From Salicibibacter cibi (GTDB lineage Bacteria; Bacillota; Bacilli; Bacillales; Marinococcaceae): a DNA stretch of 64,000 nucleotides. Position numbers and translations under genes: made by a program. Positions 1 to 64,000 of the stretch are shown here, one piece after another; positions within the stretch are counted from its first letter, which is position 1; the number at the start of each line of letters is the position of its first letter. The notes below the pieces were generated by a model, which was not told the origin of the DNA, did no database searches, and worked only from the letters and a program-made list of their open reading frames with translations. Location of the stretch: positions 3,596,001 to 3,660,000 of the forward strand of contig NZ_CP054706.1 in NCBI RefSeq assembly GCF_016495865.1. Reading direction: 5' to 3'.

Positions 1-120
1 GCCAATTCGGGGGATGTTGGAGCTTTCAGCGTCCCTCACCACTAGACGGTCATCGCCCGATACGGAGCGGCTGTCCACACATTCTTCATCAAACATTTGT
101 TTAATAAATCGTATCGACAT
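1..120 (-). CDS. Partial open reading frame at window edge, unidentified
   Basis: On the minus strand an ATG at 120 opens a frame that stays open for 40 codons to the window edge and reads MSIRFIKQMFDEE at its start. It begins 17 bases after the stop of the cation exporter gene, in the same direction. I see no convincing ribosome binding site and recognise no family. It may be the start of a real gene continuing outside the window or only a chance open frame. Confidence 0.3.
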   Translation of the reverse strand, partial: MSIRFIKQMFDEECVDSRSVSGDDRLVVRDAESSNIPRIG

Positions 121-137
121 ATTCCCACGCCCTAATG

Positions 138-1049
138 TTACGTGGAAGGACGCGGACTTGAGCACATGGATGTACATTCCACCCCTTCACCTTCGATTTG
201 AATGACTGCGTGTGAGATGTGAAATTCTTCTTTTAATATGTGGTTCGCTTGCCAGAGCAATACGTCGCGGTCCGCCCCCTCTTCTACAACAAGATGGCAA
301 CTTAACGCCGGGAAGTCTGAAGTGATCGACCACAAATGCAAATCATGCAACGAATGGACATGCGGCAATGCTTTTATATGCTTTTCAATCTTTTGCAAGG
401 ATATGCTCGGTGGTTTCCCTTCCATCAGGACATGTACCGACTCGCTCACAATCCGAAATCCTGCCGTTAAAATTAACAGCGCCACTACGATGCTGATAAT
501 CGGATCGGCAAGTGTCCAATTGAAAGATAATATAAGCAGTCCTGCAACCAGTACACCGATCGTACTGACAATATCTCCGAGTACGTGAAAAAAGGCGCCG
601 CGCAAGTTCAAGTTTCCTTTCACATCGCCCCCGCGCAAAAATATCCAGGCAATCAGCAAATTGATGAAGAGAGCAATGCCTGCAAACGCCAGCATTCCTC
701 CCCCCGCAACTTCGGGAGGTTCTTGAAAACGTTGAACCGCCTGCCAAAGAACAAATCCGGAAATTCCGATCAACACGATTCCGTTTACTAGCGCCGCAAG
801 AATCTCAAATCGCCGGTAACCAAATGTTTTGCTTTTGCTTGCTGCCCGTTCTCCGACCCTAAACGCAATCAGTGCGAGACCAATGGCAAAAAAATCGCTC
901 AGCATATGTCCGGCGTCAGCCAAAAGGGCAAGGCTGTTCGTTAACAAACCTCCGATCACTTCGGCGATGACGAGGGTAAATATCAATAATAGGGCTAACA
1001 AAAGCGCTTTTTTATTATCGGTATGATGGTGGTGGTGGTTATGAGACAT
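138..1049 (-). CDS. czcD: Cation diffusion facilitator (zinc/cobalt/cadmium exporter)
   Basis: A 303-residue inner-membrane metal/proton antiporter of the CDF family. The N terminus is His-rich (MSHNHHHHH), followed by about six membrane helices. The two metal-binding helices carry LADAGHMLSDF (Asp, His, Asp, around residues 44-53) and HVLGD (around 156), the HxxxD signature of zinc-type CDF proteins. A cytoplasmic ferredoxin-like domain follows from about residue 210 and ends in CTSMC, a possible extra metal ligand pair. A GGAGG site precedes the ATG. The gene lies 11 bases downstream of an ArsR-type repressor gene and is probably cotranscribed with it, so expression should rise with excess zinc or cobalt. 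The exact metal cannot be told from sequence. Confidence 0.9.
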   Translation of the reverse strand: MSHNHHHHHTDNKKALLLALLLIFTLVIAEVIGGLLTNSLALLADAGHMLSDFFAIGLALIAFRVGERAASKSKTFGYRRFEILAALVNGIVLIGISGFVLWQAVQRFQEPPEVAGGGMLAFAGIALFINLLIAWIFLRGGDVKGNLNLRGAFFHVLGDIVSTIGVLVAGLLILSFNWTLADPIISIVVALLILTAGFRIVSESVHVLMEGKPPSISLQKIEKHIKALPHVHSLHDLHLWSITSDFPALSCHLVVEEGADRDVLLWQANHILKEEFHISHAVIQIEGEGVECTSMCSSPRPST

Positions 1050-1060
1050 TCGAACACCTC

Positions 1061-1354
1061 CTAATCATGCAAAGAATGATGAATAGTTTGTTCCAGAACT
1101 TCGAGCACATGCCTGTCATCCGGGGAATAATAAACCGATGTTCCTTCTCTTCTCGACGTAACGAGCCGGATATTTTTTAACAAACGTAACTGGTGAGAAA
1201 CCGTGGACTGGCTTAATGACAAACGTTCGGCTATCGTGTTCACCGAACATTCTTTTATGGAAAGCAAGTGTAAAATACGAATTCTTGTCGGGTCGGATAA
1301 AGCTTTAAATGTTTGTGAAACAGTGAACAGCGTTTCTTCGTCGAGATCGTGCAT
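1061..1354 (-). CDS. czrA: ArsR/SmtB-family metal-sensing repressor (CzrA type)
   Basis: A 97-residue winged-helix repressor counted from the ATG that follows GGAGGATCCC; a frame-compatible ATG four codons upstream overlaps that ribosome binding site and was not chosen. The recognition helix region reads [13 protein letters not shown]. The C-terminal helix has Asp-x-His, then His at +11 and +14 (DRHVLEV...IHHSLH), the pattern of the alpha-5 zinc/cobalt site of CzrA. There is no alpha-3 cysteine box, so sensing of arsenic or cadmium through that site is unlikely. It stands first in an operon with the CDF exporter, and a palindrome lies just upstream. The function is inferred from family and context. 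Confidence 0.88.
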
Positions 1355-1379
1355 GGGATCCTCCATATTATACTTATTT

Positions 1380-1399
1380 ATATGATCATATATTCATAT
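1380..1399 (-). promoter_or_regulatory. Probable CzrA operator
   Basis: The sequence contains ATATGA and TCATAT as inverted half-sites separated by eight AT-rich bases. It lies about 25 bases upstream of the repressor start codon. The layout and AT-rich half-sites resemble operators of ArsR/SmtB repressors. Binding is inferred. Confidence 0.6.
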
Positions 1400-1439
1400 T
1401 ATCATGAACGGTTGATCAATATCAACCGGGCGTCGAGAA

Positions 1440-1650
1440 CATTCATGAGGACTGAAACTTGATATTCGCAATCAAAAGGGGCACCACGAAGCGTTTATGA
1501 AGACCGAAGTTCGATGATGTCTGACTTGATGTCTGTCCACAGGGGCTCCATAAGATCGTAATCGTATGACAGTTTAAAAAAGCACCATGAAGCGTCCATG
1601 TCGACCGTTTACCGTTAATCACTCCCGATACGGACGCCATAACTTAATTT
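1440..1650. repeat. Degenerate palindromic intergenic repeat (family A)
   Basis: This stretch has several imperfect copies of the motif CATGARGACYGAA and its counterpart GCACCAYGAAGCG, the same building blocks as the regular array at 52313-52624. It contains no gene that I can support. It lies in the 541-base gap between czrA and the SDR gene. Confidence 0.5.
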
Positions 1651-1728
1651 TAAGTGTAGTGTCCAAAAATCCCGTTCACCAATTTTAAAAAAATCCTGCC
1701 ATACGTTCTAAATCTGCGGCAAACACAG

Positions 1729-1858
1729 AAAATAGATCGATTGACGCTTTCCAACGATCCAGAATCGCGCCATGCGACTAAAACAGATCGTTAGACGCCT
1801 TCAAACGATCTAGAATCAGCGTGGTCGTCTAAAACAGATCGTTAGGCGTCTTGGCCGT
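1729..1858. repeat. 51-bp direct tandem repeat, about 2.5 units
   Basis: Units start at 1729, 1780 and 1831 with AAAAYAGATCG and continue with TNGACGCYTTCNAACGAT. The third unit is partial. Nothing coding is visible. The gap 1355-1895 otherwise holds only the operator and the family A repeat. Confidence 0.7.
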
Positions 1859-1895
1859 TTCCAATACGGGCGCCATGGATCGAATCCCCGGGCGC

Positions 1896-2681
1896 TCAGT
1901 CAAACATCAACGGACGGGCGATTTTGTTGATGGCGCCGCCATCAACCATAAGCGTCTGCCCGCTTACGTACGTGGATTCATCCGAAGCAAGGAATAAACA
2001 AGCGTTCGCGATATCTTCCGTCGTGCCGATGCGGCCCATCGGCTGAAAATCAAGCGTTTGCCTAAACGCTTCATCCGGGTCTTCGAGACTTTCGAATGTT
2101 TTTTGCAGCAGAGGTGTATCGACGGTGCTCGGCCCTACAGCGTTCACACGAATCTGATCGGCGCCATAATCGAGGGCCATTTGCCGTGTAAGTGCCGTCA
2201 ATCCACCTTTCGCAGTAGCATAAGCGGCGAGGCGGGGGATCGTCTTTTCCGCGTGCCAAGATGCGATGTTGATGATGGAGCCGCCTCCCCGTTTTTGCAT
2301 TTCCGGCAACATGTATTTTGAGCATAGAAAAGGGCCGGTCAAGTTGATCCCCAGAAGTTGGTTCCACTCTTCCAAGGACGTTTCGTGCAAGGATTTGCGA
2401 AAATTGATCGCGGCATTGTTCACCAAAATATCAATGCCGCCATAATTGTCCACCACCGTTTTCACCAGATCCATCACACTCGCATCATCACTAACGTCGG
2501 TCGGCTGAAAAAAAGCGTCCATTTGATTGTTTTGCAATTGTTGAACGGTTTCACGGCCTATTTCTTCATCGACATCGGCGACAACAACTTTTGCCCCTTC
2601 CTTTCCGAACGTTCCGGCAATGCCTTTGCCGATCCCTTGGCCACCACCGGTCACGATGGCTACTTTATCTTGTAAACGCAT
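1896..2681 (-). CDS. SDR-family NAD(P)-dependent oxidoreductase
   Basis: A 261-residue classical short-chain dehydrogenase. It shows the cofactor motif TGGGQGIG (residues 11-18), NNAA near residue 89, the catalytic Ser in NIASW near 141 and YATAK near 154, and ends in a family-typical VDGG segment. A strong AAGGAGG site precedes the ATG. It is the third gene of an operon with the hydantoinase-like subunits HyuA and HyuB, so it may oxidise or reduce an intermediate of the same pathway. The substrate is unknown. Confidence 0.85.
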   Translation of the reverse strand: MRLQDKVAIVTGGGQGIGKGIAGTFGKEGAKVVVADVDEEIGRETVQQLQNNQMDAFFQPTDVSDDASVMDLVKTVVDNYGGIDILVNNAAINFRKSLHETSLEEWNQLLGINLTGPFLCSKYMLPEMQKRGGGSIINIASWHAEKTIPRLAAYATAKGGLTALTRQMALDYGADQIRVNAVGPSTVDTPLLQKTFESLEDPDEAFRQTLDFQPMGRIGTTEDIANACLFLASDESTYVSGQTLMVDGGAINKIARPLMFD

Positions 2682-2695
2682 ACGCTTCCTCCTTT

Positions 2696-4312
2696 TTAGT
2701 ACCTATTCCCTTTTTCCCGCGTGACATAACCTTTGCGGTAATCATCTTTTTTTGCCTCCGGATCGCGATCCGCGGCATTCCCGATGCCGCCTCCGCCGGG
2801 CAAGTGCATCGTAACAATGTCTTCCGGCGCTAACGTGTACAACTTCTTTGAATCGCCCACGGGGGCATCATTGATGCTCACTTCCGCCTTCGCCCCATCG
2901 CCCCCGCCTTCCAATCCTTTCGGCGCAAATTGTGTGCGGTCAAACATTAAGGGTAAGTGATAAGGTCGATCGGTCCGTACGCCGAAACGAATCGTCTGCC
3001 CGAGCCCACCCCGAAATTCGCCCGTACCCCCTGAATCAGGACGAAGTTCTTTTTGATACAGCAATAACGGCGACATATTTTCAATGATTTCCACCGGCGT
3101 TCCTTTAACACCCGATGGAAAAGTCGTTGCCGAAAGGCCATCTTTGCCCGGACGGGCGCCCGCCCCGCCGGCATTGAACACAACAAAAGAAAAGGCTTGC
3201 CCCGCTTTATCCTCTCCATGCACTTGCAGTGCGAAAATGGCAGCGGACCCTTCTGCCGGGATTTTTTCCGGCATTACGTGATAGAGGGCACCGAGCACGC
3301 ACATCGGAGCAAAATGGCCGATGATATGGCGCGCCGCCGTTGGCATCGGATGCACCGCGTTCAGCACACTGCCTTCGGGTGCGCGCACGCTCACCGGGCG
3401 AAAACTTCCCTCATTGCTCGGGATATCCGGCGTAAGAGTTGCTTTCAATACATAATTCACATAGGCGAGCGTGTAATTAAGGCAAACGTTAATCGCTTTC
3501 GAGCTGCCATCCGAAGTTCCGCTGAAATCAACATATACCTCATTGCCCCTGACGGTGAGCGCGCACTTCAACCGCACCGGTTTCTCACTGCCATCACTGT
3601 ACAATTCATTTTCATACGTTCCGTCAGGCAATTCGGCGATCGCCTTGCGCATGGCCGTTTCCGACAAGCGCATGATTTCGGCACCGACTGCTTCCAAATC
3701 CTCAAGCCCAAATTCCGTAAGTGTCTCCCGTAAACGCGCAATGGCCACGTCCTGCGCGACCACTTGGGCACGTAAATCGCCGAGCACTTGGTCGGGCGCG
3801 CGTACATTGGCGCGAAGCAACGCCACAAGCGTCTCATCGATCACTCCTTCGTCATAGAACTTCATATAGGGAATAAGGACACCCTCTTCGTAAATGCTCT
3901 CTCCCTCAGGGCTGAAACCGCGCCCGCCCACATCGGCAACGTGACAGGTGGAGGCAAAATAACCGATAAATTGCTCTTTGAAGAATACAGGCGTTACGAT
4001 GGTTATATCCAACAGATGGCCCGATATTTCATAAGGGTTATTTCCAATGAGGACATCCCCTTCTCTTAATGTCTCCCCCGGTATATTTTCCAAAAAATAC
4101 CGCACACCGGTGGCCATGGAATTGATATGTCCCGGCGTTCCCGTTTGCGCTTGCGCAATCATATCTCCATTTTTATTGAACAAACCGGCCGACAAGTCAT
4201 TCGCATCGGACAAAATACTCGTAAAGGAGGTCCGGATCAATGTTTTCGCCTGCTCTTCAAGCAAAGTGACGAGACGGTTCCAAAGCACCTCCAATTGAAT
4301 CGGATCAAACAT
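2696..4312 (-). CDS. hyuB: Hydantoinase B/oxoprolinase-family subunit
   Basis: A 538-residue protein of the HyuB family, which pairs with HyuA to form ATP-dependent amide-ring hydrolases or related carboxylases (N-methylhydantoinase, 5-oxoprolinase, acetone or acetophenone carboxylase). Visible family features are the N-terminal MFDPIQLEVLWNRL, GHINSM and GNNPYEISGH, and a C-terminal Gly-rich LPGGGGIGNA. The ATG follows AAGGAGGGGGC and overlaps the end of hyuA by eight bases, which suggests translational coupling. The substrate cannot be assigned from sequence alone. Confidence 0.88.
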   Translation of the reverse strand: MFDPIQLEVLWNRLVTLLEEQAKTLIRTSFTSILSDANDLSAGLFNKNGDMIAQAQTGTPGHINSMATGVRYFLENIPGETLREGDVLIGNNPYEISGHLLDITIVTPVFFKEQFIGYFASTCHVADVGGRGFSPEGESIYEEGVLIPYMKFYDEGVIDETLVALLRANVRAPDQVLGDLRAQVVAQDVAIARLRETLTEFGLEDLEAVGAEIMRLSETAMRKAIAELPDGTYENELYSDGSEKPVRLKCALTVRGNEVYVDFSGTSDGSSKAINVCLNYTLAYVNYVLKATLTPDIPSNEGSFRPVSVRAPEGSVLNAVHPMPTAARHIIGHFAPMCVLGALYHVMPEKIPAEGSAAIFALQVHGEDKAGQAFSFVVFNAGGAGARPGKDGLSATTFPSGVKGTPVEIIENMSPLLLYQKELRPDSGGTGEFRGGLGQTIRFGVRTDRPYHLPLMFDRTQFAPKGLEGGGDGAKAEVSINDAPVGDSKKLYTLAPEDIVTMHLPGGGGIGNAADRDPEAKKDDYRKGYVTREKGNRY

Positions 4313-6392
4313 GCGCCCCCTCCTTTATCATCCATAAGTTGGATAATTCATCTACTTTTAAAAGAAAACCGGGGTTGACGACGAGCGTCGATTCCCGTTC
4401 TTCCACGATAGCGGGACCGTTGAACTCCACCCCCGGGGCAAGGGTTGCCCGTTCGTAGACAGGTGTCTGCCGAAAAGATTTATATGTCCGAAAATAAACG
4501 TCGCGGTACGCTTTCGGACTAGCAACTGCCGTCGCTTGATTTTCCGACGCCCGGAGATAAATGTGCGGTTCGGGGCCACGCACAACGACCCGCCAATTCA
4601 ATGCTTCCATCGCCATCTCCTCATTCGCTTCGGCGTAACGTTTCGCATACTCCGTTTTAAAGTTTTCCGTAATCTCGGCAACACTTTGGACCGTAAGTTC
4701 GCCGGCGGGAATGGGCACGCTAATCTCGTGCGTTTGCCCGGCGTATTTCATTTCCGCATACCGCAAGATTTCAATCTCTTCTGTCACACCCGCTTGCGCG
4801 AGCAGCGTCTTTCCATCACGTTCCATTTCCTCAAACAAAGCCATGACTGCTTTCCAAACCATTGTGTCTAGCCTCCCGTGAAAACTACGGACAAAATCAA
4901 ACGCGAGGGCTGATGTGAGAAAACCGAAAGCCGAATTCACACCGGCGCCAATCGGCAGCAACACCGTGTCCACACCTAAAATCTCCGCCACGTGACTGAT
5001 ATGCACCGGACCGGCACCGCCGGAGGCAAAAAGCGGATAGTCACGAATATCCTTACCCTTTTCAACAGCATGAATGCGGCTTGCACTCGCCATATTTTCA
5101 TTCACGACTTCGTGAATGCCCCATGCCGCTTCCACTACACCTAACCCGAGCGGCTTGGCAACTTCCTTTTCAATGGCCGCATACGCCCGCGCTTTATTCA
5201 ACGGCATATTTCCGCCGAGAAAATAATCCGGATTTAAATAACCAAGGATGAGATCGGCATCGGTAACCGTTGGCCGCGTGCCGCCCAAATCATAACTGGC
5301 CGGCCCCGGGTTGGAACTGGCGCTCTCAGGACCCACTTTCAAAAGACCAAGGCGATTGACATGCGCGATGCTTCCGCCGCCGGCGCCGATTTCAATCATT
5401 TCCACGACCGGCACTTTCACCGGCATGCCGCTCCCCTTCATGAACCGCTCCGCACGACCGACTTCAAATTCATTCGTCGTGAGCGGTTTTCCATCATCGA
5501 CGAGGCTTGCTTTTGCCGTTGTCCCGCCCATATCGAATACAAGCAATTGGCCAAGGCGACTGCGCTCGCTGTAATAAGCACCGGCAATCGTCCCGCCGAC
5601 AGGCCCGGACTCAAGAATGCGAATGGGAAAGCGCGTCGCCGTCTCAACCGTACACGTCCCCCCACCCGAGAGCATCATGAGAAAATTTCCGGAAAATCCT
5701 CTCGCTTGCAAGGCATTTTCCAATTTACCCAAATAGCGTTGCACGAGGGGTTGCACAAATACATTCGCCACTGTTGTGGACGTGCGCGGATACTCACGGA
5801 TTTCGGGCGAAACTTCGCCGGAAAGAGAGACGTACAGATCCGGTGCCACTTCTTCGGCTATTTCACGTACGCGAGTTTCATGCGCCATATTCCGATAGCT
5901 ATGTAAAAAACAAACGGCTACAGCTTCCACACCATCCTCCCTAAGCCGACGAAAGGTTTCTTTTACCCCCGTTTCATCGAGGGCTTCCATTACTGTTCCA
6001 TCATTCAAGATCCGTTCTTTTACAGTATACCGTAGTTCCCGCGGAACGAGGGGAAACGGATTTTCTACAAAAAGATCATAGAGGTCGTAGCGACTCTCGG
6101 TAGCGATTTCCAGTTGATCCCGAAACCCTTCGGTAGTGATTAATGCCGTTTTCGCCCCCTTTCGCTCAATCAGAGCATTCACTACAAGCGTTGTGCCATG
6201 AATGATCGTATCAATGTCTTCATAACGATACCCAAATTTTTGTAAATTATCTTCCAATCCGTCAATAAACCCGTCCGAAGGATCCGGATACGTTGTCAAC
6301 GTTTTTCCAAACGACCGGTTTCCTTTGCTCTCGAGAAAAACAAAATCGGTGAACGTTCCGCCAATGTCAACACCAACTTTAATCGATGTCAT
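4305..6392 (-). CDS. hyuA: Hydantoinase A/oxoprolinase-family subunit
   Basis: A 695-residue HyuA-type ATPase subunit with an actin-like nucleotide fold. Motifs are the N-terminal GVDIGGTFTDFVF, HGTTLVVNAL near residue 80, and FDMGGTTAKASLV near residue 280. The start is the ATG after GAGGAGGTCCGTGT; the frame is open 15 codons further upstream but without a ribosome binding site. First gene of the hyuA-hyuB-SDR operon. A LuxR-type regulator gene lies upstream in the same orientation, behind a terminator. The set is probably for catabolism of a cyclic amide, hydantoin or ketone; which one is open. Confidence 0.88.
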   Translation of the reverse strand: MTSIKVGVDIGGTFTDFVFLESKGNRSFGKTLTTYPDPSDGFIDGLEDNLQKFGYRYEDIDTIIHGTTLVVNALIERKGAKTALITTEGFRDQLEIATESRYDLYDLFVENPFPLVPRELRYTVKERILNDGTVMEALDETGVKETFRRLREDGVEAVAVCFLHSYRNMAHETRVREIAEEVAPDLYVSLSGEVSPEIREYPRTSTTVANVFVQPLVQRYLGKLENALQARGFSGNFLMMLSGGGTCTVETATRFPIRILESGPVGGTIAGAYYSERSRLGQLLVFDMGGTTAKASLVDDGKPLTTNEFEVGRAERFMKGSGMPVKVPVVEMIEIGAGGGSIAHVNRLGLLKVGPESASSNPGPASYDLGGTRPTVTDADLILGYLNPDYFLGGNMPLNKARAYAAIEKEVAKPLGLGVVEAAWGIHEVVNENMASASRIHAVEKGKDIRDYPLFASGGAGPVHISHVAEILGVDTVLLPIGAGVNSAFGFLTSALAFDFVRSFHGRLDTMVWKAVMALFEEMERDGKTLLAQAGVTEEIEILRYAEMKYAGQTHEISVPIPAGELTVQSVAEITENFKTEYAKRYAEANEEMAMEALNWRVVVRGPEPHIYLRASENQATAVASPKAYRDVYFRTYKSFRQTPVYERATLAPGVEFNGPAIVEERESTLVVNPGFLLKVDELSNLWMIKEGAHV

Positions 6393-6453
6393 ACACGGAC
6401 CTCCTCTCTGTATGTAGTTTCTCGATGAAAGGTACAAAATCCTTTATTTCAGG

Positions 6454-6547
6454 CATTAGAAAACTTGGCTTTTCGCCAAGCTTTTATGGCGAGATCCTTC
6501 GCCCAACTTATGCAGGTAATAACGTTGATTTACACTTTCTTACCTGC
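6454..6547. repeat. Dispersed three-hairpin repeat B, uninterrupted copy
   Basis: The unit has three consecutive inverted repeats: CTTGGC/GCCAAG (6464-6480), GGCGAG/TTCGCC (6488-6503), and GCAGGTAA/TTACCTGC (6512-6547, 20-base loop). A second copy at 40825 is split by an IS110 element. In that copy the first stem reads CTTTGC/GCAAAG, a compensated change. It sits between the luxR-type gene terminator and hyuA, so it may lie in the hyuA leader. Confidence 0.8.
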
Positions 6548-6549
6548 CC

Positions 6550-6578
6550 AAAAAAGCGCCCAGGATAGAATCGGGCGC
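6550..6578 (-). terminator. Rho-independent terminator of the LuxR-type gene
   Basis: On the minus strand GCGCCC pairs with GGGCGC across an 11-base loop and is followed by six T residues. It lies 15 bases past the stop of the regulator gene and upstream of hyuA. Confidence 0.75.
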
Positions 6579-6592
6579 CCGATGGTATTATT

Positions 6593-7306
6593 CTAAACGT
6601 TGTAAGCTGCGTGGCCACTCGACCGATGCACCGCCATTAATTGCGGACTTTCGAAACTTCCCCGATCGTGAAACGCGCCTACGATCCAATCCAATTCAAT
6701 CGCTCTTTTGATTGCATGTGTACGGTCTTTGGCATTGATTTTTTTTATAATTTGACTTACATGATTGTTGACGGTTGATTTGGCAAGATAAGCATTTTCC
6801 GCAATTTTTAGATTGCTTTTCCCTTCTAAAATTCCTTGCAAAATACGGCATTCAGCAGGGCTGAGTTTCGAAGAGGCTTTTTCGAAATCAAGCTGAAAGT
6901 GCCTTTGTACACCAGTCTTGCGAGTGATCGCCTTATCAAATACCTTAAGAAAATCAATGTTTAGCGCCGGGTCGATATAAGAAGGACCGGATGTCCTGTT
7001 TTTAATCTGATATGCTAACGTTGGGATGGGATGTGAACCGGCAATAACATGCGAAACCCCCGCATTCAGGACCTTCTCGAATGATTGCCGGTCCCCGGGA
7101 TTAACCAGGGCAACATAATTATGTAACGTTCGCTCTCTTAACTGTTCAAGACTTGCCCTTTTTCCCACGACAACATGAATTTGCTCCCGTTCAAAGAGAA
7201 GCCTTTTTTGATCCGGATCGAAATACATATCATTATGAAACTCATACAGTTCAGCCAACCGCTGTTGCGCTTCCGTTTCTTCGTAAAAGGTCAAACAAAC
7301 AATCAT
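6593..7306 (-). CDS. LuxR/NarL-type transcriptional regulator
   Basis: A 237-residue protein counted from the ATG after GGGAGGATACACG. The N-terminal 130 residues are receiver-like in size, but I see no convincing phosphorylation site. A LuxR-type helix-turn-helix follows near residues 150-210, with LSPAECRILQGILEG, NLKIAENAYLAKSTVNNH and IIKKINAKDRTHAI. It stands directly upstream of hyuABC-like genes in the same direction and is a candidate regulator of them. An orphan regulator role is inferred, as no kinase gene is adjacent. Confidence 0.75.
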   Translation of the reverse strand: MIVCLTFYEETEAQQRLAELYEFHNDMYFDPDQKRLLFEREQIHVVVGKRASLEQLRERTLHNYVALVNPGDRQSFEKVLNAGVSHVIAGSHPIPTLAYQIKNRTSGPSYIDPALNIDFLKVFDKAITRKTGVQRHFQLDFEKASSKLSPAECRILQGILEGKSNLKIAENAYLAKSTVNNHVSQIIKKINAKDRTHAIKRAIELDWIVGAFHDRGSFESPQLMAVHRSSGHAAYNV

Positions 7307-7379
7307 CGTGTATCCTCCCATTTTGTAAATATACTTAATAATAGCATATTTTGGTTTCATTATCAAAATATTAAGCAAA

Positions 7380-7572
7380 GTTTATACTCAGTGTTGAAAC
7401 AACGACGAACGGGGCGTTGGATCGGAGCAGAGGTAAGTCACCATGATCGACTGGTGGATGGTACCCGAAATACTGGTTTGAACACGATTTGGGGCTTCAT
7501 GAGCGGGGGGCATGGCGACCGAAGTACCGGTTCGAATTCGGGTTAGGTCATCATGAGCCGCTGGTGAGGTCA
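7380..7572. repeat. Palindromic intergenic repeats, family A/D mixture
   Basis: The gap between the LuxR-type and RNHCP genes carries motifs shared with other gaps: GGCATGGCGACCGAAGTACC, GGTCATCATGAGCCGC and AAGTCACCATGATCG. The third hints at the GGTTAGGTCA motif seen at 58671. No coding potential was recognised. Confidence 0.55.
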
Positions 7573-7603
7573 TAAGTGTGCAACAATGTTTTTCCAGTGC
7601 GCT

Positions 7604-7921
7604 TCAACCCTTCGCCAACCGTGCCATAAGTGCGATGACATCGTCGCTTTGTTCTTCGTCTTCCGCTGTTTTGTTCAGTTGTTCATGACCACAGCGCTGA
7701 CAAATGTGGACGATTTGGTATCCCTTTTTCGAATGATAGCTCAGATCAACCGGTTTCATGATCCCTCCGCATACAGAAGCACGATCACCGGGGCGCTTAT
7801 CCAAATGCTTGGAATGGAGGCAAAACGGGCAATGATTTCGATAACTGCCGTTCGTTAACGGTTGCACCTCTCTCCCGCAGTGTTCACATGTAAAACCGGT
7901 GTTTTCCGTTGTTTTGCTCAA
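7604..7921 (-). CDS. RNHCP-domain zinc-ribbon protein
   Basis: A 105-residue protein. The TTG start at 7921 follows TTGGAGGGATTGGC; an in-frame ATG 19 codons upstream lacks a site. It has a first zinc-binding pair CEHCG, then YRNHCPFCLHSKHLD, the hallmark of the RNHCP family, and a third pair CQRCG near residue 80. This gives a small cytoplasmic zinc-ribbon protein, possibly nucleic-acid binding. The function of the family is not established. Confidence 0.8.
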   Translation of the reverse strand: MSKTTENTGFTCEHCGREVQPLTNGSYRNHCPFCLHSKHLDKRPGDRASVCGGIMKPVDLSYHSKKGYQIVHICQRCGHEQLNKTAEDEEQSDDVIALMARLAKG

Positions 7922-8047
7922 GCCAATCCCTCCAACTTTCCCACTGATTATAGCAGTGCAAGTAGCAATTGCTTCCATCCTCTCATATCCGTGTTATTTT
8001 ATCGAGCGCATGGACATCATGATGAAAAAGAAGGAGGCGTTGAACGC

Positions 8048-8224
8048 ATGAGCAAAGATAAAAACGTATGTACGTCCTGTGATGGGACAGGTCTCTTGGC
8101 GGATGACGAAGGGTGGCAATATCCTTGCACGATTTGCGGCGGTGACGGGATTTTTGCAAAAGGTGATCCCACACATCCCGAACGCCCCATCAATGTCGAC
8201 GATATGAATCGTACACTGGAATAA
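8048..8224 (+). CDS. Small DnaJ-type zinc-finger protein
   Basis: A 58-residue protein with two CxxCxGxG-like knuckles, CTSCDGTG (residues 8-15) and CTICGGDG (27-34), the pattern of one zinc centre of the DnaJ cysteine-rich domain. The ATG follows AAGAAGGAGGCGTTGAACGC. It lacks a J domain. Its role might be a thiol or zinc chaperone, but this is a guess from the motif. It is divergent from the RNHCP gene. Confidence 0.72.
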   Translation: MSKDKNVCTSCDGTGLLADDEGWQYPCTICGGDGIFAKGDPTHPERPINVDDMNRTLE

Positions 8225-8399
8225 AAAAACAGCTATTGTCGCGGTTAACCAAGGCCGCGGCAATTTCTAGGCAACCTTTTCGCCCATGCATTGATCTTTA
8301 TCACCCGGAAAAGCTAATTAGAAAAGAAGGACCCTTTGAAAGAGCAAAAATGGAAGTTCCGCTGCCGTTTTCGACAATAACACAAAGTAGGAGAGACCA

Positions 8400-8846
8400 A
8401 TGGAAAAAAAGGTTGAAGCCATTTTATGGAGCATCGCCTTGCCGGGATTCGCCCAATTGTTAAGTCGAAACTATGTGAAAGGGATCCTGCTTATCTTGAT
8501 TGAGATCATCGTTAATGTGCAAGGAAATTTGAACACGTTGATCGTTTTAAGTTTTCAAGGACATACCCAAGAAGCAGTTCAGCAAGCGGATTACTTATGG
8601 ATTATGTTTTATCCTTGCTTATATTTTTTTGCGATTTGGGATGCTTACAAAAATGCCGGCGGTGACGAAAAACCGTATATGGCTGTCCCCTTTGCCTCGG
8701 CCGCATTCATTACGACGATTGGCGTTGCTTATTCCTCCCAAGCGATCATGGGCGTGGTTGTCGGACCGATCTTTTTGCCGATTCTCAGCTCTTTTGTCGG
8801 ATTGGGACTTGGATTTGCAACCAGGATAATAATTAGGGATTGCTGA
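8400..8846 (+). CDS. Membrane protein, single copy of a PGFxQ-type module
   Basis: A 148-residue membrane protein with about four hydrophobic segments. It begins with WSIALPGFAQLLSRNY, continues with a helix ending in NVQGNLNTL and FQGHTQEAVQQADYLW, and has FAIWDAYKNAG near residue 75. The same order of motifs occurs twice in the next gene, so these are members of one family. A TM2/DUF5683-like small membrane domain is the nearest thing I can suggest. The last five codons and the stop lie within the terminal inverted repeat of the element at 8830, so the C terminus may have been altered by its insertion. Confidence 0.65.
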   Translation: MEKKVEAILWSIALPGFAQLLSRNYVKGILLILIEIIVNVQGNLNTLIVLSFQGHTQEAVQQADYLWIMFYPCLYFFAIWDAYKNAGGDEKPYMAVPFASAAFITTIGVAYSSQAIMGVVVGPIFLPILSSFVGLGLGFATRIIIRDC

Positions 8847-9127
8847 ACAACTTGCAGCTATCAGCTAAAGCCGGGATGCCGCTTCCATGGCTTCGCTTTC
8901 CGCGGACGAACGGGCAAGCCTCCTCGCGCAAAACCGGCGCTGTGGGGGCTTGACGCGTCCGTTTTTCCGCTGGAATCTCGCCATTGCAGCACCGTCCCTC
9001 CGTACGTTGCCAGAAGTGCAAGGGTTTTTTTGCTTATAGGATGGATTTCCTTGCATCCAGCTTTGACAACACCAACGGAAAAAGCTTATGTGCCAGTCTT
9101 TTTCCGTTAGTCAGCAGTCCCTAATTA
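8830..9127. mobile_element. MITE-like element with 17-bp terminal inverted repeats
   Basis: The left end TAATTAGGGATTGCTGA (8830-8846) and the right end TCAGCAGTCCCTAATTA (9111-9127) are inverted repeats matching at 16 of 17 positions. The 298-base interval has no supported gene. Inside are a GC-rich core with GCTTTCCGCGG and a hairpin AACGGAAAAA/TTTTTCCGTT near the right end. From memory, similar GC-rich stretches recur in Bacillaceae genomes, but I cannot verify that here. It separates two related membrane protein genes. Confidence 0.65.
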
Positions 9128-9166
9128 AGACGCTCACCTAAAGCCATTATAAGGAGATCGACCATC

Positions 9167-9949
9167 ATGAAGAATTTTTCTCAAACCAATCAAGAGCGTC
9201 GCTTCAAAGCATATGTCAGTATTTTAGGCACCACACAATTACATTTACGCAACCCTTACATCGTCGCGTGGTGGGGCGCCGCCCTTCCCGGATTTGGCCA
9301 TCTTCTTTTATCAAAATATCTGAGAGGCTTCACTTTGTTCCTCTGGGAAATTCTTATCAATGTGATGTCTAATCTCAACCTTGCGATGGTTTATTCGTTT
9401 ACGGGTCATTTTGAGTTGGCCAAAGAAGCCCTCGAACCAAGATGGGTGCTGATGTATATTCCGGTGTATATTTTCGGAATCTGGGACAGTTATCGAACGA
9501 CGGTGGATCTAAATAAACAGTATTTGCTGGCTGAGCGGGAAAATGCCCCGATTGCCTCTTTTAATTTGGGTGCGATGGAAATGAATTACTTGGACAAAAG
9601 AAGGCCAATCATGGCGGTTCTTTGGTCGCTCGTAACCCCGGGGTTGGGGCAATTATACATTCATCGTGTGCTTACAGCTATTTTTGTCACCACTTGGTTT
9701 ATTGTTTTCGTTTATTATTCGAAAGTGTTGATCGCCACCCATCTTCTCTTTTTGGGTCAAGTCGGTGAAGCCACACAAGTGTTGGACCCACAATGGCTTC
9801 TTTTCTTGCCGTCTGTCTTTGGCTTCGCGATTTATGACGCTTACGTGAATACGGTGGAAAATAATAAACTGTTTGAAAACGAACAACGTAATTTTTTACA
9901 AGCAAATTATCAAACGTACCGTATAAGACTGTCTGATCGGAAGGTGTAG
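9167..9949 (+). CDS. Membrane protein, tandem duplication of the PGFxQ-type module
   Basis: A 260-residue protein built of two homologous halves. The first half (about 30-115) has WGAALPGFGHLLLSKY, NVMSNLN, FTGHFELAKEALEPRW and FGIWDSYRT. The second (about 146-235) has WSLVTPGLGQLYIHR, FLGQVGEATQVLDPQW and FAIYDAYVNT. Each half has about three membrane segments. It resembles the preceding gene, which has one module. AAGGAGATCGACCATC precedes the ATG. Function unknown; the next two genes are also membrane proteins and closely spaced. Confidence 0.7.
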   Translation: MKNFSQTNQERRFKAYVSILGTTQLHLRNPYIVAWWGAALPGFGHLLLSKYLRGFTLFLWEILINVMSNLNLAMVYSFTGHFELAKEALEPRWVLMYIPVYIFGIWDSYRTTVDLNKQYLLAERENAPIASFNLGAMEMNYLDKRRPIMAVLWSLVTPGLGQLYIHRVLTAIFVTTWFIVFVYYSKVLIATHLLFLGQVGEATQVLDPQWLLFLPSVFGFAIYDAYVNTVENNKLFENEQRNFLQANYQTYRIRLSDRKV

Positions 9950-9957
9950 ATATAAAC

Positions 9958-10431
9958 ATGCAAATCTTTGCCACCTTTGAACATTCCATCTATTTAGAAC
10001 TCGCTTTATCAAGTTTGAACACGATCGGCATCCAAAAAAAGAGTATTCTAGCCGTTCCACTTGAAAATCGCGTCGAGGAGCGCAAATTGTTTGATTCGCT
10101 CCATCGTTCGGACGGAGTGAGTTTGTTTGATAAAGGAGTCGCCCTGGCCGTGGTGTTTTCCGTTATCGGAGCCAGCCTCGGTTTCGAGTGGGAATGGGGA
10201 CCGATCTATTGGGGACTGCTTGGCGCTGCATCTGGATTCTTGTTTGGTTTTATCATCGACCTCCTGATATATAAAGTATTTAGTAAAAGAAAAAGGCTGT
10301 TAAAAGGCAAAAAATCCGAAGTAATTTTAATCGTTGCATGTCATCCGGACAAAGTGGAAAAGGTAGAACAGATACTATGGGATCATCACGCCCTTGGGGT
10401 GGCAAAAACCGAGGATGCATCCGGTCAATAA
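9958..10431 (+). CDS. Hypothetical membrane protein with glycine-rich central helices
   Basis: A 157-residue protein. Residues 1-45 look like a small alpha/beta domain (MQIFATFEHSIYLELAL), residues 58-105 form two hydrophobic segments rich in Gly (GASLGFEW, GAASGFLFGF), and the C-terminal 40 residues (EVILIVACHPDKVEKVEQIL) resemble a ferredoxin-like fold of stress-associated small membrane proteins. I cannot name the family. It starts eight bases after the preceding stop and 15 bases before the next gene, so the three are likely cotranscribed. Confidence 0.65.
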   Translation: MQIFATFEHSIYLELALSSLNTIGIQKKSILAVPLENRVEERKLFDSLHRSDGVSLFDKGVALAVVFSVIGASLGFEWEWGPIYWGLLGAASGFLFGFIIDLLIYKVFSKRKRLLKGKKSEVILIVACHPDKVEKVEQILWDHHALGVAKTEDASGQ

Positions 10432-10446
10432 AGGAGGAAGGACATT

Positions 10447-10917
10447 TTGGAACGATTAGTTTTACGACTATTACTCGTGATTGGTTTGGCATGTTTTCCA
10501 TTTACATTTCAAAAAAATCGCGTAAAAGAATGGGGAATTGTTTTCTTTGCAACAGGGTGGGTGGTCACCTTTTTGGCCCAGATCGTCGTGAAAGGAAAAC
10601 GATTGAATTATCCGATACGTCCTTTACCGAAGTATTTTGACACGAATGTTTTGTACGAGCACCTTATCCTCCCGCTCTTTTGCGTCTGGTTTAACCAATT
10701 CACTTATCACGCCAAATGGTGGAGCATCATTGGACAAGCTGTGCTTTACAGCAGCATTCATACGTTGATCGAATATTTTGTGGATAAAAAGACGGGGCTT
10801 GTAAAGTGGCGTAAATGGAAATGGTACCATAATGTTGCTTCCCTATCGATGGTTTTTATCGGCAGCAGCGGAGTGCTTACATTATTTAAATGCTTGTCCG
10901 CGCGATACGACGATTAG
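10447..10917 (+). CDS. CBO0543-like membrane protein
   Basis: A 156-residue integral membrane protein with about four or five hydrophobic segments. The TTG start follows AAAGGAGGAAGGACATT. Features that recall the CBO0543 family of Bacillaceae are KRLNYPIRPLPKYF, the WFNQFTYHAKWW region, and SIHTLIEYFVDKKTGLV before WRKWKWYHN. The role of the family is unknown. It is the last gene of the 9167-10917 group and converges with the ABC exporter operon. Confidence 0.68.
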   Translation: MERLVLRLLLVIGLACFPFTFQKNRVKEWGIVFFATGWVVTFLAQIVVKGKRLNYPIRPLPKYFDTNVLYEHLILPLFCVWFNQFTYHAKWWSIIGQAVLYSSIHTLIEYFVDKKTGLVKWRKWKWYHNVASLSMVFIGSSGVLTLFKCLSARYDD

Positions 10918-11026
10918 AGAAAATATTGAGGTCAAAAAACGGTTTTGGCCATGATTGCAGATGTGTGTCGTCGAGGAAATGGCGATCCCGGTTGGATAAA
11001 CAATCTTAGCAATAGCATTCCCTTTC

Positions 11027-11803
11027 TTAATGCTGGTCTGCAAAAAGCCACCAATATAATGTACTGAGAAAGCCTAACAAACTTGTAATGCCAATGATGA
11101 TTAAACTGCTCCAATTGATAATGTTTTCTCCCGTTAAACCACTGTAGAGTGCCGGTATCGCCCATGGAAAATAGTCACCGTGCCCTACAGCTGCAACAAT
11201 TTGCGAAAAAATAAGTGTCATAATGACAAAGCCTACCGGAGCTAAATATCCACGACTATAACTTGCAAAGAAAGCAACAGGAGTGCTTAGAATAATCGTT
11301 AACATGGTAACGATTAGTATGACATAAAGACTCGGCACCACGATGGCTGAAGACCATTGTGGAAGACCTACGATCCACCCAATAAAAAAACCGAAAGTTA
11401 CGATATAGGCACTTAATGCTATGTTTGTAATAAATGACGCTAAAAATTTTGATATAACAATCACTGCTCTTGAATAAGGAAGGGTCAGAAGGTCTTTTAC
11501 AGTGTTATCAACGTACTCTCTTCCAAATATCCAACTTGTAACAAAACCAAAAACGAAAATACCGCCTACTGCAATCATCTGGGCATGTAAGTCTAAATAG
11601 GACTGCCAGTTAGCCTCTCCAGCAACTTGCGCTTGAGCCCCGACTAATCCGGTACTTTCCGCAAGTGCTGGATCTTTTAATACGAACATAAAAAAACCAG
11701 CCATTAGCGGGGCAATGCTGAAAGCTGCTGCGATTATCCAAATGACTTTCGACTTGATGATTTTAAGCCCTTCCATATGCAAGGTAACGAGAAAATATTT
11801 CAT
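11027..11803 (-). CDS. ABC transporter permease (ABC-2 type)
   Basis: A 258-residue permease with about six membrane helices and a large extracellular loop around residues 45-70. It contains the WIFGREYVDNTVKDLLTLP motif typical of ABC-2 permeases of bacitracin/lantibiotic exporters. The start overlaps the stop of the ATPase gene by four bases (ATGA), so translation is coupled. The export substrate is unknown; antimicrobial peptide resistance is common for this layout. The region is visibly AT-rich. Confidence 0.85.
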   Translation of the reverse strand: MKYFLVTLHMEGLKIIKSKVIWIIAAAFSIAPLMAGFFMFVLKDPALAESTGLVGAQAQVAGEANWQSYLDLHAQMIAVGGIFVFGFVTSWIFGREYVDNTVKDLLTLPYSRAVIVISKFLASFITNIALSAYIVTFGFFIGWIVGLPQWSSAIVVPSLYVILIVTMLTIILSTPVAFFASYSRGYLAPVGFVIMTLIFSQIVAAVGHGDYFPWAIPALYSGLTGENIINWSSLIIIGITSLLGFLSTLYWWLFADQH

Positions 11804-12726
11804 TGTACTTTTTCCCCTTCCCTTTCGATAATTTTCATAAAATAAGATTCTAAGTTTTCCTCTTTTACAATTAATTTCGTTGGGGCAAACCCTGTGTACA
11901 CAAGCAATCGGGATATCTCATCGGGATCTCGAATGGCTCTTCCATCGGTGGTTTCAATTAATCCATCGTTATTTATTTTTGAGGCGTACCCAGCAGTTGT
12001 TAGTTGCGAAATAGCCGACTTATTATGACGGGTATCAATGACTAGCTGTTGGTTGAGAAGATCACGCAGTTGAATGGATTCAATTTCTTGTATTAATCGC
12101 CCATTATGAATGATGCCAATTTTAGTTGCTATTTTAGCTACTTCACTAAGCAGATGACTGCTCATTAAAATGGTAACGCCTCGATTAAACGCTAAATCTT
12201 GAAGTAACGCTCTAATTTCTACAATTCCTGAAGGGTCCAAGCCATTCATGGGCTCATCTAAAATCAAAATTTCTGGTGAATGGAGAAGAGCCTTTGCAAT
12301 TCCTAATCGTTGAGCATTCCCTAATGAAAGATTCCCAGCCTTTTTTTGGGCGTATCGTGTTAAATTAAGCTGTTCCATGACTTTCGAGACGATATCAGGG
12401 TTTGACATCAATCTGATACGCCGAAAAATTTCTAAGTTTTCTAAGACAGTAAGCTCAGGATAACAATGGGGAGTTTCAACGATGTGTCCGACGCTTCTCC
12501 AAATACGCTGATTAGTGGAAGTTACTTTTTCACCTTTTATATAGCAAGTGCCTTCAGTTGGCTTGATCATGCCAAGTAACATTCTAATCGTTGTCGTTTT
12601 ACCAGATCCATTTAACCCGATAAATCCATATATTTCTCCTTTACCAATACTTAGAGAAACATCTTTGACAGCCTGAAAACCTTTGTATTTCTTTGATATA
12701 CGGTTTGATTTAATGACTGTTCGCAA
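11800..12726 (-). CDS. ABC transporter ATP-binding protein
   Basis: A 308-residue ATPase of the BcrA/NatA type. Walker A is GLNGSGKTTT (about 37-46), the signature LSLGNAQRLGIAKAL near 138, Walker B ILILDEPMNGLDPSG near 155, and the switch His in SSHLLSE near 192. About 100 extra C-terminal residues follow, as usual for this subfamily. The TTG start has its ribosome binding site (GAGGGGGAGTAAA) inside the end of the tetR gene, one base apart. It works with the following permease. Confidence 0.88.
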   Translation of the reverse strand: MRTVIKSNRISKKYKGFQAVKDVSLSIGKGEIYGFIGLNGSGKTTTIRMLLGMIKPTEGTCYIKGEKVTSTNQRIWRSVGHIVETPHCYPELTVLENLEIFRRIRLMSNPDIVSKVMEQLNLTRYAQKKAGNLSLGNAQRLGIAKALLHSPEILILDEPMNGLDPSGIVEIRALLQDLAFNRGVTILMSSHLLSEVAKIATKIGIIHNGRLIQEIESIQLRDLLNQQLVIDTRHNKSAISQLTTAGYASKINNDGLIETTDGRAIRDPDEISRLLVYTGFAPTKLIVKEENLESYFMKIIEREGEKVQ

Positions 12727-12727
12727 T

Positions 12728-13339
12728 TTACTCCCCCTCCTCTTTTATAAGACCATCGACAATCAGATCAATAAACAGTTTAATGGTTTCAGTATAAATT
12801 TCTTCACCAATTTCTTTTTTATGAAGTGTTAGTAAAAATAAAGAACGGCATACACTCGCGATGGTTTCGGGGGCTTCTTCAATAATGAACCCTTCATTCT
12901 TAAATTTTTCAATTAAAGGCAAAAATGAGATAGAATCATTTTTAAAATGTTTGTCAAGTAATTCCGGAGATAATTTGTCTAGCATATTTTCCATGTTACG
13001 TCCAATATATAATTCTCGAATGAATGGGTTCTGCTCGATTGTATTGACCATTTGCTGTAGTATACGTTTGATTGCTTTTTTCGGTTGATTTTCCTTGAAA
13101 ATATCCAAATTAGCAAATTGTTCTTTTATTTTATCTTCTTCCATTTCAAGTATCACAAAATATAATTCTTCCTTCGAATGAAAAAATTTGTAAAATGTCC
13201 CTTGAGCAATCCCAACGTTTTTAGTGATTTCATGAATACTTGTTTTTTGCAATCCAAATTTGCCGAAAAGAATCTTTCCTTGTTCTATAAGGGAGTTCGT
13301 GATGACTTGTTTTTCATCATCATTAAATCCTCGAGCCAA
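12728..13339 (-). CDS. TetR-family transcriptional regulator
   Basis: A 203-residue TetR-type repressor. The N-terminal helix-turn-helix spans about residues 20-60 and reads FGLQKTSIHEITKNVGIAQGTFYKFF (split: GIAQGTFYKFF is the recognition part). The remaining helical domain is the likely ligand-binding part. The TTG start follows AAGGAGGTTTTTAG. It leads an operon with the ABC exporter and probably represses it until a ligand is bound. AT-rich codon use (many AAT, ATT, TTA) differs from neighbours and hints at horizontal acquisition of the three genes. Confidence 0.85.
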   Translation of the reverse strand: MARGFNDDEKQVITNSLIEQGKILFGKFGLQKTSIHEITKNVGIAQGTFYKFFHSKEELYFVILEMEEDKIKEQFANLDIFKENQPKKAIKRILQQMVNTIEQNPFIRELYIGRNMENMLDKLSPELLDKHFKNDSISFLPLIEKFKNEGFIIEEAPETIASVCRSLFLLTLHKKEIGEEIYTETIKLFIDLIVDGLIKEEGE

Positions 13340-13719
13340 CTAAAAACCTCCTTATATGAATGCATGAATAAAAATATTTTTCATTCACAACTATTATAAA
13401 CCATTATGACAAATGTTCAAAGACAATCCCATCATTCAATTTTCACAGAAAATTTTGGCCATATTGGACATGGTGTAACTTCTATTTATAGCTATCGCGC
13501 AGGGAATCCAGAAAAGAACTGATTGTGCGCCACAGTTTTTTGGTGCCTTAGGCGCCCGGTGGCGTCTTTTTTCGATGGGCGCCGTACACATTCCGTATAG
13601 ATTTGTCTTTAAAAGGAACGATAAGATAAACAAATGAGATGCTCATTATTGTAAGTTGTTAACCACGGGCGCCACCCTTCTGCAAGCCCAATCACAGCAT
13701 CTCCAAAGGATGATCAATC
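13340..13719. other. Intergenic region between divergent tetR and gerA
   Basis: The 380 bases hold the tetR promoter area (AT-rich, 13340-13420) and a GC-rich stretch with GGCGCCCGGTGGCGTC followed by six T residues near 13550-13570, which could act as a terminator on the plus strand though no gene precedes it. I see no coding region. The gerA promoter should lie near 13650-13700, but no confident sigma-G motif was found. Confidence 0.4.
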
Positions 13720-15282
13720 GTGTCATTCCTTTTTATGAAAAAAAAATATCAACAACAAACGCAAAGAGTGCTCTCCGGAAATCTGGAGGATGCGATTCGC
13801 TTTATACAGGACGCGTTGGGGCAGAGTGAGGATTTCGTAACGCGCCGTTTTCATGTTTTCGGGAACTTTTCGGCGGTGATGTTCTATTTTTCGGACCTGG
13901 TGGATCATATATCGATCAACACCGATATTCTCAAAGCCTTAATGTATGTGCCGCCCCACTTGACCGGTAAGAGTGTAAAAAAAGAACAGTTGCTGGACGT
14001 ACTTTTAAACGAAACCATCCACCATAGTGAAATGGAATTGGAAAATCAATTATCCACACTGGTGCAGGAAATGCTAAGCGGGAAAACGATTGTTATCATC
14101 GAAGGTCACGATGAAGCACTTCTTATCGAAACAAGTCAACGTGAGAAAAGGGCCATCGACGAACCAAAGACAGAACAAGTCGTTCTGGGACCGCGGGAAG
14201 GGTTCATTGAACAATTGGGAACCAATATATCCTTGTTGCGTTATCGACTGGCATCCCCTGCTTTTCGGGTGAAAACCCTTAAACTCGGACGTCAAAGCCA
14301 ATCAAAAGTAGCGATATGTTATTTGGAAGGAACAACAAAGACGACGCTCGTTGAAGAAGTGGAAAGACGCCTGGACACCATCGATATTAATTTTATTGCC
14401 GATATCGGGTACATTGAACAATTCATTGAGGATAACAAATATTCCCCTTTCCCTCAATTGCAAACGACCGAACGCCCCGATAAAACAGTGGCCAATTTAG
14501 TGGAGGGAAGGGTGGCGATCCTTGTCGATGGATCTCCATTTGCTTTACTGTTGCCGATTGTGTTCAATCAACTGTATCAAACGACAGAGGATTATACGAA
14601 TCGATTATTAATGGGAAACTTCATCCGAATCATAAGAATCATAGCACTTGTATTTGCGTTAGTAACCTCTTCACTCTATGTCGCCTTTATATCTTTTCAT
14701 CCGGAATTACTGCCTACGGATTTTGCCGTTGCGGTTGCAAGCGGAAGAGCCGGAGTCCCATACCCAGCCTTGGTAGAAGTATTACTTATTGAAATTTCCA
14801 TGGAGGTTTTACGGGAAGCGACCATTCGTTTACCGACCCAAGTTGGTGGAGCGTTATCCATCATCGGCGTACTGATCGTCGGCGATGCAGCTGTCCAAGC
14901 CGGACTTGCCAGTCCGATCACCGTGGTTGTCATCGCTTTAGCCACGATTGGATCTTTTGCTACCCCGGCCTATAGCGCTTCATTTGCTCTACGTATTCTA
15001 CGTTTTCCTATCATTCTTCTGGCTGCCATATTCGGACTTTATGGCGTTGTCATCGGAATCCTCACCATCTTTAATCACATGCTCTCATTAAGATCGTTTG
15101 GGGTTCCTTATATGAGCCCGGTTTCGCCGGGAAATGCGCAAGGATGGAAAGATGTTGTGTTTCGCTCACCATTATGGGGGCAATGGAGACGTCCGGACTT
15201 TCTCCGATCACCAAATCAAAGACGCGTAGATAGAAAAGAATCCGAACAAATGTCCAATGAATCAAACAGCACACGTGATTAA
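13720..15282 (+). CDS. Spore germinant receptor subunit A (GerA family)
   Basis: A 520-residue GerA-type protein. The cytosolic N-terminal domain (about 1-240) is followed by a membrane domain of five or six helices (about 285-460), with the family segments LVEGRVAILVDGSPFALLLP and VLREATIRLP. The GTG start follows AAAGGATGATCAATC; the frame is not otherwise usable upstream. First gene of a gerA-gerB-gerC operon encoding one germinant receptor of the spore inner membrane. It is expected to be transcribed in the forespore under sigma G. The germinant cannot be predicted. Confidence 0.92.
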   Translation: MSFLFMKKKYQQQTQRVLSGNLEDAIRFIQDALGQSEDFVTRRFHVFGNFSAVMFYFSDLVDHISINTDILKALMYVPPHLTGKSVKKEQLLDVLLNETIHHSEMELENQLSTLVQEMLSGKTIVIIEGHDEALLIETSQREKRAIDEPKTEQVVLGPREGFIEQLGTNISLLRYRLASPAFRVKTLKLGRQSQSKVAICYLEGTTKTTLVEEVERRLDTIDINFIADIGYIEQFIEDNKYSPFPQLQTTERPDKTVANLVEGRVAILVDGSPFALLLPIVFNQLYQTTEDYTNRLLMGNFIRIIRIIALVFALVTSSLYVAFISFHPELLPTDFAVAVASGRAGVPYPALVEVLLIEISMEVLREATIRLPTQVGGALSIIGVLIVGDAAVQAGLASPITVVVIALATIGSFATPAYSASFALRILRFPIILLAAIFGLYGVVIGILTIFNHMLSLRSFGVPYMSPVSPGNAQGWKDVVFRSPLWGQWRRPDFLRSPNQRRVDRKESEQMSNESNSTRD

Positions 15283-15317
15283 TGGAGCATCGGTGGTTCG
15301 ACGAGAGGATGGAAGTC

Positions 15318-16415
15318 ATGGGATTACCAAGAAATCTAACCGTTTATCAAACAACAGCCATCGTTATTAACGCAGGGCTCGGCGTTGGTCTGCTTCCTCT
15401 CCCGTTAATAGCTGTAAGAGCCGGGGATACAGGGGCCCCATTGGTGACATTTTTGGCCATATTGGTCAGCTTTTTCGGACTTGCGGTTTTAACCATGCTG
15501 GGGATGCGATTTCCGGAGCAGTCGATCATTCACTACAGTGAAAATATTATCGGCAAATGGCCGGGGCGAATCGGCAGTTTGTTGATCATCGTTTTTTTCA
15601 TTACATTAACGAGTCTTGTCGCGCGCGAGTTCGGGGAAGTCGTCATTACGAACATTCTCCCGGAAACGCCATTGGAAATAACGGTTATCGTTATGCTTTT
15701 ACTTGCTGCTATCTTTTCCCGTAACGATATGATGACGTTCGCATATATTCATGTTTTTTATCTCCCGATTCTCTTTGTGCCTAGTATCCTCCTCATCGCC
15801 CTTTCCTTAGAGGACGGGAACTCTCTTTATCTCCAACCATTATGGGGAAATGATGCAAGCGGGATGTTCACAGGGGTGTTAACCATTGCCGCGTTGCTGC
15901 AAAGTTCGTTTATCATCACTATGATTATTCCGTTTATGCGCGCGCCCAAAAAAGCGATGAAGGCAACCGTGTGGTCTAGTGTAGTCGCGGGAGGAATGTA
16001 TGTCTTTATCGTCATCAATACGTTGGTATTGTTTGGGCCTGAAGAAATCAAGAATTTACTTTGGCCGACATTAGAATTGGCAAGGACGGCAACGATTCCC
16101 GGGGAGTTTCTGGAGCGGCTTGATATATTTTTTTTAGTCGTGTTTGTCACGGCGGTTTTTACAACGATGTATACCACATACATGTTTATCGTCTACGCCA
16201 CAAAACAACTTTTCCGGCTCCGTGATCATAAAATGTTTTCTTTTTTTATGCTCCCCTTCGTCTTCGTGATTGCCATGCTTCCGCAAAACTCGATTCAGAT
16301 GTATGAAATCATTCAAAGGATTGGGATAGCGGGACTTGTATTGACCCTCATCTATCCCATCCTTTTATATGTGATCGCACGATTGCGAAAGAAACAAGGG
16401 AGGAGATCCCAATGA
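15318..16415 (+). CDS. Spore germinant receptor subunit B (GerB family permease)
   Basis: A 365-residue polytopic protein of the amino acid permease-like GerB family, about ten membrane helices, starting MGLPRNLTVYQTTAIVI. A frame-compatible ATG at 15282 overlaps the gerA stop (TAATG) but has no ribosome binding site, while GAGG lies at proper distance before 15318. The family's N-terminal helix begins near here, which also supports the later start. It forms the germinant-binding subunit together with the A and C subunits. Confidence 0.9.
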   Translation: MGLPRNLTVYQTTAIVINAGLGVGLLPLPLIAVRAGDTGAPLVTFLAILVSFFGLAVLTMLGMRFPEQSIIHYSENIIGKWPGRIGSLLIIVFFITLTSLVAREFGEVVITNILPETPLEITVIVMLLLAAIFSRNDMMTFAYIHVFYLPILFVPSILLIALSLEDGNSLYLQPLWGNDASGMFTGVLTIAALLQSSFIITMIIPFMRAPKKAMKATVWSSVVAGGMYVFIVINTLVLFGPEEIKNLLWPTLELARTATIPGEFLERLDIFFLVVFVTAVFTTMYTTYMFIVYATKQLFRLRDHKMFSFFMLPFVFVIAMLPQNSIQMYEIIQRIGIAGLVLTLIYPILLYVIARLRKKQGRRSQ

Positions 16416-17611
16416 AACGGATCGGTGCCCGATGTCTCCTATTTTTACTTATTCCGTTACTCACCGGCTGTTGGGACAGTGAAGACATTGAAAATCGGGC
16501 AAACGTGCTCGCAATTGCTATTGACGAGGCAAACCCCGGCACAGAAGAAGAGGAAGACAACATTAGCCATATCGTGGAAACACCGCAAACAGAAATGATT
16601 TGCGTGACGGTGCAAATTGCCATACCAGGAGAAGTTCCATTAGGGCCGCCAATGGGAGACGAAGGTGAATCAGATCCGGTATGGGTATTGAGTGTTACCG
16701 GATATTCACTGGAGGAAGCCATCAGCAATTTGCAACAAGAAGTTGCCGAACAGTTATTTTTAGGGCAATTACGAGTGATTGTCATCAATGAAAATGTGGC
16801 CAAAAAAGGGGTGGATCAATTTAACGAATCTTTGCGGCGCGATCCGCAAATAAGGAGAAATGTCTGGATGGTTATCTCCGAGGAGAAAGCCGCGCAATAT
16901 ATGGATATCGCACCGGAATTGGAGCAAGTGCCAACATTATATCTCGCAAATATGGTTGATAATGCCGTTGGGTTAGGGAAGTTCCCCGAAGATTACCTCG
17001 GTTTATTTTGGCGAATGGTCTCAAGCCAAGGTCAAGACGGATTCCTTCCCTATCTCAAGATTAAATCGAGTGAAAACATCCAAATCAACGGCCTCGCCTA
17101 TTTTAAAGGTGATCAAATGATTGGGAAAACAGAACCACTCGAAATTGGGACCTTCATGGGAATTATTGGATTTTCGCAAGGGGGATATTCTATTTTTGTG
17201 CCTGTTCCCGAAACGGATACACGAGTATTAACAGAAGCGATTAAACGGCAAACAAAAATGGATACCACCATAAAAGATGGGGAACCTCACGTTAACGTGA
17301 AGATTCGTTATGAATTCGTGATCACTGAAAAAACGAACGAAGATGCCAACTTAAGTGATCCGCAAGTGATTGAGAGCATAGAAAAAAAAGGAAAAGAGTT
17401 AACGGCTGATGGAGCTAAACGATTCATTGCGAAAATGCAAGAAGAACAGTCAGATATATTCGGATTCGGAGAATACATTCGTGCCAAGCATCCCCGCTAT
17501 TGGAATGAGGAAATTGGCACAAAAGAGAACTGGCAAGAAACATTTCAGCATCTCGATGTTGATGTTGACGTTATGTACAATATCCGGCGCGTGGATACAC
17601 AAGCAAATTGA
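16412..17611 (+). CDS. Spore germinant receptor lipoprotein subunit C (GerC family)
   Basis: A 399-residue lipoprotein. The signal peptide MKRIGARCLLFLLIP ends in the lipobox LTGC, and CWDSEDIENR is the characteristic start of mature GerC proteins. The start overlaps the gerB stop by four bases (ATGA). The protein stays on the outer face of the spore inner membrane and completes the receptor. There is an insertion of acidic residues near position 45 (EEEEDN), in keeping with other exported proteins in this window. Confidence 0.9.
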   Translation: MKRIGARCLLFLLIPLLTGCWDSEDIENRANVLAIAIDEANPGTEEEEDNISHIVETPQTEMICVTVQIAIPGEVPLGPPMGDEGESDPVWVLSVTGYSLEEAISNLQQEVAEQLFLGQLRVIVINENVAKKGVDQFNESLRRDPQIRRNVWMVISEEKAAQYMDIAPELEQVPTLYLANMVDNAVGLGKFPEDYLGLFWRMVSSQGQDGFLPYLKIKSSENIQINGLAYFKGDQMIGKTEPLEIGTFMGIIGFSQGGYSIFVPVPETDTRVLTEAIKRQTKMDTTIKDGEPHVNVKIRYEFVITEKTNEDANLSDPQVIESIEKKGKELTADGAKRFIAKMQEEQSDIFGFGEYIRAKHPRYWNEEIGTKENWQETFQHLDVDVDVMYNIRRVDTQAN

Positions 17612-17622
17612 GGAGGCACGTA

Positions 17623-17823
17623 ATGGAGATTGGATATACAAATTATATGGTGACGTTATTAGTGGTGACCGGGATTCTCATCTTGTATTTTGATGTCAAG
17701 GCTTACGACCGAGAGAAGAAAAAAAAGGAAAGAAAGACAGCCATCATCATTGGCAGGATTAATCTTTACAGTGGAATTTCCTTATTAATTTTAAATTGGA
17801 TGATTGATCAATGGTTTTGGTGA
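17623..17823 (+). CDS. Small membrane protein of the germination operon
   Basis: A 66-residue protein with two membrane segments around a basic loop (DREKKKKERK). It resembles CLC_0170-type small proteins that accompany germinant receptor operons in clostridia and bacilli. The ATG at 17623 follows GAGGAGGCACGTA; the frame extends five codons further upstream into the gerC end. It starts 11 bases after gerC and is probably a fourth receptor-associated subunit (D-like). Confidence 0.72.
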   Translation: MEIGYTNYMVTLLVVTGILILYFDVKAYDREKKKKERKTAIIIGRINLYSGISLLILNWMIDQWFW

Positions 17824-17845
17824 AAGGAAAAGAGGGGGATATCCG

Positions 17846-18053
17846 ATGGGCATATCCAATCATTGACGTCTTTCTTTAACGATGAGCAATTTCTGGTTTC
17901 TGTTGGATTCACAGAGGACGATGTCAATGTGAATACCCCGCGCCTGTATTCTGACACGTTTACGCCGGCGACGGTGCAACGCTCATGATTGACAACGGAT
18001 GGATGGAGAATCCACCGCAAGCACCCGGCCGCGATGAATTGGCGAAGCCTTAA
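17846..18053 (+). pseudogene. DUF3231 relic with internal deletions
   Basis: Three pieces of a DUF3231-type spore-associated protein are recognisable: a start MGISNH after GAGGGGGATATCCG, a middle segment SFFNDEQFLVSVGFTEDDVN ending in PRLYSDTF (about 17869-17962), and, in another frame, a C-terminal end MIDNGWMENPPQAPGRDEL (about 17986-18043). The parts between are missing and stop codons intervene. Full-length members are several hundred residues. Family recognition is from memory of these conserved segments. Confidence 0.6.
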
Positions 18054-18082
18054 TCTTTCAAATTAAGCTAAGTAGAGCATGC

Positions 18083-18104
18083 AAAAAGGCGCCCAACGGG
18101 CGCC
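18083..18104 (-). terminator. Terminator of the acidic lipoprotein gene
   Basis: On the minus strand GGCGCCC-GTT-GGGCGCC is followed by five T residues, 17 bases after the stop codon. Confidence 0.85.
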
Positions 18105-18121
18105 TTCCTATTGATCTTTAA

Positions 18122-18406
18122 TTAAAGCTCTAGTTCATCGTCTTCTTCGTCGTCTTCTTCATCTTCTTCGTCGTCTAGACCGTCGTCTTCTTCGTCGTCA
18201 GCATCTAGATCATCGTCTCCTTCATCATCCATACCGTCATCTTCTTCCATGCCGTCGTCTTCTTCAAGACCGCCATCGTCTTCTTCTTCGCCAGCAGGAT
18301 CGTCGCCAGCAGGATCTTCACCGTCTTCTTCCTCTGCGCCGCATGCTGCTAGCATACCTACGGAAAGGATACCTGAAAGTACTCCATAAAGTAGTTTCTT
18401 ATTCAT
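18122..18406 (-). CDS. Extremely acidic small lipoprotein
   Basis: A 94-residue protein with a 21-residue lipoprotein signal peptide (MNKKLLYGVLSGILSVGML, then AACG). The mature part is almost only Asp, Glu and Gly with short repeats such as EEDDGMEEDDGMDDEGDDD. There is one cysteine, at the lipobox. No domain is recognisable. Such a polyanion at the outer face of the membrane might bind cations or buffer protons, as suggested for acidic surface polymers of alkaliphiles; this is inference. It has its own terminator and stands alone. Confidence 0.75.
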   Translation of the reverse strand: MNKKLLYGVLSGILSVGMLAACGAEEEDGEDPAGDDPAGEEEDDGGLEEDDGMEEDDGMDDEGDDDLDADDEEDDGLDDEEDEEDDEEDDELEL

Positions 18407-18626
18407 GATTAAGTTCCCCCATTAATTGTTAGAGTTTATATGTTAACAGCGCTTCCTGTTAACTGTGCTTATCATAACAACGTCTTGGGTTCTCGTCTAT
18501 GGGTTGCGGTTGTTTTTGAATGTCTTTATACATTATTTCATATTCTCCTATATTTTCACACCGTCACGGAAGGATACTTAGAATAGATAAAATAACCTCA
18601 TTACCGCCGGATCCCTGAGCTTTTCA

Positions 18627-19070
18627 TCAAGCTTTCCCATTTTCGTGTTCCACAAGTCCAAACATCAAATCCATTTCTGCAACCACTTCACCGTTGACGG
18701 TCGCCATGCCATGGCCTTTTCCGATGGAACCTCGTACGCGCGTCAAAGTCGTTTCCAACTTGAGTTGGTCTCCTGGTGTGACCTGCCCTTTGAATCGACA
18801 GTTGTCAATGCCCGCGAAGACGGCTAACTTTCCCCGGTTTTTTTCATCTTTTAACAACGCAACTGCCCCTGTTTGCGCCAATGCTTCAACGATGAGCACC
18901 CCCGGCATAACCGGATAACCCGGAAAGTGGCCGTTAAAATAATCCTCATTGGCAGTCACATTTTTCAGCGCGAGACATCGCTTTCCTACTTCAAGTTCTT
19001 CCACACGGTCAACCAATAAAAACGGATGGCGATGGGGAATAATCGCTTGTATTTCTTCTGTCGTCAACAT
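18627..19070 (-). CDS. fabZ: 3-hydroxyacyl-[acyl-carrier-protein] dehydratase
   Basis: A 147-residue hot-dog-fold dehydratase of fatty acid elongation. It contains [13 protein letters not shown], the catalytic His in [12 protein letters not shown] (about residues 47-58) and the catalytic Glu in EALAQTG. Length matches the family. It follows epuA, flhP and flhO as in B. subtilis (ywpB position), which supports orthology. Confidence 0.95.
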
Positions 19071-19071
19071 C

Positions 19072-19297
19072 TTATGAACCCCCTGAAATATACTGGTAAA
19101 GGTCTTGCCACGTCTCTAAACGTAATATCCGAAACCCTTCGCCGTCGCCAACGGCCGAGTAGCCGAGGACCAAACCGACCATCACGCTTGCGAAAAGCAA
19201 AAAAAAGAACGATAAAAAGGCGCAGCCAAATAGACACGAGACGAGCCCTTAATGCGCGTTTTTCCTTTTGATTCGCCACGCTTTTCATTTTTTCCAT
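19072..19297 (-). pseudogene. epuA: epuA-like small membrane protein, frameshifted
   Basis: The first part (MEKMKSVANQKEKRALRA, then LVSIWLRLFIVLFF) matches the EpuA family (annotated as small RNA polymerase beta-associated membrane proteins). The second part is in another frame: ASVMVGLVLGYSAVGDGEGF and [17 protein letters not shown] up to a stop at 19072. The switch is at a run of eight A residues (19199-19206), where seven would restore a continuous protein of about 74 residues. It could be a sequencing error, a true mutation or slippage. A start at GTG 19312 is possible; the ATG at 19297 has the better site (AAGGAAAAG). Confidence 0.7.
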
Positions 19298-19332
19298 CTT
19301 TTCCTTCGTCACACATGATCATGAATAACCCC

Positions 19333-20151
19333 TTATCGAAGACTGTTCACGAGCCCCATCATCTCATCTTGTTGTGTAATATTCCGTGCATGCATGCCGT
19401 AACTGCGCTGCATTTCCATCAAATTCGTCATTTCCATGGCCATGTCCACATTGGACTGTTCCAGTGCGCCTTGGGTGACTTGGTCAGCACCTGCAACATC
19501 GAATCCAAGCACATCGGCTTCATCTACATCAAGCGCTGCCAAATCAGGGAGTTGAAATAAATTATTTCCCATCGCTTCCAACAGTTGCGGGCGTTCAATG
19601 GTCGCCACTTCCAATTCGCCCAATGTAGCGCTGCCTCCTTCCATTAGATCAGCAACAAGCGTGCCGTCCGGATCCAACGTAAAATCGCTCGCTTGACCGG
19701 GAACAACAAATGGTTCCCCATCACCGTTTGTCAACACGTCCCCTTCCCTGGTCACAAGTTGCCACGTATCAGCACCCGGGACAGTTTCACTTAAATAGAA
19801 AGCGCCATCTCTCGTAAACGCTTGTCCGTCTTCTGTTTGTACGGGAAAAAAGACCCCGGCTTCCGCCAACGCAAAATCAAGGGCACGTTCCGTTTCTTGC
19901 ACCGCTCCTTGATCGTAACGTAGCGCTGTTTGCGAAATGCCGGCACCGTTTCCGACACGTATGCCTTCAGGCGTCAAACGATTGCCTTCCGGTTGAGACA
20001 CACGCTGATGATCCGTTTGTTGAAAAAGCAAATCGGAAAATGAATCTTCCCGGCGTTGATAGCCAGTACGATTGATGTTGGCCATATTGTTTGAAATCGT
20101 ATCCATGCTTTGCTGCAATTGGCTCATCGTGACAGCTGATGAAAGCATCAT
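19333..20151 (-). CDS. flhP: Flagellar hook-basal body rod-type protein FlhP
   Basis: A 272-residue protein of the FlgF/FlgG family. The N-terminal rod motif MSQLQQSMDTISNNMANINR and the C-terminal segment with SNVDMAMEMTNLMEMQRSY pack together in the rod/hook coiled coil. The ATG at 20151 follows AAGGAGGACG; upstream codons in the frame lack a site. It is downstream of flhO, as in B. subtilis. Confidence 0.92.
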   Translation of the reverse strand: MMLSSAVTMSQLQQSMDTISNNMANINRTGYQRREDSFSDLLFQQTDHQRVSQPEGNRLTPEGIRVGNGAGISQTALRYDQGAVQETERALDFALAEAGVFFPVQTEDGQAFTRDGAFYLSETVPGADTWQLVTREGDVLTNGDGEPFVVPGQASDFTLDPDGTLVADLMEGGSATLGELEVATIERPQLLEAMGNNLFQLPDLAALDVDEADVLGFDVAGADQVTQGALEQSNVDMAMEMTNLMEMQRSYGMHARNITQQDEMMGLVNSLR

Positions 20152-20187
20152 CGTCCTCCTTATTTTCGACATATTTCCTAAGGAATA

Positions 20188-21012
20188 TTAGCCAATGCTT
20201 CCTATGTCATTCACTGTTCGTTGCATATTTTGGTCGTAAGCTTGTAAAACCGTTTGATTTGCCTCAAATTGTCGATACGCCTTTGTCATGTCTGTCATCG
20301 TTTGACCGACGTCCACATTAGACCTCTCCAGAAACTGCTGTTGTAATTCATAAGGATACGCATCATCACCCACTGCACTCGGCAATCCCTCGAGATCTTC
20401 CCCTTCATATTGCAAGAGACCGGCGCCAGTCTTTGCCAATTGCAAGGGATCGGGTGCGTAAGCAACCTCTAATTGCCCGACATATTCACCTGAGTCAGCC
20501 GTGATCTCGCCGTCGCTTTCCAGCACAAAGCCCTCATTCTCTACTTCCAATGGCTCGCCGTCCGTTCCCAATATGTAATGACCTTCGCCGGTAGTGAGAA
20601 GCCCTTGTCCATCAACGGCAAAGTTTCCGTTGCGCGTGTACTGCACATCCCCGTCCTCATCTTGAACGGCGAATAATAGCATTCCGGGCTCACCGGTATC
20701 CGCTTCAGGCTCCAGCGCTCCTTGCAGAAGGGCGACATCGGTTTCCACACCGGTTTCGCGCAAATCTCCCTGCCGGACATCCGGTATTCGTTCTTGCATG
20801 TATACCCCGGTCGGAATATCCCCGATGATTCCATTTGTTCCGGCATCCCCGTTGTCCATCGCTTGAATCAACATGTTCGGAAATGTCCGCGTGGCGCCAT
20901 GATCGCTTTTATGGCCGGGGGTGTGCATATTCGCGAGATTATCGCCGAGCATTTCTGTCTGCCTTTGCCCTGCAATCATTCCGGAAGCTGCTTGGTAAAA
21001 ACCTCTGATCAT
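20188..21012 (-). CDS. flhO: Flagellar hook-basal body rod-type protein FlhO
   Basis: A 274-residue FlgF/FlgG-family protein: MIRGFYQAASGMIAGQRQTE with DNLANMHTPG at the N terminus, and ERSNVDVGQTMTDMTKAYR at the C terminus. It precedes flhP by 36 bases, and mbl lies 16 bases upstream, so mbl-flhO-flhP form an operon as in B. subtilis. Its middle domain is rich in Asp and Glu. Confidence 0.93.
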   Translation of the reverse strand: MIRGFYQAASGMIAGQRQTEMLGDNLANMHTPGHKSDHGATRTFPNMLIQAMDNGDAGTNGIIGDIPTGVYMQERIPDVRQGDLRETGVETDVALLQGALEPEADTGEPGMLLFAVQDEDGDVQYTRNGNFAVDGQGLLTTGEGHYILGTDGEPLEVENEGFVLESDGEITADSGEYVGQLEVAYAPDPLQLAKTGAGLLQYEGEDLEGLPSAVGDDAYPYELQQQFLERSNVDVGQTMTDMTKAYRQFEANQTVLQAYDQNMQRTVNDIGSIG

Positions 21013-21028
21013 TCCGGTGTCCCCCTTG

Positions 21029-22030
21029 TTAGGCGCGTACTTTGCTGGATATTTTTTCTAAGTTTTCCAACATAACTCCGGTACCATTCGCTACGCACTG
21101 CATCGGTTCTTCGGCAATAAAGACAGGGATTTTTAACTCCTCGGCGAAAAGTTCCTGCATCCCGTGCAACTGTGCACCGCCTCCTGTAATAAATGCTCCC
21201 TTGTCAATAATATCAGCCGCAAGTTCCGGAGGCGTTTGTTCCAATACAATCCTAGCCGCCTGTGTGATGGTAGCCACTGATTCTTTCAAGGCATCGTTTA
21301 GTTCTTCCGAGTGAATCGTGATCGTACGGGGAAGGCCGCTAACCATATCACGTCCACGGATATCGAATGTTTCTGCACGCCCGTTCGGCGAAACACTTAC
21401 GACCTCTTTTTTTATGTCCTCTGCTGTGCGCTCTCCAATTAATAGTTTATAATGCCGCTTGATGTAATGATAAATATCATTGTCGAATTGGTCACCTGCC
21501 GTTTTAATCGACTTCGATGTAACGATCCCTCCCATGGACAAAACAGCAACGTCCGTGGTACCTCCACCAATATCAATGACCATGTTGCCACTTGGCTGGA
21601 AAATCTCCATTCCTGCGCCAATAGCAGCTACTTTGGGCTCCTCTTCCAAATACACATGCTTTCCGCCACTTTTTTCAACCGTTTCACGAATTGCTTTTTG
21701 CTCTACGGAAGTAATGTCTGCCGGGCAGCAGATCAAAATTCGCGGTTTCGCAAAAGCTGAACGGACATTAATCCTTGACAGAAAATGACGCAACATCGAT
21801 TCCGTTAAATCAAAGTCGGCAATCACCCCATCTTTCATCGGACGCAACACTACAATATTCCCAGGTGTGCGACCAACCATTTGAAAGGCTTCTTCCCCCA
21901 CTGCCATCGTTTTGCCGGTCGTGTTATCAACGGCAACAACGGATGGTTCTTCCAACACAATGCCTTGACCTTTGACGTGAATAAGCACATTGGCGGTCCC
22001 CAAATCGATTCCGATATCTCTTCCGAACAT
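21029..22030 (-). CDS. mbl: Rod shape-determining MreB-like protein Mbl
   Basis: A 333-residue bacterial actin homologue that organises lateral-wall synthesis. It has MFGRDIGIDLGTANVLIHVK at the start, the phosphate 2 motif DIGGGTTDVAV near residue 160 and the adenosine motif TGGGAQLHG near 290. The frame is open 44 codons further upstream, but the GAGAGGAAGGTGCAAC site and family alignment place the start at 22030. It lies between spoIIID and flhO, as in B. subtilis, except that an LLM oxidoreductase gene has been inserted. Confidence 0.95.
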   Translation of the reverse strand: MFGRDIGIDLGTANVLIHVKGQGIVLEEPSVVAVDNTTGKTMAVGEEAFQMVGRTPGNIVVLRPMKDGVIADFDLTESMLRHFLSRINVRSAFAKPRILICCPADITSVEQKAIRETVEKSGGKHVYLEEEPKVAAIGAGMEIFQPSGNMVIDIGGGTTDVAVLSMGGIVTSKSIKTAGDQFDNDIYHYIKRHYKLLIGERTAEDIKKEVVSVSPNGRAETFDIRGRDMVSGLPRTITIHSEELNDALKESVATITQAARIVLEQTPPELAADIIDKGAFITGGGAQLHGMQELFAEELKIPVFIAEEPMQCVANGTGVMLENLEKISSKVRA

Positions 22031-22264
22031 GTTGCACCTTCCTCTCAGCCGTGAATGATAATTTATTTTATCCCGAGGGAGATTGAAAATTCTCTCTGGG
22101 TAGAAAGTTTCTTTATTATTATATGTACGAGCTGTCTTTGCACTCATAATTGCCACACTCAATGCTTAATTTTACCACACTCGAATCAAAATATGAATCT
22201 TCCTATCGATATTTGTTAAATTTTGTGACTTGGAAAGGAATTGATCAGAAAGATGCACATACAT

Positions 22265-22297
22265 AAACCGGCAAGGGGCATCCCCCTTGCCGGTTTT
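22265..22297 (-). terminator. Terminator of the LLM oxidoreductase gene
   Basis: A hairpin with a 13-base stem, AAACCGGCAAGGG and its complement, separated by GCATC. It lies two bases after the stop at 22299. T-rich flanks on both sides suggest it can act in both directions. Confidence 0.75.
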
Positions 22298-22298
22298 C

Positions 22299-23291
22299 TC
22301 ATTCATTCCATATATTTGCCAACAGCTCATAGCTGCGTCTTCTTTTTTCCTGATCGTAAATGTCCGATGATACGATGAGCTCATTGAACTTTGCTTCAGC
22401 GTGGAAATCTTCCAGTTCTTTTTTCACTTTTTCCTGATCGCCTACGAATGAGTATTTTAACGATTGGAGTACCTGTGCTTTTTCAAATTCTGTCCAATGT
22501 TCATCCATATTATCGACCGGCTTCGTATCGATTTCCGCCTGGCCCCCGCGAACGATGCTTAAAAACCGTAAATAGTTCGTCGTCGCCAGTTTTTCAGCTT
22601 CCTGTGTCGTATCAGCCAAAGCGGCATTGACCGTTACCATCGCATACGGCTCGCTTAAAAACTTCGAGGCTTGGAAACGTTCGTGATACAAGCGCAAAGC
22701 ATTAAACAGTTCACCCGGCGCAAAATGACTCGCGAACGCAAACGGCAATCCTAAAGCTGCCGCAAGTTGCGCACTGTAAGTACTCGAGCCTAGCAAGTAG
22801 ATCGGCACTTCAAGGCCATGGCCGGGGATTGCTTTCACCGGTGCGTCTTCTTTGCTGAAGTAATTCAGCAATTCATTCACGTTATCGGGGAAATCATTGA
22901 CACTGCTCATTTGATCGCGGCGTAACGCACGAATCGTCATCGGATCCGTACCGGGCGCTCGTCCCAGACCTAAATCGATGCGGCCCGGGTACATCGCTTC
23001 CAGCGTGCCGAATTGTTCAGCAATGATTAAAGGCGCGTGATTCGGGAGCATTACGCCACCTGAACCGACGCGAATATTCTCACTATGGCCGGCTAAATAA
23101 CCGATCAGCACGGAAGTAGCTGAACTGGCGATCGCTTTCATATTGTGATGTTCAGCCACCCAATAGCGATGATACCCGAGCTTGTCCGCATGTTGGATCA
23201 GTTTTTTGCTATTTTCAAATGCATCTGCCGGCGTCTGTGTCGCATGGACCGGCGCCAAATCCAATACGGATAAGGAAAACTCTGCATTCAT
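22299..23291 (-). CDS. LLM-class flavin-dependent oxidoreductase
   Basis: A 330-residue luciferase-like monooxygenase family protein. It contains [13 protein letters not shown] near residue 40, [14 protein letters not shown] near 75 and [14 protein letters not shown] near 105, the usual flavin-binding landmarks of the YhbW/MsnO8-type subgroup. The substrate is unknown. The gene interrupts the spoIIID-mbl neighbourhood that is adjacent in B. subtilis. Confidence 0.85.
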
Positions 23292-23424
23292 GCCCTTTCA
23301 CCCTTTCTTAGTCCTATACATGAGGATGAACCTATACAATAGAAACAATACAAGGGAATTGTCTTCATGAAAAGAAAAATGCTCAATCACTATGGGCACG
23401 AAACGTTTATCCTACAAAACCATG

Positions 23425-23545
23425 GTTCGGTTATGGAGACCGAACATAGGGGGCGGTCATGGTGTTCGTACGCGCAAAACGGTCGTCCTTTTGGGCGCCA
23501 TGAAGTCCAAAACGAACAGGCGAACGCCGATATTGGCGCCATAAA
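23425..23545. repeat. Palindromic intergenic repeat, family A
   Basis: Motifs TATGGAGACCGAAC, GGCGGTCATGG, ACGGTCGTCC and GGGCGCCATGAAG are variants of the array units at 52313. The gap 23292-23709 contains only this repeat and a terminator. Confidence 0.5.
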
Positions 23546-23567
23546 ACCATTCATTTTCATCGAAAAT

Positions 23568-23618
23568 AAAAAGACGAATACGAAGCACGGATCACGAGCC
23601 TTCGTCATTCGTCTTTTT
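23568..23618 (-). terminator. Terminator downstream of spoIIID
   Basis: AAAAAGACGAAT and ATTCGTCTTTTT pair, reinforced by inner CGAAG/CTTCG, and T runs flank both sides, so it may act in both directions. It lies about 90 bases after the spoIIID stop. Confidence 0.8.
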
Positions 23619-23709
23619 GCAAGGTTTTCGATCGCGCTATGTTCATGTTTAGTTGCTTCTGCTTTTGCATCAGCGAAAAAACACGAATTTTTCGACAGTA
23701 ATAAAGTTG

Positions 23710-23979
23710 CTACGAGTGAATGATTTTTTCCCCCTTATTATTATATTTCACTTTTGTTGCTTCCCCACCACGCAAATGCCGGATTGATTTATGATAATCC
23801 AATATGCTTTTTACTTCGTGTGCCAGTTCGGGATTAATGTCAGGAAGCCGCTCTGTCAAATCTTTATGCACGGTACTTTTCGAAACACCGAACTCTTTGG
23901 CGATTGTTCGGACAGTTTTCCGGGTTTCCACCACATATCTTCCTATCTTGATGGTCCGTTCTTTGATGTAGTCATGCAC
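23710..23979 (-). CDS. spoIIID: Sporulation transcriptional regulator SpoIIID
   Basis: An 89-residue DNA-binding protein that switches gene expression in the mother cell. It reads YIKERTIKIGRYVVETRKT and contains the helix-turn-helix IAKEFGVSKSTVHKDLTERL, then the basic region KSIRHLRGGEATKVKY. The GTG start follows GGAGGCGAGGGGT; an ATG just downstream is in another frame. The B. subtilis protein also starts with Val-His-Asp. Confidence 0.96.
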   Translation of the reverse strand: MHDYIKERTIKIGRYVVETRKTVRTIAKEFGVSKSTVHKDLTERLPDINPELAHEVKSILDYHKSIRHLRGGEATKVKYNNKGEKIIHS

Positions 23980-24236
23980 ACCCCTCGCCTCCCAGTCTGG
24001 ATGGTTTGTTACAGTTTATTATCCGAGACCGGCATATATACCAAAAACTCAGGCAGGACAAGGGTTTGAAGCAAAATCTTCTGCGGAAGTTCGGGTGTAA
24101 CAGGCACTCCCGCTCACAGTTCGTTGATCGTTAACATTGTCGAATCAAGGTAAGCGATCAAAAATAAAACTCATCGGCCTCTTGAATCGAATCCATTCAA
24201 TGAGTTGATGAGCTTAATGTTTTTTATGATTGTTCT

Positions 24237-24425
24237 CTATGTATTCTTGGACATGGCCGCTTCCTTAATAAAACGTCGAATCTGCTCCTTGCTCAACCCC
24301 ATATTCCGGGCTTCTTTCATCAGCTCCATCCATTCCGGGTCTACATTATAATGGCTTGCCTTCTGTCGAATCAATAATTTTTCCTGTTGCATCCCACGAT
24401 CGACGAAATACAAATTATCGTGCAA
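24237..24425 (-). CDS. sinI: SinI-like antirepressor
   Basis: A protein of 62 residues if started at the TTG (24425) that follows AGGGGGGAATGCACG; the frame is open to an ATG at 24455. Its C-terminal half carries the SinI dimerisation domain DPEWMELMKEARNMGLSKEQ followed by IRRFI, which also exists at the C terminus of SinR. It should bind SinR and relieve repression of matrix genes. It lies downstream of sinR, the reverse of the order in B. subtilis. Confidence 0.78.
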   Translation of the reverse strand: MHDNLYFVDRGMQQEKLLIRQKASHYNVDPEWMELMKEARNMGLSKEQIRRFIKEAAMSKNT

Positions 24426-24572
24426 CGTGCATTCCCCCCTATGCATTTTATCCACCGCTTACACCTCATACTATAACTATAGCATTATACAGTGTTACAA
24501 AAACCTATCTAAAGTTATGCTTTTAGCCACAAGGGAAAGAAAATGGATAAAACCGAGCTTCGGTGTTTCCGA

Positions 24573-24905
24573 TTATTGATCCGAGTTGCTCATTCGCCAT
24601 TTATTGAAGTTCAAAAATTCTCGAAATTGCTCTTTGCTTACCCCTGCGTCCATCGCTTCTTCAATAAGCTTTTGCCATTCGGGATCAAGTTCACGATCAT
24701 CCTGATTCCCTCCCTCATGCAAAAGATAATCAATGGATACGTCAAGCACCTCGGCAACTTTTCCTAAAAATTGAATAGACGGATTTTTTTGCAAATCCCG
24801 CTCAATCGTACTTAAATAAGATTTAGCTACACCTGCACGCTCGGCTAACTCTGACAATGAAAAACCTTTTTCAGTACGGAGCTGTTGAATGCGTTCTCCA
24901 ATCAC
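24573..24905 (-). CDS. sinR: Biofilm master repressor SinR
   Basis: A 110-residue repressor. The N-terminal XRE domain reads IGERIQQLRTEKGFSLSELA and GVAKSYLSTIERD, and the C-terminal SinI-like domain DPEWQKLIEEAMDAGVSKEQ followed by FREFLNFNKWR. The GTG start at 24905 follows AGGGAGATCTAAT and matches the start of B. subtilis SinR; the frame extends 11 codons more. The nearby tasA-type operons and AGAAC/GTTCT palindromes are its probable targets. Confidence 0.92.
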   Translation of the reverse strand: MIGERIQQLRTEKGFSLSELAERAGVAKSYLSTIERDLQKNPSIQFLGKVAEVLDVSIDYLLHEGGNQDDRELDPEWQKLIEEAMDAGVSKEQFREFLNFNKWRMSNSDQ

Positions 24906-25060
24906 ATTAGATCTCCCTATTCTTATTCGTATAGTCAATCGCGTCCGAAGCCAACACCTTACAGATATTGTATCTTTCTATATCACGAACGTCAAATTCA
25001 TTTCTGGGTCCACCGCTTTACTAAAGAGGCGCAATCATTAGGAAAACAGAGGGTATGCTT

Positions 25061-25087
25061 TATAAAGAACAATAATCGTTCTTTATA
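25061..25087 (+). promoter_or_regulatory. Perfect palindromic SinR-like operator
   Basis: TATAAAGAAC and GTTCTTTATA are perfect inverted arms separated by seven bases. GTTCTTT is the SinR box of B. subtilis. A further AAAGAACAT box lies at about 25158. They lie between the divergent sinR and 25182 genes, so both could be controlled. Confidence 0.75.
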
Positions 25088-25181
25088 GCGAATTTTTGTC
25101 TGAAATAGCATTTTCCATTTTGCTTATCATGTTCTATACTTAATGTGCAGTTCGTTAAAAAGAACATAAGGAGGATATACA

Positions 25182-25532
25182 TTGAAAATAGCAAAAATAT
25201 TTGTTTTCGGTGTTATTTTATTATTTTCTTTTGTACATGTTGTCGATGCCGCAAGTACACTGTTCACGGATGAAGAACACTCACGCGCGAATTTTAAAGC
25301 CGACTGGGAAAGCGAACCTGAAGAAGAAACAGAAGAAAATAATGATGTCAGTGAGGAAGAAACAGAGCAAGAAAAATTAGATCTGGAAGAGTCTGAAGAA
25401 AATGAACAGGAAAAAACAGAAACGGAACTACCCCCCGAAAATGAATCCATCGAGAAAAACCATGAAGAAGAGCCTTCCGAAGAGGATAAGAGTGAACAGA
25501 CGGATGCTGACATGGAGGAAGAACAACCTTGA
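25182..25532 (+). CDS. Secreted acidic protein, probable SipW substrate (TapA-like role)
   Basis: A 116-residue protein with a signal peptide (MKIAKIFVFGVILLFSFVHV) and, right after it, ASTLFTDEEHSRANFKADW, which resembles the processing region of SipW substrates such as TasA and TapA. The rest is a disordered Glu-rich tail (EEETEENNDVSEEETEQEK). The TTG start follows AAGGAGGATATACAT. It is divergent from sinR with a SinR-like palindrome upstream and converges with the tasA-type operon. TapA of B. subtilis also has an acidic tail; a comparable role is inferred only. Confidence 0.68.
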   Translation: MKIAKIFVFGVILLFSFVHVVDAASTLFTDEEHSRANFKADWESEPEEETEENNDVSEEETEQEKLDLEESEENEQEKTETELPPENESIEKNHEEEPSEEDKSEQTDADMEEEQP

Positions 25533-25554
25533 GACCAGAGCCTACCGACAAACA

Positions 25555-25592
25555 ACAACGGCCGATCAACAGACAGCCGTTGTTTTATTTTT
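25555..25592 (+). terminator. Terminator between convergent matrix genes
   Basis: ACAACGGC and GCCGTTGT pair across 13 bases and are followed by TTTATTTTT. It lies about 20 bases past the acidic protein gene and abuts the end of the convergent LPxTA protein gene. Confidence 0.82.
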
Positions 25593-26421
25593 ATGCCTTG
25601 ATGTTCTTTTTTTGTCTTTTAAGCAAATAAATGCCCATAATGATCACCAGCAAACCTAATATAAGAAGAACAAGCCAATGCGAAGCCGTTTCAGGTAATA
25701 AACCTCCGGAGCGTGAATCGCTTTCACCCATACCTGTCCGAGTTACGAGTGGTTGAATAGCATCCTGGAAGGTATCTTGGATGTCTTCCCAGGATTTTTC
25801 AATTGAAGAACGTGTGTCCATTCCTGATTCTTTAGTGGCAGAAGAAGTGTCATCAGATGACCATGTGCCACGAGGGTCAGGGTCAATTCCAGGGGGTTCT
25901 GTCGGAGACAACGGCTCGTCATCGTCCCCGGGTGCTCCCTGTGCAACAAAATCAAAAGCAGCCACCGCTTCTAAACCTTGATACTCATTCCCCGCGTGTA
26001 ATGGTAAATGAACAGTGACATGCAAATGATCTTCATCACCGCTTTTCAATACACCCATCCCTACGTCCAAATCCTTTAATGGCCCCGCAAATATGATGCT
26101 GCCCTCATGTTCAATTTCCACATTCAAAATATCATATAAGCGTTCCGAACCGTATTCTCTATAGACCGTCATGGTGTACTCAAAATCATATTGGCCTCGA
26201 TTTTGGACGTCAATGCCGGATTGAATCTGATCGCCGGGAGCGAAATTACTCCCTCCGATAAATGCCGAGGAAGGAAAAGTTCCGATGTCAATCTCAAAAG
26301 TCGAATCTATTTGCTCTTGCTGATCTGATGCCTGCAAATCGCTTGAAAAAATAGCCATTAATAGAACGAATATTAAATCAATGAACAATAATATAAATAA
26401 TCTGAGATGATATTTTTCCAC
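25591..26421 (-). CDS. TasA/CalY-related surface protein with sortase-type tail
   Basis: A 276-residue exported protein. It has an N-terminal hydrophobic signal, a TasA-like beta domain (about 45-175, FAPGDQIQSGIDVQNRGQYD; AGNEYQGLEAVAAFDF), a Pro/Asp-rich linker (DDDEPLSPTEPPGIDPDP), and a C-terminal LPETA, hydrophobic segment and RQKKN tail, the layout of a sortase substrate. LPxTA motifs are used by class C/D/E sortases. GTG at 26421 after GAGGAGGGCAGTGAT is the chosen start. Last gene of the sipW-tasA operon; it may anchor TasA fibres to the cell wall, by inference. Confidence 0.72.
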   Translation of the reverse strand: MEKYHLRLFILLFIDLIFVLLMAIFSSDLQASDQQEQIDSTFEIDIGTFPSSAFIGGSNFAPGDQIQSGIDVQNRGQYDFEYTMTVYREYGSERLYDILNVEIEHEGSIIFAGPLKDLDVGMGVLKSGDEDHLHVTVHLPLHAGNEYQGLEAVAAFDFVAQGAPGDDDEPLSPTEPPGIDPDPRGTWSSDDTSSATKESGMDTRSSIEKSWEDIQDTFQDAIQPLVTRTGMGESDSRSGGLLPETASHWLVLLILGLLVIIMGIYLLKRQKKNIKA

Positions 26422-26458
26422 ATCACTGCCCTCCTCACGCACGATGGCTGCTAAAACC

Positions 26459-26487
26459 TACACCGCGACAATCGTTGCCGCGGTGTA
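26459..26487 (-). promoter_or_regulatory. Intercistronic hairpin between the two TasA-type genes
   Basis: TACACCGCG and CGCGGTGTA pair across 11 bases, between the stop of tasA and the start of the LPxTA gene. No strong T run follows, so it may act as an mRNA stabiliser or a weak attenuator that keeps tasA expression higher than the downstream gene. Confidence 0.5.
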
Positions 26488-26503
26488 TTCTGCCTACGCA
26501 TTC

Positions 26504-27154
26504 TTATGAAGCATCTTCATTCCAGGAGTTTGGTCCATCGCCTGCATCATTGTTGTCAGCCTGCACGGCATCAAAGTGAAAATCTGCGATACCTTCTCCA
26601 CCCTGATACTCATTTTCTGCTTCAAGTGGAAATGCCCAATGTACAGTGAATGTTTGCTCTTCACCTGGCTCAAGAAGCACAGGATCTTCATCCACACCAA
26701 GCGCGATCGGGTTGTCGCCACCGAAAAGAACACCGTCAGTTGTGATGTCGCTAAGCTTCACCCAAGCATCCATAGAGCCATCGTTAACGATGGTAATTTC
26801 ACCTGGATCATGAGTGGTTTCGTCTACCGGTGGGTCTTCACTACCATCACACCACGGTAACCATGGAAATACCGAACACCCTATGGAATTAGGGCCGATT
26901 TCACCTGCGCTCTGTGCTTGAACTGCAGAATGGGACTCAATTTGTCCGGAGGTATTATCCCCGGGTGCTAATCCTCCCAATTCAATAGCCGCGCTCCCGT
27001 CCCCATTCGTGATGTCCTCAATGCTCAACGTCCCTGCTGCAAACGTATTCCCCGCGTTTGTTGCCCTGTCCGTAAAAAGGGCAAACGTTCCAGCGCCTAT
27101 CAATAATGCCGCAAGAGCCAGCGTGCCTATAGCCCCCAATAATTTTTTTCTCAA
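26504..27154 (-). CDS. tasA: TasA/CalY-family biofilm matrix protein
   Basis: A 216-residue protein. Its signal region MRKKLLGAIGTLALAALLIG is followed by AGTFALFTDRATNAGNTFAA, as in SipW-processed TasA and CalY. The mature part has GTLSIEDITNG, GLAPGDNTSGQI and ENEYQGGEGIADFHFDA. It also carries a loop with two cysteines (SIGCSVFPWLPWCDGSE) not present in classical TasA. The TTG start follows AAGGAGGATGCAAA. It follows sipW and is expected to form extracellular fibres. Confidence 0.85.
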   Translation of the reverse strand: MRKKLLGAIGTLALAALLIGAGTFALFTDRATNAGNTFAAGTLSIEDITNGDGSAAIELGGLAPGDNTSGQIESHSAVQAQSAGEIGPNSIGCSVFPWLPWCDGSEDPPVDETTHDPGEITIVNDGSMDAWVKLSDITTDGVLFGGDNPIALGVDEDPVLLEPGEEQTFTVHWAFPLEAENEYQGGEGIADFHFDAVQADNNDAGDGPNSWNEDAS

Positions 27155-27263
27155 TTTGCATCCTCCTTATAGCAATAAATATTTATGGACACTCTCCTCG
27201 ATCCCTTAATCATTCACCTCCCTTTTGCCAGACATCGAGAAGAGGTTCAAACGTATCTATGGA

Positions 27264-27848
27264 TCATCCCGTAGTCTCATTGTCAGTTCCCATTGCTGTC
27301 ACTTCCTGATACTCCGTGTCACGCACAATTTTCCATACTTGAATGAATGATGATATTAGAAGCAAAAACCCCGGAACCATCAACATGAGCACAATCCCTT
27401 GGTCACTTTGCACATAATCAAAAACGTAACCGGCATACGGCACCGACATCCCGTTATAATGTCCGATAATTTGTGTGGCCTCTACGAGTTCTAGATCAGG
27501 TGTACGATTATTATCGCCTTGTGTCGCATATTGGATCTCACCTTCATTTGGCTGGACGTCAATCACTCTGTGTGTAACGTACGTTTCCGGATCATTGGGC
27601 ATATGGTACGTAATGACATCCCCAACCTCGTAATCTCGGGCCTGATCAACTGTTTCAATCGCAATGACAGAGCCGGTTTCAATATCCGGTTCCATAGACC
27701 CTGATAAAACAGTCAAAATTTCATGATCCAGAACTTGAGCTTTCCCCCCGGTTAATTGCGCCTGTACAACGAAAGCAACGGTAACGATGATAAAGACAGT
27801 GAGAAGAAAAGATACGGTGCTTTTCAATATCTTTAAAGACCTTTTCAT
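27264..27848 (-). CDS. sipW: Signal peptidase I SipW
   Basis: A 194-residue ER-type signal peptidase. It contains an N-terminal membrane anchor, the catalytic Ser in LSGSMEPDIETGSV (about residue 50), the catalytic His in YVTHRVIDV (about 90) and a C-terminal membrane helix. A His rather than Lys general base is the SipW/ER type. It is first in the operon with tasA and the LPxTA protein and probably processes these and the divergent acidic protein. SinR-like boxes lie upstream. Confidence 0.93.
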   Translation of the reverse strand: MKRSLKILKSTVSFLLTVFIIVTVAFVVQAQLTGGKAQVLDHEILTVLSGSMEPDIETGSVIAIETVDQARDYEVGDVITYHMPNDPETYVTHRVIDVQPNEGEIQYATQGDNNRTPDLELVEATQIIGHYNGMSVPYAGYVFDYVQSDQGIVLMLMVPGFLLLISSFIQVWKIVRDTEYQEVTAMGTDNETTG

Positions 27849-27866
27849 TTATTCACACCTTTCGTT

Positions 27867-28030
27867 GTTCTATATAACGAATAATAAACAACTTCGTTCG
27901 GAAAATAAAGCGTCAAAAAAGAACATTATTCGTTATTATGAACGATTAATGTTCTTTATATAGAATTATGGCCCGTAATCTTACTTTCCCTTTAAATTTC
28001 ACGCTTTGCTTGTTCTTTAAATGGAACAAG
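27867..28030 (-). promoter_or_regulatory. SinR-like operator cluster upstream of sipW
   Basis: GAACATTA (27921-27928) and TAATGTTC (27947-27954) form a perfect inverted repeat, extended by AAA and TTT. A second inverted repeat CTTGTTC/GAACAAG is at 28010-28030, and a single GTTCTAT box at 27867. GTTCTWT-type boxes fit SinR binding. The first repeat is 73 to 106 bases upstream of the sipW start. Confidence 0.68.
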
Positions 28031-28079
28031 AACTCAAAAATGCACCTTGGCGAAAATCAACCGGGATGGTAAGAATGTT

Positions 28080-29314
28080 TCATTGCAGCGGCAGTTTAAA
28101 ATAAAAGCGGCTTCCAACGCCGAGTTCACTTTGCACGCCGATCGCCCCGTTATGCTGCTCAATGATTTCTTTGCAAATCGCCAATCCGATACCGAATCCA
28201 TTTGACGATGTACTTTGATAAAATCTGTCAAAGATGAAAGGTATCATGTCTTCTTCTATACCATCACCCGAATCAATAATGCTAATCACCGCATTTGCCT
28301 TCTCCTTTTCTAATTTAACGGTGATCGCTCCATTTTTCGGGGTATGTTTTCGGGCATTGGAAAGGATATTGGAAAACACTTGCTCCATTCTGATCGTGTC
28401 TATCTGCGCCACAGCATACTCATCATTCAACGCGTCGTTATAAATGAATGTCCGCCCGCTTTTGCTTATTTCCGGTTCATATTCTTCGTATAAATGCTGC
28501 AAAAAAAGACAAATATTTTCATCTTGAAAAATAAATGAAAGCTGTCGATTTTCCAATTTGCTCAAATCGTGAAGATCCCCGATAAAGTGGTCAAGCAACA
28601 GGGTTTTATCATAAACGAGTTGCATGTATTTATCGTCTCCGCGCGGAAAAACTCCATCCAGCATCCCTTTGACATAACCTCGGATAGAGGTTAGCGGCGT
28701 GCCAAGCTCATGAGAAATATTCATCAGCAGCTGGCTCCGTAGTGTTTGCATATGGTTAAGATCTTCATTTTTCTCCCGGAGTTCCCGCGTTCGACTTTTC
28801 ACCTTCTCATCCAAATTGGTATTCAACAAGCGTAATTGCCCGGACAGATCTTCAATCCGTGTATAAGACTCTGCAAACAACACCGACAAATGAAGGGCTT
28901 GCATAAAGATATAAAAAAACATTCCATAGTAAAGAAGAGGCTGCCCGGAAACGACCTGATTATAAAAAAGGATATCGAACATCAAAGCAACGGAAAGGAC
29001 CGAAAAACCCAAAATATGGAATGCAGCTCCGCGTCTACGGTTGATAACCGCGCTGATAAACACATAAATGAGGTAAAAAAACGAAGTAATAATCACAAAC
29101 TGGAAAAAAAGCATCGTATATGAAAAAATATGCGGATGTGTGAGCCCAACAAACATACCATAACCGCTACAGAATAAGAGGATAGCCCAACATGCCCACC
29201 TGTTCATCTCTTGCGGATATAAAGTGCGAACGAACAGAGCGAAGCTCCCCCAGGCCATCAATTGGGCCAGATACTCCAGTTTATATCCGAGCATCCAGCT
29301 CCAATACGGCTTTT
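28080..29314 (-). pseudogene. 7TM-DISM sensor histidine kinase, C-terminal fragment
   Basis: This part encodes most of a membrane domain of the 7TM-DISM kind (KLEYLAQLMAWGSFALF onward), a coiled coil (TRELREKNEDLNHMQTL), the HisKA phosphorylation site NISHELGTPLTSIRGY, and a HATPase_c domain with SNARKHTP, IDSGDGIEED, and GFGIGLAICKEIIEQHNG. It has lost its N-terminal sensor part to the IS110 insertion at 29315-30921. Joining the two sides with one TTT core restores one frame. If translated from an internal start, the fragment could still yield a soluble-core kinase, but sensing would be lost. Confidence 0.85.
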
Positions 29315-29414
29315 TGTATGAAAACCATTTTGGGCTATAAGGCAATAAGAAACTAGGCCCTAAAAATTCATTTTGTAGGACTAAAACGTAAATATCTTAT
29401 TCGATAAGATCTAT

Positions 29415-30647
29415 TTAAGCTGTTTCTGGATCAGAATTCGAGATCGTGTAGCCTTTCTTTTTGAGATATTCGATCATTTTGCGTTCTTTGTTTTGTTGCT
29501 TTTGGTGAACGTATTCGGGGCCTAGTTCCTGGTACGGTTCACCCGTTTTTAAGATGTTGTACGCAATGGTTACGATTAAATGGGCGGAAGCGAATTGGGC
29601 TTTTTTCTTGCCTTGCCGTTTCATAATTCTTTTCTGGTGTGCGGAGATTCGGTTGTTTTGCCTTGCCGTAGATAGGGCACACTCTACCGCCATGGTCTGT
29701 AATGCCTTGTTCCCTTTTGTGGTTTTACTCCCTTTTTTTTTACCAGCACTTTCGTTGTTTCCGGGACTCAATCCGGCCCATGAAGCAAGGTGCTTGGACG
29801 ATTTGAATACGGACATATCAACGCCCATTTCTGCGATGAAAACGGCTGCGCCCACTTGGTTTACACCAGGGATGGTGTCTAAAAGGTCGACTTCCTTTCG
29901 ATAAGGCGCTAAGCATTGGTCGATTTGCTCTTCTAAGTCTTGGATCATTTTCTCAATATACAGCATATGATCCCAGTGATATTGCAACATATCACGGTGA
30001 TGACGGCGTATCCGACCATTGATGGCTTCGGCATTGTCAGCGAGGCTAGCTTTTGTGCGCCAATGAACTATTTCTTTGAGATCCTTTATTTCGATCTTTT
30101 CGCCATTCATGATCGCTTCAAGGATCCGGCGTCCAGATAGACCAAAGATATCGGAGAGAACCGAGGTCAACTTGATGTTGGCATCTTGAAGGATTTTGTG
30201 GATGCGGTTCTGCTCGGCTGTACGCTGGTGAGTCATCTTTTTTCGATAACGTGTCAAGTCTCGCACGTCGCGAATATCCTCCGGTGGAACAAAATTGCTT
30301 TCGATCAAGCCACTCCTCAAGAGTTTGGCTAACCATTCCGCATCTTTGACATCGGTTTTGCGACCGGGGACATTTTTGACATGGTTAGCGTTGGCAAGGA
30401 TAAGCTGAAAATCACTTTCTAAAATGTTCCATACAGGCTTCCAGTAAACGCCGGTGCTTTCCATGACAAGGTCTGTGATGTTCAATGATGCGAGCCAATC
30501 ATTTAATTCCAACAACCCTGATGTTGTGGTTGAAAATGATTGAATGGATGTCTCCGGTTTTTTGTCTAGTGGACCAAATAAAGCACAAGCGACAACAGTT
30601 TCTTGGTGTACATCTAGGCCTGCACACCTTTCAATCATAGCTTCCAT
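29415..30647 (-). CDS. IS110-family transposase (DEDD recombinase)
   Basis: A 410-residue intact transposase. The N-terminal RuvC-like DEDD domain begins CAGLDVHQETVVACAL (first Asp) and has DLVMESTGVYWKP (Glu) and RKTDVKDAEWLAKLL (Asp, Asp). The C-terminal Tnp domain has DTIPGVNQVGAAVFIAEMG, SWAGLSPGNNESAGK with the candidate catalytic Ser, and KGNKALQTMAVECA. All essential residues appear present, so this copy may be active. Confidence 0.93.
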   Translation of the reverse strand: MEAMIERCAGLDVHQETVVACALFGPLDKKPETSIQSFSTTTSGLLELNDWLASLNITDLVMESTGVYWKPVWNILESDFQLILANANHVKNVPGRKTDVKDAEWLAKLLRSGLIESNFVPPEDIRDVRDLTRYRKKMTHQRTAEQNRIHKILQDANIKLTSVLSDIFGLSGRRILEAIMNGEKIEIKDLKEIVHWRTKASLADNAEAINGRIRRHHRDMLQYHWDHMLYIEKMIQDLEEQIDQCLAPYRKEVDLLDTIPGVNQVGAAVFIAEMGVDMSVFKSSKHLASWAGLSPGNNESAGKKKGSKTTKGNKALQTMAVECALSTARQNNRISAHQKRIMKRQGKKKAQFASAHLIVTIAYNILKTGEPYQELGPEYVHQKQQNKERKMIEYLKKKGYTISNSDPETA

Positions 30648-30659
30648 GGGAAATCACCT

Positions 30660-30921
30660 CATGCATGAATGAACAATACAAATGGCAGTCGATCGGTTTC
30701 AAAATTTTTGTATACGTGCTCTCTCGGCACAATAGATGGTTCTTTCATACTGCCACAACCAGTTTCTAATCCAGGGTATCCTTTTCAAGATCCACCAAAA
30801 AGCATTCAGTCTGGTTGTATTGTTAGTAAAGATATTGCCAATCCATGAAGGGGACATACGCCCATTTTGAGAAGAATCCATTTTCATGCTAGATGGTGGC
30901 TACGGGAACGTAGCCACATTG
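30660..30921 (-). ncRNA. Candidate IS110 bridge RNA region, copy 1
   Basis: The non-coding left end of the element holds, from the tip inward, a 9-bp hairpin (GTGGCTACG/CGTAGCCAC), a segment variable between the two copies (30854-30880), and long conserved stretches (GAATGCTTTTTGGTGGATC). Position relative to the transposase agrees with bridge RNAs described for IS621. The exact RNA ends are not known, and no structure prediction was run. Confidence 0.45.
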
Positions 30922-31704
30922 TTTCTAAAGAAGAAAACTTGTCCCCTTGCAAAAAAGTTTGCAGCGCGACTGCAATGCACAATATGCCAAAGTAGAGTGG
31001 GGAACGGTTTTTTCGCCGAAATAGATAAAAACAAATGAAAACGAGCCCCATTGTGATTAAGCTTCCCACGAAAAACGTCGTCTCCGTGACATTGTCTTCC
31101 CGATAAGCCGATATATCTTCTTCAGTTCCGATCATAATCGGACCCCATATTCCCCCGGCACGTTGTGTGAAATTAGAGACTTGAAGAATAATCTCAAGCT
31201 GATCACTGTCGGTTTGAAATGGTAATGCCTGGCTGTATTCATCCGGCTCCATATCTGAACGATCCACTCCGACGACACCTTGCTCATGCAATAATTCATC
31301 ATTCACCCAGGTCCTGTGGGCACTATAAACCCTCGGAATGTAAAGAGACATAAGCTCGTTTTGGTCGTCTTCATGCAAGTCAACGGTCAACCGATACGTG
31401 GCATACCCTTCATGGGGAAGATTATCTTCGTTCATGGATGACTGATACCAGGCGTGGGGAACATCCAGATAATAAGGAAGGGGGGACGTTCGCCGCCAGC
31501 AAAATCTCCGGGCTCCAGTAATTGCTCCCAATAAAATTCCCATTCACCGTCAAGATTGGTAAGACCATTTTGCTGAAAATTCCACTGGTCAAATGAAAGA
31601 TGACCTTGTTTAGCGATCGGAGGTGACTTCCCTTCGGACATCTCCACGCTGAGGACAAACATAACAGCAATATGGGTGAACATGAATAGCAGTTTCCCGT
31701 TCAT
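30922..31704 (-). pseudogene. 7TM-DISM sensor histidine kinase, N-terminal fragment (frameshifted)
   Basis: The ATG at 31704 begins a signal/anchor sequence, then an extracellular 7TMR-DISM-like domain (GLTNLDGEWEFYWEQLLEPG). The frame breaks at six G residues (31480-31485, plus strand); seven would join ...GGERPP to LPYYLDVPHAW. The second part continues with YRLTVDLHEDDQNELMSLYI and membrane helices (FFVGSLITMGLVFICFYLF) up to the IS110 insertion. So the gene has two independent lesions. Together with 28080-29314 the intact protein would have about 670 residues. Confidence 0.82.
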
Positions 31705-31736
31705 CGTTCCCACATCCTTAGCCCGGCTTTACATGA

Positions 31737-32339
31737 TTAAAGCAAACCGAGTTCTCTGGCCAAATTCACCGCTTGCGTACGATTTTTCACTCCAAGCTTA
31801 TGAAAAATTGTATTATTATACCCTTTTACCGTCCCCTCTGACAAATACAGACGATGAGCAATATCTTTATTCGTCAGCCCCCGATTAATTAGCATCAACG
31901 TTTCAACTTCCCGCTTCGTCAGTACGTCAAAAAGATGCCGTGATTGTTCGGAGGAATAACCGCCGGCCGTATAAAATTGCCTGCGTATGTTGGCATTTAC
32001 CCGAGCTACCAAAATTTCCGGGTCGAACGGTTTTGTTATGTAATCATCCGCCCCAACATTCAAACCTGTGACTACATCGTTCATCTCGCGGCGACTACTT
32101 AAAAAAATGATCGGGACTTTTGATTGTATACGCATTTCCCGACAAACCTGAAGGCCGTCCATATCCGGCAACATGATATCGAGTAAACTTAAATCTACAT
32201 TATTTTTTCGGAAAAGATCCAGAGCTTTTTTTCCATTTTCTGCAACATAAATTTTATAATCTTCTTTCTCCAAATACCCTTTAACGAGTTCACGTATCTC
32301 CAAATCATCTTCAACAACGAGTATTTTCCCTTTATTCAT
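31737..32339 (-). CDS. Two-component response regulator with LuxR-type output
   Basis: A 200-residue protein: REC domain (ILVVEDDLEIRELVK; phosphoacceptor Asp in LLDIMLPDMDG near residue 54; PIIFLSSR; Lys in DDYITKPFDPE) and a LuxR-type HTH (LTKREVETLMLINRGLTNKD, RLYLSEGTVKGYNN). Start ATG at 32339 after AAGAAGG; the frame extends 18 codons more. It stands upstream of and adjacent to the broken kinase gene, its evident former partner, so it may now be uncontrolled or served by another kinase. Confidence 0.88.
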   Translation of the reverse strand: MNKGKILVVEDDLEIRELVKGYLEKEDYKIYVAENGKKALDLFRKNNVDLSLLDIMLPDMDGLQVCREMRIQSKVPIIFLSSRREMNDVVTGLNVGADDYITKPFDPEILVARVNANIRRQFYTAGGYSSEQSRHLFDVLTKREVETLMLINRGLTNKDIAHRLYLSEGTVKGYNNTIFHKLGVKNRTQAVNLARELGLL

Positions 32340-32600
32340 TGAAGAAAACCTTCTTTCTAGTACGTGTATACTGTTAATATAGCGTACGTTCAATTAAAAA
32401 TCAAACATTTCACAATTTTTATGAATATATTAGTGTAGTTTCAGTTTTTAAACTAGGAACAGCAAAGGAAATGCTCTAAGAGAATAATATTGCAAAAACT
32501 TGGGGTTTCCAGTCAACCAAAAACTTCCCCCCGGAGACGGATTGCTTGTTTCGCAGAAAATGAATAATGCATGCAGACGCATTTTTAGCTGAGAATGCGT

Positions 32601-33230
32601 CTACATAGATTCGATTAGTTTTTTCAAGGCATGTAAATCTTCATCGATCACTTTGCGAATGGATGGATTATAAAAGACAGCCGCGGGGTGATAGAGCCCG
32701 AAAACCGCGTACGTTTCGGCGCTCCATTGATAGGTATCTTTTTCACGCTTTTGCACGTGTGAATAATGGGATTTCCCATGCATGGCAGAGAGCGCTGCTG
32801 TTTTTCCTAGCAGACGTTTAAGCGCGACGTCTCCAAGGCAAACAATGATGCGCGGACGAACTTCGGCAATTTGATAATCAAGAAGGGCTGCGTGGGCAAA
32901 AAGTTCTTTTTCCGTCGGTTTCCGATTTATTTTTTTCATGACGGGGGTTCCGTTTGGACGGCGCTCCCCCCATTTGAAAGGGCGACTGCGCACCGCGCTC
33001 GTGATGTAGACGTCTTTGCGCGCAAGACCAAGCGCCGTTAGATAGCTGTCCAAAACGTTTCCTGATCGGCCGCAGAACGGCTCGCCGGTTTCCGCTTCTT
33101 TTTCGCCCGGAGCTTCGCCGATAAACATAATATCAGCAACTTCATTTCCCGCCCCGGTTAGGAATCCTTCAAGTTGATGGCCTTTGAGGTCGGTTTGGCA
33201 TTGCTCTATGATGTGCGCGGGGAACTCCAT
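32601..33230 (-). CDS. Uracil-DNA glycosylase superfamily protein
   Basis: A 209-residue DNA repair enzyme of the UDG superfamily (family 4-like). Motif A is GEAPGEKEAETGEPFCGRSG near residues 38-57, motif B HPAA near 182, and between them YITSAVRSRP. The cysteine pattern for a 4Fe-4S cluster of classical family 4 enzymes is not evident (only one Cys near the N terminus, one in motif A), so the subfamily is uncertain. It is not part of an operon. Confidence 0.8.
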   Translation of the reverse strand: MEFPAHIIEQCQTDLKGHQLEGFLTGAGNEVADIMFIGEAPGEKEAETGEPFCGRSGNVLDSYLTALGLARKDVYITSAVRSRPFKWGERRPNGTPVMKKINRKPTEKELFAHAALLDYQIAEVRPRIIVCLGDVALKRLLGKTAALSAMHGKSHYSHVQKREKDTYQWSAETYAVFGLYHPAAVFYNPSIRKVIDEDLHALKKLIESM

Positions 33231-33324
33231 CAGCGCTACTCTCCTTTTTTGGCATCTCTAAATACTTCGCCATCGCATATAAGCTCTGATTGACCGGTGT
33301 TTCTATGTTGCATGATTGCCCCAT

Positions 33325-33417
33325 TCAATAACTTTTTTGCGAAATAGTCATTTTCTGTTTTGCGCCCTTTTGCAATAACATGGCATACACGGAGCCGACT
33401 GCACCGATGCCTACCAT
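33325..33417 (-). pseudogene. Possible remnant of a ketopantoate-reductase-type gene
   Basis: A 30-codon frame begins MVGIGAVGSVYAMLLQKGA, which recalls the NAD(P)-binding start of PanE/ApbA proteins, and stops soon after. The frame that continues after the stop has no recognisable features. It may be only chance similarity. Confidence 0.25.
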
Positions 33418-33482
33418 GCAACATTCCTTATGTTTGTCATATTGTCCCGCCTTTTTGTCGTTGTTTTTTAAAAAATGATAAC

Positions 33483-33511
33483 TTGTGTTTTTGTCAAACG
33501 TGGCATATAAT
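33483..33511 (+). promoter_or_regulatory. Promoter of the antisense RNA
   Basis: TTGTGT and TATAAT at 17-base spacing, a good sigma-A promoter. It would start transcription near 33518, toward the 3' end of the toxin gene on the opposite strand. Confidence 0.72.
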
Positions 33512-33517
33512 GGTGGT

Positions 33518-33657
33518 AGATAGAGTATGACTAAAAGGAACCACGATGGGTTAACATCGAGGTTCCGATGAGCTACACCGCATAGAAGTGGCGGCGGCAT
33601 CAGGAAAGTAATCCCCTTCCTTATCCCAAATTCACAGGTGAGGGGATTACTTTTTTC
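33518..33657 (+). ncRNA. Candidate type I antitoxin (antisense) RNA
   Basis: From the promoter at 33483 an RNA of about 140 bases would run through a hairpin (GGAACCACGATG... CATCGAGGTTCC, 33538-33565) to a strong terminator formed by AAAGTAATCCCCT and AGGGGATTACTTTTTT (33605-33656). The terminator overlaps the stop codon and 3' end of the small toxin gene on the minus strand. This is the arrangement of txpA/RatA of B. subtilis: convergent genes with overlapping 3' ends. Confidence 0.68.
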
Positions 33658-33745
33658 TAGTTATCAGGATGACGACTGAAACAATCCCGACCACCATTGT
33701 GGTGAATGAGATCATCAGTATCAAACCTTGATACAAAGTAATCAC
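33647..33745 (-). CDS. Putative holin-like type I toxin
   Basis: A 32-residue single-helix membrane peptide, too short for ordinary gene finders. It starts with GTG after GGGAGGTGTTGCCTCAC, reads MITLYQGLILMISFTTMVV in its first part and ends ILITRKK. Short N terminus with YQGLILM, a hydrophobic core and a basic tail agree with the TxpA/BsrG/holin-like toxin family. The antisense RNA candidate overlaps its 3' end. A -10 like TACAAT lies upstream at about 33826-33831. Confidence 0.75.
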   Translation of the reverse strand: MITLYQGLILMISFTTMVVGIVSVVILITRKK

Positions 33746-33959
33746 GTGAGGCAACACCTCCCCTCATGCCAAGGGACGGTCAACGAGATGCCACCACCTC
33801 ATCCTGCTTATGTAACTCAAATCTATTGTATCATATCTGTATATTTATCGGTAATAGAACCTTTAACAATACAAATTTTTAAAAATTACAAATAATATGC
33901 TGGAATACTGGCAACTTTAATTGTATTAACCGTGGAAAAGCTTCTTATTATATTGACTG

Positions 33960-34076
33960 ACGGGCTACATCCGGCTACGTCCGTTACGGCATCTTCCGTT
34001 AGGGCATCATCCCGGACGGTCCGTGGTGACCTAACACCTTTCGCCTACTTCCGTTAGGGCATCCTCGTCTAGCCGT
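33960..34076. repeat. Intergenic repeat, family D
   Basis: Read on the minus strand, ATGCCCTAACGGAAG occurs at two sites about 57 bases apart with TTAGGTCACC between, and a third variant ATGCCGTAACGGACG follows. The same pattern in the same order is found at 58671-58785. The region 33746-33960 between this and the toxin holds the toxin promoter and otherwise nothing that I recognise. Confidence 0.65.
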
Positions 34077-34090
34077 ATGCCTTCCCCACG

Positions 34091-34114
34091 AAAAAAAAGC
34101 CCTCCTACGAGGGC
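34091..34114 (-). terminator. Terminator of spoIIQ
   Basis: GCCCTC and GAGGGC pair across a four-base loop with eight T residues following on the minus strand, 20 bases past the stop. Confidence 0.88.
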
Positions 34115-34134
34115 GTGCCAATTATATTGCACTT

Positions 34135-35004
34135 CTATTGTTCGTCGTCGTTGTCTGCGTCTTCTTCGTCGTCTTCATCGCCGGCTTCATCCGACTCAGC
34201 AGCAGGGTCTTCGTCTTCCGAAGGTTCTTCTTCATCGTCCTCACGGTCTCCTTCGGATGGATCCGTCTCTGCATCGAGTCCTTCTTCCTCATCGAAGATC
34301 ATTTCCGAAATGGTTTGGTGCAACATCTCTTCAGGATTGAACGCGACACCGTCTTGACGGACTTCAAAGTGAACGTGAACGCCGGCATCTCGGTTATACG
34401 TATTTTCTCCGGCTGTGCCGATAACATCTCCTTTTGCAACGACATCACCTTCTTCAACGTCCAAGTCCTCCAAACTATGATAGGCAGTCACGAGTTCATC
34501 TTCATGACGAAGTTCAACGACATTCCCCAGCAATGAATCTTGCTCTGCTTTTACGACTTCACCACTGAGTGATGCGGCAACTTCAAACGATTCGTTATCC
34601 GGATGTGCTAGATCAATGCCTTTGTTTTGATAGTAAATCTGGTTGTAGTAAACGAGTGCAGCTTCTTGTTCTTCGGCAGAAGCATCATGGTCATAGAAAT
34701 AACCGACAACATCAACGACGTCTTCCTCTACTACGGGTAGTTGCATCTCTTCAGCTTCGGCGCCAACCGGCAAGGCTTCTTCTTCCTGACCGCCTTCAAA
34801 GCCGATGCCTTCGCTATCATCGCTTTCCTCCGCAAACTCTGTATCTCCGCCTTGGAACGCGAAAAAGGAACCGAGCAACACCGCACAGACTGTCAAATAA
34901 ACCGCAGGCCAGAACCAAGGTTTTTTCGACCATTGTTTTATTTGACCCCCCGGATTTTCTTTTTCTTCCCGGGATTCAGAGGTTCTTTTCTCCTCATCTT
35001 TCAT
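34135..35004 (-). CDS. spoIIQ: Stage II sporulation protein Q, M23/LytM-like
   Basis: A 289-residue forespore protein with one membrane helix (about 31-50) and a LytM-like domain (about 105-232) facing the intermembrane space, where it meets SpoIIIAH of the mother cell. The first metal-ligand His is replaced (YQNKGIDLAH instead of H-x-G-x-D), while the HVHFE motif remains, so it is likely a non-catalytic LytM domain, as in B. subtilis. An unusual tail of 45 residues is almost all Glu and Asp. It lies downstream of spoIID. Confidence 0.9.
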   Translation of the reverse strand: MKDEEKRTSESREEKENPGGQIKQWSKKPWFWPAVYLTVCAVLLGSFFAFQGGDTEFAEESDDSEGIGFEGGQEEEALPVGAEAEEMQLPVVEEDVVDVVGYFYDHDASAEEQEAALVYYNQIYYQNKGIDLAHPDNESFEVAASLSGEVVKAEQDSLLGNVVELRHEDELVTAYHSLEDLDVEEGDVVAKGDVIGTAGENTYNRDAGVHVHFEVRQDGVAFNPEEMLHQTISEMIFDEEEGLDAETDPSEGDREDDEEEPSEDEDPAAESDEAGDEDDEEDADNDDEQ

Positions 35005-35094
35005 CTTATCACCACCTCAGCAACCAGTTTGATCAAAATGATAGAAAGATATACTCCGATTAGAAAATTTTTTCTGAATTCATGGGAAAAAATG

Positions 35095-35120
35095 AAAAAA
35101 CCACCCCTAATTAGAGGTGG
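35095..35120 (-). terminator. Terminator between spoIID and spoIIQ
   Basis: On the minus strand CCACCTC and GGGGTGG pair around TAATTA and six T residues follow. It lies about 190 bases beyond the spoIID stop. Confidence 0.7.
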
Positions 35121-35151
35121 TACCGGGTGCTGCCGATATAGATCGTGGTCC

Positions 35152-35275
35152 GCCCGTAATGAGTAGCTTTTCCGATTTTCGGGCGCCATGAGCCTTTCAT
35201 GGTGACCGGAATGACTCATTTCCCCGGTTTTAGGCCTTCATAAGCCTCTCATGGCGACCGTAACGCGCTGTCTTC
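35152..35275. repeat. Palindromic intergenic repeat, family A
   Basis: Contains CGGGCGCCATGAGCC, TTCATGGTGACCGGAATG and CTCATGGCGACCGTAACG, two diverged 52-base-type units like those at 52313. It fills the gap between spoIID and its terminator. Confidence 0.65.
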
Positions 35276-35312
35276 CCTTCATTCGATCGCCAGACCCTCG
35301 CTTTTCAATCAT

Positions 35313-36401
35313 CTATGATTCTGTTTCTTCCTCTTCTTCTTGATGATGGACAAAAGCTTCCGTATGGGCTTGGTCCTCGCTGATCTCTACATCATGATAA
35401 TAATGTTCAACGATTTCACGATAATTCATTCCTTCTTTCGCCATGCCATCAGCCCCGTATTGGCTCATGCCGACGCCATGTCCCCATCCTTTTGTATGAA
35501 TAACGATTTCATCGCCTTCCTGTTGCCATTCAAAATCACTGGAATCAAGATCAAGTGCTTCGCGAACCTCTCTTCCCTCAAACGATGTGTCGCCAATAGT
35601 GACCGTTTCCACCCGGTCCCCTTCGGTTTTTTCTTTATTGGCGCTTAAGTCTTCTCCCTCGGGAATCTCAACCCCTAACTGTTGTTCAACTTCTTCGACG
35701 GCATAACTAATCGTATTTGTATAGCGTGGAGAATCCTCATCCCAAGGGCTTTCCACACTTTGCAGATATGGCACCGAATCTTCCCAATAATCTTCCGCGT
35801 TTTCCGTATACCCATTGCTCGTCGAGAAGAAGGAAGCCGTAATCGGCGAGTCTTCATAGGTAATAATTTCACCTGCGGTAGCTTCCACAGCTTCCGTAAT
35901 TTTTTCTGTTGTTTCTTCAGCGTCTGCTCCCCATTCTTGCTCCAATTCTTCCACGCTTTTGTATACTTGATGGTCCGTCGTATCAGAAACAATCGCGTCT
36001 CCCGGCAAATCAGCACCTTCGGCAAACTCCATTTGTTGTGCAATAAAGGTTCGCGCCACCAATGCTTGTGCTTTTAGTGCTTCCATTTCAAAATCCGTCG
36101 GCATTTCCGCAGAGACAACACCTGCAACATACGCTTCCAATTCTACATGATCGACTGTATCTTGAGCATCACGATACACGGGGACAATGACTTCACTTTC
36201 AGAATCGCTTTCCTGTTCCCCGGAGGTATCCGAAACCGAATCTGTTATTGTCTCAGAAGAAGTAGCCTCCTCCCCCTCCGAACCGGAAAAAAGAAGTACT
36301 AGTAAAGCGGGAAAGACGATGATACTGCCTGTAAACATTAAGATCGCTGCTGTCATTTTTTTTAACGGCGTAGCCTTTCCCTGTAATTTCGAGATCCGCA
36401 A
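35313..36401 (-). CDS. spoIID: Stage II sporulation protein D
   Basis: A 362-residue peptidoglycan lytic transglycosylase of engulfment. An N-terminal membrane anchor (about 18-40) is followed by the SpoIID domain with VEAYVAGVVSAEMPTDF, the catalytic Glu in that AEMP segment, ALKAQALVARTF, and GWGHGVGMSQYGADGMA. The linker and C-terminal end are acidic (HHQEEEEETES). It lies downstream of murA as in B. subtilis, but two transport genes separate them here. Confidence 0.94.
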   Translation of the reverse strand: MRISKLQGKATPLKKMTAAILMFTGSIIVFPALLVLLFSGSEGEEATSSETITDSVSDTSGEQESDSESEVIVPVYRDAQDTVDHVELEAYVAGVVSAEMPTDFEMEALKAQALVARTFIAQQMEFAEGADLPGDAIVSDTTDHQVYKSVEELEQEWGADAEETTEKITEAVEATAGEIITYEDSPITASFFSTSNGYTENAEDYWEDSVPYLQSVESPWDEDSPRYTNTISYAVEEVEQQLGVEIPEGEDLSANKEKTEGDRVETVTIGDTSFEGREVREALDLDSSDFEWQQEGDEIVIHTKGWGHGVGMSQYGADGMAKEGMNYREIVEHYYHDVEISEDQAHTEAFVHHQEEEEETES

Positions 36402-36538
36402 AGTCTATCACACCTTTTCCGACTTCTAGCTTGTTGCAACTGTATTCTCCTGCTGTAAACCTCTATCCGATATATATGGCAGAAAAGCCGTTACTAGAAC
36501 GAAAAAGAACCAAATGCCCTCTGCCCTGATTAGTTTAA

Positions 36539-38014
36539 CTAACCATTAGAAGGAGATCCACCCTCTGATGGAAGTTTCACTTTATGTGTTACCATGCTTG
36601 CAAGGACATAACCAATCAATGAGAGTACCACGGGAACAACGACAGAATGCATCCCGAATGGTCCCATTTGGCCAAGGGGTTCTCCGATGAAAAGATAGAT
36701 GGCAATGTAAGAACCGATGCCGAGAATCATCGAAGCCAACGCACCATAACGGTTGCCTTTTGCCCAATACAAACCCAACACAAGCGGCCAAACGAAAGCA
36801 GCCTCCAAACCGCCAAACGCAAACAAATTTAACGTAATTAAAAATTCCGGGGGACTGAGGGCAAAAAGAACGACCGTTATTCCCAAAAATGCAGTCACTC
36901 CGATGCTAACTTTCCTGATTTTTTTTGCGGTAGCGTTTGGATTAATGTAATTATAATACACATCTTTCACGACAGCGGAACTAACCATCAAAAGTAGGGC
37001 ATCAACAGTAGACATGATCGCAGCCAACGGCGCGGCCAGAACAATGCCTGCCAACCACGCGGGCAGAACGGTCATCGCCAATGTGGGCATAACGTTATCG
37101 GCAACCTCGATCCCCGGGATAATCGGTCTAGCCAGCGTACCGGCCAAGTGCATGCCGAACATCATGAACGCAACGACAATTGTTCCAATAATCAAGGCCC
37201 GATGCATGGAGCGTGAATCTTTGTAGGACATGGCACGAACAGCTACTTGCGGCAAGCCGACAACACCGACACCGACAAGAATCCAAAAGGAAGAGACGTA
37301 AAGGGGCGTCAAGTTACCCTCAGCACCGAACGGAGAAATCAGGCGCTCGTTTTCAGCGGCAAGATCACCCATGATGTTGCCCATCCCACCGCCGGCAATA
37401 ATCGTGGCCACAAGCAGCACGAGCGTTCCGAAAAACATGATCACTCCCTGCACGGCATCCGTAACCGCAATTGCCCGAAACCCACCGATAATAACATAAA
37501 TAAGAACTGCAACGGCAAAAATAAACAGGGCCGATGGATAGGTCAATCCGGTAACGACTTCTATGAGCCGCGCACCGCCCACCCATTGGGCAGCCATCGC
37601 TGAAAAGATAAAGACAATAATGCTCCCGGCGCTTATGAGCACAACGAGTGTACTATTATATCTTTTTTTGAAATAGTCAACCAAAGTGACGGCATCGTAT
37701 TTACGAGCCATGATTGCAAATTTTTTCCCCAAAATCATGAGGACGAAATAACCGGTCGCCACTTGGGACATGGAAAGAAGTACCCATCCGAGCCCTTCAT
37801 GATAAGCGGCGCCGGGCCCACCGATAAAACTGCTCGCACTTCCATATGTAGCAATCATCGTCATCGCTAAAATCAAGCCGCCGAGCTCACGACTGCCAAG
37901 AAAATATTCCTGCATAAAATTGCTTTTGTTAAAAACGTGTTTGGAAGCCCAAAAACCGATCAGGAAAACAACAGCAATGAAAAAGAGCAGCGGTACGATA
38001 ACTTCCCAATTCAT
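36539..38014 (-). CDS. panF: Sodium/pantothenate symporter
   Basis: A 491-residue sodium:solute symporter with about 13 helices. It shows YFLGSRELGGLILAMTMIAT, YGSASSFIGGPGAAY, and GGFRAIAVTDAVQG. The start overlaps the stop of the small yhdT-type gene by one base, the same pairing as yhdT-panF in enterobacteria, which supports pantothenate as substrate. The last 14 codons coincide with a 27-base sequence found again in the ywzB and glyA leaders. Confidence 0.87.
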   Translation of the reverse strand: MNWEVIVPLLFFIAVVFLIGFWASKHVFNKSNFMQEYFLGSRELGGLILAMTMIATYGSASSFIGGPGAAYHEGLGWVLLSMSQVATGYFVLMILGKKFAIMARKYDAVTLVDYFKKRYNSTLVVLISAGSIIVFIFSAMAAQWVGGARLIEVVTGLTYPSALFIFAVAVLIYVIIGGFRAIAVTDAVQGVIMFFGTLVLLVATIIAGGGMGNIMGDLAAENERLISPFGAEGNLTPLYVSSFWILVGVGVVGLPQVAVRAMSYKDSRSMHRALIIGTIVVAFMMFGMHLAGTLARPIIPGIEVADNVMPTLAMTVLPAWLAGIVLAAPLAAIMSTVDALLLMVSSAVVKDVYYNYINPNATAKKIRKVSIGVTAFLGITVVLFALSPPEFLITLNLFAFGGLEAAFVWPLVLGLYWAKGNRYGALASMILGIGSYIAIYLFIGEPLGQMGPFGMHSVVVPVVLSLIGYVLASMVTHKVKLPSEGGSPSNG

Positions 38015-38292
38015 TAAGATCCATCCCCTTCATCATCAAGAGGTACTTCTTTGAAAAATAGCTTCACCATCACCGCTACGAGAATAATCATGATCACAGA
38101 TCCAATCAAGCAGCTATAAAAAAACCAAGCGGGCATCCCCAAGATAAAATCGTAATTCGCAACCGGTTGGGAACCTAAACCGTAAGCAAATGCATACCAC
38201 CAGATGAAATTAAAACATGCGAGACCGACGCCGATAAGCGCTTCGCGATTGGCTACTTTAAAGCGCGGGTCCTGATCATTTTGCCCGTTCAC
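38014..38292 (-). CDS. yhdT: YhdT family (DUF997) membrane protein
   Basis: A 92-residue protein with two membrane helices. It contains FKVANREALIGVGLACFNF, then WWYAFAYGLG, and GMPAWFFYSCL, typical of DUF997/YhdT proteins that accompany panF or related symporters. Translation is coupled with panF through a one-base overlap. Probably an accessory subunit of the symporter. Confidence 0.87.
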   Translation of the reverse strand: MNGQNDQDPRFKVANREALIGVGLACFNFIWWYAFAYGLGSQPVANYDFILGMPAWFFYSCLIGSVIMIILVAVMVKLFFKEVPLDDEGDGS

Positions 38293-38395
38293 ATTGGCTC
38301 CCTCCCTTTCCTGCTATCTTAGCGAATTATGTCGAGATGGAAAAGAAAAAATTTAAAAAACAGCAAAATGTATGCGTTTGTTGCCATTCTGCACA

Positions 38396-38439
38396 CAAAA
38401 AAACGGAAACCGACGGCCGGTCTCCGTTGCTTTTTTTTT
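38396..38439 (-). terminator. Terminator of murA
   Basis: ACGGAAACCG and CGGTCTCCGT form an imperfect stem; there are A and T runs on both sides, so it probably works in both directions. It adjoins the murA stop. Confidence 0.85.
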
Positions 38440-39763
38440 AGTGAATGGCCTCGTTGTTCATTTCTACCGGTGCTGCATCAATTGCATCCGTTTCATCCTC
38501 GACGGGGACACGTTCCACTTTCGCCCCCAATTGCCGCAATTTCTCGTGAAAGTCGACATACCCGCGGTCAATATGGCGAAGTTCCATTAACGTGGTTTCT
38601 CCTTCGGATACGAGCCCGGCAATGACAAGAGCTGCGGCTGCCCGCAAATCCGTTGCGGAAACTTCTCCTCCCGTCAGGCGAGTAGGTCCCGTGACGATGG
38701 CTGAGCGGTCCTCAATTTTAATGGAAGCATTCATTCGCCGAAATTCTTCCACGTGCATGAAACGATTTTCAAAAACCGTTTCGGTGACGACGCCGGTTCC
38801 TTTCGCTTGTGTAAGCAAAGTCATGAACTGCGCTTGCATATCTGTCGGGAAGCCGGGATGTGGCAAGGTTTTAACGTCCACCGGCCGTAAAATATCCGGG
38901 CCGATGACACGCATGCCATGGTCCTTTTCTTCAATAATAACACCCATCTCCCGCATTTTTGCAACGAGCGGACGCAAATGTTCAATAAGCGCGCCTTCTA
39001 CAAACACATCTCCGCCCGTAATGGCTGCCGCTACCATAAATGTTCCGGCTTCCACTCGATCGGGAATGATGGTGTGGTCAGCAGCTTCCATGTGATCGAC
39101 CCCATCGATGCGAATCGTGTCTGTACCGGCACCTCGTACAATGCCGCCCATGGCGTTCAAGTAATTGGCGAGACACACGATTTCAGGCTCTTCAGCCACA
39201 TTTTCAATAATCGTCGTTCCTTCAGCCATGGCTGCAGCCATCATAATATTTTCCGTTGCGCCCACACTCGGGAAATCAAGGTAGATTTTTGCCCCTTTTA
39301 AACGATCATCCACGCGGGCTTCAATATAGCCTTGACCGATTTCAACTTTTGCGCCCATTGCTTCAAAACCTTTTAAATGTTGATCAATCGGTCTCGATCC
39401 GATCGCACAACCACCGGGTAGCGCAACATTTGCGCGTCCGGTACGCGCAAGCAACGGACCCATAACCAAGAATGAAGCACGCATTTTTCGGACATACTCA
39501 AACGGGGCATTCGGGCGCAACGTATTTCGCTCCGCATTTGCTTTGAACACGCCGTCTTCGTATGATACATCCATTTGCAAGTGATTCAATACATTTTTCA
39601 TCGTGTATACGTCTGCTAAAGGAGGCACATCATAGATGGTGCTGGTTCCTTTTTCGGCCAACAAAGAAGCTGCAAGTACAGGGAGAACTGCATTTTTCGC
39701 GCCTTCAGTCCGCACTGTACCTTTTAGCTTCTTTCCCCCTCGAACAATAATTTTTTCTTCCAA
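38438..39763 (-). CDS. murA: UDP-N-acetylglucosamine 1-carboxyvinyltransferase
   Basis: A 441-residue enzyme for the first committed step of peptidoglycan synthesis. It begins [20 protein letters not shown] and contains GAKNAVLP, the loop with the fosfomycin-target cysteine ([16 protein letters not shown], near residue 117) and [10 protein letters not shown] near 305. Location next to ywzB and the atp operon corresponds to murAA of B. subtilis. Confidence 0.95.
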
Positions 39764-40171
39764 CGTATTCCCCTCCGCGTCCAGTAATCATTTTTCCGCA
39801 TGTGCTTATCGGTCATTGACGAACAAACCGTATTGGATCGCTAGGCAACCATTCATTTGGTTTATCCTATTCATTTGCTTAATTAGGCGTTCCCTTTGCC
39901 GAAGAGAGAAATCATGCCCATTCCACCCGTTTTCGATGCAATTCGACAAAAACGAACCAATAAGTAATAAAGTGTGTCCCGTAAAATTTGACGACATTGT
40001 CCACTAAACGTTACATCTCATCTTCAAAATTTTCTTCCCTTGTCAATCTCTTCCCAGTCCGTTATCCGGTTAAACATTGTGTAACTTTTTGTATTGGTAC
40101 GTCGATTTCCGTTGATTTATCGTTATTGTTTACAATTGTGCTCATGGCATACTTCATGCCGCTCAATCTTT
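39764..40171. other. Gap between ywzB and murA
   Basis: In B. subtilis a ywmB gene lies here; in these 408 bases I see no ywmB-like protein and no long frame. A 63-codon minus-strand frame at 39806-39997 has no ribosome binding site. The murA promoter should be at the right side of this gap; no motif is clear. Confidence 0.4.
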
Positions 40172-40411
40172 TTAGAAAAAATAACGAAGATTTAGTGCAT
40201 GGTTTAAGTAATCAAGGAAAAAACTGCTAACTAAATGGGTGATCGAAATGGCCACCAGGAAAAACAGCATGGTTCCTTTCGCCCCGTGCGGATGTCGAAC
40301 AAGGACATCAAATTTAAAGGCCTGTAAGCTCCACCAAACGATAACCAACACGAACAGGTTAAAGAAAATATGTAGCAAAGCTTGTTGTCCGAATTCAATT
40401 TCACCCGGCAT
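40172..40411 (-). CDS. ywzB: DUF1146 membrane protein (YwzB)
   Basis: A 79-residue protein with two membrane helices. It reads GQQALLHIFFNLFVLVIVWW and SLQAFKFDVL, and FLDYLNHALNLRYFF at the end, characteristic of the DUF1146 family. The ATG at 40411 (MPGEIEF) follows AAAGGAACG; the frame extends 15 basic codons further. The family lies between atpC and murA in many bacilli. Function unknown. Confidence 0.83.
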   Translation of the reverse strand: MPGEIEFGQQALLHIFFNLFVLVIVWWSLQAFKFDVLVRHPHGAKGTMLFFLVAISITHLVSSFFLDYLNHALNLRYFF

Positions 40412-40562
40412 TCGTTTCAACGTTCCTTTCTTTGCTCCGCGCTTTTTGGTTCGCACATATATATGCGAACCCTTATCTATTGCACGTTCGTTAGAATTGA
40501 CCCCCTGTACGGTTTATCCCGGTGATATGCGAGAGTTAACGGCGACTAACCATCGTGGAAAA

Positions 40563-40590
40563 CCCACCCTCTGATGGAAGTCTCACTTTA
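40563..40590 (-). repeat. 27-base recurrent leader motif E (copy upstream of ywzB)
   Basis: On the minus strand TAAAGTGAGACTTCCATCAG then AGGGTGGG. The same 27 bases occur with two or three changes at 54892-54919 (glyA leader) and 36558-36584 (panF 3' end). Confidence 0.65.
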
Positions 40591-40737
40591 CTTGTACAGC
40601 AATAAAATTATACCAAAAGAAATATGCGTTGTCGACTACGCCTTCAAGCTATTTGTTACAAATCTGTATCCATCTGAATGTATTCGAAAGGTTTGTTTTT
40701 ATGCAGGTATGCGAAAAATGGAATTCACTTTGAGGAA

Positions 40738-40824
40738 ATAACATATTTTCCGTGGATAATTTGTTATTTCCCGCGGGTATTTACATATTTCCTGCGGATA
40801 TTCCAGTATTTCCTGTCGATAATG
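40738..40824. repeat. Degenerate 20-base tandem repeat
   Basis: Four units of the kind ATATTTCCTGCGGATAWT follow each other (for example ATTTTCCGTGGATAA, ATTTCCCGCGGGTAT, ATTTCCTGCGGATAT, ATTTCCTGTCGATAA) just left of repeat B. No gene is present in 40412-40909. Confidence 0.6.
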
Positions 40825-40909
40825 CATTAGAAAACTTTGCTTTTCGCAAAGCTTTGATGGCGAAATCCTTCGCCCAACTTATGCAGGTAATAAAGGTGAT
40901 TTATACTTT
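40825..40909. repeat. Repeat B, left part of the copy split by IS110
   Basis: Hairpins CTTTGC/GCAAAG (40835-40851) and GGCGAA/TTCGCC (40859-40874), then GCAGGTAA (40883-40890), whose partner TTACCTGC is at 42544-42551 on the other side of the IS110 copy 2. Confidence 0.85.
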
Positions 40910-42539
40910 TGTATGAAAACCATTTTGACTAGATGGCAATAGGAAACTAGGCCCTAAAAATTGATTTTGTAGGACTAAAACGTAAATATCTTATTCGGTA
41001 AGATCTATTTAAGCTGTTTCTGGGTCAGCACTTGAAACGGTATATCCTTTCTTTTTGAGGTGTTCGATCATTTTAAGCTCTTTATTTTCTTGCCTTTGAT
41101 GAACGTACTCAGGGCCTAGTTCCTGATACGGTTCACCGGTTTTTAAGTTACGGTTCACCGGTTTTTAAGATGTTATACGCGATGGTTACGATTAGATGAG
41201 CGGAAGCGAAATGGGCTTTTTTCTTGCCTTGCCGTTTCATAATTCTTTTCTGGTGTGCAGAAATTCGATTGGTTTGCCTTGCTGTAGTCAGAGCACATTG
41301 TACCGCCATGGTCTGTAATGCCTTGTTCCCTTTTGTGGTTTTACTTCCTTTTTTTTACCAGCACTTTCGTTGTTTCCAGGACTTAATCCAGCCCAGGAAG
41401 CGAGGTGCTTGGAAGACTTAAATACAGACATGTCCACGCCCATTTCAGCGATGAAAGTAGCCGCGCCTGATTGATCTACACCTGGAATTGTGTCCAAAAG
41501 GTCGACTTCCTTGCGATAAGGCGCTAAGCTTTGGTCGATTTGTTCCTCTAAGTTTTGGATCATTCCCTCAATATACAGCATATGATCCCAGTGATACTGC
41601 AGCATATCACGATGATGACGGCGCACCCGTCCATTGATCGCTTTGGCAATGTCATCGAGACTAGCTTTCGTTCGCCAGTGGACCATTTCCTGAAGATTCT
41701 TCTTCTCGATCTTCTCACCATTGATGATCGCTTCGAGGATCCGGCGTCCAGATAAACCAAAGATATTGGACAGAACCGACGTCAGCTTGATATTGGCATC
41801 TTGAAGGATTTTGTGGATGCGATTTTGCTCAGCTGTGCGCTGATGCGTCAGTTTCTTTCGATAACGCGTCAGGTCGCGTAAATCGCGAATATCCTCGGGG
41901 GGAACAAAATTGCTTTCGATCAATCCACTTCTCAATAGTTTGGCTAACCATTCGGCATCTTTGACATCGGTTTTACGACCAGGAACATTTTTAACATGGT
42001 TAGCGTTAGCAAGAATAAGCTGAAAATCACTTTCTAAAATGTTCCATACAGGTTTCCAGTAGACACCGGTACTTTCCATGACAAGATCTGTGACCTTCAG
42101 GGATGTGAGCCAATCATTCAATTCCAACAATCCTGGTGTAGTGGTTGAAAATGATTGGATGGACTTCTCCGGCTTTTTGTCTAATGGTCCAAATAAAGCA
42201 CAAGCGACAATGGTTTCCTGGTGTACATCTAGGCCTGCACACCTTTCAATCATAGCTTCCATGGGAAAAACCACCTTCCTACGTAATTGAACAATACAAA
42301 TGACAGTCGTTCGGTTTCAAAATTTTTGTATACGTGCTAGCAGCACAATAGATGGTTCTTTCATACTGTCACAACCAGTTTCTTACACAGGGTATCTTTT
42401 TCAAGATCCACCAAAAAGCATTCAGCCTGGCTGTATTGTTAGTCAAGATATTGCCAATTCATAAAGATGGCATACTCCCATTTTGAGCTAACAACCATTT
42501 TCATTGTAGATGGTGGCTACGAGGAGCGTAGCCACATTG
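40910..42539 (-). mobile_element. IS110-family insertion sequence, copy 2 (decayed)
   Basis: A 1630-base copy, colinear with copy 1. Both ends match copy 1 (TGTATGAAAACC at the left; CCACATTG at the right). It has inserted at TTT in the 20-base loop of the third hairpin of repeat B. It carries a 20-base direct duplication (ACGGTTCACCGGTTTTTAAG, around 41130-41168) and a one-base deletion, both in the transposase gene. Confidence 0.88.
41009..42262 (-). pseudogene. IS110-family transposase pseudogene
   Basis: The first 300 codons are well conserved with copy 1 (start MEAMIERCAGLDVHQETIV). In the run of A residues after NNESAG the copy has eight where copy 1 has nine, shifting the frame to a stop near 41288. 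Further on, a 20-base duplication shifts it again. The C-terminal domain after the catalytic Ser motif is thus lost, so this copy cannot supply its own transposase but may be mobilised by copy 1. Confidence 0.85.
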
Positions 42540-42551
42540 TTTCTTACCTGC
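42540..42551. repeat. Repeat B, right part of the copy split by IS110
   Basis: TTT core and TTACCTGC, the complement of GCAGGTAA at 40883. The uninterrupted copy at 6512-6547 has both arms joined by a 20-base loop. Confidence 0.8.
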
Positions 42552-42554
42552 TAA

Positions 42555-42597
42555 AAAAGAACCGGAAGAGCGATTCCGCTCGCTCTTCCGGTTCTTT
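42555..42597 (-). terminator. Terminator of the atp operon
   Basis: A stem of about 17 bases (AAGAACCGGAAGAGCGA and its complement) with A and T runs on both sides, immediately after the atpC stop. Confidence 0.93.
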
Positions 42598-42996
42598 TTA
42601 TTTGCTCTCTGCTACTTTTAGGCGGATTTCTGCGCGTGACAACGCTTGTTGTGCACGTTTTTTATCGATATCTTCATCGTCTTGATTGAGACGATTTTCC
42701 GCTCGTTCTTTTGCCTTTTGCGCACGGTCCACATCAATATCCTCAGGGAGTTCCGCCGTCTCGGCAAGAATGGTGACTTGATCGGGCCGGACTTCCAAAA
42801 ATCCCCCGTTTACCGAAATGCTATCTTCTGTGCCATCATTTTTCACACGCACGGCACTGGTCACGAGCGGCGCAACTAAAGGAACATGCCGAGGCAAGAC
42901 GCCGATTTCGCCTGATTCCGTTTTCGCCGAGACGATATCGGCGTCATTATCATATACGTTCCCGTTTGGGGTAACGACGTTCACACTCGTTTTCAA
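42598..42996 (-). CDS. atpC: ATP synthase epsilon subunit
   Basis: A 132-residue F1 subunit. The N-terminal beta barrel ([36 protein letters not shown]) and the C-terminal helical hairpin ([12 protein letters not shown]) are complete. It couples the rotor and can inhibit hydrolysis. Last gene of the operon, 27 bases after atpD. Confidence 0.95.
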
Positions 42997-43023
42997 CGTA
43001 ATCGTCCTCCTTTACCCACGGGT

Positions 43024-44451
<1,428 letters not shown>

Positions 44452-44468
44452 TCACGTTGTCCCGATGG

Positions 44469-45341
44469 TTACTCCAATGCTGCAGCCCCACCGACGATTT
44501 CATTGATTTCTTGCGTAATTGCGGCTTGGCGAGCGCGATTGTAAGACAATTGAAGCTCATCCAAGAGGTTGTCCGCGTTGTCGGAGGCTGCTTTCATCGC
44601 CGTCATCCTGGCTGCGAACTCTGCCGCTTTTGCGTCCAGCAACGCACCGTAAATTAAGGTTTCGGAATACTGAGGGAGCAACCGCTCAAGAATCGCATTT
44701 TCCGAAGGCTCATATTCATAGTTGGTCGTTGCCCCTACGGTTTCTTCAAGTTGCCCGGCCAAATCCGTTAAAGGCAAAAGTTTTGTCTCCGTCACATCCT
44801 GACGCATCGTGTTGACGAAATGGTTATACCAGATAAACAGTTCGTCAATGCTCTCCTCTTCAAACATGCCGACAGCCTTGCGGGTAATCGCTTTTACTTC
44901 ATCAAAGGACGGGTTATCCGACAAGCCCGTGTATTCCATTTCAACCGGAAACCGCAATCGTTTCACTAGATCACGGCCAATTTTCCCAATGATTATAATC
45001 GTGTATTCATCCGTCGATTGATGACGCTCAGCGATTGTGTGCCGTAAAGACCGTATCAGATTGGAGTTATAACCGCCTGCCAATCCTTGATCCGATGTGA
45101 CGACGAGGTAGCCGGTTTTTTTAACCTCACGCTGCTCCATCATCGGGTGGCTGGCATCAGAATCTCCCATGGCAATACTCGCCACTACTTCCTGGATTTT
45201 GTTCATATAAGGCTCATAAGCCTGCGATTTCGTTTGCGCCCTTGATTGTTTTGAAGCAGCGACCATTTGCATCGCGCCCGTGATCTGCTTCATATTTTTT
45301 GTAGAGCCAATTCGATTTTTTATTTCACGGAGTGAAGCCAA
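44469..45341 (-). CDS. atpG: ATP synthase gamma subunit
   Basis: A 290-residue rotor shaft of F1. Conserved termini are [20 protein letters not shown] and AAIMKAASDN-like [19 protein letters not shown] followed by [12 protein letters not shown]. Lies between atpA and atpD in the usual order. Confidence 0.96.
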
Positions 45342-45371
45342 TCTCGAATCACCACCTTTTCACATCGGTCT

Positions 45372-46883
<1,512 letters not shown>

Positions 46884-46900
46884 TTACTTCACCCCTTCAG

Positions 46901-47446
46901 TTACCGATTTGTAGAGACGATTTTCCGTTCCATTCGCCGCAACATGCCTTGCACACTGCCATCGTAAACGGTATCTCCGATTCGAACGATCAAACCGCCG
47001 ATCAGCTCTTCATCCTGATGCTCCGTCACGACGACTTGGCGATTGTTCACTTTTTTTGCAAACTGACGTGCAACCGCTTCTTTTTCTTTATCGGAAAGCT
47101 GCCGCACCGCGCGCACGTCTGCCCGCGCAATTTGAAACGCATCGTCCGTAAGATTTTGAAATGCGTGAACGAGGGAATCAATCATCTGGATACGACCGCG
47201 ATCTGCTAATACGAAAAGCATATTCATGATGAAAGGATGGCTATCGGAAAATCCTTTTTCCAAAAGTGATTGCTGATCTTTCTTTGACATCTTCGGATGT
47301 GCCAGAACTTTATACAGTGCCGGCACGGAATGAAAAACGGTTCGCACGCCGTGCAGTTCTTCGTTGATCTGCTGGGTAACACCATTTTCATTCGCCAGTT
47401 CAAATAGTGCCTTCGCATAACGATTTGCTACTGCCGGTGTACTCAT
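46901..47446 (-). CDS. atpH: ATP synthase delta subunit
   Basis: A 181-residue stator subunit with the N-terminal VANRYAKALFELANENG and the C-terminal LIGGLIVRIGDTVYDGSV. Its start overlaps the atpF stop by four bases (ATGA). Confidence 0.95.
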   Translation of the reverse strand: MSTPAVANRYAKALFELANENGVTQQINEELHGVRTVFHSVPALYKVLAHPKMSKKDQQSLLEKGFSDSHPFIMNMLFVLADRGRIQMIDSLVHAFQNLTDDAFQIARADVRAVRQLSDKEKEAVARQFAKKVNNRQVVVTEHQDEELIGGLIVRIGDTVYDGSVQGMLRRMERKIVSTNR

Positions 47447-47946
47447 TCATTACCAACTTCTTTTAAATAGCTATCAATGAGTTTCTCTTGCTCGCCTTCA
47501 TCCAGTTCCTTTTCGATCACCTTCGTAGCAATCGCTACCGAGAGGCTGGCGACTTGATCTCGGACGGATTCCAACGCTTGTTCTTTTTCTCGATTAATAT
47601 CTGCAGCTGCCGCTTCTTTTAGACGTTCTCCTTCTGCTTTTGCATTATCGAGAATCTCTTTCGCTTGTTGCTCGCTCATTTTATTCGCGTTATCAATCAT
47701 TGCTTGCGTATCTTCACGCGCTTTTTTCAATTCTTCGCGTTGTTGCTCAAGATATTGTTCAGCTTCCGCGCGGCTTTTTTCGGCATTATCCAGGTTATCA
47801 TTGACTTGCTGTTCTCGTTTTTTCATCACGCCGAGAAGCGGTTTTAACGCCCAGCGGCTGACAACCCAAATGAGCAATGAGAAGATAAGCAACTGGTACA
47901 ATGCATTGCCCCACTGAATATCCGCTATAAATTCCATCATATCCAT
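47443..47946 (-). CDS. atpF: ATP synthase b subunit
   Basis: A 167-residue stator protein. One membrane helix (about 14-32, LYQLLIFSLLIWVVSRWAL) leads into a long charged coiled coil (NDNLDNAEKSRAEAEQYLEQ). The ATG at 47946 gives MDMMEFIAD; internal ATGs at codons 3 and 4 are possible starts. Confidence 0.94.
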   Translation of the reverse strand: MDMMEFIADIQWGNALYQLLIFSLLIWVVSRWALKPLLGVMKKREQQVNDNLDNAEKSRAEAEQYLEQQREELKKAREDTQAMIDNANKMSEQQAKEILDNAKAEGERLKEAAAADINREKEQALESVRDQVASLSVAIATKVIEKELDEGEQEKLIDSYLKEVGNE

Positions 47947-48032
47947 ACCCTATCTCACTCCTTCCAGCGATACATAAGGAATGGCGAAGGTTCCCCCGGG
48001 AAACGTCATCGCCATTCCTATAGCCTTATCTG

Positions 48033-48254
48033 TTATCCGCCGATGCCGAATACCAACATGAATGAAATCGCGATAGCGATAATCGGCACGGCTTCTGCAA
48101 GCGGAATACCAATGAACATAAGCGTCTGTAATGTTCCCCTTAGTTCCGGTTGACGGGAAACCCCTTCTAAAACACCTTTTACGATGATCGCGACGGCAAT
48201 ACCCCCGCCAATCGCTGCGAGTCCTGCTGCAATCCCTGCTGCCAATTGAGCCAT
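48033..48254 (-). CDS. atpE: ATP synthase c subunit with alkaliphile-type motif
   Basis: A 73-residue proteolipid with two membrane helices forming the rotor ring. Helix 1 has [11 protein letters not shown], giving Gly16, Gly18, Ala20, Ala22; neutralophiles have four Gly and Bacillus pseudofirmus OF4 four Ala. Helix 2 has GIPLAEAVP with the proton-binding Glu54 flanked by Pro51 and Pro57. The P51xxExxP form is known from alkaliphilic bacilli. So this ring is of the alkaliphile kind with an intermediate helix 1. Confidence 0.96.
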
Positions 48255-48310
48255 TGAATAAATCCTCCTTTAATATAGTAAAAAAAATATTGATAACATA
48301 CCCATAGTAC

Positions 48311-48374
48311 AGAGATCAGATTTCAGAGGCCAGATGACTTGTCTGCCTTCCGGCTTCCGACGTCTGACTTCTGG
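48311..48374. repeat. Dispersed repeat C, copy in the atpB-atpE gap
   Basis: On the minus strand it starts CCAGAAGTCAGACGTCGGAA, and it includes CTGGCCTCTGAAATCTGATC. The copy at 54730-54797 on the plus strand agrees over most positions. No gene is present between atpB and atpE. Confidence 0.7.
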
Positions 48375-48397
48375 AACGGGCAGGCGTTATTCACGTC

Positions 48398-49520
<1,123 letters not shown>

Positions 49521-49521
<1 letters not shown>

Positions 49522-49751
49522 TAATCATCGTCTCCCAAAAAGGGCTTGACCGCACGTACCACTCCATAGAAACCGGCCGATATCCCCAGTAACATGCCTA
49601 TGATGACAAAGACAGGTGATGTATCGAAGTTACTGTCGAGCCAATACCCGAGCAAAACCCCGCCCACCACCGATCCGACAATGGACGACAAAATGGCGGA
49701 TACGAGCACTGAACTACGCAAAGGATTACGTTTCCCGTTACCTTTGGGCAT
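49521..49751 (-). CDS. atpZ: AtpZ-type small membrane protein
   Basis: A 76-residue protein with two membrane helices (SSIVGSVVGGVLLGYWLDS and VFVIIGMLLGISAGFYGVV). The ATG at 49751 (MPKGNGKRN) follows AGGGAGAGACTTC; the frame extends 11 codons more. It is the first gene of the atp operon and overlaps atpI by one base. AtpZ before atpI is known from B. pseudofirmus OF4. Confidence 0.85.
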
Positions 49752-49943
49752 GAAGTCTCTCCCTTCGACCGTCTTTTCCATCAAAACTTAAGTGAATCGC
49801 CAATCAGATTATCCTTTGTAATCGTACAATAGGGACTACCTCCTGTCAACGGCTCAAATTCGTTAGAAGCGGGAAGCAGCAAGGATTCTGGTATGTTTCA
49901 ATGTGTCAAAACGATGACAATTGCAATTGCCCCCTAGGAGCTG

Positions 49944-52157
49944 CTATTCTTCGACAACTGCCATTTTCGTTTCCAACGTGTCCTCACGATCTTTATATTT
50001 CGCATAAACGATGACATGGTAGATTCCCGGGTCTAAATCAAGCTCATCAGCGTGGAATTCTTTTTCAAATGGTCCTTCGGGAAGATTTTTTTGACGGTCA
50101 AGGGTTCCGACGTATGCGAACGTATCCGGCTCATAAAGAGTGATTTCCAGTTCTTCAGCCCCACCGGGCAAGAAAACTTCATACATCCAATAATCGCGGT
50201 CAGGCACTTTGGCAAATTGAAATCCGCTGAGCCGCGGATAATCCGGTTCATCACTAAAGAGAAGAAATGGGAGGGAGACGTCTTGTTTCCCACCACTGAC
50301 GTTGATTTCACCATCAATGCGCTTAAAGTCGATGATATCCGGTTGGATTTCAACTTTAACGGTTGCCGTTTGTTTTTCTCCCGGATCCAATGTGATCGGC
50401 ATCGGCATTTTCCAATTTAAACCGGTCCCTAAAGAAGTTGGAACATCGAAAGAATACGTCCGTTGGTGCGCGCTCTGATTCTCAATGGTAATGTCCCTTT
50501 CCAAACGCTGATCTGATTCACCCGCTTCCCATACGCCAAAAGACAGGGTTCCGGGGTAAACAAGCGTATCATTTTCAATCGCGGCTCCAATGTCCACACG
50601 TCCTGCGCCTTGGACAAACGGTGGATAAATTTCCCCTTCATCGGTAGAGAGAGAAATGGCCGTGTTCATCAGCGTCGCTTTCACCTGTTCCGCCCCCCAA
50701 TCCGGATGCGCTTGTTTTATCAGTGCCGCAGCCCCTGCAATGTGTGGCGCTGCCATGCTCGTGCCGTTTAATCCTTGGTACCCTTCCGGAACCGTACTAT
50801 CAATATCTACACCGGGCGCGACAACATCGGGTTTAATATCCCACGTTTGTGTCACCGGTCCGCGGGAACTGAACATAGCCATATGATCGGTTTCTTCTAC
50901 ATAATTGGTTTCAATGACGACTTCCTTATTTTCATTGTCGTTTATCGCTTTTTTTAATTGATTGCCTGCTTTATTATCAATAGCCGCGGCTGTGATGTCC
51001 ATCTCCTCTTCCATCCCGGCCATCAGCGGCCCCGGTATATTATTCATAAGCAAAATCGCATCAGCCCCGGCATCGCTCGCATTTTCTATTTTGGCTTGGA
51101 TCGGAATCCCTCCGCGTTCGATCAATACGGCGCGGCCACGTATGTCTGTCAAGTCTTCCGGTAAGCCAAGACCGCCGTCAACGATGTTTAACCTTCTTTT
51201 CATATTCCATGGTGAAGCCCCCTGTATCGGTTGCAAGTCCAGCTCACGGTCTTCTTCATTAATTTCGGGTACCGTTAACTGCGGGACTTTTAACGGTGGG
51301 GTTGAAGCGCCGACGGAAATTGATTTTTCCGATGTTCCGGGTGACCCTACGCTCCACATGTCAGGACCGCTGTTGCCGCTTGAAGTAACCGTGATTACCC
51401 CGGCTTCCGCCGCTTCATCCAAAGCTTTGCTCGTCGGCCAATCGGGCCCGTTTACAGGATTCCCTAATGAGAGATTCAAAACGTCTACACCATCAACTAC
51501 CGCGCGATCAATCGCTTCAAGAATATGTTCCGTCGACCCTTGGCCTTCAGGACCCAATGCTCGGTATGCATAGAGGTCCGCGTCAGGAGCCACTCCCCGG
51601 ACACTTCCATTCGCAGCGATAATCCCCGCAACATGTGTCCCGTGAAAAGTAATCGCTTTGCTCTTCACTTTCGTTTCCATCGGATCATGATCGTCATCGA
51701 TCACATCATAACCGTCCACGTAATTTTTTTGTAAATCCGGATGATTGTAATCAATGCCCGTGTCGATGACGCCGACCTTTATCCCGTGACCGCTAAGCTG
51801 AATGCCTAAGTCGTCAAGCTGTGTGCGTATATCTTCAGCGCCGATAAAGGGCACACTTTCCCTTAAGGCATGATCATATTGAACACTTTCGTCGACACGA
51901 CTTACACCCGGGACGTTTTCCAATTGATCGACACTTGTCTCGGGAAGGGTGTAAGCCATGCCAAGAAAAGCAGATGAAAATATGTAGTCCGGCTCGTAAT
52001 CGGTACGATCTTGAATTTCTTCTTGGACGATTTCCAGATCATCGTCGACGTGTACGATCACAGTTTTCGCTTCTCCTTGGCCCTGAACATCACTGCCTAC
52101 GCTTAGAGCCAGGCCAGCGAAAGCCAGAATAAATAATAAACGCCAACGAAATTCCAT
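49944..52157 (-). CDS. vpr: Secreted subtilisin-like serine protease (Vpr type)
   Basis: A 737-residue S8 protease. Order: signal peptide (MEFRWRLLFILAFAGLALSV), I9 propeptide (about 30-105), catalytic Asp in VGVIDTGIDYNHPDL, His in HGTHVAGIIA, a PA domain inserted at about 310-430 (RGRAVLIERGGIPIQAK), Ser in NGTSMAAPHIAGAAAL, and beta-rich C-terminal domains. Start at the ATG after AGGAGGGCTCAC. No cell-wall anchor is seen. It has been inserted between upp and the atp operon relative to B. subtilis. Confidence 0.88.
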   Translation of the reverse strand: MEFRWRLLFILAFAGLALSVGSDVQGQGEAKTVIVHVDDDLEIVQEEIQDRTDYEPDYIFSSAFLGMAYTLPETSVDQLENVPGVSRVDESVQYDHALRESVPFIGAEDIRTQLDDLGIQLSGHGIKVGVIDTGIDYNHPDLQKNYVDGYDVIDDDHDPMETKVKSKAITFHGTHVAGIIAANGSVRGVAPDADLYAYRALGPEGQGSTEHILEAIDRAVVDGVDVLNLSLGNPVNGPDWPTSKALDEAAEAGVITVTSSGNSGPDMWSVGSPGTSEKSISVGASTPPLKVPQLTVPEINEEDRELDLQPIQGASPWNMKRRLNIVDGGLGLPEDLTDIRGRAVLIERGGIPIQAKIENASDAGADAILLMNNIPGPLMAGMEEEMDITAAAIDNKAGNQLKKAINDNENKEVVIETNYVEETDHMAMFSSRGPVTQTWDIKPDVVAPGVDIDSTVPEGYQGLNGTSMAAPHIAGAAALIKQAHPDWGAEQVKATLMNTAISLSTDEGEIYPPFVQGAGRVDIGAAIENDTLVYPGTLSFGVWEAGESDQRLERDITIENQSAHQRTYSFDVPTSLGTGLNWKMPMPITLDPGEKQTATVKVEIQPDIIDFKRIDGEINVSGGKQDVSLPFLLFSDEPDYPRLSGFQFAKVPDRDYWMYEVFLPGGAEELEITLYEPDTFAYVGTLDRQKNLPEGPFEKEFHADELDLDPGIYHVIVYAKYKDREDTLETKMAVVEE

Positions 52158-52312
52158 GTGAGCCCTCCTAGTGTGGGTTAGAGGTGAGAAGTGGGAGGTG
52201 GGAGGTGGGAGATCCATCTTCGCCATCCGCTGCCTCTAACTGCTAAAGAATGCCGGACCCTCATAGTTTGTTCGTTCCTTGCAAAATTCATGCAGATGGA
52301 ATGGAGAGGGGT

Positions 52313-52624
52313 TTATGACGACCGAAGTGCTCGGCTTCGTTCGAGCTCGGTCACCATGGGCTGCTCATGGCGACCGTAATGCCCCGCTTCGCTCTAGTTC
52401 GGGTGCCATGGCCGCTTCATGGCGACCGAAATACCCAACTTCGCTCGAGTTCGGTCGCCATGACCGCTTCATAGTGACCGTAATGCCCGGCTTTGTTCTA
52501 ATTCGGGCACCATGACCGCTTCATGACGACTGAAAAGAGGCATTCCAGTTTAGTTCGGGCTCCATGGCCGCTTCATGGCGACCGTTACCCCCTGCTTCGC
52601 TCGAGTTCGGTCGCCATGACCGAC
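52313..52624. repeat. Array of six 52-bp palindromic units (family A)
   Basis: Six consecutive 52-base units start at 52313, 52365, 52417, 52469, 52521 and 52573. Each begins TCATGGCGACCG (or close) and ends CGGTCGCCATGACCGCT, so the ends of each unit are complementary and can form a hairpin. The unit ends are better conserved than the middles. Same type units are scattered at 1440, 7380, 23425, 35152 and 57240. The rest of the gap 52158-52312 is purine-rich and without gene. Confidence 0.85.
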
Positions 52625-52635
52625 ACGCGCACACC

Positions 52636-52660
52636 AAAAAACCGCCACTTTTCATGGCGG
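52636..52660 (-). terminator. Terminator of upp
   Basis: CCGCCA and TGGCGG pair across a seven-base loop, with six T residues on the minus strand, 16 bases past the stop. Confidence 0.85.
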
Positions 52661-52675
52661 CGAGCTTCAGCTTTC

Positions 52676-53305
52676 TTATTTTGTTCCGAAGAGGCGATCA
52701 CCTGCATCCCCTAACCCTGGAACGATGTAGCCTTTTTCATCTAACTTTTCATCCAATGCGGCAAGATAAATATCAACGTCCGGATGCGCTTTTTGAACTT
52801 CTCCGACCCCTTCGGGAGCTGCGATCAAGCACATCAGCTTCATGTTTTGTGCACCTCGTTGCTTCAAGGCATCGATCGCTGCCACGGCAGAACCCCCGGT
52901 GGCAAGCATAGGGTCAATAACAATGAGGTTGCGTTCTTCAATGTCTTTCGGAAGTTTAATATAATATTCGTGAGGCACAAACGTCTTCGGATCACGGTAA
53001 AGTCCTACATGGCCCACCCTTACGTTCGGCATTAATTTAAGTATTCCGTCCATCATACCCAATCCTGCCCGCAAGATCGGGATAACTCCCAGTTTTTTGC
53101 CTGCGATCACTTTCGATGTGGAAGGCCCGACCGGTGTATTAACGGTCACTTCTTCGAGGGATAAATCCCTTGTAATCTCAAAAGCCATTAAAGAACCGAC
53201 CTCATCCACCAATTCGCGAAACTGCTTCGTCCCGGTAGATATATCTCGGATATATGTGAGTTTATGTTGGATAAGGGGATGGTCAAAAACATAAATTTTT
53301 CCCAA
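52676..53305 (-). CDS. upp: Uracil phosphoribosyltransferase
   Basis: A 209-residue enzyme making UMP from uracil and PRPP, starting at TTG ([18 protein letters not shown]) after AAAGGAGAGTGAATCGC; this gives the exact length of the B. subtilis enzyme. It contains [11 protein letters not shown], the PRPP loop [16 protein letters not shown] near 128, and the C-terminal [17 protein letters not shown]. Confidence 0.96.
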
Positions 53306-53380
53306 GCGATTCACTCTCCTTTACGTATCCGCATCTTATATCCTTAGAAATTGTACAGAAAAAAAGAAACAGCATCAAGT

Positions 53381-53411
53381 AGCGACCTGCCATTTTGATG
53401 GACAGGTCGCT
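53381..53411 (-). terminator. Hairpin downstream of glyA, probable terminator
   Basis: AGCGACCTG and CAGGTCGCT pair with an inner CCAT/ATGG; a T-rich stretch follows about 17 bases later on the minus strand. It lies directly after the glyA stop and upstream of upp. Confidence 0.6.
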
Positions 53412-53422
53412 CAACTGTACAC

Positions 53423-54658
53423 TTATGCATACAATGGATACTTATTCGTCAAGGCGCTCACGCGATCACGCGCTTCTTTTTGCTTCGCGTCATCATCCAT
53501 ATTTTTTAACACTAAGCCAAACAACGCGCCGATTTCATCCATATCCTCTTCTTGAAAGCCACGTGTCGTGACCGCTGCTGTGCCGAGTCGAATGCCGCTC
53601 GTGACAAACGGGCTTTCAGGATCGAAAGGTACCCCGTTCTTATTCGCGGTCAAACCTACATCATCCAATGCTTTTTCAGCTACTTTTCCGGTCAGATTCA
53701 AGCTTTGCAAGTCCAAGAGCAACAGGTGATTATCGGTACCGCCGGAAACAAGGTTGATGCCTTCGTTTTGCAAGGCAACGCCTAGACGTTTGGCATTTTT
53801 TATAATTTGATCTGCATACGTGGCAAAAGAAGGCTCTAGCGCTTCTTTAAAAGAAACTGCTTTGGCAGCAATCACATGCATGAGCGGACCGCCCTGCATT
53901 CCCGGAAATACCATCTTGTCGATTTTCTTCGCAAATGTTTCCTCACAAAGAATTAAGCCGCCCCGAGGGCCACGCAATGTTTTATGAGTTGTCGTTGTAA
54001 CGAATTGGGCGTGAGGAACAGGGCTCTGATGCTTACCTGCAGCGACCAAACCTGCAATATGTGCCATATCAACCATGAGATACGCACCTACATCGTCTGC
54101 GATTTCCCGGAATTTCTTAAAGTCAATTTCCCGAGGATATGCAGAAGCGCCGGCGACGATTAATTTTGGCGAATGTTCACGGGCCGTCTCCAATACTTTA
54201 TCATAATTGATGCGCTGATCGTCTTCATTCACGCCGTAGTCGATAAAATTGTATTGAATGCCGCTAAAGTTAACCGGACTCCCATGTGTAAGATGTCCGC
54301 CATGGGATAAATTCATGCCAAGCACTTTGTCCCCGTGTTCCAAAATGGCAGAATAAACGGCCATGTTCGCCTGGGCACCGGAATGAGGTTGGACATTGAC
54401 ATGTTCAGCACCGAAAAGCTCTTTTGCCCGGTCCCGTGCCAAATTCTCCGCCACGTCCACATATTCACAGCCGCCATAATAACGGCGCCCCGGATAACCC
54501 TCCGCGTATTTATTCGTCAAAACCGAACCTTGGGCTTCCATGACTGCTTCGCTTGTAAAATTTTCGGAAGCAATCAATTCGATTTTATTTTTTTGCCGAG
54601 ATTGTTCATCTTCAATGGCGGCGAAAATTTCCGGATCTTGTTGCTGAATATTCTTCAT
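53423..54658 (-). CDS. glyA: Serine hydroxymethyltransferase
   Basis: A 411-residue PLP enzyme for serine-glycine interconversion and one-carbon supply. It has [40 protein letters not shown] and the PLP lysine in [13 protein letters not shown] near residue 227. Upstream of upp as in B. subtilis. Confidence 0.97.
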
Positions 54659-54729
54659 AATTCTATGTCTGCCCCTTTCAAACTGTAAAATGATGTATGT
54701 TTTTCATCAGGTGATAAGCGCCCGCTATT

Positions 54730-54797
54730 CCAGAGGTCGGACGTCGGAAGCCGGAATTCCGATGGAAGTCCATATGGCCTCTGAAGTCCGTTCTCCG
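54730..54797. repeat. Dispersed repeat C, copy in the glyA leader
   Basis: Begins CCAGAGGTCGGACGTCGGAA and includes ATGGCCTCTGAAGTCCG; counterpart of 48311-48374 on the opposite strand. 54659-54968 has no gene. Confidence 0.7.
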
Positions 54798-54891
54798 AAT
54801 GCCGACGTCCGGGAGGAAAGTGCTAGCTTCGGCGTTGCCACAGAAAGTGGCGATCTTAGCCAGCGTTCCTTAAAATCAGAGGGGGGCATAA

Positions 54892-54919
54892 CCCACCCTT
54901 TGATGGAAGTTTCACTTTA
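54892..54919 (-). repeat. 27-base recurrent leader motif E (copy upstream of glyA)
   Basis: On the minus strand TAAAGTGAAACTTCCATCAA then AGGGTGGG, directly after GTTAAAAT, which could be a -10 element. Related to 40563-40590. A degenerate version lies before ywlE near 56462-56494. Confidence 0.6.
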
Positions 54920-54968
54920 TTTTAACACGGAAAAGACCTTGTGGGCAGATAAGTTTTCTATTCGAATT

Positions 54969-55523
54969 CTACATACCTGCATCAGGATAACTTGCTCGCG
55001 GGCCGCCGATGTATTTCGGACGTGAGCGCGCCATCGTCACGGGAGCTTGGCCAATAAAAGCTTCACTGCCGCGAACCGGAACGGCAACATGCTTTAAATG
55101 CATGCCGATCAATGTCGCGCCGATGTCGACGCCTGCATCGGCACGTACAGCTTCCACAACAACCTTGTCATCTTCCTGAGCATATGCATACGTTGCGAGC
55201 GATCCGCCTGCTCTCCGGCAGGGAACGACCGACACAATCTCTAAATCATGGTTTTCTGCATAATCACGCGGGACGACAAGGGAGCGGTTAATGTGTTCAC
55301 ACCCTTGATAAGCAACGGTGCACCCGTTGTGTTTACGAAAGCGTTCAATGGCGTTAAAAACATCTGCTGCGATTTCTTCCGAACCCGAGCTGCCGATTCG
55401 TTCGCCTGCGATCTCACTCGTACTCGCACCAACGACGAGCAAGGATTTCGGGGACAATTGTGCTTGGGCATTCAATTCGTGCAGAAGTTTTTCCAAAACA
55501 TTTCCGAGCGCTTCAATGCCCAT
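54969..55523 (-). CDS. ywlG: TIGR01440/UPF0340 family protein YwlG
   Basis: A 184-residue cytoplasmic protein. It has LLVVGASTSEIAGERIGSSG, HINRSLVVPRDYAE, VRADAGVDIGATLIGMHLKH and the end RPKYIGGPRASYPDAG, as in the conserved Firmicutes family. Function unknown. Located between rpiB and glyA as in B. subtilis. Confidence 0.9.
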   Translation of the reverse strand: MGIEALGNVLEKLLHELNAQAQLSPKSLLVVGASTSEIAGERIGSSGSEEIAADVFNAIERFRKHNGCTVAYQGCEHINRSLVVPRDYAENHDLEIVSVVPCRRAGGSLATYAYAQEDDKVVVEAVRADAGVDIGATLIGMHLKHVAVPVRGSEAFIGQAPVTMARSRPKYIGGPRASYPDAGM

Positions 55524-55541
55524 ACGTTCACCCCCTCGGCG

Positions 55542-55979
55542 TTATTTTTCCGTCTCCATCACTTTTTCCACTCTGTTTGCGTGACGACCACCTTCAAATT
55601 CAGTTGAAACCCATTTCTCCACAATTGCTTTTGCCAGGCCGGGACCAATGACTCTCTCCCCCATCGCGAGTACATTTGCTTGATTATGAAGCCTAGACAT
55701 TTCTGCACTGAATACGTCGTTTACGAGCGCACAACGGATACCGGGAACTTTGTTCGCTGTCATCGACATTCCAATTCCCGTGCCGCAGATGAGGATTCCC
55801 GAGTCGTAATTTCCGGCTGCTACCTGCTCAGCCACAGGTCTTGCGAAATCCGGATAATCCACACTTTCTGCGCCATTCGTGCCAACATCTTTATATTCAA
55901 TTCCTAAATCTTCGAGCAACGGTATGATCTCTTTTTTCAGCGACCAGCCGGCATGATCTGAGCCAATAATCATTTTCAT
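55542..55979 (-). CDS. rpiB: Ribose-5-phosphate isomerase B
   Basis: A 145-residue sugar isomerase. It has MIIGSDHAGWSLKKEI with the catalytic site residues, VDYPDFARPVAE and the Cys in LICGTGIGMSMTANK near residue 66. It follows ywlE by three bases. Confidence 0.94.
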   Translation of the reverse strand: MKMIIGSDHAGWSLKKEIIPLLEDLGIEYKDVGTNGAESVDYPDFARPVAEQVAAGNYDSGILICGTGIGMSMTANKVPGIRCALVNDVFSAEMSRLHNQANVLAMGERVIGPGLAKAIVEKWVSTEFEGGRHANRVEKVMETEK

Positions 55980-55982
55980 CCT

Positions 55983-56423
55983 TTACAGCTCCCTTCCCCA
56001 TTCTATACGTTCCAGCATTTGATTGATTTGCCCGGCGGTCCGTCGATACGCATCAAGGTCACCGCCAACCGGATCCGTTATATCTTCATGAAAGCCGCCG
56101 GCGCTTGCCAACGTCGTAATTTTATTTTCATGTTCAGGATATTGTTGTTTTATCTGCAAAGCTTGTGCCTGTGTCATTGTCCATACTAGATCCGCCCATT
56201 CCAACAACGATCTTGTTAATCGCTCGGCATGGTGCTCATCCAATGTGGCTCCATGTTCACGGACAACGATACGCGCGGGGGGAGCGGCCGAGCTACCTGC
56301 CAATGCCTGCATTCCGGCCGATTTCACTTCTAAGCCTGTCTCTTTCACGGTTAACAGCGCCTCAGCCATCGGACTGCGGCAAGTATTGCCCGTACAAACG
56401 AGCAAGACCCGCTTTACGGCCAT
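55983..56423 (-). CDS. ywlE: Low-molecular-weight protein arginine/tyrosine phosphatase
   Basis: A 146-residue phosphatase. The P loop is VCTGNTCRSPMAEALL (Cys, five residues, Arg-Ser), and the catalytic Asp lies in ITDPVGGDLDAYR near residue 117. Thr in the loop (GNTCRS) is the feature linked to phosphoarginine preference in YwlE. Operon with rpiB and ywlG. Confidence 0.92.
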   Translation of the reverse strand: MAVKRVLLVCTGNTCRSPMAEALLTVKETGLEVKSAGMQALAGSSAAPPARIVVREHGATLDEHHAERLTRSLLEWADLVWTMTQAQALQIKQQYPEHENKITTLASAGGFHEDITDPVGGDLDAYRRTAGQINQMLERIEWGREL

Positions 56424-56527
56424 GCTATTCCTCCTCGATCTTTGCTTTATCCCGGGGATAAGCGCCCCTCTAGTGGAAGCTTCTCTCTATTGTCATTTTA
56501 ACATAGATGGGTTGCTCATGCCGCGGC

Positions 56528-57076
56528 TCACATGAATAGGGGACGAATCGTGTTTAACCCATATAATAAAAGGATCATGCCACCGAATAATTCACCCCAA
56601 TTGCCAACATGAAGGCGCGTCAATCTTGCAAGGATCAGTCCTGTCCATGTTAAGACGGCACTCGATAAACCAAACGCGAAAATGACCGCAAATGTTTCAG
56701 CACCAAAGATCCCAAGTGAGATGCCGATGGAAAAACTGTCCAGACTAACGATAAAGGCAAATAAAAATAAGCCTGTGCCATGCAATTTTAAAATTGGCTT
56801 TTCTTTACTTTTATAGCTTGAAATCATCATTTGCAGCCCAATCCACACAAGAATAATCCCTGCGATAAAATAAACAACATCGAGGCTGTAGACATTTGCC
56901 ATCCAATGACCAATTCCAATGCCGGCAAGTGGCATGAGCACGTGAAACAAACCTACCGTAATGCCAGTTTTAACAGCATGAATACGAAAGGCTTGAAAAC
57001 CGAGTGCCATGGCTATCGAAAACGCATCCATCCCTAATACAATTGCCAATAATAACATACTGATCGATTCGGCCAT
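56528..57076 (-). CDS. mntP: Manganese efflux pump MntP
   Basis: A 182-residue membrane protein with six helices and internal duplication: GMDAFSIAMALGFQ in the first half and SLDSFSIGISLGIFG in the second carry the conserved Asp residues. It lies in the ywlD position. Confidence 0.92.
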   Translation of the reverse strand: MAESISMLLLAIVLGMDAFSIAMALGFQAFRIHAVKTGITVGLFHVLMPLAGIGIGHWMANVYSLDVVYFIAGIILVWIGLQMMISSYKSKEKPILKLHGTGLFLFAFIVSLDSFSIGISLGIFGAETFAVIFAFGLSSAVLTWTGLILARLTRLHVGNWGELFGGMILLLYGLNTIRPLFM

Positions 57077-57229
57077 CGCCGGACCCCCTGACTCTTACCA
57101 ACTTATGCGGACAAGGGGGCGAATAGAAATCGGAGAGGCAAAAAATTGGGGATGAACAGTGAAGGTCCGGAAATCGGTGGGAGGCCTAAAAACGCCGCCG
57201 AAAGAAAAAGTAGCGTTCGACTGGTTGGA

Positions 57230-57345
57230 AAAAAACGATCTTTCAGCGATTGATGGTTCCATAGCATGTTCATGACGACTGAAAATGCTTCGGTTCTTCG
57301 ATTTCGAACTCCAAGGCACATTCACGACACCCCGAACGGTCGGCG
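57230..57345. repeat. Palindromic intergenic repeat, family A, degenerate
   Basis: Contains GTTCATGACGACTGAAAATG, TTCGAACTCCAAGGCA and TTCACGACACC, like the fifth unit at 52521. The gap 57077-57386 has no gene that I can support. Confidence 0.5.
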
Positions 57346-57386
57346 CTATCCTCGTTTTCATTATGCACAACAGCAACGAGCATCAA

Positions 57387-58544
57387 TCAACTTAAGTATT
57401 CATGTGTAACAACCTTGAACAAATCAATCGTCCGCAAGTAATCTGCAATGGTCACGTACTCATTCGGTTGATGGGCGGTGTTTCCTTGAATACCGCTCCA
57501 AATCACAATCGGAAAATCTTTTTTATTTTTCATGAATTGAGAACCATCGGTATAGCCACTCATTCCCCGCGGTGTTTTTCGTTCGCCTGTTTCCGATTCG
57601 TAAACATCCAATAAAAAATCAACAAAAGCATGATCGGGCGTCGTTTGCATTGGAGGCAAATCATTTTCCACATGGATATCCGCGGATAACTCCGGGAGGT
57701 TTTCTTGAACCTCGTCAATGACGCTTCTTATGTCTGCAACGATCTCTTTATGATCCTGGGAAGGGACTGAACGAATATCTATCTTTAACGTACAGGAATC
57801 GGGAACAACGTTTGTGTTTGCCCCCGCGAAAATGACATTCATGCTAAAGGTAGGTTCACCAAGAAGTGGATCACGGCGGTGCTTCATCTGAAAACGTTCA
57901 CTGAGAAGCGCATTCATGATTTCATTCATATGCATCAATGCGTTTACCCCGTGGTGCGGCCGAGAACCATGTGCCGTCTTTCCATAACAAGTAATCGCTA
58001 CCCAGAGCGCACCCTTATGGGTGACAACGATCTCCGATTTCGTCGGCTCGGCAATGATCAAAGCATCGAGATCATCGGCATACCCTTCCTCAACGAGCTG
58101 CTTTGCTCCGACGGCACCGACTTCCTCTCCTACGGTTGCCAATAGCTTCACATCTCCCGCTAGTTTTACGCCCGCTTCTTTTAATTGGATCATTGCCATG
58201 ACACACGCCATAAGGCCGCTTTTCATGTCACACGCTCCACGGGCATAAATCTTTCCATCCACTTCATCCGCCGCGAATGGATCATTGGACCATTGCCGAT
58301 CGCCCGTTGGAACAACATCCATATGGCCGCTCAATCCGAGTACTTTATCCGTACTCCCATCCCCTTTAAGCGTGGCAATCAAATTCGTACGCCCATCAGA
58401 ATAAGGGACACGTTCGGTTTGAATGCCATAATCAAAGAATAGTGCCTCAAGTTGTTCAGCTACCCGTTCCTCATTCCCCGGTGGATTGACCGTACCCGTT
58501 CGCAAAATAGCTTTCAGCCAATCGATTACTTTTGCTTGCTCCAT
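57387..58544 (-). CDS. M20-family metallopeptidase (ArgE/DapE-like)
   Basis: A 385-residue zinc amidohydrolase. It has GHMDVVPTGDRQWSNDPF (first His and Asp), ARGACDMKSGL (bridging Asp), ATVGEEVGAVGAK (Glu-Glu), and NTAHQPNEYV (final His). A dimerisation domain is at about 180-290. The ATG at 58544 follows GGGAGGGATAG. It may be a deacetylase, succinyl-diaminopimelate desuccinylase or dipeptidase; sequence alone does not decide. It is inserted between mntP and tsaC relative to B. subtilis. Confidence 0.87.
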   Translation of the reverse strand: MEQAKVIDWLKAILRTGTVNPPGNEERVAEQLEALFFDYGIQTERVPYSDGRTNLIATLKGDGSTDKVLGLSGHMDVVPTGDRQWSNDPFAADEVDGKIYARGACDMKSGLMACVMAMIQLKEAGVKLAGDVKLLATVGEEVGAVGAKQLVEEGYADDLDALIIAEPTKSEIVVTHKGALWVAITCYGKTAHGSRPHHGVNALMHMNEIMNALLSERFQMKHRRDPLLGEPTFSMNVIFAGANTNVVPDSCTLKIDIRSVPSQDHKEIVADIRSVIDEVQENLPELSADIHVENDLPPMQTTPDHAFVDFLLDVYESETGERKTPRGMSGYTDGSQFMKNKKDFPIVIWSGIQGNTAHQPNEYVTIADYLRTIDLFKVVTHEYLS

Positions 58545-58568
58545 TCTATCCCTCCCAATTTTTCTGCA

Positions 58569-58584
58569 TGTTTCACGTGAAACA
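58569..58584. other. Perfect parS-like site
   Basis: TGTTTCACGTGAAACA, a 16-base perfect palindrome identical to the consensus binding site of Spo0J/ParB (TGTTNCACGTGAAACA). It lies just upstream of the M20 peptidase gene. In B. subtilis parS sites cluster in the origin-proximal part of the chromosome, which agrees with the location of the ywl-atp region. Confidence 0.85.
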
Positions 58585-58670
58585 AAGCAATGAACTAGTG
58601 CAGAACGGCGTAAATAAAATGTCACCAACTATAAATTATGGTTCAAAAAAGTGTTGATTGTGCCCTAACG

Positions 58671-58785
58671 CAAGATTAAGGGTGAGGTGAGGTTAGGTCA
58701 CGAACCGATCGGAATGGTGCCCTAAAGCAAGAACGCGGAAGCCGCTAGGTCACGAGCCGTGACTTGCACTTTAGGGGGTGAACTC
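58671..58785. repeat. Intergenic repeat, family D (two units of about 57 bp)
   Basis: GTGCCCTAACGCAAGA and GTGCCCTAAAGCAAGA start two units, each with TAGGTCACGARCCG. The same pattern exists at 33960-34076 on the other strand. The rest of the gap 58785-59124 has a hairpin CAACCACTCAACAC/GTGCAGGGTGGTTG-like stem near 58796-58827 and two further imperfect inverted repeats, but no gene. Confidence 0.7.
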
Positions 58786-59124
58786 AGGAAATTCAACCAC
58801 TCAACACTAGTGCAGGGTGGTTGAATCTCTTGATCATACCAACCAAACTTGATTTGTTCTGACCTATTGGCACTTTACTGCCGATTTTCGATGGTCAACT
58901 AGTCCACTGCAATAGCTTTGGTTCCATAATTCGAGCTTTCAAAAGCTGTTAAGTCGCCAACGCAAGCTTTTGACGACCTAACTCCAGTAAGCGAAAGCCG
59001 TTCGGTTATCAAAGACAGGCTTACGCGTGGTCGGCAGCGGTGTGATCATTTAATTCAACTCTTCTGCACTTATCACCCGATTTATACGCTTCCTAAGCGT
59101 GGTGACTCTTCCGTCTCAAACCAC

Positions 59125-60168
59125 TTATGAATGAGCGGCCTTATGCAACCGGTTCATAATCGCCTTGCCGAGCCCTGTTTCCGCAAATGTTTGCATAAAA
59201 AGCACATTCACATCCATTTTGTCCACAGCTCTCAAATGATCGTATAAATGGGTGGATATGCCTTGTAGATCAGACGCGTCCCCTAAGATCAGAACCTCGT
59301 CTGCGGAAATTTTCCCCATTCGATCCGACGTGATCGCTGCCGCCACTCTCTCGCCACGATTTCTCGCCTCATCAATACGCGCTTGCATGTCCGCACATGA
59401 GCCATCCACAAGCTTAACATTTGTATCCGGAGAATAATGACGGTATTTCATTCCCGGCGCTCGCACATTATTTTTTCTTCGCTCCCGACCTTCGGCGGCC
59501 ATTGATACACCCAGTGCTTCTTCCATCTCTTCTTTCGTAACCCCACCCGGACGTAAAATCCGCGGGGACCTCTCCCCATCACTTACATCTACGACGGTCG
59601 ACTCGAGGCCATATCCGGTGCTTCCCCCATCAATAATCGCGGCCACACGTCCATCCAGATCCTCTCTTACATGTTCCGCGCGAGTCGGACTCGGCTTTCC
59701 CGAACGATTCGCACTCGGCGCCGCTATAGGTACATCCGCTTTTGCAATTATCGCACGAGCCAATCGATGCGCCGGCATACGCACAGCCACCGTGTCGAGA
59801 CCTGCAGTCACCACCCTCGGCACACGATCACTCGCGGGAAAAATAAGCGTCAGAGGGCCCGGCCAAAAATGTTCGATCAGTTTTTCAGCATGAAAAGAAA
59901 GAGGCGCACGTATTAGCGAATATAATTGCGTCAACGAACCGATATGTAAAATAAGCGGATTATCGCTCGGACGCCCTTTGGCTTTAAAGATTTTTTGCAC
60001 AGCCCGTGTGGATAATCCGTTCGCCCCCAAACCGTAGACCGTCTCTGTCGGAAAAGCAACAAGCTCCTCCGCACGCAGGATGTGCGCTGCCTTTTCCACG
60101 TACTCCTGCCAGGTTTTTTCATCAACATAATTATCCACAGTAAAATGTTCTGTTTGTTGACAACTCAA
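59125..60168 (-). CDS. tsaC: L-threonylcarbamoyladenylate synthase
   Basis: A 347-residue protein of the Sua5/YwlC type, which makes TC-AMP for t6A modification of tRNA. The YrdC domain (about 20-205) has LVAFPTETVYGLGAN, KAKGRPSDNPLILHI and ANRSGKPSPT; the C-terminal Sua5 domain includes GMKYRHYSPD. The TTG start after GGAGGAGAAAAAGCG gives the length known for YwlC; the frame extends 11 codons more. Confidence 0.93.
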   Translation of the reverse strand: MSCQQTEHFTVDNYVDEKTWQEYVEKAAHILRAEELVAFPTETVYGLGANGLSTRAVQKIFKAKGRPSDNPLILHIGSLTQLYSLIRAPLSFHAEKLIEHFWPGPLTLIFPASDRVPRVVTAGLDTVAVRMPAHRLARAIIAKADVPIAAPSANRSGKPSPTRAEHVREDLDGRVAAIIDGGSTGYGLESTVVDVSDGERSPRILRPGGVTKEEMEEALGVSMAAEGRERRKNNVRAPGMKYRHYSPDTNVKLVDGSCADMQARIDEARNRGERVAAAITSDRMGKISADEVLILGDASDLQGISTHLYDHLRAVDKMDVNVLFMQTFAETGLGKAIMNRLHKAAHS

Positions 60169-60270
60169 CGCTTTTTCTCCTCCATGTCCGTGTAACCCCA
60201 TTTATACCAGAACTTTTGTCTATATTTCGGTTATCCACACCCAGACGTCTTTTATCCACGCATCTATGTT

Positions 60271-60861
60271 CTATGCTCCAAACCATTCATCCCAAACTTC
60301 AGCAATGAAGAACGAAAATTCTGGTTCCTCTTCGACGTTTTCATCCTTTTCTTCTCCCGTCTCTTCCTCTTCTTCCCCAATGCCCAGATCTGATAAACAA
60401 AGAGGCGGAAAAAGCACGCACCACCAGTTTTCCCCTTCGCCGTCCCCGATATCAATGACCAACGCTTCATAATCGCCGGCCGGATAAACGAGCGGTCCAT
60501 ACACACGAGTAGGAAATTCCACGTCTTCTTCCAGTGACACATCCACAGGCATCGAAGCGTCATAAGCATGGACGACTTCTTCCGCTTTTTTTTCAATGGT
60601 TTCCAAATGTGCGTCAAATACTTCTCGCGCTTCTTCTTTTGTCGGCACATCATCCATATGCTCGGCGCTATAAATGGCCACTTCATCTCTCACTTCTCGC
60701 TTGATTTCCTGTTGAAGCAATGAATCATCATGGGAAAAAATCCGCAGCCGAATCGAATCCTCCGGTACCGGATCCTCTTCTTGCCAATGCTGTTGCTGAC
60801 TTTCCCAATTCCCCACAACCAAAAATAAACCGATAAAAACATAAATAATAGCTGACTTCAT
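60271..60861 (-). CDS. spoIIR: Stage II sporulation protein R
   Basis: A 196-residue signalling protein secreted by the forespore that triggers pro-sigma-E processing. It has a signal peptide (MKSAIIYVFIGLFLVVGNW), then SIRLRIFSHDDSLLQQEIKR, and YGPLVYPAGDYEALVIDIGD followed by GENWWCVLFPPLCL with the conserved Cys pair. An acidic insertion (GEEEEETGEEKDENVEEEPE) precedes the end. Location upstream of tsaC agrees with B. subtilis. Confidence 0.93.
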   Translation of the reverse strand: MKSAIIYVFIGLFLVVGNWESQQQHWQEEDPVPEDSIRLRIFSHDDSLLQQEIKREVRDEVAIYSAEHMDDVPTKEEAREVFDAHLETIEKKAEEVVHAYDASMPVDVSLEEDVEFPTRVYGPLVYPAGDYEALVIDIGDGEGENWWCVLFPPLCLSDLGIGEEEEETGEEKDENVEEEPEFSFFIAEVWDEWFGA

Positions 60862-60960
60862 CGCATAATCCCATCCTCTCTACCCGCAAGTCTGGGCAAA
60901 GGGAGGGATGGGCTAAACGCTTAATCGTCCGACAAAGTTTGCGATTTTACCCTTTCACAT

Positions 60961-61845
60961 CTACCTTTCAATCACAACAAATCGATCTTTTCCATTGATA
61001 TCTTGAACAATATCTACATCCACGCCGGGCAACTGTTGTTCCATAAGAAGCGCCACTGCCGGACCTTGCATCTCGCCGATTTCAAAAAAAGCCAATCCAT
61101 CTGCAGCAAGTACATAAGGGATATCTTCTGCCAATTTTCGGTAAAAAAACAGCCCGTCTCCCCCGCCATCCAGCGCCTTTCGGGGCTCATGGTCGCGCAC
61201 GAGCGATGCGAGCCCTCGCCATTCACGAGTAGCGATGTAAGGAGGATTGGCTACGATCACATCGATCTGCCGCTCTTCTTCCCGTAAAGGTGCCAGCAAG
61301 TCTCCCTCCATAAACGCCACGGAGGAAGCGCCCAGCGCTTCTCCATTCCTCTTGGCAATGGCCAGCGCTTCAAAGGATACATCTAACGCCGATACCGTCG
61401 AATCCGGATACTCCAGGGCAAGGGTAATCGCGATCGCCCCACTTCCCGTGCCGATATCCGCAATCGCCGGCCGCTGAAAACGTTTCTTTGCCTTCGCGAT
61501 CACGAGCTCCACCATTTCCTCTGTTTCTTGGCGGGGAATCAATACGGACCGATTAACGCTGAACCGGCGCCCGTAAAAATAGGCACCGCCTGTAATGTAT
61601 TGTACCGGTTCGCCCTCTCCGTGGCGCTCGACCCATGCTTCATACTGTTCCCACTGTCCATCGCTTAGATATTCCCTTAAATGAAGATGGTAAGCGACAC
61701 TTTCCAATTGCAATAAGTCTTGCATCAGATATTTTGCAGCTTTTGTTTCCAATCCTTTTTTTTGAAAAAAAGACGAAGCCCACTGCAGGGCTTCCAATAC
61801 ACGCGGGGGCGAGGCAGGTCTCCCCTGTCCGTTATTGTTGTGCAT
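60961..61845 (-). CDS. prmC: Peptide chain release factor N5-glutamine methyltransferase
   Basis: A 294-residue SAM-dependent enzyme. The N-terminal helical domain is followed by [20 protein letters not shown] (SAM site) and [12 protein letters not shown] with the NPPY motif that binds the Gln of release factors. Start overlaps the end of prfA by 14 bases. Confidence 0.94.
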
Positions 61846-62911
61846 TCTCCATCAGCTCCGCTTGTTCCTCCACAATCAACTGCTCGATAATCTCCTCCAG
61901 ATTTCCTTCCATCACTTGATCAAGCTTTTGCAACGTTAATCCGATCCGATGATCCGTTACACGGCTTTGCGGAAAATTGTACGTACGGATTCGTTCGGAA
62001 CGATCTCCGGTCCCCACTGCCTGTTTACGATTCTCCGCGTACTCATCTTCCGCTTCTTTTTGATATTTGTCATAAATACGCGCCCGTAACACTTTCATCG
62101 CTTTGTCGCGATTTTTTATTTGCGATTTTTCATCTTGACAAGAAACGACGATCCCGGTGGGGTCGTGCGTAATGCGGACCGCAGACATAGTCGTATTGAC
62201 ACTCTGACCACCGGGTCCGCTGGAAGCAAAGGTGTCGATACGAAGATCCTTATCGTGAATCTCCACTTCCACGTCTTCCGCTTCCGGCAATACGGCAACC
62301 GTCGCTGTGGATGTGTGAATGCGGCCGCCGGATTCCGTGGAAGGCACTCGCTGTACGCGATGGGCGCCGTTTTCATACTTCATTTTCGAAAATGCATCTT
62401 GTCCGTTAATCGTGAAAATAATTTCTTTAAATCCGCCCATATCCGTTTCGTGGGATTCAATCACATCCGTTTTCCAACGGTTCTTTTCCGCATAGCGGCT
62501 GTACATTCGAAAAAGGTCCCCCGCAAATAAGGCAGCTTCATCCCCGCCGGCGGCTCCGCGAATCTCTACAATGACGTTCTTTTCGTCATTGGGATCTTTC
62601 GGAATAAGCAAGACTTTCAAATGCTCTTCGAGTTCTTCTTTTCTATGGCCTAATTCTACAACCTCATCGTTCACCATTTCTTGCATATCATCGTCCATGT
62701 TTTCGTTTAACATCGTTTTCGCTTCTTCAAGCTCTTCTGTCGTCTGTTTATAATTGCGATACGTTTGTACGGTTTCTTCCAAGTCCGATTGTTCTTTTGA
62801 ATAATCGCGTAGTTTGTCGGGGTCATTAACAATATTAGGATCGCTCAGCCATTCGTTGAGCTGGAAGTAGCGATCTTCCACCGATTGCAATTTTTCGAAC
62901 ACAACATTCAC
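61832..62911 (-). CDS. prfA: Peptide chain release factor 1
   Basis: A 359-residue factor for UAA/UAG stop codons. It has [20 protein letters not shown], the GGQ motif in [11 protein letters not shown] near residue 234 and the segment [19 protein letters not shown]. It precedes prmC, whose product methylates the GGQ glutamine. Confidence 0.97.
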
Positions 62912-63033
62912 CTCATTCTACTGCTTCACTCAGTATAATATAAGGGGCTGTAAGCGTCAAAATGAGGGTTGCCGCTACCAAGGGTTTCTTTTCATGCGCG
63001 AGCGGGAATGATACAGCAGACTGGAGGTATATT

Positions 63034-64000
63034 ATGAAACAATACGTGATCATCGGCGGCGATGCTGCGGGAATGAGCGCCGCCATGCAAATTGTCCGCC
63101 GTGACCCTGATGCACCTCAAGTCACGACGTTAGAAAGAGGCGGCATCTACTCCTATGCACAATGCGGATTGCCTTATGTCATTGAAGGCTCGGTCGCCCA
63201 AACGGATGACTTGATTGCAAGATCAAAGGAAACATTTCGTGAAAAATACGGCATCGACGCACGTATTTATCATGAAGTCAAAAGCATCGAGCCAAAAAAA
63301 CAACACGTACACGGCATAGATTTGGAACGTGACCAGCCGTTCACCATCCCTTATGACAAACTGTTAATCGCTACCGGTGCAGATGCTGTCGTCCCTCCTC
63401 TGCCGGGAAATAACCTGGAAGGGGTGCACACGCTTAAAACCATTCCCGATCTTGAACGCTTACAAGTTGAGCTTCATCAACCCCGTCACGTAACTATCGT
63501 TGGCGGCGGTTACGTCGGACTCGAGCTCGCGGAAGCTTTCGCTACGCAGCATATTCCCGTTCGCATCGTGGAACGCAACGACCAATTGGCGAAAATGTTT
63601 GACGGAGATATGGCCCGGCTTTTGCATGAGGAAGCGAGCGAGCAAGGAATCGAAATCGTATTCAATAAAACGATCACGGAACTGAAAGCGGATGCGAATG
63701 GACGTGTCAGTGCCTTATATGCAGGTAATGAAGCATACCCAACCGATCTTGTCGTTTTCGCTACAGGGATTAAGCCGAATACATCCTTTTTACACGAAAC
63801 GGGAGTCAAGCTAAATGAAAAAGGCGCCGTTCACGTCAATGCACAAATGAAAACCAACCTTGCGAATGTTTACGCAGCCGGGGATTGTGCCCTACAGTAC
63901 CATCGCATTAAAGAACAGCATGACTTCCTGCCTTTAGGCACACATGCAAACAAGCAAGGGCGTATTGCCGGCACAAATATGAGCGGAACAGAAAAATCCT
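63034..64000 (+). CDS. CoA-disulfide reductase/NADH oxidase-type flavoprotein (partial)
   Basis: At least 322 residues, running off the right window edge. ATG after CTGGAGGTATATT. The N terminus YVIIGGDAAGMSAAMQIVRR is an FAD-binding motif; the redox Cys is in IYSYAQCGLPYVIEG near residue 43; a second nucleotide motif is HVTIVGGGYVGLELAEA near 150; the FAD motif ANVYAAGDCALQ is near 285. A single active-site Cys is the feature of the CoA-disulfide reductase, NADH oxidase and persulfide reductase group. A C-terminal rhodanese domain, if any, lies outside the window. Confidence 0.88.
   Translation, partial: MKQYVIIGGDAAGMSAAMQIVRRDPDAPQVTTLERGGIYSYAQCGLPYVIEGSVAQTDDLIARSKETFREKYGIDARIYHEVKSIEPKKQHVHGIDLERDQPFTIPYDKLLIATGADAVVPPLPGNNLEGVHTLKTIPDLERLQVELHQPRHVTIVGGGYVGLELAEAFATQHIPVRIVERNDQLAKMFDGDMARLLHEEASEQGIEIVFNKTITELKADANGRVSALYAGNEAYPTDLVVFATGIKPNTSFLHETGVKLNEKGAVHVNAQMKTNLANVYAAGDCALQYHRIKEQHDFLPLGTHANKQGRIAGTNMSGTEKS

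What the first reader, a model, noticed from the sequence alone, without database searches (positions are those of the whole stretch)
40825..42551. IS110 element inserted in the loop of a dispersed hairpin repeat, with an empty copy of the same site present
Repeat B at 6454-6547 is continuous: GCAGGTAA, 20-base loop with ACTTTC, TTACCTGC. In the copy at 40825 the arms are separated by IS110 copy 2, which entered at TTT within that loop. This gives the element ends to within the three T residues and shows that a palindromic repeat served as target. IS110-family elements targeting REP-like repeats are known in other bacteria; this pairing with an empty paralogous site is seen directly here.
Basis: partly seen in the sequence, partly recalled or inferred. 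Interest (0 to 1): 0.72.

Follow-up and report, generated by a model that had tools for sequence, protein, structure and literature searches.

The report
RNA-guided IS110 elements colonising hairpin repeats
A jumping DNA element that appears to find its landing site with its own guide RNA sits inside one of about a hundred copies of a hairpin-shaped repeat in this bacterium, and tiny stripped-down derivatives of it sit at the same spot in many repeats of a related species.

Summary
An IS110 element (window 40910-42542) splits a copy of a dispersed hairpin repeat; the copy at 6454-6547 is empty, and a repeat-core pattern hits this genome 105 times. One correction: in most copies the insertion point is in the 3' arm of a long stem, not in its loop.

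Upstream of the transposase lies a bridge-type guide RNA (42290-42440, minus strand). Both target guides match the flanks and covary with them across relatives: left guide, 38 of 5040 relabellings as good; right guide, 2 of 5040.

The site is reused. In the home genome 6 of 11 related ends sit exactly there. In another genus, 19 of 20 places found with a ~135-nt transposase-less derivative sit at the same arm site, 4 of them in the opposite arm.

IS110 insertion into REP-like repeats is known. Two things I did not find in print in the searches listed: IS110-family MITEs, and guides in reverse order to IS621 although the RNA lies upstream. The window copy's transposase is frameshifted and probably dead; a 98% sibling is intact. 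Movement of the derivatives in trans is inferred, not shown.

The parts
6454..6547 (+). Empty copy of repeat B
40825..40909 (+). Left part of the interrupted copy of repeat B, up to the insertion point in the 3' arm
42543..42551 (+). Right remainder of the interrupted repeat (CTTACCTGC)
40910..42542 (-). IS110 element, transposase sense on the minus strand; ends uncertain within the T runs 40907-40909 and 42540-42542
41288..42274 (-). Transposase frame, 328 aa, shortened by a lost A and a 22-nt duplication; 414 aa in the copy at genome position 1955458
42513..42535 (-). Left-end hairpin GTGGCTAC...GTAGCCAC, also present in the MITEs
42290..42440 (-). Bridge-type guide RNA, from AACAATAC to GTATTGTT (terminal stem)
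42413..42423 (-). Right target guide GAATGCTTTTT, 5' side of the target loop
42379..42387 (-). Left target guide TGTAAGAAA, 3' side of the target loop
42324..42333 (-). Left donor guide GTATACAAAA, like the right end CATACAAAA; 3' side of the donor loop
42345..42356 (-). Possible right donor guide (tentative, not tested)
   Evidence: inspection only
29314..30924 (-). Second copy of the element, 86% alike, outside repeats, with a different left guide

Best explanation
The element is an IS110-family, bridge-RNA-guided transposon whose target guides nearly spell the arm of a REP-like hairpin repeat. A circular form would be inserted by the recombinase where the target loop pairs with GTAAG-AAA on one strand and with AAA-GTAT on the other. 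That sequence lies in both arms of many copies of the repeat, so repeat arms make up most of its matching sites. Short derivatives (~135 nt, only the left-end hairpin region and the right end) would be moved in trans by a full element and land at the same site. Shown here: the anatomy, covariation of guides and flanks, and repeated use of the site in either arm. Inferred: circular intermediate, expression of the RNA, and mobilisation in trans.
For: Left guide and left flank agree at 4-6 of 6 bases in 17 of 17 elements, 38 of 5040 relabellings as good. Right guide and right flank: 13 elements, 6.5 of 7 against 4.9, 2 of 5040 as good; a control segment gives 48 of 120. RNA helices are 99.0% paired against 28-45% when slid, and helix P4 is replaced and still pairs in distant relatives. 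The repeat arm fits the home left guide at 8 of 9 bases and the right guide at AAAG, one wobble, AT. At least 70 of the first 100 listed GTAAGAAAG sites lie in repeat arms. Site reuse: 6 of 11 ends at home, 19 of 20 places in G017, 4 of them in the opposite arm with the same polarity. Mini-elements with short ISEc21 ends move when transposase and RNA are supplied apart from them (PMC11187229, passages).
Against: The right guide of the home copies fits the repeat with a wobble and stops after GTAT; the exact fit is only in a relic in G007. Much of the left-guide match is a shared TAAG ending. Of the three full home copies only one is in a standard repeat. G017, with the most MITEs, has no guide RNA of this class and none of its transposase fragments carries these ends. 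Most base pairs of the RNA never vary in the close set (22 of 32). No expression or movement was tested.
Confidence: 0.85

Rival explanations
1. The hairpin shape itself (cruciform or single strand) is the target, as for REP-associated Y1 transposases, and the sequence match is secondary.
For: The hairpin is kept by compensating arm changes. A Paenibacillus faecis relative also has a 9-10 bp hairpin ending at its left junction in 6 of 8 loci.
Against: The copies at 29314 and the MITEs at 1929127 and G017 C23:146207 lie outside the repeat. Relatives insert in other sequences that follow their guides. 2 of 8 P. faecis loci gave no stem.
Confidence: 0.06
2. The MITEs did not insert into the repeats one by one; a repeat already carrying a MITE was copied as a unit.
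For: In G017, C29:42017 and C16:141183 share their outer flank, and several copies share the same variant of the repeat.
Against: Two left-end subtypes both occur in both arms, full elements and MITEs in four genomes use the same base, and most outer flanks in G017 differ. So at least several separate insertions are needed, though not 19.
Confidence: 0.15
3. The short elements are only independent internal deletions of full IS110 copies, not a mobile MITE family.
For: Some places are one-ended: 3737024 and 2990849 (left end only), 3247437 (right end only).
Against: 14 of 20 places in G017 have both ends, and the same internal hairpin is found in the home genome at 88-91% identity. Independent deletions would not share one interior.
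Confidence: 0.07

Closest known systems
IS621 and its bridge RNA (IS110 group, E. coli)
   Same: Recombinase with the same two domains (best solved relative, 5.9e-15); RNA upstream of the gene with a target and a donor loop; REP elements as targets (PMC11208160 passages).
   Different: IS621 has stem, left guide, stem-loop, right guide in each loop (PMC11208158 passages); here the right target guide comes first and the left target and left donor guides come last. IS621 uses a CT core; here the junction lies in an A run and the core is not fixed. 414 against about 328 aa.
IS1111-type elements and their seekRNA
   Same: Top-strand match 5' of the bottom-strand match (PMC11187229 passages), as here.
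   Different: IS1111 RNA lies downstream of the gene and transposases are 330-350 aa (passages); here the RNA is upstream and the protein 410-414 aa.
REP-targeting ISs (ISPsy8, ISPa11, ISPpu9, ISPpu10, ISRm22, ISRm19)
   Same: Specific insertion into dispersed palindromes (PMC1525189 abstract).
   Different: Other hosts and repeats; here both guides are read and compared, and MITEs use the same site.
Bacterial MITEs (MITEPsy1, MITEPye1 and others)
   Same: Short, without transposase gene, share ends with an IS, thought to move in trans (PMC3189936, PMC11578231 passages).
   Different: Those are linked to IS5-like or IS1182 elements with terminal inverted repeats; here the ends are IS110 ends and the site is one that a guide RNA would choose.

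Membership tests
IS110 family | DEDD N-terminal domain (PF01548) and C-terminal domain PF02371 | tested here: met
   NCBIfam NF033542 at 274.9 bits, cut-off 140
IS110 family | Bridge RNA in the longer non-coding left end (IS110 group) | tested here: met
   expression not tested
IS110 family | Target guides complementary to the two sides of the target | tested here: met
IS110 family | Insertion without target duplication | tested here: inconclusive
   The junction lies in an A run of varying length
IS621-like bridge RNA | Left guide 5' and right guide 3' in each loop | tested here: not met
   Right target guide 5', left target guide 3'; donor loop: only the left donor guide is placed, 3'
IS1111 group | RNA in the right end, downstream of the gene | tested here: not met
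   RNA is upstream
IS1111 group | Subterminal inverted repeats of 7-17 bp | tested here: inconclusive
   ATGAAAA near the left end and TTTTCAT at the right end (7 bp), read by eye
MITE | Short, multicopy, no transposase, both ends shared with an IS | tested here: met
MITE | Mobilised in trans by the related IS | not testable with these tools
   G017 has no guide RNA of this class at present
REP sequence | Many dispersed copies of a conserved palindromic unit | tested here: met
REP sequence | Associated Y1 (RAYT) transposase | not tested
   no search was made

The most novel reading that the evidence does not exclude
A branch of the IS110 family in Bacillales-type bacteria has bridge RNAs that read DNA in the order opposite to IS621 although the RNA sits in the left end. 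Its guides are tuned to the arms of dispersed hairpin repeats, and it has spawned RNA-guided MITEs: elements with neither transposase nor guide RNA that still land at one exact base of a palindromic repeat, in either arm.
Probability: 0.6. Interest if true: 0.72.

Novelty: new variant of a known kind. Interest (0 to 1): 0.6.

Why it matters
Bridge-RNA recombinases are being developed as genome-writing tools. A natural branch with reversed guide order, and natural minimal derivatives that keep only about 44 nt of left end and about 20 nt of right end, would show what the machinery tolerates. It also suggests how such a transposon can spread with little harm: its guide spells a multicopy hairpin, and the palindrome offers two equal sites per repeat. 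Empty and filled repeats in one genome make the guide-to-target rule directly testable.

Tried and rejected
Right guide: I first looked on the 3' side of the target loop. The segment TTNTGACAG there does not covary with the flank (48 of 120 relabellings as good); it is a strand of helix P4. GTATTGTT, first taken as the right donor guide, is the 3' strand of the terminal stem. The right donor guide stays tentative.

Rfam: no match near a gathering score in the two loci searched; the best ones fall on a terminator-like hairpin beside the element, and one at E 0.19 (25 bits, cut-off 70) overlaps the repeat's left part.

Plasmid and phage records: one search used wrong coordinates (44 nt of MITE plus flank); repeated with the whole MITE, no match in plasmids or phages. 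The repeat: no match in plasmids. Viral contigs: no exact match to a 22-nt MITE piece.

Second IS110 type (439-445 aa): one G022 copy is inside the repeat hairpin near the same place, two more are beside a repeat, the two home copies are not. Its ends were not worked out.

One search had a one-base offset and was replaced.

Literature (open-licence library only): IS110 + bridge RNA + MITE, 0 papers; IS110 + REP sequences + insertion, 10; IS110 + MITEs, 51, of which 20 were listed, most of those about arachnids; IS110 family + non-autonomous, 3; IS110 + miniature inverted-repeat transposable, 9; bridge RNA + IS110 + in trans, 8; ISCro4 or bridge RNA, 57, of which 30 were listed; IS110 + palindromic + Bacillaceae, 0. 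For MITEs I saw passages of eight papers: PMC3189936, PMC9769881, PMC11578231, PMC3718332, PMC6053426, PMC2680597, PMC3852290, PMC9208149. None of the passages describes an IS110 MITE; MiniMdi3 (PMC2680597) is related to ISMdi3, whose family the passages do not give. PMC4852346, PMC12024412 and PMC10464136 were listed but not opened. One search searched Salicibibacter, my recall-based guess at the organism; nothing in the listing bears on it, and the name is unverified.

Full report
Observation. The window is 3596001-3660000 of a 3,814,380-base single-contig genome. Repeat B at 6454-6547 is continuous; the copy beginning at 40825 stops after ATACTTT at 40909 and continues as CTTACCTGC at 42543. 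Between them lies an IS110 element read on the minus strand. Two more full copies exist: 98% alike at 1955458, and 86% alike in the window at 29314-30924.

The repeat. A 17-nt core pattern (one mismatch allowed) gives 105 hits in the home genome, 99, 17 and 21 in its three congeners, 127 in G017 (another genus), 67 in G010 (mostly a variant) and 11 in G007; the other 22 of 29 genomes have 0-2, and reversed-pattern controls have 0-6. Hairpins were read from 29 of 30 fetched copies; arm changes are partly compensated (position 2 CG to TA in 6 copies, position 5 GC to AT in 2, position 12 AT to CG in 2), while position 9 is often unpaired. The 9-mer GTAAGAAAG occurs 136 times in the home genome (reversed 65). 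Of the 100 places listed, 62 lie in the 13-nt arm motif and 8 more form an arm pair. So repeat arms are most of the sites that fit the left guide.

The element. The recombinase has both IS110 domains, passes NCBIfam's IS110 RNA-guided transposase cut-off, and its two matches among solved structures are IS621 (5.9e-15) and ISCro4 (2e-11). The window copy lacks one A of an A run and has a 22-nt duplication, leaving 328 aa; the copy at 1955458 has 414 aa.

The guide RNA. One search fetched 78 relatives by protein; I aligned the upstream regions of 19 of them with 5 from the home genus. RNAalifold on 10 sequences gives two stem-enclosed internal loops; I added the terminal stem by inspection. Over 13 close sequences the helices are 99.0% paired against 28-45% when slid, but 22 of 32 pairs never vary and only 3 show a change on both sides (38 of 500 shuffles reach 3), and the structure was drawn from these sequences. 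Stronger support is helix P4 in five distant relatives, where the letters change and pairing stays, e.g. Desulfosporosinus TCCAACAACC/GGTTGTTGGG; mean 8.2 bp over all 16 rows, against 4.1-5.1 for crossed strands. Read as antisense the P4 helices average 7.3 bp, so the strand is only weakly settled by P4. The single-sequence fold is unremarkable (z -1.75).

Target guides. The six bases before AAAC in the flank agree with the six before AA(A/G)CTGG in the RNA at 4-6 of 6 positions in 17 of 17 elements. Left out: L099 and L135 (no readable left end) and the distant rows. Over 7 guide classes, 38 of 5040 relabellings do as well. A shared TAAG ending carries much of the match; the informative classes are GATTAG, TAGAGG and TACGAA. 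On the 5' side of the loop the RNA is complementary to the right flank: AAAATTT in Siminovitchia, AAAGAG in Rossellomorea and Bacillus sp. P14.5, AAAAAAGG in one Peribacillus copy, AAAAAGC in the copies at 1955458 and 29314. Thirteen elements in 7 classes score 6.5 of 7 against 4.9, 2 of 5040 as good (shifts of one base allowed for the A run; L077 has only 6 bases of flank; elements without a readable right end were left out). Schinkia (L070) fits only over GTAT. The repeat arm fits the home left guide at 8 of 9 bases and the right guide at AAAG, a wobble, and AT. A relic in G007 has a right guide that fits AAAGTAT exactly.

Order of guides. In IS621 each loop is stem, left guide, stem-loop, right guide (PMC11208158, passages). 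In ISEc21, the IS110-type member studied in PMC11187229, the top-strand match lies 3' of the bottom-strand match; in IS1111 members it is the reverse (passages). Here the right target guide comes first, and the left target and left donor guides come last in their loops. By inspection the same target-loop order fits Paenibacillus faecis and Aquibacillus elements; Sphingobium could not be read. So this branch has IS1111-like order with IS110-like RNA position. In the donor loop only the left guide is placed, so that half is weaker. PMC11208160 shows six further RNA structures in figures that I could not see (section 12 read).

Reuse of the site at home. I tabulated 11 ends or elements of this class. 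Exact arm site: win40915, 3737024, 2990849, 3247437, 3525667, 3013112 (6 of 11). Diverged repeat-like sequence, same point: 1955458. Beside another part of a repeat: 3237757, 911797. Elsewhere: win29314 and 1929127. Pattern hits with no likeness beyond the motif were dropped (2 of 7 and 8 of 15 places). A degenerate relative next to a repeat, shared by G000 and G022 (L253, L252), is not counted.

MITEs. One 136-nt copy used as query finds matches in 5 of 29 genomes. All 20 places listed in G017 were examined: 19 have the left flank of a repeat arm, 17 show more of the repeat on at least one side, 14 have both ends (13 of these at the arm site), and 4 lie in the opposite arm with the same polarity, as a guide reading a palindrome predicts. 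Exceptions: C23:146207 lies outside repeats, C16:140895 runs into N, and C44:345839 has only the left end. Two places share their outer flank, so 19 is not the number of independent insertions. Two left-end subtypes occur, each in both arms. The MITE folds strongly as single-stranded DNA (z -4.0). G022 and G023 each have one full MITE inside a repeat (L176, L175), G022 a partial one (L193), G004 a 73% relative outside repeats (L177). No guide RNA of this class was found in G017, so its MITEs look orphaned, or the parent is missing from the draft.

A second case. A related IS110 in Paenibacillus faecis (58% protein identity) has a 9-10 bp hairpin ending at its left junction in 6 of 8 loci (0 to 15 of 500 shuffles as good; none found in L095 and L110), and its left guide GTTAATC equals that arm.

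Known and new. IS110-family insertion into REP sequences is known (PMC1525189 abstract; PMC11208160 passages), and so is natural reprogramming of guides (PMC11187229 passages). I found no IS110-family MITE in searches, and no statement of reversed order in an upstream-RNA element in the passages read. The library lacks most subscription journals and preprints.

Noticed in passing
window 36558-36589, 40564-40595, 54893-54924: A second dispersed repeat, CCACCCTCTGATGGAAGTYTCACTTTA, three copies 88-100% alike, one of them about 230 bases left of the interrupted repeat B.
   Followed up: no
window 52320-52622: Four overlapping register copies of a repeat with 52-base spacing.
   Followed up: no
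window 29314-30924: The second IS110 copy adjoins the start of a 421-aa frame that looks like a sensor histidine kinase; it may cut off the gene's 5' part.
   Followed up: no
L228 (G022, 2995630 region): A different IS110 type (439-445 aa family) also sits inside the repeat-B hairpin, a few bases from the same point.
   Followed up: partly
L017, L058, L241: Another element or end (GGATTGCTGAACAAC or GGATTGCTGAATAAC) interrupts repeat B or its IS110 remnants.
   Followed up: no
G023: 30 IS110-type transposase matches in one 3.8-Mb genome, many with the same score and a 418-aa frame.
   Followed up: no
L071, L073, L146, L140 (Peribacillus and Bacillus sp.): The right flanks read AAAAAAGCTGCC and alike, followed by hairpin-like sequence; these copies may sit at transcription terminators.
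   Followed up: no
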